64,000 nt of DNA from Emticicia sp. BO119 (lineage in GTDB: Bacteria; Bacteroidota; Bacteroidia; Cytophagales; Spirosomataceae): assembly GCF_013912375.1 (NCBI RefSeq), contig NZ_JACETV010000006.1, positions 310,001 to 374,000 on the forward strand, in the 5' to 3' direction. The notes below the pieces were generated by a model. The model saw only the letters and a program-made list of their open reading frames with translations, did not search any database and was not told the origin of the DNA. The position numbers and the translations under genes are program-made. Below are positions 1-64,000 of the stretch, in pieces (the stretch's first letter is position 1; each line of letters starts with the position of its first letter).

Positions 1-1394
1 ACCAGCAGACACGTTTCTATTCTCCGGCACATTACCGTATCGCCAGTTTCTTTGCCGATGCCAAACTGAGCTATAAAGACATTTTGTATCTGAACGCCAC
101 CGGACGAAACGACATTGTTTCTACTCTTCCGCAGGCCAATAACTCGTTCTTTTATCCATCGTTTAGTACAGGCTATATATTCACAGAGCATTTTGGCAGC
201 AATAATACGCTGTCTTATGGTAAGTTGCGTGCCTCATGGGCACAGGTTGGGAAAGGTACAGACCCTTATGTATCTGGTAGCTATTTTGATATTACCGATA
301 ACTTCCCGTTTGGAAATACAGTGCCGGGCTACTTCCGCAGGCTTACAACTGCTGATCCTGACCTGAAACCAGAACGTACTACATCAATTGAAGTAGGAAC
401 TGAGTTACGCTTCTTCAAAAATCGGTTTATGCTTGATGCAACATATTTTACTATGGATAGCAAAAATCAGATTGTCAGGGCTCCCGTATCTAACGTGTCA
501 GGTTATTCTTTCTACTATACCAATATCGGACTGATTCGCAATAAAGGGGTAGAATTATTGGCTACTGCAAAAATCATCCAGAACAAGGATTTTAGCTGGG
601 ATGCTTCTTTAAACTGGTCGAAAATGTCTGGTAAAGTAATTGAAATGCCTGCCGAATTACAGGAAATTTCTTATTATGATAATGTAGTGGGTAGTTTAAG
701 AATTCGTGAAGGCAGCAAAATCGGTGATTTATGGGGCTATGATTATAGAAGGGCCCCGGATGGACAATTACTTATTGATGCCAACACGGGTTTTCCGGTT
801 ACGAGCACAACCCTGACACAATATGGCAATGCTTTGCCCGACTGGCTGGGTGGCTTAACCAATACTTTCAACTACAAAGGGTTAAGTTTATCAGCTTTGT
901 TAGAGTGGCGTCATGGTGGCGATGCCATTGACTTAGGTGAAAGAAATGCATTGCGCAGTGGTTCTATTAAACTGACTGAACGACGCTACGAGCAGGTAGT
1001 ATTTAATGGTGTTGTGGAGCAAAAAGGGGCCGATGGTTCTGTTACGTATGTACCCAATACACGCACTGTCTATTTAGATGATGCACTTTACAATCCATCT
1101 ACTTCCACACGTTTCAATGGCTGGTCGAAATTAAATATTCAGGATGCGTCGTGGATTCGCCTTCGAACAGTCAACTTAAGCTACTCGCTTCCCCAAAGTC
1201 TGATTGGTAAATCTGTATTTAAAAATGGGGTAAGATTCAGCTTTACCGGAACCAACTTATTCCTGAATACGCCATTCCGTGGGTACGATCCCGAAGCTTT
1301 ATCTTTTGGTTCGGGTACCAATATTATCGGTTTTGTGGGTAGAAATAACCCTGCTACCAGAAGTTTTATGTTTGGTGTATCGGCTAATTTCTAA
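1..1394 (+). CDS. SusC/RagA-family TonB-dependent outer-membrane receptor, C-terminal part
   Basis: This is the C-terminal 463 residues of a SusC-type TonB-dependent receptor. The reading frame is open from base 3, so the start lies outside the window. What is visible is beta-barrel sequence: alternating aromatic/polar strands, a motif 'DPDLKPERT' near residue 115, 'GNALPDWLGGL', and an ending in an aromatic residue (…SANF) as expected for a barrel. The plug domain and TonB box are missing because of the window edge. It is followed 26 bp later by a SusD-like lipoprotein, the usual import pair for oligosaccharides. Given the downstream pectin-degrading operon, pectic oligosaccharide is the likely cargo; that is inference from context. 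Confidence 0.93.
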   Translation, partial: QQTRFYSPAHYRIASFFADAKLSYKDILYLNATGRNDIVSTLPQANNSFFYPSFSTGYIFTEHFGSNNTLSYGKLRASWAQVGKGTDPYVSGSYFDITDNFPFGNTVPGYFRRLTTADPDLKPERTTSIEVGTELRFFKNRFMLDATYFTMDSKNQIVRAPVSNVSGYSFYYTNIGLIRNKGVELLATAKIIQNKDFSWDASLNWSKMSGKVIEMPAELQEISYYDNVVGSLRIREGSKIGDLWGYDYRRAPDGQLLIDANTGFPVTSTTLTQYGNALPDWLGGLTNTFNYKGLSLSALLEWRHGGDAIDLGERNALRSGSIKLTERRYEQVVFNGVVEQKGADGSVTYVPNTRTVYLDDALYNPSTSTRFNGWSKLNIQDASWIRLRTVNLSYSLPQSLIGKSVFKNGVRFSFTGTNLFLNTPFRGYDPEALSFGSGTNIIGFVGRNNPATRSFMFGVSANF

Positions 1395-1420
1395 TCCACT
1401 TCTATAAACATCTTATTACA

Positions 1421-2854
1421 ATGAAAAAAATACATTATATATATACTCTTCTGTTCGGTGGGTTTATGACTGTTTTATCCGGTTGTCAGGACTTTCTTGA
1501 CGTGAATGTTGACCCAACCTTAAAATCTGATGCAACAGTACAGGAGCTTTTACCAACTGCTCAGTTTTATACAAGTGAAGCCAGTTATCAACAAGCCTAT
1601 TATGCCGGACAATACGCTCAGCAAATAGGCAGTAATTTAGGTACTAACGGAACCGATGCCTATTATGAGGCTGAAAACGCTGCGGGGTGGTCAAACCTAT
1701 ATCTGTACGTAATACCGCAGTTAAATCTTATTATTCAGAAAGGAACTGCCGACAACAATCCGGCATATGTAGGTATCGCCAAAACGCTTTTAGCTTATAA
1801 TCTGGGATTAGCCACTGTAAACTGGGAAAATGTACCTTACTCGCAGGCTGATCAGAAAATCTTCACTCCTACTTATGATAGTCAACAAACTATTTATACG
1901 ACTATTCAACAACTATTAGATGAAGGTATTGCAGAATTAACTAAAAATTCCGGTGTGAAGCCAGGCACTGATGACCTTATTTATGGTGGCGATTTAGGCA
2001 AGTGGTCTCGTCTGGCCTATTCGCTTAAAGCCCGTTATGCAATGCACCAATCAGCTTTAAACCCACAGACGGCCTCTCAAACAGCGTTAGCTGCATTACC
2101 AAATGCCATGACAAGCAACGCAGATGATTTCCAGTTACAATACAACTCAAAAAACCTGAGTCCCTGGTACAGCCGTGTGGCATTGGCAAATAGCACAGGC
2201 AACTTGTCAATTACATATGGCAGTACTTTCGTTGACCTGATGAATGGCAAAGTACAGGGTGTTGTTGACCCTCGCCTTCCTGTTATAGTTAGTTTAAAAA
2301 ACGGGCAAACCACTTATTCGGGTGTAGTACCTGGCTCAGGTGCAGGTTCAACAGTAGATTTTACTACAAGAGCCTGGCACTCAAATATCAATTCACCCAT
2401 TGTGATGATGACTTACGCCGAAGTAAAAGCAATAGAAGCCGAAGCCAGATTCTTAGCTAACGGCGGCACTATTACTTCAACAGGTACAACTAACGAAGGT
2501 TATGCTGCTTTTATAGATATTGTAAGAGCCAATATGACCAAATTAGGCGTAAGTCCACAAGATTTTGACCTTTATGTAAGTAATCCTGCAGTAGGTGGTG
2601 GTCAGGATAGTCTTACTTTGTTGAAAATCATGCGGGAGAAATACAAAGCCATGTTTTTGATTGGAGATATATGGACAGATGTAAGGAAATATAATTATCT
2701 GGATTTTCCGATGCCACTTAATGTCAACCCTGACCTGAATGGGCAACGAATCCAGCGTATGAAATACCCATCGTCAGAGTTAACAAGAAATGCCCAGAAT
2801 GCAGAAGCAAACCAGAAACAGCCAGGCGCAAAAATGTGGGTATTTACAAAATAA
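1421..2854 (+). CDS. SusD/RagB-family glycan-binding lipoprotein (SusD-like 2 type)
   Basis: Surface lipoprotein that caps the SusC channel and binds glycan. The N-terminus is a lipoprotein signal with lipobox LSGC at about residues 19-22, followed by 'DFLDVNVDPT', the hallmark opening of the SusD-like 2 branch. The helical repeats typical of the family run through the middle ('AYNLGLATVNWENVPYSQA', 'LIYGGDLGKWSRLAYSLKARY'). Length of 477 residues is normal. It sits directly downstream of the SusC gene and is almost certainly cotranscribed. The start is the ATG at 1421, just ahead of the signal peptide. Substrate is not readable from sequence; the pectin locus next door suggests a pectic oligosaccharide. 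Confidence 0.93.
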   Translation: MKKIHYIYTLLFGGFMTVLSGCQDFLDVNVDPTLKSDATVQELLPTAQFYTSEASYQQAYYAGQYAQQIGSNLGTNGTDAYYEAENAAGWSNLYLYVIPQLNLIIQKGTADNNPAYVGIAKTLLAYNLGLATVNWENVPYSQADQKIFTPTYDSQQTIYTTIQQLLDEGIAELTKNSGVKPGTDDLIYGGDLGKWSRLAYSLKARYAMHQSALNPQTASQTALAALPNAMTSNADDFQLQYNSKNLSPWYSRVALANSTGNLSITYGSTFVDLMNGKVQGVVDPRLPVIVSLKNGQTTYSGVVPGSGAGSTVDFTTRAWHSNINSPIVMMTYAEVKAIEAEARFLANGGTITSTGTTNEGYAAFIDIVRANMTKLGVSPQDFDLYVSNPAVGGGQDSLTLLKIMREKYKAMFLIGDIWTDVRKYNYLDFPMPLNVNPDLNGQRIQRMKYPSSELTRNAQNAEANQKQPGAKMWVFTK

Positions 2855-2893
2855 TAATGTCTGTTAATTCAACAATTTTAAATTTTGAGAGAT

Positions 2894-3370
2894 ATGAAAA
2901 ATATAAAAATATTCTTATGTACACTATTAGCACTTTCGGCAATCCTTATGACTGGGTGCTATGAAGAACCAGACCTAATAAATGAAATAACTGCTACCAA
3001 AGGTAAAGTAGCGCAAATATCGGTTGTATGGTTAGGAACAACCCGAACTACTACTGCCAATACCTCTGTAATAACAGGGCTTACTGCTGCGCCTGGAACA
3101 AATACCAATTTTAATATTGAGTTTACGTCAGAAGTGCCAGTAAAAGAATTCAGGGTATATTGGGCGCCTACTGCTTCAGGTACAAAAACCCTGGTTGCTA
3201 CGGTTCCTGCCGGTACACAAAAATATGATGCAATCCTCAGAAACTATGTTTTAGCTGTACCTGTTACCGCGCAGGAAACCCCAAAAACCTCACGTGTCTT
3301 CTTTGCTGAAATTGTAGCAGAAAACGGTCTGGTGTCAGCTCAGAAGTCGGCAACTTTAACCACTAACTGA
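2894..3370 (+). CDS. Small SusCD-associated lipoprotein, unknown function
   Basis: A 158-residue secreted lipoprotein: MKNIKIF followed by a hydrophobic stretch and lipobox MTGC at about residues 19-22. I chose the ATG at 2894 over a TTG nine bases upstream because the signal peptide begins there. The mature part is rich in Thr, Ser and Val and looks like a small beta-sandwich, possibly carbohydrate- or protein-binding, but no named family is recognisable. Position directly after SusD and before a terminator makes it the third gene of the susCD transcript, a slot that often holds an accessory surface glycan-binding protein. That role is inference. Confidence 0.75.
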   Translation: MKNIKIFLCTLLALSAILMTGCYEEPDLINEITATKGKVAQISVVWLGTTRTTTANTSVITGLTAAPGTNTNFNIEFTSEVPVKEFRVYWAPTASGTKTLVATVPAGTQKYDAILRNYVLAVPVTAQETPKTSRVFFAEIVAENGLVSAQKSATLTTN

Positions 3371-3401
3371 AAATTTTTGGTAAAATAAAATCGCTCCTCA
3401 A

Positions 3402-3433
3402 ATCCCGATGCTTCATGGCTATCGGGGTTTTTT
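3402..3433 (+). terminator. Rho-independent terminator after susCD unit
   Basis: A stem of 'aatcccgat' (3402-3409 region) pairs with 'atcggggtt' (3421-3429) across an 11-nt loop and is followed by a run of T. It separates the susCD-lipoprotein transcript from the kdgF operon. Confidence 0.8.
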
Positions 3434-3525
3434 TATTACAGAACTACCAAGATTGAATTAATCTTTATGCTTTTTGGGATATTTCTTAGATATTTACAAT
3501 TCTATTAACACCTGAGTGCAATTTT

Positions 3526-3550
3526 GGCAACGTTCCCGATAACGTTTGCA
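3526..3550. promoter_or_regulatory. Operator-like pair of AACGTT motifs upstream of kdgF operon
   Basis: Two AACGTT hexamers (3529-3534 and 3541-3546) lie 12 bp apart start to start, within a near-palindrome 'gcaacgtt…aacgtttgc'. The CpG-centred AACGTT core resembles operators of LacI-family regulators, which often control sugar-acid operons. It sits about 105-125 bp upstream of the kdgF start and downstream of the previous terminator, so it is well placed to control the operon. The rest of the 3434-3653 gap shows no further clear structure and no good TAnnTTTG box. Confidence 0.4.
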
Positions 3551-3653
3551 TAAAAATATCAATCGAGAGTAAATATTTTCTTTAGAAATAATAGGTACTT
3601 TTACTTTACCATAGAAGTATAATCTATTCAATAAACCCTATAATTCAGAAACC

Positions 3654-4013
3654 TTGAACGCTTTCGTACATACCGCCTTTGAAAAAACATTAGTAACCGA
3701 CAATGAGTTGCCCTGGGAAGTAGTTAACGATAAAATCAAGCGCAAAATCATGTCTTATTCTAAAGACCTGATGCTGGTGAAAGTCGCTTTTATGAAAGGA
3801 GGAATTGGCACAACTCATAAGCATCCTCACCTGCAAATCAGCTATATTGCCAGTGGCGTTTTTGAAATCACCATCAATGATGAAACCAAAACCCTGCATG
3901 AAGGCGATGTGTATTTTGTGCCATCTGATGTGCTACATGGGGCAGTCTGTTTAGAAGATGGTGTACTGATTGACGTCTTTAACCCTATGCGAGAAGATTT
4001 TATTCAACCATAA
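3654..4013 (+). CDS. kdgF: KdgF, cupin-fold uronate linearising enzyme
   Basis: Small cupin that converts 4,5-unsaturated galacturonate, released by polysaccharide lyases and GH105/GH88 enzymes, to its linear keto form. The family signature is clear: 'LPWEVVNDKIKRKIM' near residue 19, metal-binding 'HKHPHLQISY' (H55, H57, Q61), 'VPSDVLHGAV', and the ending 'NPMREDF', typical of KdgF. Length of 119 residues fits. The frame has no ATG before residue 33, and starting there would delete the conserved N-terminal strand, so a TTG start at 3654 is most likely. It heads the operon; the esterase gene follows 11 bp after the stop. Confidence 0.88.
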   Translation: MNAFVHTAFEKTLVTDNELPWEVVNDKIKRKIMSYSKDLMLVKVAFMKGGIGTTHKHPHLQISYIASGVFEITINDETKTLHEGDVYFVPSDVLHGAVCLEDGVLIDVFNPMREDFIQP

Positions 4014-4024
4014 ACCTCACTCCT

Positions 4025-5185
4025 ATGAAATTCTCATTTTTGGCCATTTGTCTTTCTTTGGTTGGTTTCTGTGCATTCAGCCAGTACAATCCCGAAAAAC
4101 CTGATCTGATGCAGGGAAAATTCTACACCGAAGAACAGGCTGTAAAAGTACACGAAGACTTAGCCAGACAATATTCTGATAAAAAAAGCTGGGAAAAGCA
4201 TGCCGCACTCATCCGTCAGGGTATTCTGGAAGGCTCAGAACTAAACAAATTGAAACTAAAGAAACCATCAAACATTACTATTCATAGCAAGAAAGAACTT
4301 AATGGGTATAGTGTTGAGAATGTTTCATTCCAGAGTCTGGATGGCATTTATGTGACAGGCAATCTGTATCGTCCATTGAATCAAACCGGAAAAATGGCGG
4401 GTATTCTTTGCCCTCATGGACATGGTCAAGACCCACGATTCAAAGAATATACCCAACAACGTTGCGCTACTCTGGCACGTATGGGGGCCGTAGTATTTGC
4501 CTATGATATGATAGGCATGGGAGATTCGAAACAATGCGATCATAAAATCCCGAAAGCTGTGAAAGTGCAATTGGCTAATGGTATTGCCGCCTTAGACTTC
4601 TTGCTTGGTTTGCCTAATATTGATAAAGACAGAATCGGTATGACAGGAGAGTCTGGTGGTGGTACACAAACCTTTTTATTAACTGCCATCGACCAGAGAA
4701 TTAAGGTATCCGTACCTGTAGTGATGGTATCAGGTTTCTTCTTTGGTGGCTGTGTTTGTGAGAGTGGCATGCCTGTCCATAAACGCCCCACTCATACCAC
4801 TACCAATGTTGAAATTGCTGCTTTAGCTGCTCCTCGCCCAATGATTATGATTTCGGATGGTGGTGACTGGACAAAAAATACACCGGAACTTGAATATCCA
4901 TTCGTGAAAAGGATTTATTCTTTCTATGGCGCTGAGAACCAGTTAGAAAACGTGCATCTGCCGAATGAAAAGCATGATTATGGTATTTCGAAACGCCTGG
5001 CGGCCTATGATTTTTTAGCTAAACATCTGAAATTAGATATTAATAAAGTAAAGGTAAACGGCAAAGTAGATGAAAGTGTTAATACAGTTTTAACTGCCGC
5101 AGATTTAAAAGTATTTGATGAAAAACACCCTTTACCAGCTAATGCCCTAATGGGCGATGAGGCGGTAATGAAACTGCTAAATTAA
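4025..5185 (+). CDS. Secreted alpha/beta-hydrolase, probable carbohydrate esterase
   Basis: Exported (signal peptide cleaved near AFS-QYN) alpha/beta hydrolase of 386 residues. Visible features are the oxyanion-side motif 'CPHGHG' near residue 124, the nucleophile elbow 'GESGGGTQT' with Ser210, and a late His in 'NEKHDYG' that would complete the triad. The overall form resembles acetyl-xylan-esterase and related abhydrolases found in pectin loci; a methyl- or acetyl-esterase acting on decorated galacturonan is the likely job. It lies 11 bp after kdgF and 6 bp before the next gene, so it is certainly in the same operon. Exact specificity cannot be told from sequence. Confidence 0.75.
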   Translation: MKFSFLAICLSLVGFCAFSQYNPEKPDLMQGKFYTEEQAVKVHEDLARQYSDKKSWEKHAALIRQGILEGSELNKLKLKKPSNITIHSKKELNGYSVENVSFQSLDGIYVTGNLYRPLNQTGKMAGILCPHGHGQDPRFKEYTQQRCATLARMGAVVFAYDMIGMGDSKQCDHKIPKAVKVQLANGIAALDFLLGLPNIDKDRIGMTGESGGGTQTFLLTAIDQRIKVSVPVVMVSGFFFGGCVCESGMPVHKRPTHTTTNVEIAALAAPRPMIMISDGGDWTKNTPELEYPFVKRIYSFYGAENQLENVHLPNEKHDYGISKRLAAYDFLAKHLKLDINKVKVNGKVDESVNTVLTAADLKVFDEKHPLPANALMGDEAVMKLLN

Positions 5186-5191
5186 ATAGCA

Positions 5192-6397
5192 ATGAAAAAA
5201 GTACTTTCAACCTTGTTGGTATTATCTATCTGGTCTTGTAATACTAACCACAAGGCCAGCGAAACACAAACAACTATGAAATCAGAGCAGACATTTGATT
5301 ATGATTATGATTTTCTGAAAAAATATAAAGAAGTAGTATTATTAGAGCAGGACAGCATGAAAGTAGTCATTGTAGGCGACTATCAGGCACGTGTAATGAC
5401 CAGTTCGGCCAAAGGCATGAATGGTTTCAGCTATGGCTGGATTAACCATGACGTGATTGCTTCAGGTAAATACACACCACACATGAATGCCTTTGGTGGT
5501 GAGGAACGTTTCTGGTTTGGCCCTGAGGGTGGTCAATATTCAGTATTCTTCAAAAAAGGCAGTACTTTCGATTTTGCCAACTGGCAAACCCCTGCCGAAA
5601 TAGATACGGTTTCCTATGATTTAATAGAAAAACAGGCCGACAAAGCTGTTTTCTCGAAAGATATGGAATTAGAAAACTATTCAGGCACAAAATTCAAAGT
5701 AAATCTGAATCGCGAAATCAGTTTATTAAATCAGGTAGAAGCTGAAAAATTATTAGGCGTTTCTTTGAAAGATTTAGCATGGGTTGGCTATCAAACAAAG
5801 AATGTGGTAAAGAACACAGGAGCTGAAGACTGGGACAAATCGAAAGGTTTACTATCCATCTGGCTTTTAGGTATGATGAAGGCTTCTCCGCAAAATACGA
5901 TTATTATCCCTTACCAATCAGGTAAGGCAGACGAGATTAACGATAGTTATTTTGGCAAAATAGCGGCAGATAGATTAGTAAAAAAAGATGATATTTTGTT
6001 TTTCAAAGCCGATGCGCAATCAAGAGGCAAAATCGGTATTCCGCCACAAGCCTTAAAACCTGTGGCTGGTAGTTATGATGCAGAAAATAAAATATTGACT
6101 ATTGTTCAGTTTGATTATAATGGTGAAACTGACTATGTGAATTCGATGTGGGAGATACAGAAAAATCCGTATAAAGGCGATGCGATTAATGCCTATAATG
6201 ATGGAAAGAATGATTCAGGTTCACAGATGGGGCAATTTTATGAATTGGAGACTTCGTCGCCTGCCATAGCTTTAAAGCGTAATGAAAGTCTGACACATAC
6301 GCAGCGCACTTTCCATTTTGAAGGAACCGAAAGTTCCTTAAACGCCATCAGCAAAAAGTTATTGGGCATCAATTTATCGGAAATACCTAAACTCTGA
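5192..6397 (+). CDS. Lipoprotein, DUF6786-like, probable sugar-mutarotase fold
   Basis: A 401-residue lipoprotein with a short signal ending in the lipobox WSC (Cys16). The motifs 'GGEERFWFGPEGGQYSVFF' and 'NRTISLL'-like strands resemble a Bacteroidota family I know as DUF6786, whose members look like galactose-mutarotase-fold beta sandwiches. No catalytic residues can be assigned with confidence. It starts 6 bp after the esterase and 21 bp before the GH95 gene, so it belongs to the same operon. Function may be sugar binding or an undescribed carbohydrate activity; the family assignment is from memory of the motif. Confidence 0.6.
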   Translation: MKKVLSTLLVLSIWSCNTNHKASETQTTMKSEQTFDYDYDFLKKYKEVVLLEQDSMKVVIVGDYQARVMTSSAKGMNGFSYGWINHDVIASGKYTPHMNAFGGEERFWFGPEGGQYSVFFKKGSTFDFANWQTPAEIDTVSYDLIEKQADKAVFSKDMELENYSGTKFKVNLNREISLLNQVEAEKLLGVSLKDLAWVGYQTKNVVKNTGAEDWDKSKGLLSIWLLGMMKASPQNTIIIPYQSGKADEINDSYFGKIAADRLVKKDDILFFKADAQSRGKIGIPPQALKPVAGSYDAENKILTIVQFDYNGETDYVNSMWEIQKNPYKGDAINAYNDGKNDSGSQMGQFYELETSSPAIALKRNESLTHTQRTFHFEGTESSLNAISKKLLGINLSEIPKL

Positions 6398-6418
6398 CGC
6401 TAATATCAAATTCCAACA

Positions 6419-8812
6419 ATGAAGAAATATAAACTACTACTACTACTTTTTGCAATTACAACCTTAAGTTATGCACAGCCAAATGAAGCCCTATGGTACA
6501 AAAAGCCTGCTCAGTACTTTGAAGAAAGTCTTGTACTTGGCAACGGGAAATTAGGTGCTACAGTTTTTGGCGGTGTTCAGTCTGATAAAATTTATTTGAA
6601 CGATGCTACTTTGTGGTCCGGAGAACCTGTCAATCCTAATATGAACCCGGAAGCCTATAAAAATATTCCGGCTATCAGAGAAGCATTGAAAAATGAAGAT
6701 TATCAGTTAGCAGATAAACTCTATCGCAATATTCAAGGTAAGTATTCAGAATCTTTTGCTCCACTGGGAACTTTATACCTCAACTTTGCGAATGGAGACA
6801 GTGTCCAAAATTATTATCGTGAACTAAATATCGGTGAGGCAATTTCTAAAACCACCTACGAAATTGACGGGGTGAAATATACCCGAGAATATTTTGTATC
6901 TCACCCTGACCAGGTGATGGTAATCAAGCTAAGCAGTAATAAGCCTGGTATGTTAAATTTTGACGTAAAATTTAATAGCCAAATGAAAAGCCAAGTCTCT
7001 GGTAATGAGCATCTTCTAAAAGTAGATGGCTATGCTCCTGTAAAAGCCGCACCTAATTATGTTAATATCCCGGATGCAGTCATATTTGATGAAAACAAAG
7101 GAACACGTTTCACAACTTTAGCCAAAATCAAGAATAATGGTGGTGGCGAACTCGTACATACAGATAGCACAGTCGGTATCAAAAATGGCACTGATGTATT
7201 ACTTTTTGTGTCCATAGCTACCAGTTTCAATGGTTTTGATAAAAATCCTGCTACCGAGGGTCTCGACAATCGGGCTATTGCAATGACTAATCTGAATAAA
7301 GCTTTTGTCAAAACTTATACCCAATTAAAACAGGCGCATATTAAAGATTATCAGACTTATTTCAATAGGGTTAGCTTAAATCTGGGTAAATCACAAGCTC
7401 CAGTTTTGCCTACTGATGAGCGTTTAAGACGTTATGCTGAAGGTAAAGAGGATAAAGTTTTGGAAGTCTTATATTTTCAGTACGGTCGTTACCTTCTAAT
7501 CAGTAGCTCTCGCACCAAAGGGGTACCTGCCAATCTGCAAGGTATCTGGAATCCTTATATGCGTCCGCCCTGGAGTAGTAATTATACTACCAATATCAAT
7601 GCCGAGGAAAATTACTGGCTGGCAGAAAATACAAACCTGTCCGAAATGCACGCTCCGCTCTTAGGTTTTATCAAAAATGCTTCTGAAACCGGGAAAATTA
7701 CGGCTAAAACCTTCTATGGCGTGAATGGCTGGACAGTAGCTCACAATTCTGATATATGGGCGATGAGTAATCCGGTAGGTGATTTTGGTAAAGGTGACCC
7801 TGTTTGGGCTAACTGGACAATGGGCGGCACCTGGTTAAGCACACATTTGTGGGAACATTACATTTTCACAAAAGACTTGAATTTCCTGAAAAATGAGGCT
7901 TATGACCTGATGCGTGGTGCAGCACAATTTTGTCTGGAATGGTTGATTGAAGATAAGAACGGACATCTTGTTACCTCCCCTTCTACCTCTCCCGAAAACA
8001 AATATATTAATTCAGCAGGGTATAAAGGTGCTACGCTTTACGGCGGCACTGCTGATCTGGCTATGATTCGTGAGTGCTTTGAACAGACTATCAAAGCTTC
8101 TAAAATATTGAATGCAGATGCTGAATTCAGAGCGAAATTAGAGCAGGCATTAACTAAGCTATACCCTTATCAGATTGGTAAAAAAGGGAATTTACAAGAG
8201 TGGTATTATGATTGGGAGGACGAAGACCCGAAGCATCGCCATCAATCGCATTTATTCGGCTTGTTTCCGGGCAATCATATCACGCCTGAAAAAACACCTT
8301 TACTGGCAGATGCCTGTCGTAAAACCTTAGAGATTAAAGGTGATGAAACAACGGGCTGGTCGAAAGGTTGGCGGATCAATCTTTGGGCAAGGCTATGGGA
8401 TGGTAATCATGCCTATAAAATGTATCGTGAGTTATTGCACTATGTAGAACCCGATGGTGTAAAAACCAACTATGCACGCGGTGGAGGTACTTATCCTAAT
8501 CTATTTGATGCTCACCCGCCCTTTCAGATTGACGGGAACTTCGGTGGAGCGGCTGCGGTGGCAGAAATGTTAGTTCAATCAGATGAGAACGTAATTCGCT
8601 TATTACCTGCCTTGCCTGACGACTGGGCGACAGGTTCGGTAAAAGGCTTGTGTGCCAGAGGTGGTTTTGAAGTGTCGATGAACTGGGAGAATAAAAATAT
8701 TAAGTCTTTAACTATTTATTCTAAAAATGGCGGAGAAACCACGCTTATCAACGGTAAAAAATCGAAGAAAATCAATCTGAAAGCAGGTCAGAAAACCAAT
8801 GTAGCCTGGTAG
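6419..8812 (+). CDS. Glycoside hydrolase family 95 (alpha-L-fucosidase / alpha-L-galactosidase)
   Basis: Secreted 797-residue GH95 enzyme, removing alpha-L-fucose or alpha-L-galactose from side chains. The N-terminal domain opens with '[22 protein letters not shown]' spread over residues 25-47, the family hallmark. The (alpha/alpha)6 barrel carries 'NINAEENYW', 'TSPSTSPEN' with the candidate catalytic acid Glu, '[13 protein letters not shown]', and 'QIDGNFGG' with the base-region Asp. Length and domain order are complete. The motif usually reading NxNxQMNYWPA in this family reads [11 protein letters not shown] here, which might alter specificity. It sits mid-operon between the DUF6786-like gene and GH105. 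Confidence 0.93.
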
Positions 8813-8856
8813 TATTCAACTATAATGATAATTATTCATATTTATTATTTCTGATA

Positions 8857-10770
8857 ATGAAACTTACGAAATTACTTGTTATTCTTTTTATAAATAGTCT
8901 GACGACTCTGGCACAAAAACCCTATTCGGTTCAGATGGCAGAATCGTTTATGACCTGGCACAGAGATTCTATTGCCGTTAAACCCAATAGACCTGCCGCC
9001 TGGGACTACGAGCAGGGGCTTATGTTAAAAGCACTCGAAAAAGTATGGTACCGCACCGGAGACGGCATGTATTTTGAGTATATCCGCAAAGACCTCGACC
9101 GTTATGTGCAGAAAGATGGCAGTATTCGCACATACCCTTATAATGAGTTCAACCTGGATAATGTACCCACCGGTAGAGCTTTGTTGTTGCTTGCCCAACA
9201 AACCCAGCCCGATAAAGAAAAGTATATTAAGGCCGCTAATTTGTTATGGAAACAAATAGAAAATCAGCCTAAAACTAAAGAGGGTGGTTATTGGCATAAA
9301 CAACGTTACCCTAATCAGATGTGGTTAGATGGCTTGTTTATGTGTGAGCCTTTTGCAGCAGAATACAGCAAGCTATTTAATAAAACGGAGCATTTTGATG
9401 ATATTGCCAAACAATTTGCCTTGATTGAGAAATATGCCGTAGATGAGCAAACAGGCCTGGTGTATCACGGCTACGATGAAAGTAAAGAACAAAAATGGGC
9501 TGATAAAAAAACGGGGCTTTCACCGCATTTCTGGAGTCGCGCCATTGGTTGGTATGCCATGGCTTTGGTTGATGTATTAGATTATTTCCCTGAAAATAAT
9601 CCTGAAAAATCAAATCTTATTAAATATCTGCAACGCTTAGCTCCTGCATTGGTAAAATATCAGGATGCTAAAACCGGCGTTTGGTATCAGATGACTTCAC
9701 AAGGGAATAGAAAAGGAAACTACTTTGAGGCTTCGGGTTCATGTATGTTTGTGTATGTCTTAGCTAAAGGTGTAAGACTGGGTTATTTGGATGCCAAATA
9801 TCTGACAGCCGCTAAAAAAGGTTATGCAGGCATTTTGAAAGAGTTTGTTGAAAAAGAAAAAGACGGCACTATCAGCCTTAATAAAACAGTTAGCGTTGGT
9901 GGTTTGGGAGGCAATCCTTACCGTGATGGTTCTTATGAATACTATCTGAGTGAGCCTATCCGCAAGAATGATTTGAAGGGTGTTGGACCATTTATCTTTG
10001 CAAGTGTTGAAATGGAAATTGCCAATGAGAATGCGCTTGGGAAAGGTAAAATAGTAGCTGTGGATGGGCATTTCAATAATGAGTTCAGAAAAGATCTGAA
10101 TGGTAATCAAGAGAATTTTCATTATACGTGGGATGACCGAATGCACTCAGGTTTCTGGGTGTGGGGTAATATCATTAATCAATTGGGTGCCAAAACAACT
10201 ACTATCAAATCCGCACCTACAGTCGAAAATCTGAAAGACGTCAATGTGTACATTATTGTTGACCCCGATACTAAAAAAGAAACAGTCAAGCCTAATTTTA
10301 TTCAGGCAGATGATATTAAAAATATCAGCAATTGGGTACGCAATGGAGGAGTTTTAGTGATGATGGCGAATGATACTGCCAATTGTGAACATAAAAACTT
10401 TAATCTGTTAGCGAAAGAATTTGGTATTCAATTCCTGCCTAAAAATATCAATATGGTGCAAGGTACACAATGGGAACAGGGCCGTCTGGATATTCAGGCT
10501 AATAATCCTGTCTTCAAAAATACTCAGTCAGTTTATATAAAAGAATTAGCGCCATTGGCACTAAGCGGTACAGCTAAGTCGATTCTAACTGAAAAAGGCG
10601 AGGTGATTATAGCTGCTGCCAAAATAGGGAAAGGAACTGTATTTGCCGTTGGCGACCCCTGGTTGTATAACGAATATACTGATGGCCGACGTATCCCGAT
10701 TGTATATCAGAATTTTAGTGCAGCAAAGGATTTAGCGACTTGGCTATTGCAACATAGCACTAAGAGATAA
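8857..10770 (+). CDS. GH105 unsaturated rhamnogalacturonyl hydrolase with C-terminal GATase-like domain
   Basis: Cleaves the unsaturated galacturonate from the non-reducing end of lyase products, giving the substrate of KdgF. Signal peptide at residues 1-19. The (alpha/alpha)6 barrel (about 20-385) has 'AWDYEQGLML', 'DNVPTGRALL', and 'MWLDGLFMCEPF' with Asp158, the expected general acid/base of YteR/YesR enzymes. A second domain of about 200 residues (430-637) has alternating strands, 'GGVLVMMANDTANCEH' and 'VFAVGDPWLYNEYTDGRR', resembling a DUF4350/glutamine-amidotransferase-like fold. Typical GH105 enzymes are about 370 residues, so this is a two-domain form. Within the operon, 44 bp after GH95. 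Confidence 0.9.
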   Translation: MKLTKLLVILFINSLTTLAQKPYSVQMAESFMTWHRDSIAVKPNRPAAWDYEQGLMLKALEKVWYRTGDGMYFEYIRKDLDRYVQKDGSIRTYPYNEFNLDNVPTGRALLLLAQQTQPDKEKYIKAANLLWKQIENQPKTKEGGYWHKQRYPNQMWLDGLFMCEPFAAEYSKLFNKTEHFDDIAKQFALIEKYAVDEQTGLVYHGYDESKEQKWADKKTGLSPHFWSRAIGWYAMALVDVLDYFPENNPEKSNLIKYLQRLAPALVKYQDAKTGVWYQMTSQGNRKGNYFEASGSCMFVYVLAKGVRLGYLDAKYLTAAKKGYAGILKEFVEKEKDGTISLNKTVSVGGLGGNPYRDGSYEYYLSEPIRKNDLKGVGPFIFASVEMEIANENALGKGKIVAVDGHFNNEFRKDLNGNQENFHYTWDDRMHSGFWVWGNIINQLGAKTTTIKSAPTVENLKDVNVYIIVDPDTKKETVKPNFIQADDIKNISNWVRNGGVLVMMANDTANCEHKNFNLLAKEFGIQFLPKNINMVQGTQWEQGRLDIQANNPVFKNTQSVYIKELAPLALSGTAKSILTEKGEVIIAAAKIGKGTVFAVGDPWLYNEYTDGRRIPIVYQNFSAAKDLATWLLQHSTKR

Positions 10771-10771
10771 T

Positions 10772-10785
10772 ATAAGGTACCTTAT
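10772..10785. repeat. Perfect 14-bp palindrome after GH105 stop
   Basis: The sequence ataaggtaccttat is a perfect spacerless palindrome beginning two bases after the GH105 stop. The 180-bp gap up to uxaC otherwise holds only an AT-rich imperfect hairpin (t-rich 10790-10800 against a-rich 10813-10830). Either an operator or a weak processing/attenuation site; no proof of either. Confidence 0.4.
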
Positions 10786-10950
10786 TGCATTTTCTTTTTG
10801 TCAAAATAGTATTAAAAAAAGAAAAATTAGGGCAGAATAAATTAATTTAAACTAAATAGTTTTGCTGAACCAATATTTCAATAATTATTAAGAGCTAGCA
10901 AAGAACTGAAAATCCTTGTGTCGCTGTTAAAAAATAGCCTTTCAGAGAGC

Positions 10951-12351
10951 ATGAAACCGTTTTTAGACGAAGACTTTTTGTTGCAAACCAAAACCGCCCG
11001 CACTCTCTACCACGAGTTTGCGAAAGTTATGCCTATCATTGATTACCATAACCACTTGCCGCCTGACCAGATACTGTCAGATAAAGTGTTTAAGAATATC
11101 ACTGAAATATGGCTTTATGGCGACCACTATAAATGGCGAGCCATGCGTACGAATGGAATCAATGAAAAATACTGTACGGGCAATGCCTCTGACTATGAGA
11201 AATTCGAAAAATGGGCAGAAACTGTGCCTTATACGATGCGGAATCCGTTGTATCATTGGACACACCTCGAACTACAACGCTATTTTGATATAAAAGATAC
11301 TTTAAGCCCAGCAACGGCTCAAAATATTTATGACATCAGCTCTGAGAAAGTCAATTCTGCTGAATTTTCGGTGCGTAATCTTCTTCGTAAAATGAATGTA
11401 AAGGTGGTTTGTACGACTGACGACCCATTGGATACATTAGAATATCACCAACAATTAGGAGAAGCCGGCAATTTTGAGATAAAAGTTCTCCCTGCTTTCC
11501 GGCCAGATAAGTTTATATTGATTGATAATCCCAATTTCCCGACTTATATTCAGAAATTAGGCGTCATAGTTAACTTTGAAATACAATCTTTTGAAGATTT
11601 GCGGAAGGCGCTTCGCAAGAGAGCAGATTTCTTTGCCTCCCAGGGTGGGCAAATCTCTGACCACGGTCTGGAGCAAATCTATGCTGCCGATTTTACACCA
11701 GAGTCGGCCGATAGTGCCTTTAAAAATGCCATTGCAGGCAAAACTCTTTCGGAAGCAGAAGCAATTATTTTCAAATCCGCTATTCTGCATGAATTAGGTA
11801 AAATGTATGCCGAATTAGGTTGGACACAGCAGTTTCACTTAGGAGCATTACGCAATAATAATAAGCGTGCTATGCGGCTGTTAGGTCCTGACACAGGATG
11901 GGATTCTATTGGAGACTGGTCGCAGGCTGCTGCTTTATCCAAATTCTTAGGAAAACTCGATGAATACGACCAGTTAGCAAAAACAATTATTTATAACCTG
12001 AATCCAAGGGACAATGAGTTGATTGCCACGATGGTGGGTAATTTCAATGATGGCTCTATGGCCGGAAAAGTCCAGTTTGGCTCTGGTTGGTGGTTTCTTG
12101 ACCAGAAAGATGGTATGGAAAGACAAATCAATGCGCTATCTAACATGGGGCTTTTAAGCCGTTTTATTGGTATGCTGACTGACTCCCGCAGTTTCTTGTC
12201 GTTTCCTCGCCACGAGTATTTCCGTAGAATTCTATGCAATATCTATGGCAATGATATTGAGAATGGCGAATTGCCTAATGATATTCCTTGGATTGGTGAG
12301 ACTATTCAGAACATTTGCTACAACAACGCCAAAAACTATTTTGGCTGGTAA
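10951..12351 (+). CDS. uxaC: Glucuronate/galacturonate isomerase UxaC
   Basis: Isomerises D-glucuronate to fructuronate and D-galacturonate to tagaturonate in the cytoplasm, the first step of hexuronate catabolism. It is a 466-residue amidohydrolase-fold protein: metal motif 'DYHNHLPP' (H33, H35), 'TTDDPLDTLEYH', 'LPAFRPDK', 'HLGALRNNN', 'DTGWDSIGDW', and the C-terminal 'DSRSFLSFPRHEYFRR' all match UxaC. The in-frame GTG at 10918 would add 11 residues not found in the family, so I start at the ATG giving MKPFLDEDF. Its presence shows that the locus ends in galacturonate. It is 9 bp upstream of the GH106 gene. uxaB/uxaA-type partners are not in the window. Confidence 0.96.
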   Translation: MKPFLDEDFLLQTKTARTLYHEFAKVMPIIDYHNHLPPDQILSDKVFKNITEIWLYGDHYKWRAMRTNGINEKYCTGNASDYEKFEKWAETVPYTMRNPLYHWTHLELQRYFDIKDTLSPATAQNIYDISSEKVNSAEFSVRNLLRKMNVKVVCTTDDPLDTLEYHQQLGEAGNFEIKVLPAFRPDKFILIDNPNFPTYIQKLGVIVNFEIQSFEDLRKALRKRADFFASQGGQISDHGLEQIYAADFTPESADSAFKNAIAGKTLSEAEAIIFKSAILHELGKMYAELGWTQQFHLGALRNNNKRAMRLLGPDTGWDSIGDWSQAAALSKFLGKLDEYDQLAKTIIYNLNPRDNELIATMVGNFNDGSMAGKVQFGSGWWFLDQKDGMERQINALSNMGLLSRFIGMLTDSRSFLSFPRHEYFRRILCNIYGNDIENGELPNDIPWIGETIQNICYNNAKNYFGW

Positions 12352-12360
12352 TTAAGTTTA

Positions 12361-14892
12361 ATGAAACGTTTTATTCTCTTTTTTTGCCTGATTGCTTGTC
12401 AGGTTTCAGCACAAGTATCTACTACCAAGCCCTGGGCTTATTGGTGGTGGATGGGTAGTGCTGTTACAAAAGAGGGAATCAGGCAGAATTTACAAGAATA
12501 CGCCAAAGCAGGTTTCGGTGGAATGCATATTATTCCGATTTATGGGGTAAAAGGAGAAGAAAGCAAATTTCTGCCATTTTTATCAAAAGAATGGCTCGGA
12601 ATGCTTGATTTCACATTGAAGGAAGCTAAAAAAAATAACTTGGGTATTGATTTAACTTTAGGAACAGGCTGGCCTTTTGGTGGTAAAAATGTATCTACTC
12701 AGGATGCCGCTCAGGCATTCAAAGTAATAGAAAAAGACGGAAAATATACCCTTACTTTTGCTCCTACCAATCAGAAAGTGAAGAGAGCCGCACCTGGTGG
12801 TGAAGGATTAGTGGTTGACCCTTTCAACAAAGCCGCTATTGAGCGATACCTGCAAACTTTTAATGTAGCTTTTGGAGAAAAAAAATATCCTGTCCGGGCT
12901 TTTTATAATGATTCTTACGAAGCCTACGGTGCCAACTGGACGGCCAACTTCTTTCAGCGATTCAAAGAGTTAAGAAGATACGACCTGCAGGAACATTTAG
13001 ACGTTTTGGCTAAAGAAAAAGCCGAAACTGAAAAGGAGAAGCTTATCTGGGGCGATTATAACGAAACACTTTCGGATATTCTTCGCGAAGATTTCACTAA
13101 AACATGGGTAAACTGGTCGAAACAGCAAGGTAAAATTACCCGTAACGAAGCACATGGCTCACCTGCCAATATTTTAGATTTATATGCTATTGCCGATATT
13201 CCTGAAACAGAATTTTTCGGTAGTAAACCTTATGATATTCCTCTCTCGCGTATTGACCCTGACTATGAGGTAAATCGTTTTGGAGTACCCGATGCGCTGG
13301 TTTTGAAGCTGGCTTCATCTGTATCTAATGTGATGGGTAAGAAATTAGTCAGTTCTGAAACAGCTACCTGGCTTGGCAATCACTTTAAAGTATCGCTTTC
13401 GCAGGTTAAACCTATTATTGATGAATCATTTATTGGCGGAGTCAATCATATTTTTTATCATGGTCTCCCCTATTCTCCTCCCAACGAGCCATTCCCTGGC
13501 TGGTTGTTTTATGCATCAACCAATTTCAATCAGCAAAGCCATTTCTGGGAATACCTGCCGGAACTGAACAGCTATATTACACGATGTCAGGAAAAACTGC
13601 AAAACAGCAGGCCGGATAATGATATTCTGATGTACTTCCCAATCCATGATTTATGGCAGTCAGTGGGCAATAAAGCAAAAACGCATGCAATTGATGTACA
13701 CGCGATTATGAAAGATGGTATGCTGAAATCTGCATTTGGTGATGCCTGTAAAGAGTTAACCAGTCATGGTTATAGCTTTGATTTTATATCTGATTTACAG
13801 CTAAAAAATACCCGGATTACTAACAAGCAATTGATTACACAGGGAAAGCAGGTTTACAAAGCTATAATAGTACCTCCGATGCAATATCTTCCGGTGGAAA
13901 CACTTGCTTATTTGGAAAAATGCAAAAGTGCCGGGGTACCGGTATTCTTTGTTAATCGACTCCCGAAATCTACTACCGGATTTCATAATTGGGATACTCG
14001 CCAGAAGCAATTTGAACAGATACTATCAAAACTTAACAATACTGTTAGTGCAAATATCATTGAAAGTTTAAAAGTTGCTAAAATCAGAAAAGAACCTTTG
14101 GCTGAATCAGGTTTATCATTTATCCGTAAAAAAAATACCACAGGTACTATTTACTTTGTCAGCAATCTTGGTAATCAGTTTAAACAGGGTAATATTCATT
14201 TAGCAATTCCGGCACAGGCTGTTAAAATTTACGACCCTCTCCATCAGAAAAGCATGTGGGTCAACGTCAATAAAATTAATACTAATTTGATAGAAATACC
14301 GCTGGCACTTGCTGGCGGAGAAAGCGTGTTTATTGAAGCCTATAATCAAAAACCATCTGCAATGAAAATTTCTCCGGTTAAAACAGATGGAGAAAAGATT
14401 GTACTAAAAGGCAACTGGAAAGTAGATTTTGTAAAAGGAGAACCTTTTATTCCACATTCGTTCCAGACAGATAGTCTGCAATCGTGGGTAAATATGAGTG
14501 ACTCTACAGCCCAGTACTTTAGCGGAACAGCCCATTATCAATTACAATTCAGTTTAGATAAAAACCAGATCAGAAATGGGTATCTGGATTTAGGAGATGT
14601 AAGAGAAATGGCAACTGTTAAACTCAACGGAAAAGACTTAGGCAAGTACTGGTCATTGCCTTTCAGAGTCCCATTCACAGCCAATATGCTGAGTACAAGT
14701 AATAAATTAGAAATAGAAGTAACCAATTTATCAGCCAACCGAATTAGGTATTTAGACAAAACAGGAGTAAATTGGAAGAAATTTTATGACACCAATATGG
14801 TGGACATCCGTTATCAACCCTTTAATGCAGCTAACTGGCAACCTGTTCCTTCTGGATTGTTAAGTCCTGTAAAATTAGTTTTAGAAAAATAA
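12361..14892 (+). CDS. Glycoside hydrolase family 106 (alpha-L-rhamnosidase)
   Basis: Secreted 843-residue enzyme expected to release L-rhamnose from rhamnogalacturonan or other rhamnosides. Signal peptide ends near VSA-QVS. The mature start 'KPWAYWWWMGSAVTKEGI' and 'EYAKAGFGGMHIIPIYG' are characteristic of GH106, as are 'LGTGWPFGG' and 'FYNDSYEAYGANWT'. The last 150 residues form a galactose-binding-like jelly roll ('LDLGDVREMATVKLNGKDLG'). Length is at the short end of the family, where extra C-terminal domains vary. Overlapping operon context (9 bp after uxaC, 59 bp before exuT) fits a rhamnogalacturonan-degrading role. Confidence 0.88.
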   Translation: MKRFILFFCLIACQVSAQVSTTKPWAYWWWMGSAVTKEGIRQNLQEYAKAGFGGMHIIPIYGVKGEESKFLPFLSKEWLGMLDFTLKEAKKNNLGIDLTLGTGWPFGGKNVSTQDAAQAFKVIEKDGKYTLTFAPTNQKVKRAAPGGEGLVVDPFNKAAIERYLQTFNVAFGEKKYPVRAFYNDSYEAYGANWTANFFQRFKELRRYDLQEHLDVLAKEKAETEKEKLIWGDYNETLSDILREDFTKTWVNWSKQQGKITRNEAHGSPANILDLYAIADIPETEFFGSKPYDIPLSRIDPDYEVNRFGVPDALVLKLASSVSNVMGKKLVSSETATWLGNHFKVSLSQVKPIIDESFIGGVNHIFYHGLPYSPPNEPFPGWLFYASTNFNQQSHFWEYLPELNSYITRCQEKLQNSRPDNDILMYFPIHDLWQSVGNKAKTHAIDVHAIMKDGMLKSAFGDACKELTSHGYSFDFISDLQLKNTRITNKQLITQGKQVYKAIIVPPMQYLPVETLAYLEKCKSAGVPVFFVNRLPKSTTGFHNWDTRQKQFEQILSKLNNTVSANIIESLKVAKIRKEPLAESGLSFIRKKNTTGTIYFVSNLGNQFKQGNIHLAIPAQAVKIYDPLHQKSMWVNVNKINTNLIEIPLALAGGESVFIEAYNQKPSAMKISPVKTDGEKIVLKGNWKVDFVKGEPFIPHSFQTDSLQSWVNMSDSTAQYFSGTAHYQLQFSLDKNQIRNGYLDLGDVREMATVKLNGKDLGKYWSLPFRVPFTANMLSTSNKLEIEVTNLSANRIRYLDKTGVNWKKFYDTNMVDIRYQPFNAANWQPVPSGLLSPVKLVLEK

Positions 14893-14951
14893 ATCCATCA
14901 CCGAAAGGAAAAGAATCCTTTCCTGAACCTAATCTTTTAACCCTATAAACT

Positions 14952-16247
14952 ATGGAAAAAATCGGAAAGTATCGTTGGACTATCTGTAGTCTTCTCTTTA
15001 TTGCCACCACTATTAACTATCTTGATCGAAACGTAATCAGTTATTTAAAACCTTATCTGGCCGAAGCCTTCGGCTGGACACCCACACAAGAAGTAAACGA
15101 CTATGCTAATATAGAATTGGCCTTCAAGTTAGCCTATGCGATGGGTATGGTGTTTGCAGGTGGCTTTGTCGACAAATTCGGCACAAAATTAGGCTATGCC
15201 ATTGCTACAGGGCTATGGAGCGTGGCAGCAGTTGCCCATGCGTTTTGCACAGGTACTTTAGGTTTTATCATTGCACGGGTCTTTTTAGGCGTTACTGAAG
15301 CCGGGAACTTTCCCGCTGCTATTAAATCAGTTGCCGAATGGTTCCCACAAAAAGAAAGAGCCCTGGCTACCGGTTTTTTTAATTCAGGCACTAATATCGG
15401 TGCTATTGTGGTACCACTATCTGTACCAATGATTGCCGAAACATGGGGTTGGCAATGGGCTTTTATTCTCACAGGAGCTATTGGTTTTATCTGGCTTATT
15501 TTGTGGTTTATCTACTATGAAGTGCCCGAAAAACAAAAACGTCTGTCAAAAGCCGAATATGACTATATTCATTCAGACAAGGAAGAACCCGTTAAACAGG
15601 AAAGAGTACCCTGGATTACCCTACTGAAATTCCCTCAGACCTGGGCCTTTGCCATTGGTAAATTTCTGACTGATCCTGTTTGGTGGTTCTATTTATTCTG
15701 GTTGCCAGATTTTCTGATGAAAGAATATGGTCTTTCTAAAACTGAAGTTGCATGGCCTTCTGCACTGGTTTATATCATTGGTAGTGTAGGGAGTATTTTC
15801 GGCGGCTGGTTACCATTAAACTTTATCAATAAAAACTGGCCCGCTTTCAAGGCTCGTAAAACAAGTATGCTTATTTACGCTTTCGCTGTTTTACCAGTGT
15901 TATTCTCTCAATACTTGGGAGCAATCAATATGTGGCTTGCGGTATTGGTAATTGGTATTGCGGCATCGGCTCACCAGGCCTGGAGTGCCAATATTTTCAC
16001 TACGGTATCTGATATGTTCCCTAAAAAAGCTACAGGTTCGGTAACAGGTATTGGTGGTATGTTTGGCGGTTTGGGTGGTATCCTGCTGACCTGGCTGGTG
16101 CAAAAAAATATGTTTGTTTATTATACCGAAATCGGACAGATACAAACCGGATACTTTATTATGTTTTGCATTTGCGGTGCAGCCTATCTTTTGGCATGGT
16201 TCATTATGCACCTTCTTGTGCCAAAAATGAAAAAAGTAGATTTGTAA
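14952..16247 (+). CDS. MFS hexuronate transporter, ExuT-like
   Basis: Inner-membrane major-facilitator protein of the anion:cation symporter branch, about 12 membrane helices over 431 residues. The start 'YRWTICSLLFIATTINYLDRN' (residues 7-27) and 'GGFVDKFGTKLGY', the MFS signature between helices 2 and 3, match ExuT/hexuronate carriers. A cytoplasmic loop rich in charged residues (about 190-215) separates the halves. As the only inner-membrane sugar transporter in the operon, it most likely takes galacturonate or its oligomeric/unsaturated forms from the periplasm to UxaC. Substrate assignment follows from family and neighbours. Confidence 0.9.
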   Translation: MEKIGKYRWTICSLLFIATTINYLDRNVISYLKPYLAEAFGWTPTQEVNDYANIELAFKLAYAMGMVFAGGFVDKFGTKLGYAIATGLWSVAAVAHAFCTGTLGFIIARVFLGVTEAGNFPAAIKSVAEWFPQKERALATGFFNSGTNIGAIVVPLSVPMIAETWGWQWAFILTGAIGFIWLILWFIYYEVPEKQKRLSKAEYDYIHSDKEEPVKQERVPWITLLKFPQTWAFAIGKFLTDPVWWFYLFWLPDFLMKEYGLSKTEVAWPSALVYIIGSVGSIFGGWLPLNFINKNWPAFKARKTSMLIYAFAVLPVLFSQYLGAINMWLAVLVIGIAASAHQAWSANIFTTVSDMFPKKATGSVTGIGGMFGGLGGILLTWLVQKNMFVYYTEIGQIQTGYFIMFCICGAAYLLAWFIMHLLVPKMKKVDL

Positions 16248-16284
16248 AAATCCGGCTTCGTATTCAAACTAAAAAATATTCAAC

Positions 16285-16725
16285 ATGAAAAAGTTAATTG
16301 TATTAGGTGTACTCCTATGGGTTAGCCAATTCTCTTTTGGGCAGGGTGTAAAAACCACTATCGAAGATTTAGAAAAAAAACGCTTTGCCGCTCAGGTGGC
16401 AAAAGATGGTGAATATCTGAATAAAATCCTGGCCGACGACCTGATATATGTGCATTCAAGTGGTAAAACAGACAATAAAGAATCCTATGTTGCGTCGGTT
16501 CTGAACGGCAGCAGCGTCTACTCAAAAGTAGATATAGAGGCTATGTTGGTGCGTACCTACAATAAAGAAAAGACAGCAGTAGTAAACGGAACAGTTATGA
16601 TTACTCAGCCGCCTGTCGATGGCAAACCTGTTCTTCTGCATCTGCGCTATTTAGCCGTTTATACAAAAGACAGTAAAAAGGGATGGCAGTTTAACTCCTG
16701 GCAATCATCAAAACTGCCTAACTGA
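16285..16725 (+). CDS. Secreted DUF4440 / NTF2-like protein
   Basis: A 146-residue exported protein (signal cleaved near SFG-QGV) with the compact alpha+beta NTF2-like fold of DUF4440: N-terminal helix 'IEDLEKKRFAAQVAKDGEYLNKIL', then 'ADDLIYVHSSGKTDNKESYV' and four beta strands ending 'GWQFNSWQSSKL'. Proteins of this kind occur in many sugar-utilisation operons without an established reaction; some act as small-molecule binding or isomerase-like domains. It closes the pectin operon, 37 bp after exuT and just before a strong hairpin. No catalytic residue can be named. Confidence 0.78.
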   Translation: MKKLIVLGVLLWVSQFSFGQGVKTTIEDLEKKRFAAQVAKDGEYLNKILADDLIYVHSSGKTDNKESYVASVLNGSSVYSKVDIEAMLVRTYNKEKTAVVNGTVMITQPPVDGKPVLLHLRYLAVYTKDSKKGWQFNSWQSSKLPN

Positions 16726-16756
16726 ATTTAATTTTATTCTAAGCAAAATTAATATT

Positions 16757-16803
16757 GGTTTTACTACTTCTTAAATTCTATGTAGAAGTAGTAAAACCTT
16801 TCT
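16757..16803 (+). terminator. Hairpin terminator at the end of the pectin operon
   Basis: Perfect 14-bp arms (ggttttactacttc at 16757-16770 and its complement at 16785-16798) with a 14-nt loop, followed by 'tttct'. It lies 32 bp after the DUF4440 stop and marks the operon's end. Confidence 0.75.
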
Positions 16804-16849
16804 CGTTATTGAGAAACTATTAGCCAAACAGAACCTATTCAGATTATCA

Positions 16850-18124
16850 ATGAAAAAATTAGCTTCAATATCAGGTTTCCTTATACTCTTTTTGCTAACC
16901 GGAGTTAATGCACAAGTACCACAAGTCTTAACACAAGCTAAAACGCCTGAAGAGGCAGGTTTTTCAAGCGAAAGATTAAAAAGATTAGATACTCACTTTC
17001 AGGAAATCGTAGATAAAGGCATTGCCCCTAATATTGTCACGCTGGTAGCTCACAAGGGTAAAATAGTACATGAAAAAGCCTTTGGATACCGTAATCTTGA
17101 GACGAAAACTCCACTCAGAAAAGACGATATTTTTCGCATAGCTTCTCAGTCAAAACTTATCACGACCATTGGTTTAATGATGCTGTTTGAAGAGGGTAAG
17201 TTCTTTCTGGATGAACCTATCTCTAAATATATATCCTCTTTCAAAAATGCAAAAGTTCTTGTTAGCTATGACGAAAAAGACCATAGCAAATATATTACCC
17301 GACCAGCCAAATCAGCTATTACAATTCGTCAGTTATTAAGCCATTCAGCGGGTATTCCTTATGAACATCCTTTACAGGAATTACCAGAGTTTAAAGTACC
17401 ATTCTTTTGCTCGATAGAGAACGACCAACTGAAAGATGTAGTAGATAAAATTGCTGCTCGTCCACTCCTGCATGACCCGGGTGCGCAGTTTACTTATGGC
17501 TTGAATACAGACGTACTCGGCCGTTTGATTGAGATACTTTCAGGTATGCCATTTGATGAATATCTGCACAAAAAAGTACTTGACCCTTTAGGAATGAACG
17601 ATACCTATTTCTATTTACCAGCAGATAAAGCCAACCGGTTAGTTGAACTCTATTCTAAAGGCAATACAGAAGATAAATTGACACTGCATAACAATGAAAT
17701 TTATAGAAAATTTGCCATTACGGGACAAAAATCTTATTTTTCTGGTGGAGCCGGTTTAGTAAGTACCATCCAGGATTATGCCAGAATCTGCCAGTTTATA
17801 CTAAATAAAGGCGAGTTTAATGGCAAAAGGTTATTAAGCAGAAGTACCATAGATTTAATGACCCGCAACCAGATAGGCGAAAACTTTGTATGGGACAGAC
17901 AAGATAAATTTGGTTTAGGCTTGCAGATTATTACGCCCGAATCGCATTATGGAGATAACGCCACTCCTGGCTCCCTTACATGGGGTGGTATGTATTGCTC
18001 AGAATATACGATAGACCCTAAAGAAGATTTGATTCTTTTGGTATTCACCAATGTTCATCCTTATGCACATTATTCTGATATTGTCCGGAAATTCAGGATT
18101 CTTGTATATCAGTCGCTTCAATAA
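16850..18124 (+). CDS. Secreted serine hydrolase, beta-lactamase/class C esterase family
   Basis: Exported 424-residue serine hydrolase of the beta-lactamase-related family (PF00144). Signal peptide at residues 1-22. The catalytic SxxK motif is S99-Q-S-K102 in 'IASQSKLITT', and the second motif is YGL/N in 'FTYGLNTDVLG'; 'LLSHSAGI' between them is also typical. A third conserved region near the C-terminus reads 'WGGMYCSEYTIDP'. Such proteins include esterases and D-aminopeptidases; a beta-lactamase role is not implied. It follows the pectin operon after a terminator, so it may be separate; its expression may share the locus's induction, which is not shown by sequence. Confidence 0.88.
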   Translation: MKKLASISGFLILFLLTGVNAQVPQVLTQAKTPEEAGFSSERLKRLDTHFQEIVDKGIAPNIVTLVAHKGKIVHEKAFGYRNLETKTPLRKDDIFRIASQSKLITTIGLMMLFEEGKFFLDEPISKYISSFKNAKVLVSYDEKDHSKYITRPAKSAITIRQLLSHSAGIPYEHPLQELPEFKVPFFCSIENDQLKDVVDKIAARPLLHDPGAQFTYGLNTDVLGRLIEILSGMPFDEYLHKKVLDPLGMNDTYFYLPADKANRLVELYSKGNTEDKLTLHNNEIYRKFAITGQKSYFSGGAGLVSTIQDYARICQFILNKGEFNGKRLLSRSTIDLMTRNQIGENFVWDRQDKFGLGLQIITPESHYGDNATPGSLTWGGMYCSEYTIDPKEDLILLVFTNVHPYAHYSDIVRKFRILVYQSLQ

Positions 18125-18136
18125 TCTTTCCGCATA

Positions 18137-18152
18137 AACAAAACGTTTTGTT
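18137..18152. promoter_or_regulatory. 16-bp perfect palindrome (operator candidate 1)
   Basis: aacaaaacgttttgtt is a perfect spacerless palindrome centred on CG, the shape of LacI-family operators. A second copy of its 14-bp core lies 101 bp downstream. It is 13 bp after the serine hydrolase stop and about 220 bp upstream of dapA. No matching regulator gene is in the window. Confidence 0.5.
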
Positions 18153-18238
18153 CCGTTAAAAAGAAGAATCTGGTTGTAAAAGGCATTTTTGAGCTGACTT
18201 TCAGGTATTTTAAACATTTTTGTAAACACCGTGTATGG

Positions 18239-18252
18239 ACAAAACGTTTTGT
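18239..18252. promoter_or_regulatory. 14-bp perfect palindrome (operator candidate 2)
   Basis: acaaaacgttttgt, identical to the core of the palindrome at 18137-18152 and centred 101 bp from it, close to ten helical turns. It is 119 bp upstream of the dapA start. A paired-operator arrangement allowing looping is possible. Confidence 0.5.
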
Positions 18253-18371
18253 TTTATTAATAGCAGAGAGTTGACTATAAAACACCGGTTCCGAACTTAC
18301 TTTATCGTTTTGCAAAGTCCGATTTTCTGACGAACTTTGCCCTTCTATACAATTCTATTATTTCAATAAAA

Positions 18372-19256
18372 ATGGCACATCCGTTACAAGGAGTAGGTGT
18401 AGCTTTAATAACACCATTTGACGAACAGCACGAAGTTGATTTTGAGGCTTACGGCAGACTGCTCGATTTTACAGGCGCAGGCGGAGTAGATTATTTTGTT
18501 GTACAAGGTACAACCGGAGAAACTTCAACTACCACTGCCAAAGAAAAGACTGATTTATTAAAGTTTACAAAAGAAAATAATCCCAAGAACCTACCTATTG
18601 TCTACGGTTTAGGAGGCAATAACACCAAAGCAGTTTTAGAAACTATCAAGGCTACCGATTTATCTGGTGTTACGGCTATTTTATCGGTTTGTCCTTATTA
18701 CAATAAACCGCCGCAAGCTGGGTTAATTGCTCATTTTACGGCCATTGCAGATGCTTCTCCAGTACCGGTTTTATTGTATAATGTTCCGGGACGTACAGTT
18801 ATCAGCTTACAAATTCCGACTATTGTTGAATTAGCCAGGCATCCTAATATCATTGGAATAAAAGATGCCAGTACCATCGAAAATGCGCAGGAATTAGCCA
18901 AGCGTTGTCCAGAAGATTTCCTTTTATTGTCTGGTGATGACAACCTCGTTACTACATCAATAAGTGTAGGTTTTAAGGGAGTGATTTCAGTAATTGCGAA
19001 TGCATTTCCGAAGGAATTTGGTGAACTGACCTGGGCTGCCCTGGACGGTAATTTTGATAAAGCCGCCGAAATACAGAAAAGATTCATTGATTTTGACACC
19101 TTGCTTTATACAGAATCGAATCCGGTTGGCATTAAAAAATGTCTTGAAATCAAACACATTTGCAGTTCAGAAGTACGTCTGCCATTGGTAAAAGCATCTG
19201 ATTCATTAGGATCAAAATTAGAAAAAGCCATGATAGCCGAAGGCTTCTGGCAATAA
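18372..19256 (+). CDS. dapA: 4-hydroxy-tetrahydrodipicolinate synthase
   Basis: Condenses pyruvate with aspartate semialdehyde in lysine and meso-diaminopimelate synthesis. The 294-residue TIM barrel carries 'GTTGETSTTT' (residues 46-55, substrate carboxylate binding), 'YYNKPPQ', 'YNVPGRT' with the catalytic Tyr, 'IGIKDAS' with the Schiff-base Lys near residue 163, and 'SGDD', all diagnostic of DapA rather than the sugar-acid aldolases of the same fold. Full length for the family. It is monocistronic: a hairpin at its end overlaps the convergent yihY gene, and its upstream region holds paired palindromes. Confidence 0.96.
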   Translation: MAHPLQGVGVALITPFDEQHEVDFEAYGRLLDFTGAGGVDYFVVQGTTGETSTTTAKEKTDLLKFTKENNPKNLPIVYGLGGNNTKAVLETIKATDLSGVTAILSVCPYYNKPPQAGLIAHFTAIADASPVPVLLYNVPGRTVISLQIPTIVELARHPNIIGIKDASTIENAQELAKRCPEDFLLLSGDDNLVTTSISVGFKGVISVIANAFPKEFGELTWAALDGNFDKAAEIQKRFIDFDTLLYTESNPVGIKKCLEIKHICSSEVRLPLVKASDSLGSKLEKAMIAEGFWQ

Positions 19257-19268
19257 AAAATATACAGC

Positions 19269-20186
19269 TTAATCTTCTAAAGGTGGGGATTCTCCACCTT
19301 TTTCATTTCTGTAGAAATAAAGTGCATCTCTTACTGAGATATTGATTTCAAAACCCAATATCAGAATCAAAGCAATCAGATAAAGCCACACCATCAGGGC
19401 TATCAACGTACCTATAGAGCCATAGAGTTTATTATAGGAGTTAAAATTAGCCAGATAAAATGAAAAAAGGTTAGTAACTAAAATGCCTAAAAAAGAAGAG
19501 ATAAAAGCACCTATATTAAAAAACTTTAATCTTTTATGAACGGCAGGAGCAAAATAATAAATTACACAAATACCAAAAAAGAAAATCAGAAAGATACCCC
19601 CATACCTAACCATCTGAAACAGATAAAAAGTGAAATTCTCACTCAGCAATCCTTTAGCAAACAGGAAGTCTATAATGATTCTGCCTACCACTAAAATAAC
19701 AATAGCACAAACCATCACAATAATCAACAGTATCGTAAGGAAGAGAGCAATAAGTCGGGCCTTGAGATAATTACGTTTTTCTCTTACTTGCAATGCCATA
19801 TTAAAGGCACGCATAAGTGCCATCATACCATTGGTAGCTGCAAAAACCGTAAAGAAAAACCCAAAAGATAGAATATCACTCCGTTTCCGGCTTACAATTT
19901 CTAATATGGTTACAGATGTATTTTCATAAATCCCGCGGGGCATGGCATCACTCAAAAAATCCATAATCAGACGATCGAGATGATTAATCGGAATGAATGG
20001 AATAAGAGTAAATAAGAAGATAACACCCGGAAAAACCGCCAGCAAAAAACTATAGGAAACAGAGGCGGCTCGCTGATCAATATCGAAGGTTATAATTTTT
20101 TTCCAGAGAATCGTCAACAAATCATACAGTGAAACTGTTGTGTTCCATAGATGGATACTTTCAAGAAATTGTTGAAGTCGTTTCAA
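19269..20186 (-). CDS. YihY/BrkB-family inner-membrane protein
   Basis: A 305-residue polytopic membrane protein of the YihY/virulence factor BrkB family. The family pattern is visible: 'FDIDQRAASVSYSFLLAVFPGVIFL' opening, about six hydrophobic helices, 'YYFAPAVHKRLKFFNIGAFISS', and 'YNKLYGSIGTLIALMVWLYL' near the end. Members were once called RNase BN in error; their actual role in the envelope is unsettled. It is convergent with dapA, 12 bp between stops, and the dapA terminator falls within its coding end. It is divergent from porX with about 190 bp between starts. Confidence 0.9.
   Translation of the reverse strand: MKRLQQFLESIHLWNTTVSLYDLLTILWKKIITFDIDQRAASVSYSFLLAVFPGVIFLFTLIPFIPINHLDRLIMDFLSDAMPRGIYENTSVTILEIVSRKRSDILSFGFFFTVFAATNGMMALMRAFNMALQVREKRNYLKARLIALFLTILLIIVMVCAIVILVVGRIIIDFLFAKGLLSENFTFYLFQMVRYGGIFLIFFFGICVIYYFAPAVHKRLKFFNIGAFISSFLGILVTNLFSFYLANFNSYNKLYGSIGTLIALMVWLYLIALILILGFEINISVRDALYFYRNEKGGESPPLED
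19279..19304 (+). terminator. dapA terminator, inside the 3' end of yihY
   Basis: aaaggtgg (19279-19286) pairs with ccaccttt (19294-19301), loop of 7 nt, then t-rich. The hairpin lies inside the last codons of the convergent yihY gene, so those codons (…GGESPPLED) do double duty. Confidence 0.75.
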
Positions 20187-20329
20187 ATTCGGGTCGTCTT
20201 TGGTCTTGTTACAAAAATACGAATTTACCTGACTTAACTATTCATTGCATCAATTTTCATGAATTTGGCGATATCGCAATCTACGCAAATTAAGAAAAAT
20301 TAAGCATGCGTATAGGCAATAAAAGTTAA

Positions 20330-20337
20330 TATTTTTG
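20330..20337 (+). promoter_or_regulatory. Bacteroidota -7 box for porX
   Basis: TATTTTTG followed by C matches the TAnnTTTG element; 38 bp upstream of the porX ATG. No convincing TTTG at -33. Confidence 0.5.
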
Positions 20338-20375
20338 CATTGTAGCTTTACATAATTTATAAAACTGATACTCTT

Positions 20376-21938
20376 ATGCGATATAACATACTCTGGGCAG
20401 ACGATGAGATTGATTTACTAAAACCATACATAATTTTTTTACAAGGCAAAGGCTATGACGTTACTCCGGTGCCAAGTGGGGCTGATGCCATCGATAAAGT
20501 AGAAACCGAACGCTTTGATGTAGTCTTTTTAGATGAAATGATGCCTGGTATGACCGGACTGGAAACCCTTTCACAAATTAAGCTACTGAAGCCAAATTTG
20601 CCCGTAGTAATGATTACAAAGTCGGAAGAAGAGCGGATCATGGAAGATGCCATCGGTTCAAACATTGCCGATTATCTGATAAAACCCCTTAATCCGAATC
20701 AGATTCTGCTATCAGTGAAAAAGATTCTTGAAAATAAACGCCTAATTTCCGAAAAAACCAATTTAGGCTATCAACAGGATTTCCGTAATCTGGCAATGCA
20801 GTATAATGACCGCATAGGGCATGAAGAATGGGCTGAAATCTACAAAAAGCTCATTTACTGGGAGCTTCAGTTAGACCGTTCGGAAGATAAAAGTATGGAA
20901 GAGGTTTTTGAAATGCAGAAATCAGAAGCAAATTCTAACTTCTGTAAATTTATAGAAGAAAATTATGAAGATTGGCTCAACGACCCGAAAGTTGATAAAC
21001 CTTTACTTTCGCATCAATTAATGAAGAAAAAAGTTTTCCCTTTGGTGCAGGCTAACTCTCCTCTTTTCTTCTTGTTGATAGATAATCTGAGATATGACCA
21101 GTGGAAAATATTAGAGGAAGTTATTAGTGGTTATTTTAATGTAGAGGAAGAAAGTGATTATTATGCCATACTCCCAACTGCAACTTCCTATGCCCGGAAC
21201 GCAATTTTTTCGGGTTTAATGCCTTCAGATATGGCTCGTCAACACCCTGATTTATGGGTGAATGATGAAGGAGAGAATGAAGATGCATTAAACAACAATG
21301 AAGCTGAATTTCTGAAACGCCAGATTGATAAAAGTCGTCTGAATATCAGCTTCTCTTACCACAAAATTTTAAATACAAATCAAGGGAAAAGTCTGGTTGA
21401 TAATTTTAATAATTTATTAAAAAACCAACTGATAGCCATTGTCTATAACTTTGTAGATATGCTTTCTCATGCACGTACTGAAATGGGTATGATTAAAGAA
21501 CTTGCACCTGATGAGTCGGCATATCGTTCTATTACAAGATCGTGGATTGAACATTCACCTTTATTAGATTTATTGAAGAAAATTTCGGAGAAAAAAGGTA
21601 GGTTAGTAATAACCACCGACCATGGTATGATTCGGGTAAAACACCCTAAAAGAATTGTAGGAGATAGAAATGTAAATACTAACTTGCGCTACAAACAAGG
21701 TAAAAACCTGAATCTGGACGATAAAGGCGACCATGTATTGGTAGTAAGGAGACCCGAAGCATTTATGTTGCCAAAGCCTAATGTATCGACGGCTTATTTC
21801 TTTACGATGGAAGATTATTTCTTTGCGTATCCTAATAATTATAATCATTATGTGAGCCATTATAAAGATACTTTCCAACATGGAGGCATCTCAATAGAAG
21901 AAATGATAGTACCTTTTGCGTATCTGACTGCTAAATAG
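20376..21938 (+). CDS. porX: PorX, response regulator with PglZ (alkaline-phosphatase-fold) domain
   Basis: Regulator of the type IX secretion system and gliding machinery. The N-terminal receiver domain (1-120) has the acid pair D9/D10, phosphoacceptor Asp53 in 'VVFLDEMMPG', 'ITKS' and 'LIKPLNP'. A helical linker (120-205) precedes a PglZ domain of the alkaline-phosphatase fold (205-520) with 'FFLLIDNLRYDQW', 'ILPTATSYARNAIFSG', 'ITTDHG' and 'FQHGGISIEEMIVPF'. This pairing is characteristic of PorX, which can hydrolyse cyclic oligonucleotides or pyrophosphate-type substrates. At 520 residues it is complete. Its partner kinase PorY is not in the window. A barrel protein gene follows 8 bp later. 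Confidence 0.94.
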   Translation: MRYNILWADDEIDLLKPYIIFLQGKGYDVTPVPSGADAIDKVETERFDVVFLDEMMPGMTGLETLSQIKLLKPNLPVVMITKSEEERIMEDAIGSNIADYLIKPLNPNQILLSVKKILENKRLISEKTNLGYQQDFRNLAMQYNDRIGHEEWAEIYKKLIYWELQLDRSEDKSMEEVFEMQKSEANSNFCKFIEENYEDWLNDPKVDKPLLSHQLMKKKVFPLVQANSPLFFLLIDNLRYDQWKILEEVISGYFNVEEESDYYAILPTATSYARNAIFSGLMPSDMARQHPDLWVNDEGENEDALNNNEAEFLKRQIDKSRLNISFSYHKILNTNQGKSLVDNFNNLLKNQLIAIVYNFVDMLSHARTEMGMIKELAPDESAYRSITRSWIEHSPLLDLLKKISEKKGRLVITTDHGMIRVKHPKRIVGDRNVNTNLRYKQGKNLNLDDKGDHVLVVRRPEAFMLPKPNVSTAYFFTMEDYFFAYPNNYNHYVSHYKDTFQHGGISIEEMIVPFAYLTAK

Positions 21939-21946
21939 CAATAAAA

Positions 21947-22660
21947 ATGAGAGCCTTGCTGTGTCTATTATTTTGTGCATTCCTATTAGAGGGTGTAGCT
22001 CAACCAGACCGGAATGAATATATCGGTAATAAATTCTCTTTTTTCACGGTCATGAATATGGGCAATGGCGCTGGGAAATATCAAACCCTATTGAAAGAAA
22101 GAAACAGATTAGGAACCCAGTTTGGTATATCTGGTGGTTTGTTATTGAATCCTTTTTTTGGAAAAAAGTCTTTCCCAATAATGATAGGTGGAGAAGTTGG
22201 TACCATAAACTATTGGGAAAGACCAATTACCTCGTATCCCGGAGATTTTTCTATTACTACTTTTTCTAACTGGTTAAACGTTCTGGTGAGATACCGTCCT
22301 ATTTTATGGAGTTCAAGGTTCAATCCGTACATTGACGCGTTTTATGGAGTTAAATATATTAATTCAAGTCTGTGGGAAAATTTAGGTGAAGATGGGGCAC
22401 GAGATTTACAAAAGTGGACAACAACAACTCCAAACTATGGTGTAGGCATCGGAGTCGGTCTTAAGTTATTCAGAAGTGAAAAAAATTTATACTTCGATGT
22501 TGGCATTTATTACAAGCAGGCAGATGCTACTAAAATTCTTAAGCCAAATTCTGTACTCATTGATAATAGCTTTGGAATTACAAGTACAGAAATAGTAACA
22601 AATACCAATTTATGGGTAGTTAAACTAGGGCTTACATGGTTTAATACAAAATTCGAATAA
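21947..22660 (+). CDS. Outer-membrane beta-barrel protein, paralog 1
   Basis: A 237-residue exported protein (signal cleaved near GVA-QPD) built of amphipathic strands, ending 'LWVVKLGLTWFN'. It is homologous to the next gene across its whole length: shared 'RYRPILWSS', 'NPY.DAF.G.K', 'TPNYG.G.GVG.KLF' and 'QADATKI.KP'. No named family was recognised; the pattern fits an outer-membrane barrel of eight or more strands. It begins 8 bp after porX, so it is probably cotranscribed, which hints at an envelope or secretion connection that is not otherwise shown. Confidence 0.75.
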   Translation: MRALLCLLFCAFLLEGVAQPDRNEYIGNKFSFFTVMNMGNGAGKYQTLLKERNRLGTQFGISGGLLLNPFFGKKSFPIMIGGEVGTINYWERPITSYPGDFSITTFSNWLNVLVRYRPILWSSRFNPYIDAFYGVKYINSSLWENLGEDGARDLQKWTTTTPNYGVGIGVGLKLFRSEKNLYFDVGIYYKQADATKILKPNSVLIDNSFGITSTEIVTNTNLWVVKLGLTWFNTKFE

Positions 22661-22772
22661 GCTATTTGCAATATATTTATCACATTATTTGCACTTCATG
22701 GAAATGTTCTATCAGTCCAAATTTATTAATATTCATAAATAATTTCATAATCTCAACCAATGTAGTAACAAA
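22661..22772 (-). pseudogene. Decayed fragment matching the 3' end of ftsE
   Basis: On the + strand this spacer contains 'gttctatcagtccaaat' (from about 22707) and 'ttaatattcataaataatttcataatctcaacc' split over 22727-22760, which match, with a few changes and a deletion, + strand segments at about 23550 and 23606 inside the ftsE coding region, in the same order and orientation. The simplest reading is that the barrel gene was tandemly duplicated together with the adjoining 3' end of ftsE, and the extra ftsE piece has decayed. Confidence 0.6.
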
Positions 22773-23480
22773 ATGAGATTCATACTTTATCTATTCTTTT
22801 GCGCAAGTTTCTTAGAGGTTGTTGCTCAACAGGAGCAACAACCTAAATATATTGAAGATAAGTACTCCTATTTTATTGCCTTGAATCTAGGCAATGCCCT
22901 CGGGAGTTACCGAACCATTCTGAAAGAAGGAAATAAAGCCGGTACCAAATTCGGGCTAACCGGTGGTATTTTATTTAATCCTTATGGACGAAAAAAGGCC
23001 TCTCCCGTATTTTATGGTGCCGAAATTGGTTTTCAGGGAGATGGCCGGGAAGACCCTATTACTACCTATAGTGGTGATTTCCGAGTAAATAATACCTCTT
23101 TTTGGATAAATGGACTGGCGCGCTACCGTCCTATCTTATGGAGTTCAAAGATAAATCCTTATGCCGATGCTTTTTTTGGAGCTAAAATTATTCAGACCAA
23201 CCTGGTGGAGCAATTGAATGAAGATGAATCTGAAACTTTGCAAAGATGGACTAAACTAACACCTAATTATGGCTTAGGTGTCGGCGTTGGTTTCAAATTG
23301 TTTGGAAGTATGAAAAATGCTTATTTAGATATAGGAGTCTATTATCAACAGGCCGATGCAACAAAAATTGTAAAACCTCATACGGTTGAGATTGATAATA
23401 ACTTCGAATATAAAAGTAAACAGATTCTTACAACAACAAACCAGTGGGTCGTTAAAATAGGTATTACCGGGTTTAATTAA
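22773..23480 (+). CDS. Outer-membrane beta-barrel protein, paralog 2
   Basis: A 235-residue exported protein, the tandem paralog of the preceding gene, with the same signal-peptide pattern (…EVVA-QQE) and the same block order: 'GLTGGILFNPYG', 'ARYRPILWSSKINPYADAFFG', 'LTPNYGLGVGVGFKLFG', 'YYQQADATKIVKP', and a final strand 'QWVVKIGITGFN'. Roughly half of the residues are shared with paralog 1. It converges with ftsE, leaving 5 bp between the two stops. Function unknown; likely outer membrane. Confidence 0.75.
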   Translation: MRFILYLFFCASFLEVVAQQEQQPKYIEDKYSYFIALNLGNALGSYRTILKEGNKAGTKFGLTGGILFNPYGRKKASPVFYGAEIGFQGDGREDPITTYSGDFRVNNTSFWINGLARYRPILWSSKINPYADAFFGAKIIQTNLVEQLNEDESETLQRWTKLTPNYGLGVGVGFKLFGSMKNAYLDIGVYYQQADATKIVKPHTVEIDNNFEYKSKQILTTTNQWVVKIGITGFN

Positions 23481-23485
23481 GGAAA

Positions 23486-24166
23486 TTATATACTTTCAGA
23501 TAAATCTTTTACCAGACCTTTGTCACAGTACAGGGTACGTCGAGGGAATCGTTCTATCAGTTCAAAATCATGTGTGGCCATCAGCACAGCCGTATTCGAC
23601 TGCTCGTTAATATCCATAAATAGTTTCAGAATTTCAACCGACATTTCAGCATCAAGATTCCCTGTCGGTTCATCAGCCAATAAGATTTGAGGTTGATTTA
23701 GTAAGGCACGGGCGATTCCTACCCGTTGTTGCTCACCACCTGACAATTGATGAGGCATTTTTTCAAGAATATTAGGCAGGTTGACCAAGTTAAGAACTTC
23801 ACTGATTCTCACACTCATTTCTTCTTTATCTTTCCAACCCATTGCTTTCAGATAAAACATGAGGTTTCGCTCTATATTTCTATCGCTTAATAACTGGAAA
23901 TCTTGAAAAACTATTCCGATATTCCTCCGTAAGTAAGGTATTTGTGAGCGTCGCAATGCATGAAGTTCATAATCTACTACAACACCTGTACCCTTTTCTA
24001 ACCAAAGATCGGCATAGAGTGTTTGTAAAACTGAAGATTTCCCGCTACCTGTCCGCCCGATCAGATAAACAAATTCACCTTTGCAAATAGTAAAATTGAC
24101 CGCTGATAGCACCAGTTGGTCTCTTTGATAAATATAGGCATTCTGTAAAGAAATAACGGGTTCCAT
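23486..24166 (-). CDS. ftsE: Cell-division ABC ATPase FtsE
   Basis: Cytoplasmic ATPase of the FtsEX complex, which couples divisome activity to peptidoglycan hydrolysis. It shows Walker A 'GRTGSGKSS', Q-loop 'GIVFQDFQLL', signature 'LSGGEQQRVGIARAL', Walker B 'ILLADEPTGNLD' and switch 'MATHDF'. At 226 residues it is normal. I chose the ATG at 24166 giving MEPVISLQNAY; an upstream TTG would add ten residues not expected in FtsE. ftsX is not adjacent, which is common in Bacteroidota. Other LolD/MacB-like ATPases have similar motifs, but the short length and 'RRNIGIVFQDFQLL' favour FtsE. Confidence 0.87.
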   Translation of the reverse strand: MEPVISLQNAYIYQRDQLVLSAVNFTICKGEFVYLIGRTGSGKSSVLQTLYADLWLEKGTGVVVDYELHALRRSQIPYLRRNIGIVFQDFQLLSDRNIERNLMFYLKAMGWKDKEEMSVRISEVLNLVNLPNILEKMPHQLSGGEQQRVGIARALLNQPQILLADEPTGNLDAEMSVEILKLFMDINEQSNTAVLMATHDFELIERFPRRTLYCDKGLVKDLSESI

Positions 24167-24243
24167 GTATTGAGCATTAATGTCTATCAATAGCAAGTCA
24201 CTTTGCTGATTACCACAAAAATGACTTGCAATTAAAATAAGAC

Positions 24244-24903
24244 TTATTTCTGATTCACTTTCGCATGGTCGGCTAAGAACTTCGCCAGGCCGCTATCAGT
24301 TAAAGGGTGATTCAATAATGCTAAAATTGCTGAAAGAGGACCTGTCATGACATCGGCACCAATTTTCGCACACTGAATAATATGCATAGGGTGGCGAACT
24401 GAAGCTGCTAAAATCTGAGTCTCGTATCCGTAGTTATCATAAATCAAACGAATATCTTCAATCAGATTCATACCGTCAGTTGAAATATCATCTAAACGAC
24501 CTACGAACGGTGATACATAGGTGGCACCTGCCTTAGCTGCCAATAATGCCTGACCCGGCGAGAATATCAGCGTACAGTTGGTTTTGATACCTCTTTCTGA
24601 AAAATACTTAATAGCCTTTATGCCATCTTTTATCATTGGTATCTTTACTACTATTTGCTCATCTATTTCTGCTAATTCTTCACCTTCATTAATCATCTCT
24701 TCATATTTCGTCGAGATTACCTCTGCGCTTACATCACCATCTACTATCTCACAGATAGCTTTATAATGGCGCATTACATTATCTTTTCCGGCAATACCTT
24801 CTTTTGCCATTAATGATGGATTAGTGGTAACACCATCAAGCACACCCAGGTCTTGTGCTTCTTGTATTTCTTTGAGGGAGGCGGTATCGATAAAAAATTT
24901 CAT
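24244..24903 (-). CDS. Transaldolase / fructose-6-phosphate aldolase family
   Basis: A 219-residue single-domain aldolase of the TalC/FSA type, acting on sugar phosphates in the non-oxidative pentose phosphate pathway. '[31 protein letters not shown]' (split across residues 1-31), '[14 protein letters not shown]' with the Schiff-base Lys near residue 87, '[32 protein letters not shown]' and 'DVMTGP' are all diagnostic. The short form serves as transaldolase in many bacteria; FSA activity cannot be excluded. Its leader contains a 9-bp hairpin (24949-24983), and the SRP RNA gene lies upstream on the same strand. Confidence 0.92.
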
Positions 24904-24948
24904 AGAACATTTTGCCCCATATCCGAAAACCGGAAGATTTTGTTAGGA

Positions 24949-24983
24949 ACTTTCATGCCTTTGGGGGTTAGCTACATGAAAGT
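24949..24983 (-). other. Hairpin in the leader between SRP RNA and transaldolase
   Basis: actttcatg (24949-24957) and its exact complement (24975-24983) surround a 17-nt loop. It lies between the SRP RNA 3' end and the transaldolase start, and could be a leader structure or a terminator lacking a T run. Confidence 0.4.
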
Positions 24984-25013
24984 AGTGGTTTATATTTGAA
25001 CAATTGCTATGAG

Positions 25014-25105
25014 CCAAAAACAAAAAATGGCAAATTCACCGCTCAACCACAATACCCTTGCTTCGGTCAAGACCTGGGGGATTCAGCAGGAGCTGGTAAT
25101 TTGCC
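25014..25105 (-). ncRNA. ffs: Signal recognition particle RNA (small bacterial 4.5S type)
   Basis: RNA partner of Ffh in cotranslational targeting. On the minus strand the sequence begins ggcaaatt (25105-25098) and closes with its exact complement aatttgcc (25036-25029), forming the terminal helix. The central conserved segment reads CCCCAGGUCUUGACCGAAGCAAGGGUA, presented here in pieces: 'CCAGGTCTTGACC' then 'GAAGCAAGGG', the SRP domain IV tip and symmetric loop. The stem is followed by 'ATTTTTTGTTTTT', a terminator run. A full promoter lies directly upstream. Mature RNA is probably about 25105 to 25025. Confidence 0.85.
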
Positions 25106-25109
25106 GCTG

Positions 25110-25141
25110 CAAAGGTAAGAAACTTTTCCGCTCTCTACAAA
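25110..25141 (-). promoter_or_regulatory. Promoter of the SRP RNA gene
   Basis: On the minus strand TTTG (25141-25138), 20-nt spacer, then TACCTTTG (25117-25110) match the Bacteroidota primary sigma consensus. The transcript would start about 5-7 nt further on, at the first base of the SRP terminal helix. Confidence 0.8.
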
Positions 25142-25335
25142 TGGTTTCAGAAAAAAGACTAAGCAATTGTTGGTTCAAAGTATTACAAAACCATTAAATA
25201 AATTTTTAAGGCTAAAAAACTGTCAAAGGGAGTCCAGTTTCTATAAAAAAAATCTAACTTTGACAACAATAAGTAATATACCAGCCGCTTATTGGCCGTC
25301 ACCTAATTGATTTAAAACCATAAAACTAATCTAAC

Positions 25336-26634
25336 ATGAAAATGACAACCTCTACTATGTCATGTTGTGTATTGTTTTTGTGCCTAATGTTGTTCTATGA
25401 TTCTTTCTCCCAGAATACGCAGAAAACCTCAAAAAAAACAAAGACGAATTCTCAATATGTTGTGCCGAAAGTTTATGCACAACGCAAAAGCCCCGAGCAA
25501 TTTCTGAAAGACCAGTTAGGGCAGAAAATCGAACTAAAAGAGCGTAGCATAGCTGATCAGGTAATTGCTGATGATCTGATAGTGCAAGGCAGTGAATGCG
25601 TTGGTTTTGACTGTGTCAACAACGAAAGTTTTGGATTTAACACTATCCGATTAAAAGAGAACAATACACGTCTGGCCTTTGACGATACAAGCGTCGGTGC
25701 GTTTCCAGCGAATGATTGGGAATTAGAAGCAAATGCCACAGCAAGTGGTGGTAGTAGCCACTTTGCTATTAATGATGTAACCGGAGCAAGGACTCCATTT
25801 AAAATTATTGCTGGTGCACCAACAAATTCTTTCTTTATGGCCTCAAACGGTAAAATTGGCTTACGCACCGCTACACCTGTATTAGACTTGCATTTCAACA
25901 CCGGAGATACACCTGCCATAAGATTAGAACAAAATAATACTAGCGGCTTTACTGCCCAAACCTGGGATATGGCTGGTAATGAAGCCAATTTTTTTATCAG
26001 AGATGTAACTGGTGGTAGCAAATTGCCTTTCCGAATCAGACCAGGAGCTCCTACGAGTAGCGTTGATATTTCCTCTTCAGGGAAAGTTGGGATCGGTACT
26101 GCAAGTCCTCTTGCTACACTTCATGTGGAAGGCTTTGCTTTTGTCAGAGACTCATTATTTGTAAAAGGCTCTATATTACCAGGTTCAATTGTTTTACCAT
26201 CTGATATAAAACTGAAAAGAAATATTTTGGATATGGGCAGTATGTCAAAAATTATTAGCTCGCTAAGCCCCAAAACCTTTTATTACAAAACAGATGAATA
26301 TCCTAACTTAGGTTTCTCAAACACGCTGCAATATGGTCTGATAGCACAGGAAGTTGAAAAAGTTTTACCTACTTTTGTAACTCCCACCTCATTCCCCGGT
26401 GAAAAGGGAACCTTTAAAACTGTCAATTATGTTGGCCTTATTCCTGTTTTATTACAGGGTTTAAAAGAGCAGATAGCAGTAAATGAACAACAAAAGGCAG
26501 AAATTGAAGATCTGAAGGCTAAATTGGCTCAATATGAAGCGTTAAATACCCGTTTAGACCGATTGGAGGCTGTCTTGAATAAAGAAGCTATTTTGAGTAA
26601 AGAAGAAAAAGAGAAAAAAGCCGAAAAAAAATAA
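25336..26634 (+). CDS. Secreted tail-fibre-like protein with C-terminal S74 (endosialidase chaperone) domain
   Basis: A 432-residue exported protein (signal near SFS-QNT). The middle (about 85-280) has repeated glycine-rich beta segments, 'TGARTPFKIIAGAPTNSFF' and 'TGGSKLPFRIRPGAPTSSV', about 75 residues apart, resembling phage tail-spike repeats. The C-terminal part has 'SDIKLKRNILDM' and 'GLIAQEVEKVLP', the S74 intramolecular chaperone motif, followed by a coiled coil 'NEQQKAEIEDLKAKLAQYEALNTRLDRLE'-like heptads in residues 385-415 and a Lys-rich tail. Such proteins trimerise on the cell surface. A short secreted protein follows 10 bp after its stop. Confidence 0.85.
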   Translation: MKMTTSTMSCCVLFLCLMLFYDSFSQNTQKTSKKTKTNSQYVVPKVYAQRKSPEQFLKDQLGQKIELKERSIADQVIADDLIVQGSECVGFDCVNNESFGFNTIRLKENNTRLAFDDTSVGAFPANDWELEANATASGGSSHFAINDVTGARTPFKIIAGAPTNSFFMASNGKIGLRTATPVLDLHFNTGDTPAIRLEQNNTSGFTAQTWDMAGNEANFFIRDVTGGSKLPFRIRPGAPTSSVDISSSGKVGIGTASPLATLHVEGFAFVRDSLFVKGSILPGSIVLPSDIKLKRNILDMGSMSKIISSLSPKTFYYKTDEYPNLGFSNTLQYGLIAQEVEKVLPTFVTPTSFPGEKGTFKTVNYVGLIPVLLQGLKEQIAVNEQQKAEIEDLKAKLAQYEALNTRLDRLEAVLNKEAILSKEEKEKKAEKK

Positions 26635-26644
26635 ATCTGAAAAA

Positions 26645-27028
26645 ATGAAGATTATATACACACTCATTATTCTATGTTTTCTGAGCTTATCTGCCTTTTG
26701 CCAGAGCATTGACCAGAACGGCCGTACCCCCGAGCAACAAAAAATAACCTCTGTTGCTCCTGTGCAAGAACCTTATCTTCAAGAAGATACATCTGCAAAA
26801 ACGGTTGCATCATTCAAGTTAAAGTATGCCTTGCCTACTGGGAAAACATCAGGAGAAATTATTTTGTTTCATCCTAAAGCAGACCAGATTCTAAAGAAAA
26901 TCAGCTTGACTCAACAACAAGGTTCAGTTGAAGTTTCAACCAAAGATTTACCAATTATAGGGGTGATAGCAGCTTTATTTACTGATACAATTCCTATACA
27001 AACAAAAGCTATTAAGTTAGTCGAATAA
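26645..27028 (+). CDS. Small secreted protein of unknown function
   Basis: A 127-residue protein with a clear signal peptide (cleaved near AFC-QSI). The mature part begins with a Pro/Gln-rich segment and then a compact domain with strands 'KLKYALPTGKTSGEIILFHP' and 'QGSVEVSTKDLPIIGVIAALF'. It contains a pattern reminiscent of secretion-system C-terminal sorting domains, which end in similar Gly/Val-rich strands, but the lengths do not match well enough to call it. Translationally coupled in position with the S74 protein (10 bp gap); a partner on the surface is likely. No family recognised. Confidence 0.6.
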   Translation: MKIIYTLIILCFLSLSAFCQSIDQNGRTPEQQKITSVAPVQEPYLQEDTSAKTVASFKLKYALPTGKTSGEIILFHPKADQILKKISLTQQQGSVEVSTKDLPIIGVIAALFTDTIPIQTKAIKLVE

Positions 27029-27043
27029 ATATTTAGATTACTC

Positions 27044-27080
27044 AAAAAGTCCGATAGTTCAGTATGCTAACGGACTTTTT
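27044..27080. terminator. Bidirectional terminator
   Basis: aaaaagtccg (27044-27053) and cggacttttt (27071-27080) form a perfect 10-bp stem with A and T runs on both sides. It serves the + strand secreted protein and the convergent FG-GAP lipoprotein, whose stop codon it touches. Confidence 0.88.
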
Positions 27081-30000
27081 ATTTGCTTTTAAATAGCTTA
27101 AGAGAAGCTTTATTCTGAGAAACTACATATAGTCTGTTTTTTGAGGCGGTTTTCACTGTAATAATATCTTTACAATCTCCATCTACTACAAATCCTGTTT
27201 TATCATAAAGCTCAGCATTAAAGCCTCCCTTTCCGTCACCCATTAGAATAAGTCCAACAAACGCATCATATTTTCCTGCAATAGGTTCAGCATCATAAGC
27301 ATTACCAACGATCATTATATCTAAATTGCCATCATGGTTTACATCGTCTATTAGCATACTTTGCACAGGTGCCCATTGTGCCATTTGGGGTAGCGGTTTT
27401 AAAGCGAATAGACCACTGCCAAGGTTTTCAGCATACATACTTTCCTGAACGTACGCTTTTTTGATAATTGCCTGTTTCATTTGTAGGTCTGTCAGCACAT
27501 CTTTCATTGTTGCTTTGGCATAGCTTGCATAATTTTGAAATTTCTTGCGAAACAAAGGTAATTGACGAAGCAAATAGTCTCTTGTTGGAATTGGATGTTC
27601 CTTTCCGTTTATAAAATATGAAGGTATTGCATCCCAACGGCCATTGTCATCATAATCTGCCCCATATACTGTGAGAGGTTGATTCTTTGAGCATTTATAA
27701 CGGGAATTTAAGCCCAGATTACCTAAAACTAAATCAATATCTCCGTCTTTATCAAAATCAGCGGCTGAAACTGTATTCCAAAAGCCTTCAGAATCAGGAA
27801 AGGCGCCTGATTTGCTTAACTTGCCTTGGATATTTTTAAAAACAGTAACAGGCATAAATTCTCCTACTACGACCAAATCAAGCCAGGTATCATTATCAAC
27901 GTCTATCCATATAGCATCTGTAACCATACCTATTTTAGCTAACTCAGCGGAAGTCTGTGTCGTATAATCACTAAAAATTCCATAATCATTTTTAAACAGA
28001 TAACTATCCCCAGATTGAGGATACTGTAAAGGTGTTAGCCTACCACCCCTAAAAATATCTAAATCCCCATCTTTATCGTAGTCGGCCACAGCCACACAAG
28101 AACCGCTATGTCTGATGCTTGGAAGCTGATTGGTGGCATCAGTAAAATTTCCTTTTCCATCATTCAGATATAATCTATCCTGATAATAGTTTGAACCGTC
28201 AGGATACTCATTAGAGCCACTTACTATATATAAATCCAAATCTTTGTCGCTATCAGCATCAAATAATACCATTTCGATATCTTCTTCACCTTTGGGTAAA
28301 GATTCATTGATATAAGACTTTTGTATAAACAGTCCCACCGGTGTCTGCACAAAGAATTTTCCGTAGTTTTTATAAGAGCCTCCAACAAAAAAATCATCCA
28401 GACCGTCACCATTTATATCACCAACAGTCATTTTAGGACCTTGCTGTGATAATTTATGTAACAATAAGGTTTCTACATTATAATCTACGTAACGCTCTTC
28501 TTCAGACTTGAAACTAATATTAACTGACGATGTTACATCTGCCAATAATGTAGGTTCCGGGTTATCAACAGATTTATTATTTGCTGTAGAATTGATGTAA
28601 TCTAATTTAAGAGTTTGATTTGCCCCTATATTTTTCAGTTTCTGTGTTTTGCCATCTGTCCAGACTACTTCTAACGAATCTATTTTAGTATTGCTACCTA
28701 AACCAAAATGAATAATATAATCAACCGAAGAAGCATACCCTTTCGTAACAGCCTGATGATATTTCTGCAGAACACCTTTGGCATAAATGGTTATCTCACT
28801 ACCCAAACCATGAATATTTTTCGGAGTTCCTTTTAATTGAATTTTCAAAAAATTAGTTCTTGGAGCGTCATTCCGCATCACATAGGCTGGTTTATTGGTA
28901 TTATTTATCACCAGATCCAAATCACCATCGTTGTCCAGATCAGCATAAGCCGCACCATTTGACACTGAAAGTGAATCGCCAAACCACTGTTTTGTAGCAT
29001 CTTCAAAAGTCAGGTCACCTCTATTTTTAAAAAAACAATTTACATCATTCCATGAAGGCAATTCCAGAGACCTGTCAATCATATACCTTCTAAGATTTCC
29101 TAAATTACGCTCTTCATAAGCTACATTATAAGAAATAAAATCAAGGTTGGTAATATCTCTTAAATAGCCGTTTGAAATAAATAAATCCTTTAATCCATCA
29201 TTATCAAAATCAGCGAAAAGAGGTGCCCAGCTCCATTGGCTACTATGTACACCCGCAATCTGACCTATTTCTGAAAAAAGGACTCTTCCTTCAGGTGTTT
29301 TTCCCAAATTAATGTGAAGCATATTCCGCATAAATTGCGAATGGTAACCTGTATTTAGCTCTACTTCATACTGTTCAAAATTACCTGGTCCTGTCATCAT
29401 TTTACGTTGTTCATTATTAGCAGGTAACATATCTACTGTCATAATGTCCATTCTTCCATCATTATTGAAATCAGCTACATCGTTACCCATCGAAAAACGG
29501 CTGTGGTGTTTCAAATACTCTTTTGCCATTTCCTTAAAGGTTCCGTCATGATTATTTATATAGAGCAAATCATTAGGAAGAAAGTCATTACTAACAAATA
29601 TATCTTCCCACCCATCATTATCAATATCACAGATAGACAGTCCCAAGCCATTACCATCATGCAGAATGCCTGCCTTTTTAGTTACCTCAGTAAATTTGGC
29701 ATCGCCATCATTCTGAAAAAGTTTATCATTAGAGTACCCGGTCCCATCATTTACAGGTATAGTAATCCGGTTAGGATTCCGAATAACATTGGTGGTTGTC
29801 AATAGGTACATATCTAAATCCCCATCTTTATCATAATCAAAAAAAGCGGCCTGACTCGAATAAGTAGTATCTGCTAAACCAAAATCCTGAGCCATTTCTT
29901 TAAACGCAGGTATCCCATTCTGGCCTACTCCCTGATTGATATACAATTGATTAGCGCGTAAATCACCCGTATAGTTTCCCGATTTACAGACGTATATATC

Positions 30001-30384
30001 CAGCAATCCATCTGCATTAACGTCAGCTAAAGTTACGCCGGTAGACCAACCTCGTTTTATTATTCCTGCCTGATCTGTAATATCCTGAAATTTTAAAGAG
30101 CCTTTTTCCTTATCACTTATGTTTATATAAATACGGTCGCCAGACATGTTCCCGGTAAAATATAAATCCGGTAGATTATCACTATTCAAATCTCCCACGG
30201 CCACCCCAGCGCCATTATATACGTTATGAAAATCGTAAAGATTAAACTGCTCGTTTTCAATCACCGTGTTCTGAAAGCTAATCCCTGTTTCAGAGCCGTG
30301 TAATAGTGTAAATAGTGTTTTGGTCTTGCTATTACAGGAAAATAACAATGGGAGTAAAAAGATTAAAAGAAATTTAGGGTTCAT
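27079..30384 (-). CDS. Large FG-GAP/VCBS-repeat lipoprotein with ASPIC/UnbV domain (CRTAC1-like)
   Basis: A 1101-residue lipoprotein (lipobox FSC near residue 17; ATG at 30384 chosen over an upstream in-frame codon because the signal starts there). It has many FG-GAP calcium-binding repeats with cores such as 'DLNSDNLPDLYF', 'DVNADGLLDIYV', 'DFNNDGRMDIM', 'DLDNDGDLDLV' and 'DYDKDGDLDIF', making two seven-bladed propeller-like halves. Between them, about residues 525-600, lies an ASPIC/UnbV domain ('GLGSEITIYAKG…VVWTDGKTQKL'). Proteins of this type in Bacteroidota sit on the cell surface and are often near SusC/D genes; here it stands alone. Ligand unknown. Confidence 0.88.
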   Translation of the reverse strand: MNPKFLLIFLLPLLFSCNSKTKTLFTLLHGSETGISFQNTVIENEQFNLYDFHNVYNGAGVAVGDLNSDNLPDLYFTGNMSGDRIYINISDKEKGSLKFQDITDQAGIIKRGWSTGVTLADVNADGLLDIYVCKSGNYTGDLRANQLYINQGVGQNGIPAFKEMAQDFGLADTTYSSQAAFFDYDKDGDLDMYLLTTTNVIRNPNRITIPVNDGTGYSNDKLFQNDGDAKFTEVTKKAGILHDGNGLGLSICDIDNDGWEDIFVSNDFLPNDLLYINNHDGTFKEMAKEYLKHHSRFSMGNDVADFNNDGRMDIMTVDMLPANNEQRKMMTGPGNFEQYEVELNTGYHSQFMRNMLHINLGKTPEGRVLFSEIGQIAGVHSSQWSWAPLFADFDNDGLKDLFISNGYLRDITNLDFISYNVAYEERNLGNLRRYMIDRSLELPSWNDVNCFFKNRGDLTFEDATKQWFGDSLSVSNGAAYADLDNDGDLDLVINNTNKPAYVMRNDAPRTNFLKIQLKGTPKNIHGLGSEITIYAKGVLQKYHQAVTKGYASSVDYIIHFGLGSNTKIDSLEVVWTDGKTQKLKNIGANQTLKLDYINSTANNKSVDNPEPTLLADVTSSVNISFKSEEERYVDYNVETLLLHKLSQQGPKMTVGDINGDGLDDFFVGGSYKNYGKFFVQTPVGLFIQKSYINESLPKGEEDIEMVLFDADSDKDLDLYIVSGSNEYPDGSNYYQDRLYLNDGKGNFTDATNQLPSIRHSGSCVAVADYDKDGDLDIFRGGRLTPLQYPQSGDSYLFKNDYGIFSDYTTQTSAELAKIGMVTDAIWIDVDNDTWLDLVVVGEFMPVTVFKNIQGKLSKSGAFPDSEGFWNTVSAADFDKDGDIDLVLGNLGLNSRYKCSKNQPLTVYGADYDDNGRWDAIPSYFINGKEHPIPTRDYLLRQLPLFRKKFQNYASYAKATMKDVLTDLQMKQAIIKKAYVQESMYAENLGSGLFALKPLPQMAQWAPVQSMLIDDVNHDGNLDIMIVGNAYDAEPIAGKYDAFVGLILMGDGKGGFNAELYDKTGFVVDGDCKDIITVKTASKNRLYVVSQNKASLKLFKSK

Positions 30385-30502
30385 AGCTAAAAAATATTCC
30401 AATGAGCAATACTTAGGAAAGTTATAAAACTTTTAACTTGACAGCAAATGTTTTTTTAGGTTGCTTTGATATACTAATCCTAACTGCAAATTTTTTCGAC
30501 CA

Positions 30503-30838
30503 ATGGCAAAAAAAATTATTTTATGGCTTTTTATGGCCTTTTTCGTCTACGCTGCCCTCGTGCAGTATAATGATCCTGACCCTTATGTCTGGATTCCGAC
30601 TTATCTCATTCCAGTTTTTTTATGCTATCATAAATTACAGGGTAAAGGGGAGGCTATTATTTATTTTACAATTGGATTATTATACTTCATGTGGGCTATC
30701 AATCAGTTTCCTCCAGAATGGGAAGGGGTAATGTTGAACGAATTGGGAATGAAAACTATCAATATTGAATTAGGACGAGAATCACTCGGCTTAGGTGTTT
30801 GTGCTGTTGGCGTTTGGGTATGTGCCTTATTGAAGTAA
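30503..30838 (+). CDS. Transmembrane 220-like small membrane protein
   Basis: A 111-residue protein with about four hydrophobic helices. 'YAALVQYNDPDPYVWIPTYLIP' (residues 17-38) carries the 'QYNDPDP' motif typical of TMEM220-family proteins (PF15071). The family is shared by bacteria and animals and has no established biochemical role. It has no close operon partners; the gene before is divergent and the next is convergent behind an inverted repeat. A longer overlapping reading frame in another phase was set aside because it lacks this conserved motif. Confidence 0.75.
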   Translation: MAKKIILWLFMAFFVYAALVQYNDPDPYVWIPTYLIPVFLCYHKLQGKGEAIIYFTIGLLYFMWAINQFPPEWEGVMLNELGMKTINIELGRESLGLGVCAVGVWVCALLK

Positions 30839-30853
30839 AAGATCAAAGAAACA

Positions 30854-30944
30854 AGGAAAATGGAGAAAGGAAAATAAAAATGCCTTTTAGAGATAACTAC
30901 TATTTTAAAAACAGAGAAAAACTTAATCGATTCTCCATTTTCCT
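30854..30944. repeat. Inverted repeat between the TMEM220-like gene and kdsB
   Basis: Perfect 13-bp arms (aggaaaatggaga at 30854-30866; complement at 30932-30944), with imperfect extension outward by about nine bases and a 65-nt loop. It fills the convergent gap and may act as a terminator or be a small mobile-repeat relic. Confidence 0.5.
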
Positions 30945-30979
30945 GCTTTCTTTTACGAGACAAATACTATATGATTTTC

Positions 30980-31714
30980 TTAATGGTGTATTTTCTCTAA
31001 ATCTTCTTTAGTATCAATACCAAAACTTTCGTAGTTAGTAACAACTGCATAAATTTTGTATCCAAAACCTAACCAACGTAACTGCTCCAATTTTTCTGTA
31101 TTTTCTAAAGGAGATGTCGGAATATGTGAAATCTGCTCTAAAACATCGCTACGATAAGCATAAATACCAATATGCTTGTAAAAATCAGCATGCTCCAACC
31201 ATTCATTAGGCTCATAACCACGAACATAAGGCACAATCTGGCGACTGAAATATAAACATTGTTTACGAATTGTCAAGACTGCTTTTACTACATTCGGGTC
31301 GTTTAGTGTTTCGTAATCTCTGATTTTTTTAACTGCCGTTGCAATTTCAGTCTTAAAATCCAATAACCCTGCAATTTGGTCAATTATATCGGGGTCAATA
31401 AAAGGCTCATCTCCCTGAATATTAATAGCGTAATCGTACTTTGTTACCCCTCCTGACTTTTCAAGTGCCTCAAAGCATCGATCGGTACCAGTCGGATGGC
31501 TACTTGATGTCATCACTGCATCACCTCCGAACTCTAAAACGTGATTCAGAATTCTGGCATCATCGGTTGCTACCACAACTCTTTGCAAACTCTTTGCTTT
31601 TAATGCCTGCTCATATACACGCTGAATCATACTTTTACCATTAATATCGACCAAAGGCTTGCCCGGAAAACGACTTGAGGCAAATCTTGCCGGTATAATT
31701 CCAAGAATTTTCAT
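30980..31714 (-). CDS. kdsB: 3-deoxy-manno-octulosonate cytidylyltransferase
   Basis: Activates Kdo as CMP-Kdo for lipopolysaccharide inner core synthesis. The 244-residue nucleotidyltransferase fold has 'IIPARFASSRFPGKPL' (CTP-binding loop, residues 6-21), 'VATDD', 'SSHPTGTDR', 'NIQGDEPFI', and 'YKHIGIYAYR', all KdsB signatures. I chose the ATG at 31714 (MKILGI) over a TTG nine bases upstream. It is divergent from the LysM protein gene. Its presence indicates a Kdo-containing lipopolysaccharide. Confidence 0.95.
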   Translation of the reverse strand: MKILGIIPARFASSRFPGKPLVDINGKSMIQRVYEQALKAKSLQRVVVATDDARILNHVLEFGGDAVMTSSSHPTGTDRCFEALEKSGGVTKYDYAINIQGDEPFIDPDIIDQIAGLLDFKTEIATAVKKIRDYETLNDPNVVKAVLTIRKQCLYFSRQIVPYVRGYEPNEWLEHADFYKHIGIYAYRSDVLEQISHIPTSPLENTEKLEQLRWLGFGYKIYAVVTNYESFGIDTKEDLEKIHH

Positions 31715-31787
31715 AGGTTTCAATGTTTTATTCGGGGCTAATTTACACGAAAAAAAAAATATATGCGTTAATCTCTCGCAGAATCAT

Positions 31788-31795
31788 TAAATTTG
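31788..31795 (+). promoter_or_regulatory. -7 box for the LysM/RlpA-like gene
   Basis: TAAATTTG followed by CG matches TAnnTTTG; it is 26 bp upstream of the ATG at 31821. No clear -33 element. Confidence 0.45.
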
Positions 31796-31820
31796 CGTTA
31801 AATCCAATCGCTTGACTACT

Positions 31821-32906
31821 ATGTTAAGATACTTTTTTACTACGGCTTTTTTCGTGCTTTACCTGACAAAATCATTCAGTAATTCACTTCCAACCCCACT
31901 CGATTCTATTGGTATTGAGAAAAAAAATGGAAAATTGTTTGTTCTACACAAGATAGAACAAGGCGAAACTCTCTACTCAGTTTTGAAACGATATAATTCT
32001 TCAGAAAAAGAATTTTATGCTACTAATCCTGAATTTAAGAAAGATGCTATAGTAGCCATTAATCAGGTAATCAGTATCCCTCTTAATACCAGAAGCAAAA
32101 GTATACCACGCCCAAGAATAACAGAGGGCCACTCTGTACAGGATACAACAACCCGGCCAAGGGGAATTGTAGATGAAAACGGCATAGAGGTAATTGATAT
32201 TCCGGAGGCTACACCTAAAGAGAACCTGCCTAAAAAAGAAGATAGCTTGAAAAATGCAGTAACTGACAATACTACTGAAATAAAAGATTTTAAACCTAAA
32301 ACTCATACGGTAGCAGCCGGAGATATACTCTTTAGTATAGCAAACAGATATAAAGTAAAAGTATGGCAATTGAGAGAGTGGAATAAGCTTACCAACGATA
32401 TACTAAAAATCAATCAGATATTAATAGTAGAAAAACCTGCAAATTTAATATCGAATGCCATTAAAGATGAGAAAAAAGAAGCGATTAAACCCAAACCAGT
32501 AGTAAACCCTGCTGCTTCGGTAGGTAAACCTAAAACGGCCTCAGGCCCGGCCGGAGATGTAGAAAAAACGAAGCCTTCAAATACAGTTATTACCAAACCA
32601 TTAGCCAATAAACCTCAAACGCCAGTACCAAATGCTCCAACAGGAAAAAAATATAGTGAACAAGGTATTGCTGAAGTAATAGAGGCAGGTTCGTCAACAA
32701 ATAAATATTTAGCTCTGCATCGCACGGCTCCGGTAGGCACATTGATTAAAATTGTTAATGAAGCTAATGGGCAAAGTGTCTGGGTAAAAGTAATTGGTAA
32801 ATTATCTGGTCCTGGAGATGCCATTATCAAGATTTCACCTAAAGCTTTTGAAAAATTACAGCCAAAAGATAAACGTATTCGTGCATCTTTGAGTTATGCT
32901 TTATAA
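31821..32906 (+). CDS. Secreted LysM protein with C-terminal RlpA-like double-psi beta barrel
   Basis: A 361-residue exported protein (signal ends near SFS-NSL). First LysM at about residues 40-90 ('HKIEQGETLYSVLKRYN'), second at about 155-203 ('HTVAAGDILFSIANRYKVKVWQLREWN'), a Pro/Lys/Thr-rich linker, and a final domain (275-361) with 'YSEQGIAEVIEAGS' and 'LALHRTAPVGTLIKIVNEANGQSVWVKVIG', resembling RlpA/expansin-type double-psi barrels. The usual catalytic Asp-His pattern of lytic RlpA is not obvious, so it may bind rather than cut peptidoglycan. I start at the ATG at 31821, not the TTG three codons upstream. A small membrane protein gene follows. Confidence 0.83.
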   Translation: MLRYFFTTAFFVLYLTKSFSNSLPTPLDSIGIEKKNGKLFVLHKIEQGETLYSVLKRYNSSEKEFYATNPEFKKDAIVAINQVISIPLNTRSKSIPRPRITEGHSVQDTTTRPRGIVDENGIEVIDIPEATPKENLPKKEDSLKNAVTDNTTEIKDFKPKTHTVAAGDILFSIANRYKVKVWQLREWNKLTNDILKINQILIVEKPANLISNAIKDEKKEAIKPKPVVNPAASVGKPKTASGPAGDVEKTKPSNTVITKPLANKPQTPVPNAPTGKKYSEQGIAEVIEAGSSTNKYLALHRTAPVGTLIKIVNEANGQSVWVKVIGKLSGPGDAIIKISPKAFEKLQPKDKRIRASLSYAL

Positions 32907-32940
32907 AATATTGGATAATAAGTACACAAAACACAATTTT

Positions 32941-33135
32941 ATGAATCCTAATCAGTTAAAAGACAATTCGCTCAAACCAATAGCTACTACTGCAAAAAAT
33001 AAGATATGGACAGTATTCTTTGCTATTCTTTACCCCATTATTACTATTTTTGGCCTTTTATTCACAGGTATTGTAGCAATTTTTTCTGCTATTTCAAGGG
33101 TTTGTGTATTTCTTCTGAGATTAATTAAGAAATAA
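32941..33135 (+). CDS. Small membrane protein, unknown function
   Basis: A 64-residue protein with a polar N-terminal 20 residues followed by about 35 hydrophobic residues ('FAILYPIITIFGLLFTGIVA') and a basic tail 'RLIKK', so probably two short membrane helices or one long hairpin. I chose the ATG at 32941; an ATG at 32896 would overlap the preceding gene. It is 34 bp after the LysM gene, so cotranscription is likely. No family recognised. Confidence 0.55.
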   Translation: MNPNQLKDNSLKPIATTAKNKIWTVFFAILYPIITIFGLLFTGIVAIFSAISRVCVFLLRLIKK

Positions 33136-33192
33136 ATTATCACTGTTTTATAGAATAACTCCAATAATATTTGAGCATTTTATTGCTTTCCT

Positions 33193-33963
33193 ATGTCTGA
33201 CTATATACTGAGTCTCCTGAATGATAAATATGAAGAGTTTAATCATCCCGGTTTTATTCCTAACGATCCCATCAGTATTCCACATCGGTTTATCCTGAAA
33301 CAAGATATTGAAATTATGGGCTTTATAGCGGCCATCTTAGCATGGGGACAGCGAAGGACCATTATTAACAAATGCAATGAGTTGATAGAATTAATGGATG
33401 GTGTGCCCTTTGATTTTATAAAAAATCATCAGGATTCTGATTTGAAGCGTTTTCTTTCATTCAAGCATCGTACTTTCAATACAACAGATACTCTCTACTT
33501 TATTGAGTTTTTTAAAGATTTCTATTCAAGACATGAATCTTTAGAGGAGGCATTTATTAAAGGTCTGACTCCTGAATCAACAGACACCAAAATTGCTTTA
33601 GAAAATTTCCAGAAAGCCTTTTTTAGTTTGGAGGATTATCCGGTTCGAACTATGAAACACATTGCTACTCCTACTAAAAACTCTTCCTGTAAACGAATTA
33701 ATATGTTTTTAAGATGGATGGTACGGAAAGATGAAAAAGGAGTAGATTTTGGCATCTGGAATAAGATATCTCCTGCTCAATTGGTTTGTCCCTGTGATGT
33801 GCACGTAGAACGGGTAGGTCGTAAATTAGGGTTGATAACCCGCCTGAAAGCAGATTGGCAAACGGCTGTTGAACTTACTCTAAATCTCAAACAGCTTGAC
33901 CCTGCCGACCCGGTAAAATATGATTTTGCTTTATTTGGTTTGGGGGTAGAGGGGTATATGTAA
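33193..33963 (+). CDS. TIGR02757 family protein (DUF2400)
   Basis: A 256-residue all-helical protein typical of Bacteroidota, Spirochaetes and some Proteobacteria. Family motifs include 'DPISIPHRF', 'EIMGFIAAILAWGQRRTI', 'CKRINMFLRWMVRKDEKGVDFGIW' (in residues 160-185) and 'CDVHVERVGRKLGL'. These resemble helix-hairpin-helix DNA glycosylase-like sequence, but no reaction has been established. The gene is preceded by a 57-bp gap and followed by a 75-bp gap, so it looks monocistronic. Confidence 0.88.
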   Translation: MSDYILSLLNDKYEEFNHPGFIPNDPISIPHRFILKQDIEIMGFIAAILAWGQRRTIINKCNELIELMDGVPFDFIKNHQDSDLKRFLSFKHRTFNTTDTLYFIEFFKDFYSRHESLEEAFIKGLTPESTDTKIALENFQKAFFSLEDYPVRTMKHIATPTKNSSCKRINMFLRWMVRKDEKGVDFGIWNKISPAQLVCPCDVHVERVGRKLGLITRLKADWQTAVELTLNLKQLDPADPVKYDFALFGLGVEGYM

Positions 33964-34038
33964 GAATAAAATAAGTATAGTAGGTTGACTTAGTAAAGAA
34001 ATTTATATTTTTACTTTCCTTATCTCAACCTCTATTCT

Positions 34039-35223
34039 ATGACCACCACTAACATACCTACCCGCCTTGCATCGGCGGATGTCTATCGTGGCTTTGTTAT
34101 GCTACTAATGATGGCCGAAGTCTTTCGATTACACAAAGTTTCTGAAGCCTTACCTGATAGTTCATTCTGGAGTTTCTTAGCTTATCACCAAAGCCATGTC
34201 GAATGGGTCGGTTGTGCCTTACATGACATGATTCAGCCATCTTTCTCGTTTTTAGTTGGGGTGGTTCTTCCCTATTCTATTGCCAGCCGTCTAAGTAAAG
34301 AAAACAACTTCTGGAAAACTTTCCGTCATGCAATTTGGCGTTCGTTGATATTAATTTTATTAGGCATATTCTTACGTTCTCAGTGGAAGGAACAAACGAA
34401 TTTTACCTTTGAAGATACACTTACCCAGATAGGTTTAGGTTATCCTTTTTTATTTCTTTTGGGGTTTGCTTCTCATCGTGTTCAGATAGGTGCTTTAGTG
34501 GTTATTCTTGTTTGTTACTGGGCGGCATTTGCACTTTATCCATTACCTGGTCCTGACTTTGATTATGCCAATGCCGGGGCAGTTAAAGACTGGGAAAATA
34601 ACCTGACTGGCTTTGCTGCACATTGGAATAAAAATACCAACCTTGCATGGGCTTTTGACCGCTGGTTTCTGAATCTTTTCCCGCGAGAAAAACCATTTCT
34701 GTTTAATGGAGGTGGCTACGCTACCTTAAGCTTTATTCCTACTTTAGCAACAATGATATTAGGCTTAATTGCCGGGAATCTCTTAAAATCAGATAAAACC
34801 CCGCAGGAGAAGATTAAGCTATTTGCTATTTTAGGTGTTTCAGGGCTTGTAATAGGATTGCTTCTTAACTGGCTTGGCATTTGTCCGAATGTAAAAAGAA
34901 TCTGGACGCCCACCTGGGTTGTATTTAGTGCCGGTTGGTGCTTTTTATTTCTGGCCTTTTTCTATTGGACAGTAGATGTTCTGCAAAAACGCAACTGGTT
35001 CTTTTTTCTGACAGTAATAGGCATGAACTCGATTGCCGCCTATGTAATTGCTGATGGACTTAACTCTTATGTTTCTAAATCATTAAAAATACATCTGGGG
35101 CAAAACTATGCTACCATTTTTGGAGAACCTTATCAATATTTAGTTCATGGTTTTCTGATGCTTGCCATTGATTGGTTGATTTTGAAATGGATGTATAATA
35201 AGAAATTGTTTATTCGGATATAG
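34039..35223 (+). CDS. DUF5009 / heparan-alpha-glucosaminide acetyltransferase-like membrane protein
   Basis: A 394-residue polytopic membrane protein of the acyltransferase-3-like superfamily. The opening 'RLASADVYRGFVMLLMMAEV' and the later 'HDMIQPSFSFLVGVVLPYSI' match DUF5009 proteins related to the lysosomal transmembrane acetyltransferase HGSNAT; a catalytic His in the 'HDMIQP' region is suggested by position. About ten helices are visible. Such enzymes move acetyl groups across a membrane onto amino sugars. Substrate here is unknown. It stands alone, with a long inverted repeat immediately downstream. Confidence 0.78.
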   Translation: MTTTNIPTRLASADVYRGFVMLLMMAEVFRLHKVSEALPDSSFWSFLAYHQSHVEWVGCALHDMIQPSFSFLVGVVLPYSIASRLSKENNFWKTFRHAIWRSLILILLGIFLRSQWKEQTNFTFEDTLTQIGLGYPFLFLLGFASHRVQIGALVVILVCYWAAFALYPLPGPDFDYANAGAVKDWENNLTGFAAHWNKNTNLAWAFDRWFLNLFPREKPFLFNGGGYATLSFIPTLATMILGLIAGNLLKSDKTPQEKIKLFAILGVSGLVIGLLLNWLGICPNVKRIWTPTWVVFSAGWCFLFLAFFYWTVDVLQKRNWFFFLTVIGMNSIAAYVIADGLNSYVSKSLKIHLGQNYATIFGEPYQYLVHGFLMLAIDWLILKWMYNKKLFIRI

Positions 35224-35230
35224 GTTGTTT

Positions 35231-35332
35231 TTAACCACAGAGTCTCACAAAGTTTGGCACAGAGTAACGCAGAGTAGTATTTTTTAACTCCGTGTTACTC
35301 TGTGATAAAGTCGGAGCCACTCCGTGGTTTAA
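35231..35332. repeat. Long imperfect inverted repeat (~100 bp)
   Basis: Left arm starts 'ttaaccacagag', right arm ends 'ccgtggtttaa'; in between 'cacagagtaacgcagagt' (35260-35277) pairs with 'actccgtgttactctgtg' (35287-35304) across a short loop. It fills the gap between two convergent genes and resembles dispersed 'accacagag' repeats seen in many bacterial genomes. It could fold as a long hairpin and act as a terminator for both sides. Confidence 0.65.
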
Positions 35333-35345
35333 ATCATACTATCAA

Positions 35346-36410
35346 CTAATTATCAACCTCCTTTCTCACCTCAAATATTCTTCTCAACCAATTTACTTTC
35401 TCAGCTTTTTCTTCTTCCTCGTCTTCTTTGTTAGGCTTATATTTTTTCAGTGGCAGTAAGTCAGGTTGGCCCGCATCTACCCAACAAGTAAACCAGAAAT
35501 CTCCAATCATTTTTACTGATGCCCGCATTTGTCGTTCTACCTGATTTTTAAGCATCTGATGATACTTAGTGGTAAATTCTCTGGAATATACACGCGTGGT
35601 AATACCATTTATCTCTTCAAAACTAAATTTTTTATCTTCAGAAAACTGAATGCTTAAATCCTTTTCAAATAAGAGCACTGAATCTAAAGCAGCATTGGCA
35701 TTTATTACAGTTTGCCAGGCTCTTTTCTGGGGGAATTCTTCGTAAGTAGCTTGCCCGACAAAGAAATCGTAATTTTCCGCAAAAGTTTCAGGTAAACGAC
35801 TTTCCCAGAATCCATGTATTCCTACCTGATTACTTAGCTGTCCATTATAATTTCTGGTAGTATGCAATGGTACATGAGCATCAGCAATATAATGCCCTAT
35901 ATCAGTTGAAAGGCTCAATATTCTTTTAACATCCTTTTTTCGGAATGCTTCTGTTAGCTGATATTTCATAGAATTAATATGCCAGGGTACAATGCCATGT
36001 GCGTAGAGTGAATCCTCTCCTATTTTATCTACGGCATCTTTCCATGTAAATTTAGCTAATTGCCGTTTGGCAGAATCAGCATAATTGTCTAAATCAATGA
36101 AATGTCTCGGGGCTTCTTCTTTTATCGCATAACGTCTCTGGTCAGCATTAATAGCATTTTCTGTAATATAGTCGATATTTTTCTTATAAAAGCCAAACAT
36201 TTCAGGAGGCAGAGTAAATACTGCTAAACGATTAATCTTTTTGTGCGCAAAAAATCCCCATAGAGGACGTTGCCAAGGCATACATTCCTTTGATGAATTT
36301 TCAATATATGCAAAAGCACAAATAATAGGCGAGCTTACAATTATCAATAGAAATCTCGGCCAGTTAAAAATCTTTGTTAGTCTTGCAAAAAGTGGTATTA
36401 TTTGCTTCAT
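35346..36410 (-). CDS. Zinc-dependent phospholipase C / S1-P1 nuclease-like protein
   Basis: A 354-residue protein with an N-terminal hydrophobic segment (about 15-32) that may be a signal anchor. 'WGFFAHKKINRLAVFTLP' near residue 47, 'HFIDLDNY', 'TDIGHYIADAHVPLHTTRNYNG' and 'GIHGFWESRLPE' supply His and Asp residues in the order expected for the trinuclear zinc site of the phospholipase C/P1 nuclease family. The first Trp is the mature N-terminal ligand in classical members; here it is preceded by about 46 residues, consistent with a processed leader. Substrate (phospholipid or nucleic acid) is not decidable. It is divergent from the next gene. Confidence 0.83.
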   Translation of the reverse strand: MKQIIPLFARLTKIFNWPRFLLIIVSSPIICAFAYIENSSKECMPWQRPLWGFFAHKKINRLAVFTLPPEMFGFYKKNIDYITENAINADQRRYAIKEEAPRHFIDLDNYADSAKRQLAKFTWKDAVDKIGEDSLYAHGIVPWHINSMKYQLTEAFRKKDVKRILSLSTDIGHYIADAHVPLHTTRNYNGQLSNQVGIHGFWESRLPETFAENYDFFVGQATYEEFPQKRAWQTVINANAALDSVLLFEKDLSIQFSEDKKFSFEEINGITTRVYSREFTTKYHQMLKNQVERQMRASVKMIGDFWFTCWVDAGQPDLLPLKKYKPNKEDEEEEKAEKVNWLRRIFEVRKEVDN

Positions 36411-36458
36411 TCGTAATAGTTTTAATTATTCCCCTAATATTATACCTAATTCATTAAA

Positions 36459-37442
36459 ATGAAAAAAAATCTGTTGCTCTTTTGTTTATGCACTACTCAA
36501 ATCTTTGCCCAGAATACCCTGAAATTTGCTTCCATTGGTCAGTTCAAAACCCAGGGGGGTAAAACTATTCAAAATTGCAAATTGGGTTACCGCACTTTCG
36601 GACAATTGAATGCCGAGAAAAGCAATGCCATTTTGTTCCCGACATGGTTTGGAGGTAAAAGTGAAAACCTGGTTGGTAATGCCGGAACGATGGTTGATAC
36701 TACCCGATTTTATCTGATTTTAGTTGATGCTTTAGGCAATGGAATTTCTTCTTCGCCCTCCAACATACCTGGTTTTCCTGATATTACTATCAGAGACATG
36801 GTAAATTCAGAATATGCTTTGATAACCAAAAAATTTCAGATTAATCATTTATATGCAGTAATGGGCATTTCAATGGGTGGCATGCAAACTTTTGAATGGC
36901 TGACAGCTTATCCTGATTTTATGGAAAAAGCTATTCCGATTGTTGGGTCTGCTAAGCAGTCTTATTACGATATACTACTATGGAAAACAGAGTGGAATAT
37001 TATTGAACAGGCTGGCAAAAATCCGATAGCACGCAAAAATGCGATGAGACAGGTAGCAACTGTACATAATCTGAATCTGGCAACACCAGATTTTTATGTA
37101 AGAACAGAAAAGGCTGAAAATGCCTATACTGAAATGCAGAAAGCAGGAGAGGACAGAGTAAGAGAGCATAATCCAGAAAACTGGATTTGTCAGATAAAAG
37201 CTATGCTCTCACAGGACATCTATCAGACTTCTGGTAAATCTTTGACGGAGATGACAAGCCATATCAAAGCAAAAGTATTGGTAATAGTTGCTACAAAAGA
37301 TGCAATGGTAAATCCCCATTCAGCTATGGAGTTTGCTAAGGCTTTAAACACAAATTATTTAGAGCTTACAGGAGACTGCGGACACCTTGCCCCAGGTTGC
37401 GAGGGTGATAAAGTAAGAAAAGCTATAGCAGAGTTTCTATAA
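36459..37442 (+). CDS. Exported alpha/beta hydrolase, homoserine O-acetyltransferase-like
   Basis: A 327-residue protein with a signal peptide (cleaved near IFA-QNT). 'LGYRTFGQLNAEKSNAILFPTWFGG' and the nucleophile elbow 'GISMGGMQTFEW' with Ser138 resemble the MetX/homoserine acetyltransferase branch of the alpha/beta hydrolases. An Asp in 'VVATKDAMVNP' and a His in 'TGDCGHLAPGCE' would complete the triad. Because true MetX is cytoplasmic, this exported form is probably an esterase or acyl hydrolase. Starts 48 bp after the start of the divergent phospholipase gene; the shared gap is the likely promoter region. Confidence 0.83.
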   Translation: MKKNLLLFCLCTTQIFAQNTLKFASIGQFKTQGGKTIQNCKLGYRTFGQLNAEKSNAILFPTWFGGKSENLVGNAGTMVDTTRFYLILVDALGNGISSSPSNIPGFPDITIRDMVNSEYALITKKFQINHLYAVMGISMGGMQTFEWLTAYPDFMEKAIPIVGSAKQSYYDILLWKTEWNIIEQAGKNPIARKNAMRQVATVHNLNLATPDFYVRTEKAENAYTEMQKAGEDRVREHNPENWICQIKAMLSQDIYQTSGKSLTEMTSHIKAKVLVIVATKDAMVNPHSAMEFAKALNTNYLELTGDCGHLAPGCEGDKVRKAIAEFL

Positions 37443-37749
37443 AATCACAAAATTTTATTTTTTAATATTAATGAATCGTAAAAAGTCCATTTCTCACCCT
37501 TAAAATCACAAAAAAAATACTTTTTTCTTTTAAAATCTCGAATTTGAAACATACAAATTCGAGATTTATCATTTTTCAAGAAAAAATACTTAAAAATCAA
37601 ACTTATTCTTTGTTTTTTACAATTTCTGCGTAGTCCAATTGATTTGGCAATAAATATCAAATACGGAATAATATTCTGTCAAAATAGAAAAATATAAAAT
37701 CAATAAAATATTTTCTTGAAAAAGTGCAATGATTTAAAATAATTTCCGT
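37443..37749. other. AT-rich gene-free stretch with a perfect hairpin
   Basis: No convincing gene; a short minus-strand frame here is low-complexity Lys/Phe. The stretch holds two copies of 'aaaatcacaaaa' (37441 and 37502 regions) and a perfect 14-bp inverted repeat at 37533-37567. The promoter of the Dabb gene follows at 37750. Confidence 0.6.
37533..37567. repeat. Perfect 14-bp inverted repeat, 7-nt loop
   Basis: aaatctcgaatttg (37533-37546), loop aaacata, and the exact complement (37554-37567). Flanking T/A runs exist on both sides but are interrupted, so it may be a weak terminator of the upstream gene or a protein-binding site. Confidence 0.6.
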
Positions 37750-37757
37750 TATATTTG
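37750..37757 (+). promoter_or_regulatory. -7 box for the Dabb-domain gene
   Basis: TATATTTG followed by CA, 34 bp upstream of the ATG at 37792. A -33 TTTG is not evident. Confidence 0.5.
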
Positions 37758-37791
37758 CAGTGTAGTACAAAATATTATTCGGAAAATCAAA

Positions 37792-38202
37792 ATGAGTCAT
37801 ACACAGAAAAAATCGTTATTAAGATATGTAATGCCAGCAATTGCTTTAGGAGTATTTGCCTTTTTAATGGTAGCATATGGTTCTGCTTATACACCACCTA
37901 AAGCACAAAAGCAAAGCATTATTTGCTATAAATTCAAGGAAGGAACTTCGGCAGAAGCAATGAAAAAACATTTGGAACAATTTCAGGACTTGAAACGCGA
38001 GCTGCCTGAAATCGTCAACTATTCAGCAGGAAATACAATTTCGAATGGTTCAAACGCTGAATATGACGTAATGCACTACCTCACTTTCAGAACTGATAGT
38101 GAATTAGTGAAATTCCGTCAAAGCACCCAATATCAGGCATTTGAGAAATCAAATGAAGCAAATTGGGAAAAAGTATTAGTTATTAATTCAGAAATAAAAT
38201 AA
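37792..38202 (+). CDS. Membrane-anchored Dabb (stress-responsive A/B barrel) domain protein
   Basis: A 136-residue protein: one N-terminal membrane helix (residues 13-31) followed by a ferredoxin-like Dabb domain with 'KQSIICYKFKEGTSAEAMKKHLEQFQDL', 'GNTISNGSNAEYDVMHYLTFRTDSELVKFRQS' and 'FEKSNEANWEKVLVI' spread over residues 39-132. Dabb proteins form dimeric barrels; a few are enzymes, most are of unknown function. An own promoter and a strong terminator (38233-38258) make it monocistronic. Confidence 0.75.
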   Translation: MSHTQKKSLLRYVMPAIALGVFAFLMVAYGSAYTPPKAQKQSIICYKFKEGTSAEAMKKHLEQFQDLKRELPEIVNYSAGNTISNGSNAEYDVMHYLTFRTDSELVKFRQSTQYQAFEKSNEANWEKVLVINSEIK

Positions 38203-38232
38203 TTTTATTTCTGTTTATCAAAGAATATTCAG

Positions 38233-38258
38233 AAAAAGCACGCAAACGCGTGCTTTTT
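38233..38258 (+). terminator. Rho-independent terminator
   Basis: aaaagcacgc (38234-38243), loop aaac, gcgtgctttt (38248-38257), then t. Strong GC-containing stem with T run. Confidence 0.9.
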
Positions 38259-38331
38259 TCTTATGCATACATAAAGAGCACTTTTACAGGCATAAAATCA
38301 GACACTTATTGTTATATTTTTATTGTTCTGT

Positions 38332-38362
38332 TTTGTATTTAATAATAAAATTACTATTTTTG
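38332..38362 (+). promoter_or_regulatory. rpsT promoter
   Basis: TTTG (38332-38335), 19-nt spacer, TATTTTTG (38355-38362): a full match to the Bacteroidota consensus, 51 bp upstream of rpsT. Confidence 0.8.
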
Positions 38363-38413
38363 CACCCTCAATTGGAGTTCTAAAGAAAGCACAGACAAAT
38401 TTTTTTAAATAAA

Positions 38414-38668
38414 ATGGCAAATCATAAGTCGGCATTAAAACGCATCAGAGCGAACGAGGCAAAGCGTTTGAGAAATCGTTACCAACACAAAACAACTCGT
38501 ACTATTGTTAGAAAACTACGTGGTCTTACAGATAAAGTAGCAGCAACGGAGTTGTTTAAATCAGCCGCTTCTATGTTGGATAAATTAGCGCGTAAAAACG
38601 TTATCCACAAAAACAAAGCAGCAAACTTGAAATCTGGTTTAGCGAAACACATCGCCGCTTTAGCATAA
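38414..38668 (+). CDS. rpsT: 30S ribosomal protein S20
   Basis: An 84-residue, Lys/Arg/Ala-rich protein beginning [18 protein letters not shown], the diagnostic S20 start, and continuing with three long basic helices ending '[16 protein letters not shown]'. It binds 16S rRNA in early small-subunit assembly. A consensus promoter lies upstream; a weak hairpin with T run (about 38700-38722) follows. Monocistronic. Confidence 0.97.
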
Positions 38669-38766
38669 TCGGTGTGTGATACAATATTTTGCTCATGGAA
38701 ACGCCTCCGTGGGCATTTTTTGTTTAGTATTGTATAAAAATATATTGTTACAACCTTACTAAACTT

Positions 38767-39447
38767 ATGAACAATATTCTTTCCTGGGCTGAAGAAGACC
38801 GTCCGAGAGAAAAATTAATGCTTAAAGGCAAAGCCGCCCTTTCTGATGCAGAATTAATTGCTATTCTGATTGGTTCAGGCACAAGAGAATTATCGGCTGT
38901 TGATTTATCAAAACTTATTTTACGTAGTGTCGGCAATAATCTCAACGAATTAGCCAAACTAACTATCAACGACCTGATGAAATTTAAAGGTGTTGGCGAT
39001 GCCAAAGCTATTTCAATAGCAGCAGCCCTTGAATTAGGCAGAAGAAGGAAAGAGAGTGAAGTAGTAAGAAAAGCAAAGATAACTTCGTCAGGAGATGCTT
39101 ATCAGGCCATGATACCATATTTGCTTGATTTATCTCATGAGCAATTCTGGGTTTTGTTGCTCAATCGTGCCAGTGAAATAATCAGGCCTTTTCAGATAAG
39201 CATCGGCGGAGTAGCGGGCACTGTAGCCGACCCTAAGATAATTTTCAAGAGTGCGATTGAATATCTGGCCTCAGCTATTATTTTAGTTCATAACCATCCT
39301 TCGGGTAATCTTACACCAAGCCAGGCAGATTTAGATCTGACTAAGCGTGTAAAAGAAGCTGGACGTTTATTAGATATTCCGATATTGGATCACCTGATTT
39401 TCGGTGATAATGGTTATTTCAGTTTTGCCGACAAAGGTATTCTTTAG
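38767..39447 (+). CDS. radC: RadC family JAB-domain protein
   Basis: A 226-residue RadC protein. The N-terminal UPF0758 part has 'SWAEEDRPREKLMLKGKAALSDAELIAILIGSGT' across residues 6-39 and a helix-hairpin-helix 'MKFKGVGDAKAISIAAALELGRR'. The C-terminal JAB/MPN domain (about 105-226) has the metal motif 'VHNHPSGNLTPSQAD' with the two His, Ser and Asp. Despite its name, a DNA repair role has not been confirmed in this family. Length is full. It sits between rpsT and an ABC-F gene with gaps of about 100 and 70 bp. Confidence 0.94.
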   Translation: MNNILSWAEEDRPREKLMLKGKAALSDAELIAILIGSGTRELSAVDLSKLILRSVGNNLNELAKLTINDLMKFKGVGDAKAISIAAALELGRRRKESEVVRKAKITSSGDAYQAMIPYLLDLSHEQFWVLLLNRASEIIRPFQISIGGVAGTVADPKIIFKSAIEYLASAIILVHNHPSGNLTPSQADLDLTKRVKEAGRLLDIPILDHLIFGDNGYFSFADKGIL

Positions 39448-39519
39448 AATTTCCAACAGACATCTGTTCTTTAAGTTTAAATCCAATCATAATCGACATT
39501 ATAAATTCTTTTGATATAA

Positions 39520-41139
<1,620 letters not shown>

Positions 41140-41161
41140 TTACAGATAATCAATATATTTT

Positions 41162-41208
41162 AATCATATCCTACTCTTAGTTATACTTACATAGTTTAGG
41201 ATATGATT
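41162..41208. terminator. Hairpin between the ABC-F gene and rhodanese gene
   Basis: aatcatatccta (41162-41173) and its exact complement (41197-41208) with a 23-nt loop. No T run follows directly, so termination is possible rather than certain. Confidence 0.5.
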
Positions 41209-41239
41209 CTTCAAATAAAAGCTGAATACTACCTATCAA

Positions 41240-41524
41240 TTGCCCGACTTCAAAGAAATATTACAACAAGACCTTGAGGCTACTCTCAATAAACCCAAAA
41301 CTTTATTAGTAGATGTTCGGGAAGTATGGGAATTTGCTGATTTTAATATTGGGGGAATCAATATTCCACCACACGAAATTACTGAAAGATTAGATGAATT
41401 GAGAGACTATGATACCATTATAGTGGCTTGCTCGAATGGTACCAGAAGTAGCATTGTAGCACGTCTTCTTACAAAGAAGCTATCTGATAAGGAGATATTA
41501 CACTTAGAAGAAGGAATTTTCTGA
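41240..41524 (+). CDS. Single-domain rhodanese-like protein
   Basis: A 94-residue rhodanese fold: 'LLVDVREVWEFADFNIGGINIPPHEI' early (residues 22-47) and the active-site loop 'ACSNGTRSS' with Cys64 as the sulfur or phosphate-accepting cysteine. Such single domains transfer sulfane sulfur in the cytoplasm. The frame contains no ATG at all, so translation must begin at a non-ATG codon; TTG at 41240 is the best candidate and gives the normal domain start. It is preceded by a hairpin and followed by a gap containing a small membrane protein on the other strand. Confidence 0.82.
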   Translation: MPDFKEILQQDLEATLNKPKTLLVDVREVWEFADFNIGGINIPPHEITERLDELRDYDTIIVACSNGTRSSIVARLLTKKLSDKEILHLEEGIF

Positions 41525-41581
41525 TAAATATCAATAAGTAATCTGACGACTACCTATTGATATTTATGTATTGGCTTCGAA

Positions 41582-41695
41582 TCATTTGTAGTTTCTTTCT
41601 TTCTTAATTAACCATTTACCAACGGCATAAGAAGTAACCATTAAAACAACAAAAAATGCAATAGCAAGCCAAGTTGGATATTGATAACCGAACAT
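41582..41695 (-). CDS. 37-residue single-helix membrane protein
   Basis: Starts ATG at 41695, ends TGA at 41582. The peptide begins MFGYQYPTWLAIAFFVVL, continues with more hydrophobic residues (through about residue 26), and ends in a basic tail WLIKKERNYK: a classic one-helix small membrane protein with the tail inside by the positive-inside rule. A TATTTTTG box (minus strand, 41723-41730 region) lies about 30 bp upstream, in good position for a dedicated promoter. It lies just downstream of the NRAMP-like transporter gene on the same strand. Too short for usual annotation; no family recognised. Confidence 0.6.
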   Translation of the reverse strand: MFGYQYPTWLAIAFFVVLMVTSYAVGKWLIKKERNYK

Positions 41696-41795
41696 ATTCG
41701 TTTTGAGTTTTAAGTTTCAACCCTGCAAAAATACAACAAAAACCTATAAGTAAAGGTGTTTGTCATTAAAAAAACTGAAAAATTTAATGTCTTCT

Positions 41796-42971
41796 TTAAT
41801 TAACTTCTACAAAAGCCTTAATAGCTAAAACAAGCATAGCAATAACAACTAACCAGCCGATTATTTGAAGAAAGACAGAATGTTTATAAGTACCAATGAG
41901 TCTTTTTTGCCTGCTTGCCAACAAAACAATAGCTAAACCAATAGGTAAGACAAAACCATTAAGTGTACCAACCCAAACTAAAATTTCTACAGGCTTACCA
42001 ACCAATGCGAAAACAATTGTTGAAAAAATAATAAAACCAATAATAATTTGCTGGTGAAACTTTTCGAAGACTGGATGAAAAGTACGAAAAAAAGAAACAG
42101 ATGTGTAGGCAGCTCCAACCACCGAAGATATAGCTGCACACCAGATAACAACACCAAAAATCTTGTAGCCTACATTTCCTGCCGCTTGCTGAAATACTGA
42201 AGCTGCGGGATTGTCTTTATTCATAACAAAGCCCGTCACAACAACTCCTAAAGACGCTAAAAAGAGCAAATAACGAACTATGGCCGTTACTAAAATACCT
42301 GTAGTTGCGCTCTTGTTTATCTGAGATAGGCTCTCTTGTCCGCTTATTCCAGCGTCAATTAAGCGATGTACACCAGCAAAGGTAATGTACCCCCCTACTG
42401 TTCCACCAACTAATGTAATAGTAGCCAAGGCATCAAATTTCTGTGGGATAATAGTATAATACATAGCATCAAAAACAGGTGGTTGGGCAACAAACACAAC
42501 ATACAAAATCAGGAGTATCATCACAAAGCCTAAAAATCTTGTAAAATTATCTATTATTTTGCCCGCCTCTTTTGAGAGAAATATGCCGATAGCAATGATA
42601 GCACTTATTACTGCTCCTATTTTTACATTTATCCCGAAAAGTACTTCAAATCCTAAGCCTGCGCCAGCTACATTGCCTATATTAAAAGCCAGTCCTCCGA
42701 TTACAATTAAAAAAGCTAATATGTAGCCAAGTCCTGGAAGCAAATCATTAGCTAAATCCTGTGCTCTTTTGTTGCTTACTGCAACTACCCGCCAGATATT
42801 TAGTTGTGAAGCGATATCCAGAAAAATCGACAATAAAATAACAAAGCCAAAACTTGCAAGTAATTGCTCCGTAAAGACAGTAGTTTGCGTTAGAAAACCA
42901 GGTCCGATGGCAGAAGTTGCCATCAGAAAAGCGGCCCCTGTTATGACTCCTTTGTATTGCGCTTTTTTCAT
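41796..42971 (-). CDS. NRAMP-fold transporter with non-canonical metal site (YcsG-like)
   Basis: A 391-residue membrane protein with 10-11 helices of the NRAMP/LeuT fold. In helix 1 true metal transporters have Asp-Pro-Gly-Asn; here it is 'AIGPGFLTQT', so the metal-binding Asp and Asn are absent. The helix 6 region reads 'ITFAGVHRLIDAG' in place of the usual Met-Pro-His. This variant is typical of YcsG-like relatives, which accompany 5-oxoproline/lactam genes in some bacteria, so the substrate may not be a divalent metal. No such catabolic genes are adjacent here. A 37-residue membrane protein gene follows on the same strand. Confidence 0.85.
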   Translation of the reverse strand: MKKAQYKGVITGAAFLMATSAIGPGFLTQTTVFTEQLLASFGFVILLSIFLDIASQLNIWRVVAVSNKRAQDLANDLLPGLGYILAFLIVIGGLAFNIGNVAGAGLGFEVLFGINVKIGAVISAIIAIGIFLSKEAGKIIDNFTRFLGFVMILLILYVVFVAQPPVFDAMYYTIIPQKFDALATITLVGGTVGGYITFAGVHRLIDAGISGQESLSQINKSATTGILVTAIVRYLLFLASLGVVVTGFVMNKDNPAASVFQQAAGNVGYKIFGVVIWCAAISSVVGAAYTSVSFFRTFHPVFEKFHQQIIIGFIIFSTIVFALVGKPVEILVWVGTLNGFVLPIGLAIVLLASRQKRLIGTYKHSVFLQIIGWLVVIAMLVLAIKAFVEVN

Positions 42972-43053
42972 TATCAGATGGTTTAGATTTTATTATCAAA
43001 TAAAGTATAAACCTATAAGATAAAATATCTATTCATTAAAAATCAACTCTCCT

Positions 43054-46000
43054 CTAATCTATACATCCTGTTCCGGCCTTTGCAGTAAATATAGTATTAG
43101 TTTCTGTTTTAAAGCCTGGTTGTAATAAAACTGCGTTTTTCGCATCAAAATAAATATTTGCTCCTGCTTGAATAATACCAATTCCGGTTATCTGATTTTT
43201 AACTGATAAAACTTGTTGTCCATTGATCATTGAATCATAAACAACATCAGCTAAACAGGTAAACTTGGATGCGTCAAAACAAGCACTTGTATTATTTTTA
43301 TAAAGTGCTTGCACCTGACCTGCCGATAAAGCGTTTCTATAGATTTGCAGATCATCAAGTTTACCTTTAAATCCATCCCCTAACGCATTTTCTGAACCAC
43401 TTCCAAATCTTCGTCCAATATATCCTTTTAAATTACCTAAATAGGCATTACCAGTAACAGCATTCTTGGTATTTAAAAGGACTCCATTCTGATATAATTT
43501 TATTACATTATTTTGTCTGGTTAGCACTACGTGATACCAAGTATTTAGGTTAACGATAAAGGCATCACTAAAGAAACCGTTATAACTATTACCATAAGTA
43601 ATTTTAGTCACCTCTTCTCCAAAATTAGTCATGCTTGAAAGCCATTCAGCCTCTGTAATTGATTGAGCAGGCTCTTGCGTATTATACGGGGGCATTAATG
43701 CAAAAAGGTTGCGTCCATACATAAAGGATTCGTGCGTTGGGATACTAAACCATAGTGAAACAGTATAGGCCGTCATATTTGACAATTCATCTAAAGGAAT
43801 TTCACCATAATTAGTACCATTTCCATCAAATATCAAGGCTCCATTTGAGTTATTAAAACGGTCGGTAGTATAGGCACTACTTAAAAGAGTTCCATTATTG
43901 TTTCCTTTACCATCAGTCATATTTCCATTAAATGAATAGCAGGAAATTAAAAAAGGTAAATTTAATACATTGATAGATACGCTACCATTTGTTGTACCAT
44001 TGCCACAGGCATTTGAAAGAGATGTAATGTTATAAGTAGTGTTAGTGATTGGCGAAATAGTAACTGACAATGGATTAGTACTTGTTGTCTGATTTGTTCC
44101 ATTATTAATTTTATAGGTCCACGGTGCTGAGCCTGTAAAATTAACAGTAAGATTTGTTGATTCGCCTTCATTGATAGTTGTATTACCTGTTAGTGAAGCC
44201 GTACTTACACTATTTACAGAAAGCGTCTGAGAAAAATTACTTACTACAGGGGTATTATCAGTTGAAACTAACCTGATCTTATAGCCCGCACCAACCCCCT
44301 GATTCGCCGGAATCTGGGCAACTATAGGGCTACCAGTTCCTGAACCAATAACAATTGGTGTAGCAAAATTTCCGTTAGCATCAGATAATTCTGCTTTTAT
44401 TAATGCTGCCGTTTTTTGAGCCGAATATTGTATAGTGACATTCTGTCCCTTACACATAGTGCTGGTAGATACTGAAACTAAATTCACAAAAGGTAAAGCA
44501 ACAATATCATCACAACTTGTCTGCCTGAATAAGGCTGTTACCTGAGTATCATTTAAAGCCCTTTTATAAATCTGAACGTCATCAATTTTCCCTCTAAAAT
44601 ACCCACCATCGCCTCCGGATACTTCACGAAATTTCTTTCCAAGAAATGCCATCAGGTTATCCATGGTTGCATCAAAATTTGTCCCTGTTTGTGTAACACT
44701 ACTCAAAAGAACGCCATTGCTATATAAACGTAATGCACTGCCTTGCCTTGTAACCACGATATTATACCAGGTATTAGGTGTAAAAGTTTGAGAAAACCAG
44801 GTTTGACAACTAAAATTTCCACATGGTATTCTATAAAAAGCCTGTGTCTGCTCAATATTTACATCCCAGTTTGTAAATATTAATGAATGCATAGTTCCAT
44901 CAATACCATTTGGAATAACAGTAAATAGATTTTCTCCGTTTGGGTGAGCATAACCAGTAGTACTAACCCATAATGAAACACTATAAGCACTCATGTTGCC
45001 CATTCTATTGATTGGTAGCTGAATATAATCATCAAAGCCATCAAACAAATATGCGCTATTTGCAGTATTAAATCTGTCAGTGGTTAAACTAACACCCCCA
45101 TATGTGACGCCATTATTAATGCCTTTGCTATCATTTGCATTTCCATTAAATGGATAACAGGAAACTAAATAAGCATCATGTGTTACAGTTATAATGGCAT
45201 TGCCACTGACGGTACCGTTTCCGCAGGCATTTGAAACAGAAGTAACTGCATAAGTTGCGTTTGTAGTCGGAGAAACACTCGCTATAGTTGGATTAACCGT
45301 TGCGGTCTGATTTGTTCCATTATTAATCTTATATGTCCAAGGACCTATCCCGGTAAAGGTAATAGTTAAATCGGCAGAAAAATCTTCGATGATAGATTTT
45401 GTACCTGAAATAGCAGCCGTTGGTTTCTTTTTTAGGAGGATATTATCTGAAACCGAACTTATAGCCACAGGAGAAGTACTAACAATTCTGACTTTATATC
45501 TTGTACCTCCTGTAATACTTGCTGGAATTAATGCGCTGATAGGACTACTCGTTCCTGTACCTAAAACAAGTGGGTTTGTAAAACTTCCTGTACTATCTGA
45601 TAATTCTAATCTTAAGGTTGCAGATGGTGAGAAATTAAGCGTAAAAGGAACAGAAATAGTTTGACCTTCACAAAAATTTGTATTGGTACTACCTAAAATA
45701 ATAGTAGAATTCACCGCAATTACAGCACTACCTATTGTAGTTCCTGCACCACAATGATTAGTTAAGGAAGTGATTGTGTAGGTAGTTGTTACTGTTGGAG
45801 AAACCGAAACTGTTAAAGGATTAGTACTTGTGGTCTGGTTTGAACCATTATTGATGGCGTATGTCCAGGGAGATGAACCTGTGAAAGTAATAGTCAGGCT
45901 TGTGCTTCCGCCATATGGAATATTCCCTCCACCAGATAGAGTAGCTGTTGGAAGCTCACCACTTATATTAAGGGAAGCAGTTGTAAGGCTCGTTACCGGG

Positions 46001-48891
46001 TTTTCACCACTTGAAATGATCCTAATCTTGTAAAGACTACCATTCTGACTATTAAAGGGTATGTTAGCAACAATTGGGCTACTAATTCCACTCCCAACAA
46101 TTGTAGGGTTAGCAAAACTTCCATTCTGGTCAGATAGTTGTACTTTTAGTGGTGCGCCCATGGTAGGGTTTATACCACTTGATGCATAAGTTACGCTGAT
46201 AGTACCACCAGCACATACAGTGGATGGTGATAAAGATTTCACTAAAATGACAGAAGAATTCTCAATAGTTGGGCAATTACCAGTATTTGCATATAAGGCA
46301 TAAACCTCCTCATCGTTCAATGCTCCTTTATATAATCTTACATCGTCAATTTTTCCGTTAAAATAATTACTTAAACCTGAACTACTGGCACCAATACGAC
46401 CAATATCAGAAGTTTTGAAAGGAATATTGTCGGTACTATAAGACGTAGCTACCAAGTTACCGTTCACATACAATTTCAATTGCTGGTAGGTTCTCACAGC
46501 AGTCAGGTGAACCCATTGATTGGCAACCAAGCCTGTAGTAGATGTGGCATAATAAGCTCCCCAACTGTTATAAGAAGTAAATTGCCAGCCAGAATTTGTC
46601 AGAGCCAAACCCTGAAATGTCTGAGTACCTGTTTCACCCTGAGATAATATATATTGTGTCCCACCTGTAATATTATTTGCTAAAACCCAGGCAGACATGG
46701 TATATTCACGTTTACGAAGAAGGTTAGTAGTGTACTCTATGTAATTACTGGTGCCATCAAAAGTATAAGCAGCATTAGTTTGTCCATACCGATTTTCAGT
46801 AAGTAAAGCCCCATTGACAGTTGTGGTATTATTAGCTTTCTGGTCAGTAGCATTGCCGTTGAAAGGCAAACAGGTTACATTCTGTTTTGTAAAATTAACC
46901 GTAATCGTTGCGCTATTACTGCCATTTAAAATTGCATTACCGCAAACATTCTGTGCCGATATAACACTATAAGTCGCGCTTTGGTCTGGCGTTACCGGAA
47001 TTACCCACGGACTCGTAGTGGCAGCACCACTTAGGCCATTTGATAAAACATAATTCCACGGACCGCTACCTGTAAAATTCAAAGATATATTAGCCGATTG
47101 CCCATCATTAATAGTTGTGGTACCTGTTACGTTATAATTTGCTGATTTATTAACGTATATATCAAAAGTATTGATGCTTATAATTGCTCCATATCTGATC
47201 CTGAGTTTATGGCTTCCGCCGGTTACTGTATTAGGAATATTGGCTGTTAAAGGCAAGAATTCTGAAGAACCAATAATTGTAGGATTATCAAAACTCCCGC
47301 TTTCATCAGAGAGTTCTACTACAAATGGCGTTCCTGTTTCGGGAGTTAAACTATTAGTAAAAGCCCTGATGGTAAATGAGGTATTAGTACAGATAAGAGA
47401 GGTGCTGATGCTCTGAACTGAAATATAGGTATCTAAAAATACATCATTACAATTATTATAATTCTGAAGTATTAAAACTTCAGGGTCAAGTAATGAACTG
47501 TTAAAAATCTTAATATCATCGATTTTACCTTTCCAAAACTTAGTATTAGCAATACCACCTCCTATTCTGCCTGACAATGGGTTACTATAAGTTGCTGTCC
47601 CCGAAACAAAAGTTGAAGCAGTCATTACACCGTCAACGTATAGTTTTAACAATCCTCCTGTTCTTACGCCAATCAGCAAATGCCATTCGGTATCAACAAT
47701 AGCAGTTGAATATACTTTTGAGTTATTGGATGAAAATTTCCATGATGGTGCGCCGTTATAATATTCAACACCAAGATAATGCTCATCACTTGAGCCTCCT
47801 AATGAAAAGATTATTTCTTCTGCATTAATACTTGTAGGCAGTTCATCTAATTTTACCCAGGTAGCAAATGAAAAAGTTGTATTATTTAGCTGGTCAGCTG
47901 TTATACTTATATAATCGTTTGTGCCATCAAACTGTAATGCCTTATTAATTTCATTATGCCGGTTAGTAGTAGCTAATACGCCATTCTGAAGTGTCCCTGA
48001 ATTTAATCCTTTTGAATCTGTGATATTTCCATCTAATGGAAAACAAGACTTCATTAAAATGTTTCTTAGAACTGAAATTCCTACACTTCCTGAACCACTA
48101 TTGGTTCCACACAAGTTGCTGACTGAGTTTATGGTATAGGTTTGTGATGATGTGGGATAAACATTAATATTTATTGGAGAAGTGTAGGTAGTTCCTATTG
48201 TTCCATCTGAAAGCGAGTAATTCCATGGGGAACTTCCCGTAAAACTAAGATTCAATGTGGCAGATTGTCCTTCTGTGATAGTAGTACTTGCACCCGTTAA
48301 AGTTGCAGTAGGGATCAACGAACAATTTGGAAGATTTACCATAGCATAGGTAACACTTCCGCCATTGGGCTGTGTAATATTAATAGTGGTGTTAGCATTA
48401 GAGTAATTCGTCACCAACATCAAATATTTTTGTCCTGCCTGTGCGTTATTAATATACAAATCTGGTCGACTCCCGTCGAAATCGCATGTTAGCGGAGAAT
48501 TCAGTGTAGATGCACAGGCATTAGCAACATCATTATTGTTAATTGGACCCCAGATAGCCGCGTCAATGTCATAATCGTAACTGTTAGCGAAATTAAAGTA
48601 TAGATTCCCTCCTGTATTGACAGTAATCATAAACCAGGCCTGATTAGGAGCAGAATACAAACAACCATAATCAGCACCATTAGGCCCAGTAAGATATGAG
48701 TTATTATTGACAGGTGCACTGAAAGAGAAAGATGAACCTGTAGAATAATTATTAGGATCGGCAAATAACGAGCACCCAATGCGATAATTAGCATCAGCAA
48801 CCATATTAGGTATTGGGTTGATGGGACGTTTTTGTTGGGCGTGAGCAGAAATAATACCGAGAAGTGATAACAGAGTTAGCAGTTTTTTCAT
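43054..48891 (-). CDS. Giant secreted LamG surface protein with coathanger C-terminal domain
   Basis: A 1945-residue exported protein (signal ends near AHA-QQK). It contains at least four LamG/concanavalin-like jelly rolls, each ending in a variant of 'GKIDDVRIYKGALND' (about residues 470, 870, 1480, 1870), separated by Ig-like modules with the repeated cores 'TFTGSGPWNY' and 'ITSLSNACGNGT' and 'LSDSTGSF.NP..LG.G'. The C-terminal about 65 residues ('VKNQITGIGIIQAGANIYFDAKNAVLLQPGF') resemble the 3-coathanger stack domain found at the ends of Bacteroidota surface proteins. No canonical type IX sorting domain is evident. Probable adhesin or polysaccharide-binding protein. Confidence 0.88.
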   Translation of the reverse strand: MKKLLTLLSLLGIISAHAQQKRPINPIPNMVADANYRIGCSLFADPNNYSTGSSFSFSAPVNNNSYLTGPNGADYGCLYSAPNQAWFMITVNTGGNLYFNFANSYDYDIDAAIWGPINNNDVANACASTLNSPLTCDFDGSRPDLYINNAQAGQKYLMLVTNYSNANTTINITQPNGGSVTYAMVNLPNCSLIPTATLTGASTTITEGQSATLNLSFTGSSPWNYSLSDGTIGTTYTSPININVYPTSSQTYTINSVSNLCGTNSGSGSVGISVLRNILMKSCFPLDGNITDSKGLNSGTLQNGVLATTNRHNEINKALQFDGTNDYISITADQLNNTTFSFATWVKLDELPTSINAEEIIFSLGGSSDEHYLGVEYYNGAPSWKFSSNNSKVYSTAIVDTEWHLLIGVRTGGLLKLYVDGVMTASTFVSGTATYSNPLSGRIGGGIANTKFWKGKIDDIKIFNSSLLDPEVLILQNYNNCNDVFLDTYISVQSISTSLICTNTSFTIRAFTNSLTPETGTPFVVELSDESGSFDNPTIIGSSEFLPLTANIPNTVTGGSHKLRIRYGAIISINTFDIYVNKSANYNVTGTTTINDGQSANISLNFTGSGPWNYVLSNGLSGAATTSPWVIPVTPDQSATYSVISAQNVCGNAILNGSNSATITVNFTKQNVTCLPFNGNATDQKANNTTTVNGALLTENRYGQTNAAYTFDGTSNYIEYTTNLLRKREYTMSAWVLANNITGGTQYILSQGETGTQTFQGLALTNSGWQFTSYNSWGAYYATSTTGLVANQWVHLTAVRTYQQLKLYVNGNLVATSYSTDNIPFKTSDIGRIGASSSGLSNYFNGKIDDVRLYKGALNDEEVYALYANTGNCPTIENSSVILVKSLSPSTVCAGGTISVTYASSGINPTMGAPLKVQLSDQNGSFANPTIVGSGISSPIVANIPFNSQNGSLYKIRIISSGENPVTSLTTASLNISGELPTATLSGGGNIPYGGSTSLTITFTGSSPWTYAINNGSNQTTSTNPLTVSVSPTVTTTYTITSLTNHCGAGTTIGSAVIAVNSTIILGSTNTNFCEGQTISVPFTLNFSPSATLRLELSDSTGSFTNPLVLGTGTSSPISALIPASITGGTRYKVRIVSTSPVAISSVSDNILLKKKPTAAISGTKSIIEDFSADLTITFTGIGPWTYKINNGTNQTATVNPTIASVSPTTNATYAVTSVSNACGNGTVSGNAIITVTHDAYLVSCYPFNGNANDSKGINNGVTYGGVSLTTDRFNTANSAYLFDGFDDYIQLPINRMGNMSAYSVSLWVSTTGYAHPNGENLFTVIPNGIDGTMHSLIFTNWDVNIEQTQAFYRIPCGNFSCQTWFSQTFTPNTWYNIVVTRQGSALRLYSNGVLLSSVTQTGTNFDATMDNLMAFLGKKFREVSGGDGGYFRGKIDDVQIYKRALNDTQVTALFRQTSCDDIVALPFVNLVSVSTSTMCKGQNVTIQYSAQKTAALIKAELSDANGNFATPIVIGSGTGSPIVAQIPANQGVGAGYKIRLVSTDNTPVVSNFSQTLSVNSVSTASLTGNTTINEGESTNLTVNFTGSAPWTYKINNGTNQTTSTNPLSVTISPITNTTYNITSLSNACGNGTTNGSVSINVLNLPFLISCYSFNGNMTDGKGNNNGTLLSSAYTTDRFNNSNGALIFDGNGTNYGEIPLDELSNMTAYTVSLWFSIPTHESFMYGRNLFALMPPYNTQEPAQSITEAEWLSSMTNFGEEVTKITYGNSYNGFFSDAFIVNLNTWYHVVLTRQNNVIKLYQNGVLLNTKNAVTGNAYLGNLKGYIGRRFGSGSENALGDGFKGKLDDLQIYRNALSAGQVQALYKNNTSACFDASKFTCLADVVYDSMINGQQVLSVKNQITGIGIIQAGANIYFDAKNAVLLQPGFKTETNTIFTAKAGTGCID

Positions 48892-48932
48892 TAAAAAGTC
48901 ACAAGATAAATATGCGTATAATATTTAAAAAG

Positions 48933-48940
48933 CAAAAATA
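48933..48940 (-). promoter_or_regulatory. -7 box for the LamG gene
   Basis: On the minus strand TATTTTTG followed by C, 42 bp upstream of the start. The rest of the 48892-49197 gap shows no gene. Confidence 0.5.
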
Positions 48941-49197
48941 AGAGATTTAACTAAAACAGTATTATTATTTAGAGCTAATATTACAAAAATCACAGGCTAT
49001 CAAAGTAAATGGAATAATACAAATCTATCTATTGCTCTCAACTATATAATACAATTGTTAAAATGTGAATCCAGAAACGAGTTACTCGGTTTAAATACGC
49101 CCCAATTTACTATTTCACCAATTAAACGCGGGTTTCAATAATTAAAACTTACAGATTTCTTATACAAAGATATAAAGCCATACTGGCCAAAATAAAG

Positions 49198-49221
49198 GAG
49201 GTGTAGCCGAAACTACACCTC
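49198..49221 (-). terminator. gcvP terminator
   Basis: gaggtgtag and ctacacctc form a perfect 9-bp stem with a 6-nt loop; in the minus direction it is followed by 'ctttatttt'. It is 22 bp past the gcvP stop. Confidence 0.8.
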
Positions 49222-49242
49222 AATAAATAATGCAATAAATTA

Positions 49243-52122
49243 CTAAGAGTTACCTTCATACTCCTCAACAGGAGGGCAGGCACATACTAAATTCCTATCT
49301 CCATACGCAGAATCGATACGGCTTACAGTGGCCCAGAATTTGTTGGCTTTTACATATGGTAATGGGAAAGCTGCTTTTTCTCTGGTGTACTGTTTGTCCC
49401 ATTGCTCGGCCAATACTACAGCTGCGGTATGTGGGGCATTTTTCAATACGTTATTCAATCTATCAGTACTGCCTGCTTCTACTTCTCTTATTTCTTCTCT
49501 GATAGTCAATAATGCATCGCAGAAACGGTCAAGCTCTGCTTTAGATTCTGATTCTGTTGGCTCAATCATCAAAGTTCCTGCCACCGGGAATGACAACGTT
49601 GGCGCATGGAAATTATAATCCATCAAACGTTTGGCTATGTCTTCTGCCTCTACTCCAGCCGTTGATTTGAACGGACGCAGATCTACAATCATTTCGTGCG
49701 CACAGCGGCCGTTGCTTCCGGTATATAAAATCGGATATTTTTCTTCTAAGCGAGCCTTGATATAGTTAGCATTCAGAATTGCATATCTGGTGGCATTGGT
49801 TAAACCATCAGCACCCATCATGGCAATATAGGCATAAGAGATCGTCAGGATACTTGCACTTCCATAAGGCCCTGCCGAAATAGCATGGACACCGTGATAA
49901 CCAGATACCGGCACTACTTTATGATTTGGTAAGAAAGGCACAAGGTGTTGGGCAACACCGATTGGCCCCATTCCAGGGCCACCACCACCATGTGGAATAC
50001 AGAATGTCTTATGAAGATTAAGGTGGCAAACGTCTGCTCCGATAGAAGCCGGAGAGGTTAAGCCTACCTGTGCGTTCATATTCGCTCCATCCATATAAAC
50101 CTGTCCACCATTTTGATGAATAATCTCGCAGATTTCTTTGATTGACTCTTCAAAAACACCATGTGTTGATGGATAAGTGGCCATGAGACACGAAAGTCTG
50201 TCGGCATGCTGTTCTGCTTTAGCTTTAAGGTCCTCTAAGTCAATATTTCCTCTTTCATCACATTTAGTTACGATTACCTCCATACCTGCCATTACAGCTG
50301 AAGCCGGATTAGTCCCATGAGCCGATGAAGGAATCAAGGCAATATTACGATGACCCTCGCCACGGTTTTCATGGTAGGCCCTGATAACCATCAAGCCTGC
50401 ATACTCACCTTGTGCTCCTGAATTAGGTTGTAGCGACATTTTTGCAAAACCTGTAATAGTACACAGCCAGTCGTTTAGTTCTTCAAATAGTTGTTGGTAT
50501 CCTTGTGTTTGGTCTTGCGGTGCGAATGGGTGCATCTTGCCAAATTCTGGCCATGTTACAGGAATCATCTCTGCTGTCGCATTGAGTTTCATGGTACAAC
50601 TTCCTAAAGAAATCATAGAGTGTACCAAAGACAAATCTTTGTTTTCTAATGATTTAAGATAACGAAGCATCTCATGCTCGGTATGATAAGAACTGAATAC
50701 CGGATGAGTCATATAAGTAGAAATACGATTCAGGCTTGGAGCAAAAGAAATCTCAATCTCATTTTTCAGATTTATTTTCGTTTTCTTGCCACTGGCTTCT
50801 GCAAATATGCCAAGCAATTCTTCTACATCAGATAGCGTTTTTGTTTCGTCAAAAGAGATACTTACATTGCCTTGTTCAAGGTATCTTAGGTTTACACCCT
50901 GTCTTTCAGCAATTATACGAAGAGCTGCACTGTCTTCTGTATGAAGTGTAATAGTATCAAAATAATTATGTATTAATAACTGATAATCCAAACCTTCTAC
51001 CGACTCAGCGAATAATCTGGTTAAGCCATGAACCTTAGCTGCGATGTTTTTTAAACCTTGCGGGCCATGATATATTCCATAGGCAGCTGCCATTACTGAT
51101 AAAAGTACCTGTGCGGTACAGATATTAGAAGTAGCTTTTTCGCGACGAATATGTTGCTCCCGGGTTTGTAAGGCCATACGCAAAGCACGATTGCCTTGAG
51201 CATCTACCGAAACTCCAATAATACGACCCGGAATCTGACGTTTAAAAGCATCTTTAGTAGCAAAATAAGCTGCATGTGGACCTCCGTAACCCATAGGTAC
51301 ACCTAATCGCTGTGCAGAGCCAACCACTACATCGGCACCCATTTCACCTGGAGGTGTTAACAAAGTCAGAGCCAATAAATCCGCAGCTACAGCTACAGTT
51401 AAATTAAGTTCATGTGCTGAGGTAATTAAATCAGTATAATCATATACCTCTCCATTAGTGGCGGGATATTGTAGCAATAAACCATATACATCTTCCTGGG
51501 TAAGGTCGAAAGTTTCATGATTACCTACTACAACCGTAATACCCAAAGGTTTAGCACGGCCTAATACTACATCAATGGTTTGCGAATGGCAAAGCTCTGA
51601 AACAAAGAAAGTATTGGCGGTTTTCTTGGCAGGTGGACGGACATTGTGCAACATCGTCATAGCTTCTGCTGCTGCTGTGGCTTCATCTAAAAGAGACGCA
51701 TTAGCAATTTCCATAGCTGTCAGGTCGATGACCATCGTCTGAAAATTCAAAAGCATTTCTAAACGCCCCTGAGCAATTTCGGCCTGATAAGGTGTATAGG
51801 CAGTGTACCATGAAGGGTTTTCAAGGATATTTCTTAGAATAACATTAGGCACTGTTGTATCATAATACCCTGTACCGATGTATGATTTAAATATCTTATT
51901 TTTTTGCGCCAGTACTTTGAAATCAGCTAAAAACTCAGTTTCTGATTTCGCTGTTGGCAGATTTAAGGGGGTTTGCAGACGAATCTGTTCGGGTACTGTT
52001 TGATTGATGAGTGTTTCAAGCGAATCGGCACCTATGGTTTTCAACATTGCCTGTAAATCATGTTCGCTTTTGCCTTGGTGTCGGCTTTCAAAGGATTCTT
52101 GAGTATTGAGATTGATTTTCAT
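49243..52122 (-). CDS. gcvP: Glycine dehydrogenase (decarboxylating), P protein
   Basis: PLP enzyme of the glycine cleavage system, decarboxylating glycine and passing the aminomethyl group to GcvH. The full-length 959-residue fused P protein is present: N-terminal '[14 protein letters not shown]', '[16 protein letters not shown]', '[14 protein letters not shown]' and the C-terminal half with '[12 protein letters not shown]', '[12 protein letters not shown]' and the PLP lysine Lys705 in '[16 protein letters not shown]'. gcvT and gcvH are not nearby, as is common in Bacteroidota. The leader contains an unusual GC-rich short hairpin at 52148-52163 but no glycine riboswitch that I can see. Confidence 0.97.
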
Positions 52123-52212
52123 CGGGAAGTTTAAATGTGTAATTGAACGCCCCGCCGCAGCGGTAAATGACCTATTATTAGTACAACAATGAGTTCATTC
52201 CAGATTGTTCTG

Positions 52213-52220
52213 CAAATATA
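52213..52220 (-). promoter_or_regulatory. -7 box for gcvP
   Basis: TATATTTG followed by C on the minus strand, 91 bp upstream of the gcvP start. No convincing -33 element. Confidence 0.5.
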
Positions 52221-52376
52221 ATAAAATTAGAATTTAGTTGTCGAAACAATTGAGTTGAAGATCAGATAATTTTAATCTGAAAGAAACAGTTTAGTTTTAT
52301 TTTTGCCTAAAGACGTTTTGTTTTTCAGAAAAAATATCTATCAATTTAGTAGAGTTATAGATAAAGTATATTTATC

Positions 52377-52533
52377 GAGTGAATGATTATAGCCCATTAT
52401 CCTGAACTATAATTTACCTGATTTTATGATTAAGATGATTCCAGAAATAATAATAATGAGTACTATTCATTAAAATCAATAAAAATTCAGTGCAATCAGG
52501 TAATCATAATTCAGGATAATCACTCATTCACTC
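52377..52533. repeat. Long inverted repeat between gcvP and an epimerase gene
   Basis: Left arm 52377-52424 begins 'gagtgaatga', right arm 52492-52533 ends 'tcattcactc'; both share 'attatcctgaa' and 'acctgatt' in inverted order, with a 7-8 base insertion in the left arm. Loop is about 65 nt. The right arm overlaps the stop codon of the minus-strand gene ending at 52532. The rest of the 52123-52376 gap holds only the gcvP promoter. Confidence 0.7.
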
Positions 52534-53386
52534 ATTTCATCAGTCCTCTCACAAATTCATTATTTTGCAGATAGCTTTCAAACATACTTTTTCCTTCTGG
52601 TACTGCACCTTCAATCTGGATACAGCCAGTATAACCGATTTCGTCAATGCAACGTCTTACTTCGGCAAAATCTACTTTGCCTTTGCCTAATAAAGACCCA
52701 TTTTCTTTGAAGTGAAATTCGCATATCTGGTTTTGTTTGCCCAGCCACCGAATCTCTTTGTAAATATCATATCCCATGTGATTCGAATTGGCTACGTCAT
52801 AGTAACATTTCACAGCCTCTGAACCTACAGCATCAATGATGTGCATATGTTCTTCGGCACTTAGCCATGATTCTATACCGAGAGTTATCCCTAATCTTTC
52901 GGCTTTAGGTGCCACCTGTCTGAATTTCTTTATTACTACTTCTTGCCCTTTAGAGTCATTTTTTAAGTCACCATTATAAAAAAAGGCCAATAAAATGACT
53001 TTAATACCCAAAGCTTTTGCAACATCTATGCTGTCAGAAACCCATTCATCAGTACGGTCGTCTGACTTATAGGGAATGTTATTCAACTCCCCTATGCCCA
53101 AGCCGGTGAATCCGACTTTAAAAATGTCGGCCAAGGCTTTATAGGCTTGCTGCACTTCTTTCTGACGCAGATGCATATTGTTCTCTGCGGAACCTAAACT
53201 TACCTGCACGCCATCTAAGCCTATACGTCTCGCCATTTCCATTGCACCAAGATTACCAGTATTATTGATTGACCAATCGCAGGCACCAATGCGAAACTTA
53301 CTGTCTGAAAACGCAAACAGTTCATTATGGAAAAAGGAGGCCATCATGCCTCCCCCTAATCCTTTAATAATATTTCGTCGGTTCAT
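52532..53386 (-). CDS. Exported sugar-phosphate isomerase/epimerase-like TIM barrel 1
   Basis: A 284-residue protein with an N-terminal Tat-like signal 'MNRRNIIKGLGGGMMASFF'. The mature TIM barrel of the AP-endonuclease-2/xylose isomerase superfamily shows 'GLDGVQVSLG', 'GIKVILLAFF', 'RLGITLGIESW' with the metal Glu, 'VKCYYDVANSNHMGYD' with Asp, and a final 'CIQIEGAVPEGKS' with Glu. This is the Glu/Asp/His/Glu metal site order of the family. Exported members are common in Bacteroidota and probably act on sugars or sugar lactones. It lies downstream of a related gene on the same strand with 124 bp between. Confidence 0.83.
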   Translation of the reverse strand: MNRRNIIKGLGGGMMASFFHNELFAFSDSKFRIGACDWSINNTGNLGAMEMARRIGLDGVQVSLGSAENNMHLRQKEVQQAYKALADIFKVGFTGLGIGELNNIPYKSDDRTDEWVSDSIDVAKALGIKVILLAFFYNGDLKNDSKGQEVVIKKFRQVAPKAERLGITLGIESWLSAEEHMHIIDAVGSEAVKCYYDVANSNHMGYDIYKEIRWLGKQNQICEFHFKENGSLLGKGKVDFAEVRRCIDEIGYTGCIQIEGAVPEGKSMFESYLQNNEFVRGLMK

Positions 53387-53402
53387 AGTGAAATCTATTG
53401 AG

Positions 53403-53510
53403 AGATTTTGTGAATTAGTGATTGCGTGATTAATTAATGTCGTTTATTATACCCCAATAAATAACAATATTTTAATCACTCAGTCACACACTCACTCATT
53501 CGCTAAATTC
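53403..53510. repeat. Repeat-rich spacer with gtgagtgaatgag-type units
   Basis: Left side 'gtgaattagtgattgcgtgatta' (from about 53409) and right side 'taatcactcagtcacacactcactcattcgc' in pieces (53473-53505) form an imperfect inverted repeat built from the same 'cactcattcactc' units as the repeat at 52377-52533. Confidence 0.5.
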
Positions 53511-54416
53511 TTACTTATATCCCCATTTATTAATTATCACCAAGTCTTCTTTGATAGAATCTAACGGAGCTTTGCCCTGATAAGATTCCTGTTCAATAAT
53601 GAAATGCGTAGTGCCACCGGATTTTCTACCCATATCAATGATTTCTTTTACATTGATAATTCCTGTGCCCAACACCGCACTTTCATATTTTTCATTGGCA
53701 CCTGTTACGGCAATCTCATCTTTCACATGCATTGACTCGAAACGACCCGGATAACGTTTCAATAAATCGGCGGCTCTTCCACCACCACCATACATATTAC
53801 CTATATCCAATTGTTGTATTACGAGTTTAGGATCTGTATTTTGTAAAATGAGATCATAAACGGGTATCGCATTTAATTTGAGACTGAATTCAAAATCATG
53901 GTTATGGTAGCCATATTTCATCCCTGATTTCTGACATAATTCACCTGATTTATTGAAAACATCCATGAAACGCTTCAGACTATCCATGTCTTTGCGTAGG
54001 CTGACATCTAACCACGGACTTATTACATATTGCTGTCCGCAAATAGCTGCATCCTCAACCGTTTGTTTCCAAAGGTCGGTAAAGTCTCCTTTGGCTTCGT
54101 CCCAGTGTTGCTTTCCCATTACAGTGTGCCCACTTGGCATTTTCAGTCCTAAATCATCAAGGATCTTCTTAAATTCCGTGGCTGAATAACCGTAAAATTT
54201 GCGGTTGACGTAGTTGGCGTGTTCCACATTTTTATACCCCATTTCGGCTACTTTTTTCAAAGTACCCATTGGGTCTTTTTGCATATCGGCACGCACCGAG
54301 TAAAGCTGAACCCCCACGAGTTCTCCTTTCTTTTTTGCAGCAAACAAATCATGAGATAAAGCAGTAGAGGCTGCAAGCGCCATAGCTCCTTTTTGCAAGA
54401 AGTCTCTTCTTTTCAT
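53511..54416 (-). CDS. Exported sugar-phosphate isomerase/epimerase-like TIM barrel 2
   Basis: A 301-residue protein with a Tat-like signal 'MKRRDFLQKGAMALAAS' cleaved near the Phe-Ala-Ala. Motifs: 'VGVQLYSVRADMQKDP', 'GYKNVEHANYVNRKFYG', 'YGYHNHDFEF', 'LVIQQLDIGNMYGGG', 'SMHVKDE' and 'HFIIEQESY'. The same TIM-barrel family as the preceding gene, with the metal ligand pattern His/Asp/His/Glu visible. Probably periplasmic. A role in hexose, inositol or 3-keto-sugar metabolism is typical for such exported members, but no substrate is readable here. Confidence 0.85.
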   Translation of the reverse strand: MKRRDFLQKGAMALAASTALSHDLFAAKKKGELVGVQLYSVRADMQKDPMGTLKKVAEMGYKNVEHANYVNRKFYGYSATEFKKILDDLGLKMPSGHTVMGKQHWDEAKGDFTDLWKQTVEDAAICGQQYVISPWLDVSLRKDMDSLKRFMDVFNKSGELCQKSGMKYGYHNHDFEFSLKLNAIPVYDLILQNTDPKLVIQQLDIGNMYGGGGRAADLLKRYPGRFESMHVKDEIAVTGANEKYESAVLGTGIINVKEIIDMGRKSGGTTHFIIEQESYQGKAPLDSIKEDLVIINKWGYK

Positions 54417-54521
54417 AGTAATACTGATAGGTTTTTTGATAGATTACGGTAATGTCCGCCTGGTTGAATTCTTAAATTTACTAATTGTCAATCTGATAAA
54501 TAAACAAAACATTAAAAAAAT

Positions 54522-54826
54522 TTACAAATAAGGCAAAACTGCCATTTTCAGCGACGATACAAGTTCTTCATCCATAAACTGGTATTCGTCCGGAATATTG
54601 CGTACAACGGTTTCTTTCTCATTAACGAGGTCAGTGAATTTTTGTTGAATGCGCTGCTTATGTTTTTTCTCCATCACAAAAACTATATCTGCCCATTGTA
54701 ATAGCTTTTCTGTCAGCCTGATACGGGCAGAGGGTTCTGTGCCTGACAATATCGATAATTTTTAAAAATAGCTTCAGCAGTCGGGCTGCGCCATTGGTTC
54801 CTGCTACATACAAAAAGAAGGTTCAT
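54522..54826 (-). pseudogene. Frameshifted low-molecular-weight protein tyrosine phosphatase
   Basis: On the minus strand an ATG at 54826 opens 'MNLLFVCSRNQWRSPTAEAIF', with the phosphatase loop C7-x5-R13-S. After about 25 codons the frame is lost; the remainder of the domain continues in another frame as 'SGTEPSARIRLTEKLLQW', 'ADIVFVMEKKHKQRIQQKF' and ends 'IPDEYQFMDEELV…PYL' at 54522. The total is 305 bp, not a multiple of three, and a few residues between the halves appear missing. It is therefore a broken gene, or a sequencing error. Full-length relatives are about 106-110 residues. Confidence 0.8.
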
Positions 54827-55501
54827 TAATTGTTAAATTGATTCACTTTTTTAATTCAAACAAGCTAATAGTGTAACAGCATAGCGATATTCCGTTTTTC
54901 ATCTTCTGATGTGTGGCCGAACCTGCGCTTGTCTTTCCATAGTACTGATGGTTGCTGAGCTTTTGAATCTGGTATTACTACTTTGAAAATCCGGAACTAT
55001 TACTGTTCTGATTCAAAAAGGTTCCCACCATATTGGTAACCTTTTTGAGAAACGTTTCCGGGCCTTTTATTCTTACAAGCTCAGAAACTTTCTACTGATA
55101 AGCATAGGAAATGACAAACTTTATGTCAGCCATTTGTTTCTCGTTTCTGGCACATTCTCCAAAAACCGGATACTTATTTACTCATTTTTTATGATATTAG
55201 AAAAACCAGAAAGCCATGGCAGGCTCTTAACGATTGTACCTAACAAGACCTATCGGTACATTCGTAATTGCAGGCTCGCTCGTTATATTCTGGTTTATAA
55301 CAGTGATACCTCAGTTGCCTGTATTTACCTTCTCTTTTTTTCAGTTATCAGTTTGTTATTATATGAATTTTAATCTGGTAAATCTGCGCCTTTAAGTCGG
55401 GTTTTCAAAGGATTTCAGGTGGTTTTGAGTAAAATTGAACTATTGAGAAAATCTTAATTCAGAGGAGTTCAGTATAAAATTGCTTATTCGCAGGTTAACA
55501 A
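54827..55501. other. Gene-free stretch with a strong hairpin
   Basis: A 675-bp region without a convincing gene. One + strand frame of 79 codons at 55134 has no recognisable domain, and its composition is not gene-like. A strong hairpin at 55013-55048 (tcaaaaaggtt / aacctttttga, with three more inner pairs) is the only clear structure. Next to a broken phosphatase gene, this may be a decaying region. Confidence 0.5.
55013..55048. terminator. Strong hairpin, terminator-like
   Basis: Perfect 11-bp outer arms (55013-55023 and 55038-55048) plus 3 inner pairs across one mismatch; A and T runs are inside the stem, as in bidirectional terminators. Confidence 0.55.
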
Positions 55502-56761
55502 TTAAATTTCATTTATATTAAAAGCCCTAACTACTCCTGTACCTGAAAATCTGATACGTGTACCAACTATTTTACCTACCGGGCTTACAAAACCCCCTTG
55601 GTAAGCAAGTTTATCACTAATCCATATCCTAATTTTCTGATTTTGTACTTCACATTTCACCTTAATAAAATCCTTAAAATCTACGCCAAAACTTGAAAGA
55701 TCATTCGTTCTTCCATCAACAATTTTCTCATGTATATTCAGTTGTAGCTCTCCGACACAGCCTTTAATACTTAAAGGAATTATAATCACACCTTCTGTAC
55801 CTAATAATAAGATTCTGGTGTACTGGCAAACCCCCTCGCCTCTTGAAAAGGTATTTTTAACTTCAGTCTCCATCAAAAAATGTTCGCTTGAAACTGTATT
55901 CTTTCTGGAAACTTTATGTATGCTCGACCAAAGTTTTTCTTTGTTCAGATCAATTCCTAAATTTTTAAAGCCCTTTTCGTCTATTTCTATAGGGGTGTTC
56001 CTATCAATTTTGTCTATTTCATGTCTGAATAAATACGCCGGAACCGGTTCTTTATCAATCATTCCCAACCAACCATCTGATTCTATGAATAAATCATGCT
56101 CTTTTACTATTGTATTATTCAGAATCAGTTTTGCCTGAAAATACCCTGGCGTATAATAAGTACTTGTGTATTCATGCTTATTTTTATCCACTTTATAACG
56201 CTTTGAAGGATCCCAGCTTTGCTGAATAAAAACCGAGTCAGCATTAGAATCAGCTGCATTGTATTGAAAAATAACAGTATTAGGTAATCCCTTGGCTACA
56301 GGTGTGCTTGTAAAACTGACATTGCTGTAAGTGAGGCGGTCTGATTTTTTCTGAAAAGCCCACAAAGCTCCGGTAAAAAGTATGATTACCGTGGCGACCA
56401 ATCCCCAATTGAATTTCTTTGGAGTGTATTGTGTAGGTAAATCTGGTTCAGGCTTATAAGCTATAGCTGGCTCTTCAACCCTGCCAACTACTCCGCTTTT
56501 CATAAATTCTCGCCAGTTTTCAAAGCCTATAAACTGCGCCAGCACATTAAGTGTAGCAAGATTAGGTGAGCTATCGTATTTTACTTTTCCCCAAATCCGT
56601 TTGAGCGTTGAATTGCTTAACGAAACTTTTGTCTTGGCAAATATCAGTTCACTTAACTCCTCAAAATCCTGATTCTGCCAGTTTGCACTGTCACCCCACG
56701 CCAATTGTGCCTCCAATAGCTCTTTGCATTTTTCAATATAAAATCGTTCGTTGTTTATCAT
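55502..56761 (-). CDS. Membrane-spanning protein with N-terminal HTH-like domain
   Basis: A 419-residue protein of three parts: a cytoplasmic N-terminal domain (1-90) with 'DFEELSELIFAKTKVSLSNSTLKRIWGKVKY' in residues 29-59, which resembles a helix-turn-helix; one membrane helix at about 117-133 ('FNWGLVATVIILFTGALWAF'); and an exterior domain (140-419) with Ig-like and then lectin-like strands. This architecture recurs in Bacteroidota as an uncharacterised family, suggesting a one-component membrane-bound regulator that senses an extracytoplasmic ligand. Ligand and target are unknown. It is divergent from the AraC gene. Confidence 0.7.
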   Translation of the reverse strand: MINNERFYIEKCKELLEAQLAWGDSANWQNQDFEELSELIFAKTKVSLSNSTLKRIWGKVKYDSSPNLATLNVLAQFIGFENWREFMKSGVVGRVEEPAIAYKPEPDLPTQYTPKKFNWGLVATVIILFTGALWAFQKKSDRLTYSNVSFTSTPVAKGLPNTVIFQYNAADSNADSVFIQQSWDPSKRYKVDKNKHEYTSTYYTPGYFQAKLILNNTIVKEHDLFIESDGWLGMIDKEPVPAYLFRHEIDKIDRNTPIEIDEKGFKNLGIDLNKEKLWSSIHKVSRKNTVSSEHFLMETEVKNTFSRGEGVCQYTRILLLGTEGVIIIPLSIKGCVGELQLNIHEKIVDGRTNDLSSFGVDFKDFIKVKCEVQNQKIRIWISDKLAYQGGFVSPVGKIVGTRIRFSGTGVVRAFNINEI

Positions 56762-57025
56762 AATTTGAATATGAAAATTTGAAAAGCCAGTTATAAGGCT
56801 ATTTGTCAGCTTATTCGCTCAATTTTATCAGATGCAGAATTATAGATTAAAATTAAAAAACTTTCTCTTACTAACTCTTTATATGATACAAAATTATGCA
56901 AATCAAAATATTTAAGGATGGCATTACTTCCATTCTATTCCATTGCAGTGTACAATATATCGTGCTTAATATGGCAAGTTGATTGATAATGCCGATATTT
57001 CGGCGAGAATAGCTTTAATCTACTC

Positions 57026-57775
57026 ATGACTCTTATAACAAAATATATAAAACCTGATGCTTCTATTGCCGACTTTGTGGAGAGTTTCTGGTTATTGCAT
57101 AATCAATCAGCAGAAGAGAAAGAGGTAGTAATAGTACCAGATGGCCGCATCGATTTGTTTTTATCAAAATCAGGTACAGAACCTTTTCACATTATGCTAT
57201 TAGGCCTTGAAACTGAGCCTACGCAAGCCATTATTGCCCCTGATTTATTGACATTTGCCGTCAGTTTCAAGCCCTTAGCTGCTGAATATGTATTGCAAAG
57301 AGCGTTAGCCGATTTATTAGATAATACCTTGCGCTTAGCCCATGACTTCTGGGGTTTTAGTATAGATGACTTAACAGACTTTGAGCTTTTCTGCCAAAAA
57401 GCTACTATACAGATACAAGCCCATTTAAAAGACAAGATAGATGAAAGAAAGCGCAAACTTTTCCAGCTTATCTATGCCTGTGATGGAGCTATGAGTGTGA
57501 AGGAACTTTCTGAAAATGTCTATTGGACCAGCCGTCAGATAAACCGCTATTTTAGTCAACAATATGGGCTTTCGCTGAAAGCCTATTGCAATATTCTGCG
57601 TTTCAGGGCGTCGTTTAAGCACATAAGAGAAGGCAAGCTGTTTCCTGAGCAGAATTTTGCTGACCAGTCACACTTTATCAGAGAAATCAAAAAGTTATCA
57701 GGTGTTGCCCCCAAAGAATTTCTCCGCAATAAAAACGACCGATTTATTCAATTATCAACCCTACCGGAATCCTAA
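57026..57775 (+). CDS. AraC-family transcriptional regulator
   Basis: A 249-residue regulator. The N-terminal domain (1-140) begins 'YIKPDASIADFVESFWLLHN', the DUF6597 type of AraC sensor. The C-terminal part (155-240) carries two helix-turn-helix motifs: 'MSVKELSENVYWTSRQINRYFSQQYGLSLKAY' across 158-190 and 'FADQSHFIREIKKLSGVAPKEF' across 212-234. It starts 25 bp before the monooxygenase gene's start codon region and probably controls it. A 14-nt dyad gccgatatttcggc lies at 56991-57004, just upstream, and may be its operator. Confidence 0.9.
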   Translation: MTLITKYIKPDASIADFVESFWLLHNQSAEEKEVVIVPDGRIDLFLSKSGTEPFHIMLLGLETEPTQAIIAPDLLTFAVSFKPLAAEYVLQRALADLLDNTLRLAHDFWGFSIDDLTDFELFCQKATIQIQAHLKDKIDERKRKLFQLIYACDGAMSVKELSENVYWTSRQINRYFSQQYGLSLKAYCNILRFRASFKHIREGKLFPEQNFADQSHFIREIKKLSGVAPKEFLRNKNDRFIQLSTLPES

Positions 57776-57800
57776 TTTTGTGCCATAAATCAATTATGGT

Positions 57801-58958
57801 ATGATATTACAAGACAAAAAAATAGCAATTGTAGGTGGTGGCCCTGGTGGGTTGACATTAGCCAATCTATTGGCAATAAAAGGAGCAAATGTTAAAGTAT
57901 ATGAACGTGATGTAAATAAAGATGTTCGGGTGCAAGGTGCTACACTTGACCTACACGAAGAGTCAGGATTAGAGGCACTTCGCAGAGCCGGTTTACTCAA
58001 TGCATTTTATGCCAATTACAGACCAGATGCGGGTAAATTAAGAATCTTAGATAAAGAAGGTAACATTAAAATGGACAACCACACAGCCGATGATTTTGGC
58101 GAACATCGCCCTGAAATAGACCGTGGTCCTTTGCGTAGAATCCTTTTGGATGCATTGCCGGATGAGGCTATCGTGTGGGATTCTCATTTTCTTTGGATGG
58201 AACAACAAGGAGAAGGCTGGCTTTTGTACTTCAAAAATGGTACTTCTGCGTATGCCGATATTGTGATTGCTGCCGATGGAGCAAACTCAAAAATACGCCC
58301 TAATATTAATAATATTAAGCCTATTTATTCAGGTATTACGGCCGTAGAAGGTAATTTGTATAACGCCGCTATTCATGCACCAAAATTATATGATTTGGTA
58401 AAAGGTGGTAAAATTTTTGCGTTTGGTGATGAACAATCGTTGATTTTGAGTGCAAAAGGTGATGGTAGTTTATCATTTTATACAGGCTGCAAAGTACCAG
58501 AAAATTGGGTAACAGAAAGTGGTATTGATTTCACTGACAAAGCACAGGTATTTGCCTGGTTTAAAGATGCCTTTGGTAGTTGGGATAGTCAATGGCAGGA
58601 GTTATTTGCCAGTGATGAACTCTGGTTCGTGCCTCGTCCGATGTATCATTATCCTTTAGACCAGTATTGGGGAACCCTACCAAATTTGACTATGTTGGGC
58701 GACGCTGCCCATCGCATGCCTCCTTATGCCGGAGAAGGTGTGAATATGGCTATGCAGGATGCCTATGAATTAGCTGATTGTCTGACCAGTGATGATTTCC
58801 ATTCCGTTAAGGAAGCGATTGCCTCCTACGAAAAACAAATGCTTAAAAGAGCCTCAGCCGTTACGCAAATGACTCTGGATTCTACCGAAATGCTTCATTC
58901 TGAAGGTGCTATAGAGAAAATGTTAAGAATGTTTGAAGGAGTGCGGGAAATGGAATAA
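57801..58958 (+). CDS. FAD-dependent monooxygenase, Tet(X)-like
   Basis: A 385-residue flavoprotein monooxygenase. Rossmann motif 'IVGGGPGGLTLANLLA' (10-25), 'YERD', 'GATLDLHEESGLEALRRAGL', 'RPEIDRGPLRRILLDALP', 'VIAADGANSKIRP' and 'LGDAAHRMPPYAGEGVNMAMQDA' (from about 298). The 'GATLDLHEESG' and 'E/PEIDRxxLRxILL' blocks and total length match Tet(X) tetracycline-inactivating enzymes, an extension of the family found in Bacteroidota. Similarity by eye is clear but far from identity, so tetracycline as substrate is inference. It is directly downstream of an AraC regulator and ends at a strong hairpin. Confidence 0.88.
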   Translation: MILQDKKIAIVGGGPGGLTLANLLAIKGANVKVYERDVNKDVRVQGATLDLHEESGLEALRRAGLLNAFYANYRPDAGKLRILDKEGNIKMDNHTADDFGEHRPEIDRGPLRRILLDALPDEAIVWDSHFLWMEQQGEGWLLYFKNGTSAYADIVIAADGANSKIRPNINNIKPIYSGITAVEGNLYNAAIHAPKLYDLVKGGKIFAFGDEQSLILSAKGDGSLSFYTGCKVPENWVTESGIDFTDKAQVFAWFKDAFGSWDSQWQELFASDELWFVPRPMYHYPLDQYWGTLPNLTMLGDAAHRMPPYAGEGVNMAMQDAYELADCLTSDDFHSVKEAIASYEKQMLKRASAVTQMTLDSTEMLHSEGAIEKMLRMFEGVREME

Positions 58959-58961
58959 TAT

Positions 58962-59006
58962 TTCAGAAAGATAGAGTTGCAATGCTTGCGGCTCTATCTT
59001 TCTGAA
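58962..59006 (+). terminator. Hairpin terminator of the AraC-monooxygenase unit
   Basis: Perfect 15-bp arms ttcagaaagatagag (58962-58976) and complement (58992-59006), loop of 15 nt, only 3 bp after the stop. Confidence 0.7.
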
Positions 59007-59033
59007 TAAAAAACGTACATACCTACCCTATTG

Positions 59034-59041
59034 TATGTTTG
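59034..59041 (+). promoter_or_regulatory. -7 box for the membrane esterase gene
   Basis: TATGTTTG followed by C, 51 bp upstream of the ATG; no clear -33 TTTG. Confidence 0.45.
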
Positions 59042-59092
59042 CAATAGTCTTCTTATCTTTCCTCTCTCGACTTATTCAACCACATACCATTT

Positions 59093-60526
59093 ATGCCGCG
59101 AAATTTCTATTCCTCTGCCATTACTTTTACTGCTATCTATGCTGTTCTTATTTTGTTTAAGAGCATCGTCTATCTGTTGATTGGTGTGCAAGCCAGTAAT
59201 CTGCCATCAATCAGTGGTTGGTTTACTTTTGAGTTTCTGGTATGGTTGGTATGGGCAATTATTTTGTTGAAATACTTTCATTTCTATCGATATTCATTTG
59301 TTTTCTGGGCACTAATTCTGTCTATTGCTGCCTCTACCTTGCATTTTTTCTCCTTTCTGAGACTCATGCAGACGAAGGAGATACTCAATTATCATATTCT
59401 GTTTATTATCATTTCTCTTGTGGCAGGCATCTTGTACGCTATTGGTCTGCTCAGTTCCGATACAAGTAAAAAGCCATGGTTGAGGACAGCTGGAATTGTG
59501 TTATTGATTGTAGGAATCATTATGACTTCAGCTATTATTCTGACCATAAACTCTACCAGTTTTATGCAAAGTGGCATGCTGATGCATATAGAACAATGGA
59601 TCGGATTAGCAGGAACATTAGTGCCTATTGCCTTTATTTTTCATTTTCTGGAAGAAAAGAAAACAGGTACAGACAAACCTGCGGCTAATGTGGAATTGTG
59701 GATAAACACTATCAATTTTTCTATATTTATTATAGTTATGGGAGGATTGTACTTCTGTTCCAATTTATTGATGGATAGTCTGTATATTGATAAAAATGCC
59801 AGACGAGAAGATGCCCATCTGAAAAAACTCGCTGAACCCTTTGAAGCAGGCATCTATATCAATACCCACAACGATACCCTCCGATATCGCTTATTGAAAC
59901 CCCTTAATTATGATTCAACCAGGCGTTATCCATTAGTAGTCTGTTTGCATGGCAGTTCTGGCAGTGGGGTAGATAATCTGAAACAGATTGGCTCATCATT
60001 GCCCGTACCTTTACTTTCCAAACCTGAAAACAGAGCTAAATATCCTGCTTTTCTTTTGGTGCCCCAATGTCCTGTAGGTACTACCTGGGGAGGTATCCCT
60101 AATTTTCTGACTGTCGATTCCCTGGTTTTCGAAGTAATTGCCAAATTACAACAAAAACTTCCATTTGACACCAATCGGTATTATGTAGCTGGTAATTCTT
60201 TAGGGGGTTATGGTGTCTGGCATTTTATTTCTACTCACCCTACCTTATTTGCGGCTGCCATTCCGATTTCAGGGGCAGGAGATGCTTCCCTGGCTAAAAA
60301 CATTATCAATATACCTGTATGGGCTTTTCATGGGGCTAAAGACATCAATGTTCCGGTAATTGGCTCACGGGTAATGATTGAAGCCATGAAAAAAGCAGGA
60401 GGGCAACCAAAATACACTGAATATCCTGACAAAGCCCATAATATATGGACTGAGGTAAGTGATACGCCCGGGTTGTTGGATTGGTTGTTTGCGCAGAAAC
60501 GTGATGAACTAAAGCAAAACAATTGA
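59093..60526 (+). CDS. Membrane protein with C-terminal esterase domain
   Basis: A 477-residue two-part protein. Residues 1-235 hold about seven membrane helices. The C-terminal 230 residues are an alpha/beta hydrolase: 'YPLVVCLHGSSGSGVDN' oxyanion region, nucleophile elbow 'GNSLGGYGVWHF' with Ser369, an Asp in 'AFHGAKDINVPV', and a His in 'YPDKAHNIW'. This resembles phospholipase/carboxylesterase or CE1 feruloyl-esterase-like domains. The fusion to a helical membrane domain places the active site at the membrane, probably outside. Substrate unknown. Confidence 0.8.
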   Translation: MPRNFYSSAITFTAIYAVLILFKSIVYLLIGVQASNLPSISGWFTFEFLVWLVWAIILLKYFHFYRYSFVFWALILSIAASTLHFFSFLRLMQTKEILNYHILFIIISLVAGILYAIGLLSSDTSKKPWLRTAGIVLLIVGIIMTSAIILTINSTSFMQSGMLMHIEQWIGLAGTLVPIAFIFHFLEEKKTGTDKPAANVELWINTINFSIFIIVMGGLYFCSNLLMDSLYIDKNARREDAHLKKLAEPFEAGIYINTHNDTLRYRLLKPLNYDSTRRYPLVVCLHGSSGSGVDNLKQIGSSLPVPLLSKPENRAKYPAFLLVPQCPVGTTWGGIPNFLTVDSLVFEVIAKLQQKLPFDTNRYYVAGNSLGGYGVWHFISTHPTLFAAAIPISGAGDASLAKNIINIPVWAFHGAKDINVPVIGSRVMIEAMKKAGGQPKYTEYPDKAHNIWTEVSDTPGLLDWLFAQKRDELKQNN

Positions 60527-60536
60527 AACCATCCGA

Positions 60537-60632
60537 AACAAAAATCCGAAAGTCAAGAACCTTCGGATTTCGAAATAAAAACATCTATAAACAGTATTTC
60601 TACTGATTAAAACCTACCTGTATAGGGTTTTA
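60537..60632 (-). ncRNA. Candidate structured small RNA
   Basis: On the minus strand, a TATATTTG box (60645-60638) would start a transcript near 60632. Its first 24 bases form a hairpin (aaaacc / ggtttt, 60631-60609). A 5-bp stem closed by GAAA follows (cagta-gaaa-tactg, 60605-60592). It ends in a 9-bp stem (aaatccgaa / ttcggattt, 60570-60542) followed by 'tttgttt', a rho-independent terminator in this direction. The GNRA loop and the T run exist only on the minus strand. It has no plausible reading frame. About 95 nt. Confidence 0.5.
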
Positions 60633-60637
60633 CGTTG

Positions 60638-60669
60638 CAAATATAAAACACAATTACTTTAATTGCAAC
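60638..60669 (-). promoter_or_regulatory. Promoter of the candidate small RNA
   Basis: Minus strand GTTG (60669-60666), 20-nt spacer, TATATTTG (60645-60638). The -33 element overlaps a 15-bp dyad. Confidence 0.5.
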
Positions 60670-60678
60670 AATGTTGCA
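60664..60678. promoter_or_regulatory. 15-bp dyad TGCAACA-A-TGTTGCA, operator candidate
   Basis: Seven-base perfect arms around one base. It covers the -33 region of the minus-strand promoter and is thus in position to repress. The 7-1-7 form resembles Fur-family boxes; this link is by shape only. Confidence 0.5.
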
Positions 60679-60838
60679 TAAATTAATTAAATACAATTCT
60701 GCTACCATCTTTTCATGTTTTTAAGTCGCTAAAAAGCCTTATTTGGTCGTAACGAGGCGGTCGTCATTTAATTTTTTCTTATGTTTAAGTAAGAATTTTT
60801 AAAATAAACTAAACTTATACCCTCTCCAAGTACCTGCT

Positions 60839-60859
60839 ATTCACCCATATTGGGTGAAT
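60839..60859. promoter_or_regulatory. 21-bp dyad upstream of tldD-like gene
   Basis: attcaccca (60839-60847) and tgggtgaat (60851-60859) are perfect 9-bp arms around 3 bases, about 90 bp upstream of the gene. Probably a regulator binding site or a leader hairpin. The remaining 60680-60946 gap shows no gene. Confidence 0.5.
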
Positions 60860-60946
60860 TTTACGGTAAAAATTGCGAAGTATCGAGTTTTTTTTCATTT
60901 TTACGAATAGTATTTCATCTTTCAAACTTCAATTACTCACCCAATT

Positions 60947-62593
60947 ATGAAAAGACGGGATTTTATCCAATTGTCGGGTATGGGTCTGGGGGCTATGATG
61001 GGTTCAACCATACCTGTTTTAGGTAACATAGTTCCGGTTGAACACCTGCTCGAGCCCGGGGCTGACGCCGCTACGAAAAAGAAAATGGCCGATGTGGCAC
61101 TCAACGCCGCTAAAGCCAAAGGAGCTACTTACACCGATGTACGTATCGGACGTTATCTTCAACAGTTCCTCTTCACCCGTGAAAACAGAGTTCAGAACAT
61201 CGTAAACGCTGAGTCGTATGGTGTGGGTATCAGAGTGATTGCCAATGGTACGTGGGGATTTGCCGCCACCAGCGATGTGAGCAATGCAGGTATCGCCAAA
61301 GCAGCAGAAACTGCCGTTGCCATTGCTAAAGCCAATGCAAAAATCCAGACAGAGCCTGTGATATTGGCTCCTCAAAAAGGTGTAGGCGAAGTTGCCTGGA
61401 AAACGCCAATCAAAAAGAATGCTTTTGAGATTCCGGTACAGGAGAAAATCGACTTATTGATGAAAGTAAACAGTGAAGCCATGAAAAATGGCGCAGGCTT
61501 TGTTACTTCCAATCTGTTTTTTGTAAACGAGCAAAAGTATTTCGCATCTTCTGATGGCTCATATATTGACCAGGATGTACACCGTATCTGGCCTACATTC
61601 ACGGTAACAGCCGTTGACCGACAAGCAGGAAAATTCAAAACCCGTGATGCTATCAGCTCGCCAATGGGTATGGGTTATGAGTATTTAGATGGATTAGCAA
61701 GCGAGAAAATACCCGGACCAAATGGTCTGGTAGGGTATCGTAACTCTTATGATATGGTAGAAGATGCTATTAATGCTGCCAAGCAAGCCAAAGAAAAAAT
61801 GACAGCTAAGTCGGTTCTTCCGGGGAAATATGATTTAGTGCTTGACCCTAACCATTTAGGATTAACTATCCACGAGTCAGTAGGTCACCCGACTGAATTA
61901 GACCGTGTATTGGGATATGAAGCCAATTATGCCGGAACCAGCTTTGCAACATTAGATAAATGGAAAACCAAGAGCTTTAATTATGGTAGCAAACAAGTAA
62001 ACATTGTTGCCGATAAAACTCAGCCTTATACCTTAGGAACTGTTGGATACGACGACGAAGGCGTGCCTTGCAAAGAGTGGGATTTGATTAAAGACGGTAT
62101 TCTGGTTAACTATCAGGCTATCAGAGACCAGGTGAATATTCTGGGTGAAAAAGAATCGCATGGCTGTTGCTATGCTGATAACTGGAACTCGGTGCAATTC
62201 CAACGTATGCCGAATGTATCGCTTCGTCCGGGTGCAGAAAAACTGAACGTGATGGATATGATTAAGGGTGTAGAGAAAGGTATCTATATCATCGGTCGTG
62301 GTTCGTATTCAATTGATCAGCAACGCTATAATTTCCAGTTTGGCGGACAGCTATTTTATGAAATCAAAAATGGCGAGATAGCTGGAATGCTTGATGATGT
62401 AGCTTATCAGTCAAATACGCAGGAGTTCTGGAACTCATGTGCACAGATTTGTGACAAAGATGATTACCGTACTTTCGGTTCATTCTTCGATGGAAAAGGT
62501 CAGCCATCGCAGGTAAGCGCGGTGTCGCATGGTAGTTCTACTACTCGTTTTAATGGTGTTAACGTCATTAATACAGGCAGAAAACTTGGTTAA
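60947..62593 (+). CDS. TldD/PmbA-family metalloprotease with Tat-like signal
   Basis: A 548-residue TldD homolog. The N-terminus 'MKRRDFIQLSGMGLGAMM' with Arg-Arg-x-Phe-Ile and a hydrophobic stretch resembles a Tat signal, absent from the cytoplasmic E. coli protein. The catalytic metal motif is 'HESVGH' (309-314), matching the HExxxH of TldD, followed by 'PTELDR'. Other TldD traits: 'YTDVRIGRY', 'GVGIRVIANGTWGFAA' and 'YDDEGVPCKEWDLIKDGIL'. TldD with TldE degrades peptides, for instance in microcin maturation. The partner gene follows 29 bp later. Confidence 0.9.
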   Translation: MKRRDFIQLSGMGLGAMMGSTIPVLGNIVPVEHLLEPGADAATKKKMADVALNAAKAKGATYTDVRIGRYLQQFLFTRENRVQNIVNAESYGVGIRVIANGTWGFAATSDVSNAGIAKAAETAVAIAKANAKIQTEPVILAPQKGVGEVAWKTPIKKNAFEIPVQEKIDLLMKVNSEAMKNGAGFVTSNLFFVNEQKYFASSDGSYIDQDVHRIWPTFTVTAVDRQAGKFKTRDAISSPMGMGYEYLDGLASEKIPGPNGLVGYRNSYDMVEDAINAAKQAKEKMTAKSVLPGKYDLVLDPNHLGLTIHESVGHPTELDRVLGYEANYAGTSFATLDKWKTKSFNYGSKQVNIVADKTQPYTLGTVGYDDEGVPCKEWDLIKDGILVNYQAIRDQVNILGEKESHGCCYADNWNSVQFQRMPNVSLRPGAEKLNVMDMIKGVEKGIYIIGRGSYSIDQQRYNFQFGGQLFYEIKNGEIAGMLDDVAYQSNTQEFWNSCAQICDKDDYRTFGSFFDGKGQPSQVSAVSHGSSTTRFNGVNVINTGRKLG

Positions 62594-62622
62594 TCTAAAC
62601 ACTCTCAAAAAGAACATTCACA

Positions 62623-63939
62623 ATGGCAATATTAACAAAAGAAGAAGCTAAAAAGATAATTGACAAGGTTTTAGCCTACTCAAAAGCAGACGAAATGAGT
62701 GTAGGTCTGACAGGCCGTCGCACAGGAAATATTCGTTATGCCCGTAATACTGTTTCTACCAGTGGCGAATCAACTGATTTATCATTGGCGGTTACGGCCG
62801 TTTACGGCAAACGCTCAGGTACATCAACTATCAACGAGTTTGATGATGCCTCTTTAGAAAAAACAGTTCGCAGGGCAGAAGAAATCGCCAGGCTTGCTCC
62901 TGAAAATCCTGAGTATATGCCGATGTTAGGCCCACAAACCTATTTAGAATCGAATACATTCTCGCAAAGCACGGCAGATATTAACCCGGATTACAGAGCG
63001 AAAGCAGCTTTTGACAGTATTGATCCTTGCTCTAAAAAGAATCTTGTGGCCGCAGGTTATTTAGAAGATACGACAGGTTTCTTTGCTATTGGTAATAGCA
63101 AGGGTTTATTCGGTTATAATAAATCAACTTCGGTTGATTTCTCTATTACAGTTCGTACGGCTGATGGTCTGGGTTCAGGCTATGCAATCAAAGATTATAA
63201 TGATGTATCGAAACTGAATACCAAATCTGCGACTGAAGTTGCCATGCAAAAAGCGATGGCTTCGGTAAACGCTCAGGCCTTAGAGCCAGGAAAATATACC
63301 GTTATTTTAGAGCCTGCGGCATCTGTTGATTTGTTGCAAAATATGATGCGCAGCATAGATGCCCGTAATGCCGATGAAGGCAGAAGCTTTATGAGTAAAA
63401 AAGGTGGTGGTACCCGGTTAGGTGAGAAACTATTCGATGAAAGGGTAAATATCTATTCTGACCCAACAAATCAGGAAGTGCCTAATTCAGGATTCTCAGG
63501 CGATGGTCGTCCACAGGAAAAAATTAACTGGATTGAGAATGGTGTGGTTAAAAACCTATACTACTCAAGATTCTGGGCAGATAAAAAAGGAGTAAAGGCG
63601 GTTCCACCACCCAATGGCTTCCTGATGCAGGGTGGTACACAATCTTTAGCCGATTTGATAAAAGGCACCGAAAAAGGTATTCTTGTAACGCGTTTCTGGT
63701 ATATACGTGCCGTTGACCCTCAGACCTTACTCTATACAGGTCTTACACGTGACGGAACTTTCTATATAGAGAAAGGACAAATCAAATTTCCTGTAAAAAA
63801 CTTCCGTTTCAATGAAAGCCCGGTAATCATGTTGAACAATCTTGAAGCATTAGGTGCTCCGGTTCGTGTAAGTGGCAATATGGTTCCTCCAATGAAAATC
63901 AGAGACTTTACCTTCTCATCGCTTTCTGATGCGGTGTAA
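62623..63939 (+). CDS. TldE/PmbA-like partner subunit
   Basis: A 438-residue TldE-type protein: 'MSVGLTGRRTGNIRYARNTV', 'LEPGKYTVILEPAASVDLLQNM', 'SMSKKGGGTRLGEKLFDERVNIY'-like segment in 258-283, 'YTGLTRDGTFYIEKGQIKFPVKNFRFNESP' across 370-400 and 'LEALGAPVRVSGNMVPPMKI'. It lacks HExxxH, as expected for the non-catalytic partner of TldD. Unlike its neighbour it has no signal peptide. The two genes are 29 bp apart and surely form one unit. Confidence 0.9.
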   Translation: MAILTKEEAKKIIDKVLAYSKADEMSVGLTGRRTGNIRYARNTVSTSGESTDLSLAVTAVYGKRSGTSTINEFDDASLEKTVRRAEEIARLAPENPEYMPMLGPQTYLESNTFSQSTADINPDYRAKAAFDSIDPCSKKNLVAAGYLEDTTGFFAIGNSKGLFGYNKSTSVDFSITVRTADGLGSGYAIKDYNDVSKLNTKSATEVAMQKAMASVNAQALEPGKYTVILEPAASVDLLQNMMRSIDARNADEGRSFMSKKGGGTRLGEKLFDERVNIYSDPTNQEVPNSGFSGDGRPQEKINWIENGVVKNLYYSRFWADKKGVKAVPPPNGFLMQGGTQSLADLIKGTEKGILVTRFWYIRAVDPQTLLYTGLTRDGTFYIEKGQIKFPVKNFRFNESPVIMLNNLEALGAPVRVSGNMVPPMKIRDFTFSSLSDAV

Positions 63940-63950
63940 ATAAACAATAC

Positions 63951-63983
63951 CCCTCCCTAACCCTCCCCAACAGTGGGGAGGGG
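63951..63983. repeat. GC-rich hairpin repeat at window end
   Basis: ccctcccc (63961-63968), loop aacagt, ggggaggg (63975-63982), preceded by another 'cctccctaa'. This 'ccctccc…gggaggg' form is a common dispersed repeat in Bacteroidota and probably serves as a terminator after the tldE gene. Confidence 0.6.
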
Positions 63984-64000
63984 ACGAAGAAGTCCCTTTC

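Follow-up and report, generated by a model that had tools for sequence, protein, structure and literature searches.

RyhB and its functional analogues are small RNAs that are repressed by Fur and that spare iron. Among the small RNAs that adjust metal use, those for iron are well established and examples exist for manganese and nickel; zinc-controlled ones are hardly known in bacteria. Table 1 of a 2022 review (PMC9294342) lists RsaC with MntR, NikS with NikR, and s-SodF with Nur, as well as RyhB and its functional analogues, and that table has no small RNA for Zur. RsaX20 of Staphylococcus aureus is described as lying behind a Zur motif and as co-expressed with the Zur regulon (PMC5826253). 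Zur sites have been profiled in Actinobacteria, Bacilli, and Proteobacteria, and the available part of that report gives no motif for Bacteroidetes (PMC3087516); the available part of PMC8432900 has nothing on a zinc small RNA. In the open-licence literature, we found no report of a zinc- or Zur-controlled small RNA in Bacteroidota, which does not prove that there is none, and no report of any small RNA from Emticicia.

Here we describe a locus of Emticicia sp. BO119 that probably encodes an independent small RNA under the control of Zur. We analyzed a stretch of 64,000 nucleotides from contig NZ_JACETV010000006.1, which we will call the window. If the RNA is zinc-controlled, it would provide a compact and testable zinc case, with a physiologically sensible candidate target, in a genus without a detectable Hfq.

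Like RyhB, the putative RNA is short, stands alone, and has its own terminator, and its promoter is overlapped by a box of the Fur-family type. Also as for RyhB, we predict that it is derepressed when the metal is short and that it pairs near start codons. Unlike RyhB, its operator is common to zinc genes instead of iron genes, and its best candidate target is an exporter instead of metal-using enzymes. The RNA also differs from RyhB in having no match in Rfam. No covariance model matched the window at gathering scores, so we rejected membership in a known Rfam family, including RyhB; when 60300-61000 was searched with lax settings, four weak matches appeared (E = 0.57-9.5). Another difference is that we found no match to Hfq in any of the 11 genomes of the genus, with a search that was positive in 5 of 14 controls, including E. 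coli and B. subtilis. Any helper of the RNA would therefore be another protein, or there would be none.

The likeness to RsaX20 comes from the description of that RNA (PMC5826253), and S. aureus belongs to a different phylum. RsaC, NikS, and s-SodF are similar in that a small RNA is paired with a metal-sensing repressor, but they concern other metals (PMC9294342). The small RNA s479 of Haloferax volcanii is also linked to zinc transport, but it is archaeal and lies between CRISPR and Cas genes (PMC8155600).

A promoter, a putative small RNA, and a terminator on the minus strand

A first-pass annotation of the window, made from its letters alone, had proposed a small RNA on the minus strand that is controlled by a transcription factor and possibly metal- or stress-responsive. 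Direct reading of the sequence confirms the unit of dyad, promoter, and terminator that it described. The operator is a perfect 7-1-7 dyad, TGCAACA-T-TGTTGCA (TGCAACATTGTTGCA), at 60664..60678 of the minus strand, as are all elements of the unit. As had been noted, the dyad covers the -33 element GTTG (60666..60669). The -7 consensus of Bacteroidota is TAnnTTTG, and the -7 element of this promoter, TATATTTG (60638..60645), lies 33 nt from the start of the dyad and 20 nt from GTTG. A half-site, TGCAAC, is found at +39 from the start of the dyad (60634..60639).

Four bases after the -7 element, the RNA unit begins. We estimate its start from the -7 box and its end from the T run, which gives a body of about 95-97 nt (60537..60633). 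This contains hairpin 1 (60609..60631, 6 bp), hairpin 2 (60574..60604), and hairpin 3 (60542..60570), which is the stem of an intrinsic terminator and is followed by a T-rich tail to 60537. The unit has its own promoter and intrinsic terminator and no conserved coding frame, and we infer that it is transcribed. In a simple scan, the terminator was absent from the list, and promoters were not clearly more frequent than in shuffled sequences (6 found; shuffles had a mean of 3.6 and a standard deviation of 1.7).

On one side of the unit is a convergent gene for a membrane esterase or peptidase-like protein (59093..60526, plus strand), and on the other is a divergent gene for a TldD metallopeptidase (tldD; 60947..62593, plus strand). 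Both genes lie outside the unit.

The dyad recurs on promoters of zinc genes

Within the window, we found one dyad with up to 2 mismatches, which is the exact one, versus 0.46 expected from shuffles. Across the genome of BO119, there were 4 dyads with up to 1 mismatch versus none for a reversed control, and 30 versus 6 with up to 2 mismatches. The 11 genomes of the genus contained 53 dyads with up to 1 mismatch versus 4 for the reversed control.

Seven dyads in these 11 genomes are exact. Two of them are at the RNA promoters of BO119 and of Emticicia sp. 21SJ11W-3 (NZ_CP092074.1), which, as discussed below, also carries the RNA. In 21SJ11W-3, another precedes a GTPase of the ZigA type. The genomes of 21SJ11W-3 and of G001 have one each before a gene for an oxidoreductase (Pfam Pyr_redox_2) that we take to be thioredoxin-reductase-like. 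Another in G001 adjoins a gene whose product is a small membrane protein bearing a CCGLP motif. The last, in G008, is near a presumably dioxygenase-like gene and lacks the usual promoter. Some sites with 1 mismatch are inside coding sequence (L094, L095, L103, L104, and L107) and probably arose by chance. Overall, the dyad is a predicted operator that recurs, often paired and nearly identical, on other promoters.

These promoters have a favored geometry. Across the examined loci, TAnnTTTG was found 15-50 nt downstream in 31 of 110 distinct site-orientations. The commonest offset from dyad start to TAnnTTTG was 33 nt (15 of 32 offsets), as at both RNA promoters; in these counts, loci L002-L031 had been fetched with this promoter as the query, which favors the same spacing, and because the dyads are palindromic, some promoters were counted in both directions. 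Among loci that were fetched with the dyad (L033-L035 and L092-L113, with repeats removed), 33 nt accounted for 6 of 12 offsets. In 34 cases, a second dyad (up to 4 mismatches) was found at a distance of 36-40 nt, with 39 nt being the most frequent (16 cases). The RNA promoter in the window has just TGCAAC at +39, and the promoter in 21SJ11W-3 does not have even that.

Pairs of TGCAACAnTGTTGCA dyads about 39 nt apart are found on Bacteroidota-type promoters beyond the genus as well (L007, L011, L017, L019-L021, L025, and L031; the loci from the genus are L092-L113). By eye, the genes behind them include small lipoproteins, along with TonB receptors, the CCGLP membrane protein, and the ZigA-type GTPase. 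We propose the paired dyads as a candidate Zur operator of Cytophagales. Given the recurrent promoter geometry, this predicted zinc operator could be searched for in other Cytophagales.

ZigA and ZnuD are encoded by zinc-starvation genes. In 21SJ11W-3, dyads with a spacing of 39 nt lie before the gene of a COG0523 GTPase whose best NCBIfam model is ZigA (560.9 bits, with a cut-off of 600; the next model scores 186.2 bits). In both BO119 and 21SJ11W-3, a dyad with 2 mismatches precedes a TonB receptor, and a dyad pair precedes the lipoprotein gene downstream of that receptor. The best match of the BO119 receptor among solved structures is ZnuD (E = 2.3e-17); in NCBIfam, heme-receptor models score above ZnuD, and none reaches its cut-off. 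A dyad also precedes a gene for a MerC protein in BO119 (above the Pfam cut-off). So the zinc-homeostasis genes of the genus that have the same operator are those for the ZigA-type GTPase, the ZnuD-like receptor, and MerC, and the dyad is most likely a putative Zur box. The first-pass annotation had proposed a genome-wide motif search for the dyad as a check, and this search found it on the promoters of zinc genes. A metal-responsive small RNA under a transcription factor, as first proposed, is the reading with the best support, and because the operator is common to zinc genes, the metal can be narrowed from any of those of the Fur family to zinc.

The genome encodes three Fur-family proteins; none scores above a Zur cut-off, and none is diagnostically Zur. 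Iron-Fur models match the proteins on contigs C2 and C25 better. The paralogue on contig C5 (139 amino acids) has, by eye, a histidine-rich stretch and two CxxC pairs, and we consider it a candidate for Zur. We found no dyad with up to 3 mismatches in the three Fur-family loci, and so there is no sign of autoregulation.

Alternatively, the same small RNA could be controlled by the iron Fur, by PerR, or by an unrelated repressor that reads the dyad, and the signal would not be zinc. The lack of an assignment of the three Fur-family proteins by curated models fits this idea, as do the recurrent dyads at the thioredoxin-reductase-like oxidoreductase, which is not a classical zinc gene, and at two more TonB receptors in 21SJ11W-3, whose substrates are not assigned. 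Against it, the three zinc-homeostasis genes share the operator, and we consider it unlikely. We prefer control by Zur.

Two of the genes with dyads deserve mention in their own right. The thioredoxin-reductase-like gene has a dyad promoter in three Emticicia genomes (L048:3757-4665, L108:1577-2485, and L109:4449-5357), which is unexpected in a zinc regulon. And the small lipoprotein that adjoins the ZnuD-like receptor (L049:6928-7488; relatives in L102, L111, L093, and L105) contains the motif ENExIT(T/S)VKLNFT. The copy that we scanned had no match in Pfam or NCBIfam. It may bind zinc as a partner of the receptor.

Conservation of the putative RNA in two Emticicia genomes

We searched 58 genomes with the DNA of the unit, and every one of them gave matches at E up to 10. 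Among the listed matches, the whole unit was found only in BO119 and 21SJ11W-3 (78% identity, query bases 23-175 of 181); the remaining good matches of the list cover mainly the dyad and the promoter. With a covariance model, 51 of 222 genomes from the family had a match at E up to 1. The scoring was limited to at most 18 candidates in each genome, and a homologue that has diverged may have escaped it. We examined 30 of the covariance loci. The 28 that are not from BO119 or 21SJ11W-3 resemble terminators only, by eye, and no dyad along their whole length has fewer than 3 mismatches. So the covariance search of relatives that had been suggested did recover the RNA in 21SJ11W-3, but it did not extend the family to the other examined loci. 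A 20-mer from hairpin 2 was found exactly in five stretches of genome contigs, one of which is from 21SJ11W-3. We set aside the other four as chance, as they have no dyad better than 4 mismatches within 200 nt upstream. The RNA is known from just two genomes.

Between these two genomes, 83 of 94 aligned bases of the RNA body are identical, and columns 37-60 of the alignment are invariant (24/24). In comparison, the promoter spacer between the dyad and the RNA has 14 of 30 bases identical. The rest of the intergenic DNA between tldD and the dyad has 178 of 266 identical, and the DNA downstream of the RNA has 57 of 84 identical with 36 gap columns; gaps flatter both of these values. At four-fold degenerate sites, identity is 117/232 in tldD and 81/190 in the next TldD/PmbA gene. 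Because the identity of the RNA exceeds that of the spacer, the flanks, and the four-fold sites, the RNA has most likely been held by selection. It is conserved above the flanking DNA in 21SJ11W-3 despite different surroundings: the 3' neighbor is the esterase-like gene in BO119 and what we take to be a phosphatase-like gene in 21SJ11W-3.

The 5' neighbor in both RNA-bearing genomes is tldD. TldD was matched in all 11 genomes, and the most similar proteins are from G001 and G008 (99% identity), followed by 21SJ11W-3 (96%). In G001 and G008, we found no dyad better than 4 mismatches within 1.5 kb upstream of tldD, and the covariance search found nothing in them at E up to 1. By eye, their DNA resembles the window up to about the dyad and then continues without the dyad and the RNA. 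In the remaining seven genomes of the genus, there is no dyad with fewer than 3 mismatches upstream of tldD; for G004 (L121), an early contig end left less upstream DNA to read, and the stretch displayed is coding. If the TldD identities reflect the tree, the unit would have been present in the ancestor of BO119, G001, 21SJ11W-3, and G008 and have been lost from G001 and G008. Because relatives that are close by tldD do without it, the RNA is dispensable.

These relatives also bear on whether the dyad controls the divergent tldD, with the RNA being incidental or separately controlled. TldD is a metallopeptidase, and its gene is the divergent neighbor in both genomes with the dyad, so such control is conceivable. 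But the promoter that the dyad overlaps faces the other way, and the distance from the dyad to the start of tldD is about 270-290 bp. Because the 99%-identical orthologues in G001 and G008 have 1.5 kb of upstream DNA in which no dyad is better than 4 mismatches, we rejected the dyad as an operator of tldD and think this account very unlikely.

The unit might also be an antisense or 3'-end regulator of the esterase, or just a terminator region that the two convergent genes share. The genes are indeed convergent, and only 15 nt separate the stop codon of the esterase from the terminator stem. But, as the first-pass annotation had stated, the RNA ends before the coding part of the esterase, whose ORF ends at 60526, and there is no coding overlap. 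The T run after the long stem is on the minus strand only, which contradicts the idea that it is merely the terminator of the plus-strand gene, and 21SJ11W-3 keeps the RNA without having the esterase beside it. We rejected a role as a leader or terminator of the esterase on these grounds (the strand of the T run and the other 3' neighbor in 21SJ11W-3), and we consider this account extremely unlikely. The chance that the unit is a short peptide gene is negligible, and we rejected it: hairpin 2 contains an ATG that is part of an ORF of 79 aa in the window (60345-60584), but in 21SJ11W-3 the same ATG meets a stop after four codons, and no reading frame is common to both genomes. A stand-alone small RNA remains our preferred reading.

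The tldD leader contains a palindrome, ATTCACCC-ATATT-GGGTGAAT (60839-60859), which is degenerate in relatives (by eye). Two genes for metallopeptidases of the TldD/PmbA type are in a row in the window (60947-62593 and 62623-63939), and a second copy of TldD, 74% identical, is encoded just past it (G000:C25:374193-375830). Each of the 11 genomes of the genus has two TldD matches.

Predicted folding of the RNA

The whole 98 nt is predicted to fold more stably than shuffled sequences (z = -3.95, with 0 of 200 shuffles as stable), as is the 48-nt piece that bears the terminator (z = -4.35, 0 of 200). For the 5' half, which excludes the terminator, the stability is not significant (z = -1.85, 13 of 200).

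The first-pass annotation had described three hairpins, and two of these, the 5' hairpin and the terminator stem, stand. The third, a stem closed by a GAAA tetraloop (CAGTA-GAAA-TACTG, 60592-60605), is present in the sequence but is a minor alternative among the predicted folds: its pairing probability is 0.16 in BO119 and about 0 in 21SJ11W-3. In both genomes, folding favors a hairpin 2 of 13 bp that takes in the following linker and has a one-base bulge and a UUUA loop. Hairpin 2 has 30 of 31 bases conserved. A conserved ACAGGTA in hairpin 1 is unpaired in 21SJ11W-3; in BO119, only its first four bases are.

All pairs of both structures (the fold with the GAAA stem and the 13-bp fold) are kept in both genomes. 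Compensatory changes in the stems had been proposed as a check; they amount to one double change, in the terminator stem, which also has one single-sided change. Hairpin 2 has one further single-sided change, and there is no compensatory double change in hairpins 1 or 2 between the two sequences. With just these two sequences, the stem-change values were reached by 259-273 of 500 shuffles, and we give them little weight.

Candidate targets

To find places that the RNA might pair with, we first looked for a 19-mer complement, allowing up to 3 mismatches, and found 13 places in BO119 versus 16 for the reversed control and 18 versus 8 in 21SJ11W-3. We read 30 of these 31 places for neighboring genes, and a phosphodiesterase leader in 21SJ11W-3 emerged. 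From this leader we picked the 11-mer AAAACATCTAT, to which the invariant part of hairpin 2 is complementary. Genome-wide, this 11-mer is not in excess (18 places versus 26 for the reversed control in BO119 and 14 versus 20 in 21SJ11W-3). When we compared all 32 places, three proved to be orthologous between the genomes. One is within the RNA gene; the other two, in the phosphodiesterase leader and in the leader of an efflux operon, are upstream of plausible starts. Because AAAACATCTAT was picked from the phosphodiesterase leader, finding that leader is circular; finding the efflux leader is not.

The efflux leader contains 14 bases, AAAACATCTATAAA, that are perfectly complementary to the invariant part of the RNA in both genomes. 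The matching stretch of the RNA, which is the candidate seed UUUAUAGAUGUUUU, is within hairpin 2 (60578..60591). In BO119, AAAACATCTATAAA begins 16 nt before a GTG, and since a stop codon lies within the match, the start must be downstream. In 21SJ11W-3, the corresponding TTG is 17 nt on, and the frame is open further upstream, so an earlier ATG is possible there. The operon (L285:5653-11650 and L286:5853-11940) begins with the gene for a 130-aa protein; those for a pump of 1040 aa, an efflux protein of the outer membrane, and an adaptor come next. The pump matches TIGR00914 (CusA/CzcA heavy-metal efflux) with 1148.9 bits in BO119 and 1134.5 bits in 21SJ11W-3 (cut-off 701.45), and its best match among solved structures is ZneA (E = 4.8e-202), ahead of CusA (E = 2.5e-174). 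We take ZneA, a CzcA-like heavy-metal pump, to be a zinc exporter. We found no dyad with up to 2 mismatches in the 18-kb stretches around the operon in either genome, so direct control of the pump by Zur is not indicated.

The seed duplex is predicted at about -13.8 kcal/mol, and opening the site in the RNA would cost 2.1 kcal/mol in BO119 and 4.4 in 21SJ11W-3. We compared the efflux leader to 217 sampled leaders from BO119 and 143 from 21SJ11W-3, a biased sample in that many of the loci had been fetched for such complementary sites. An unbroken complement of 14 bases was reached by 1/217 and 1/143 of these leaders. By duplex energy of the whole RNA, 5/217 and 31/143 do at least as well as the efflux leader, which is not singled out. 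We put the chance that the efflux operon is a real target at about even.

A second and weaker candidate is the phosphodiesterase, which is of the alkaline-phosphatase type (Pfam Phosphodiest and Metalloenzyme). Its leader has 13 and 14 unbroken complementary bases in the two genomes, and the motif precedes the ATG by 16 nt. This motif, AAACATCTAT, is found within the last ~35 bases before the ATG in five Emticicia genomes (L167-L171), and these include genomes without the RNA: G008, G001 (with the last base changed, L169), and G003 (shifted, L171).

The complement of hairpin 1, CCTACCTGT, is more frequent than its reversed control (41 versus 22 in BO119 and 41 versus 13 in 21SJ11W-3). We classified 80 of these 82 places, all except L233 and the window's own site, and no leader recurred in both genomes.

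These observations suggest how the RNA might act. As long as there is ample zinc, the dyad over the -33 element would be occupied by zinc-loaded Zur, and transcription would be blocked. Upon zinc starvation, the promoter would open, and an RNA of ~95 nt with three hairpins would be made, ending at its own terminator. We infer that this RNA acts in trans, with the invariant 3' side of hairpin 2 (UUUAUAGAUGUUUU) pairing in antisense to leaders just upstream of start codons. Pairing with the leader of the CzcA/ZneA-type efflux operon would lower or stop zinc export during zinc shortage, while the same zinc signal would raise zinc import through the Zur genes. The full combination is tentative, and we rate it at somewhat less than an even chance: a Zur-repressed, Hfq-independent RNA of Bacteroidota that arose recently, is found in two Emticicia species, and came under a family-wide zinc operator, and that, when zinc is short, silences a CzcA/ZneA-type zinc-export operon by 14-base pairing shortly before its start codon and perhaps a zinc-type phosphatase as well.

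The protein of ~130 amino acids that heads the efflux operon in both genomes (L285:5653-6045 and L286:11491-11940) belongs to no known family.
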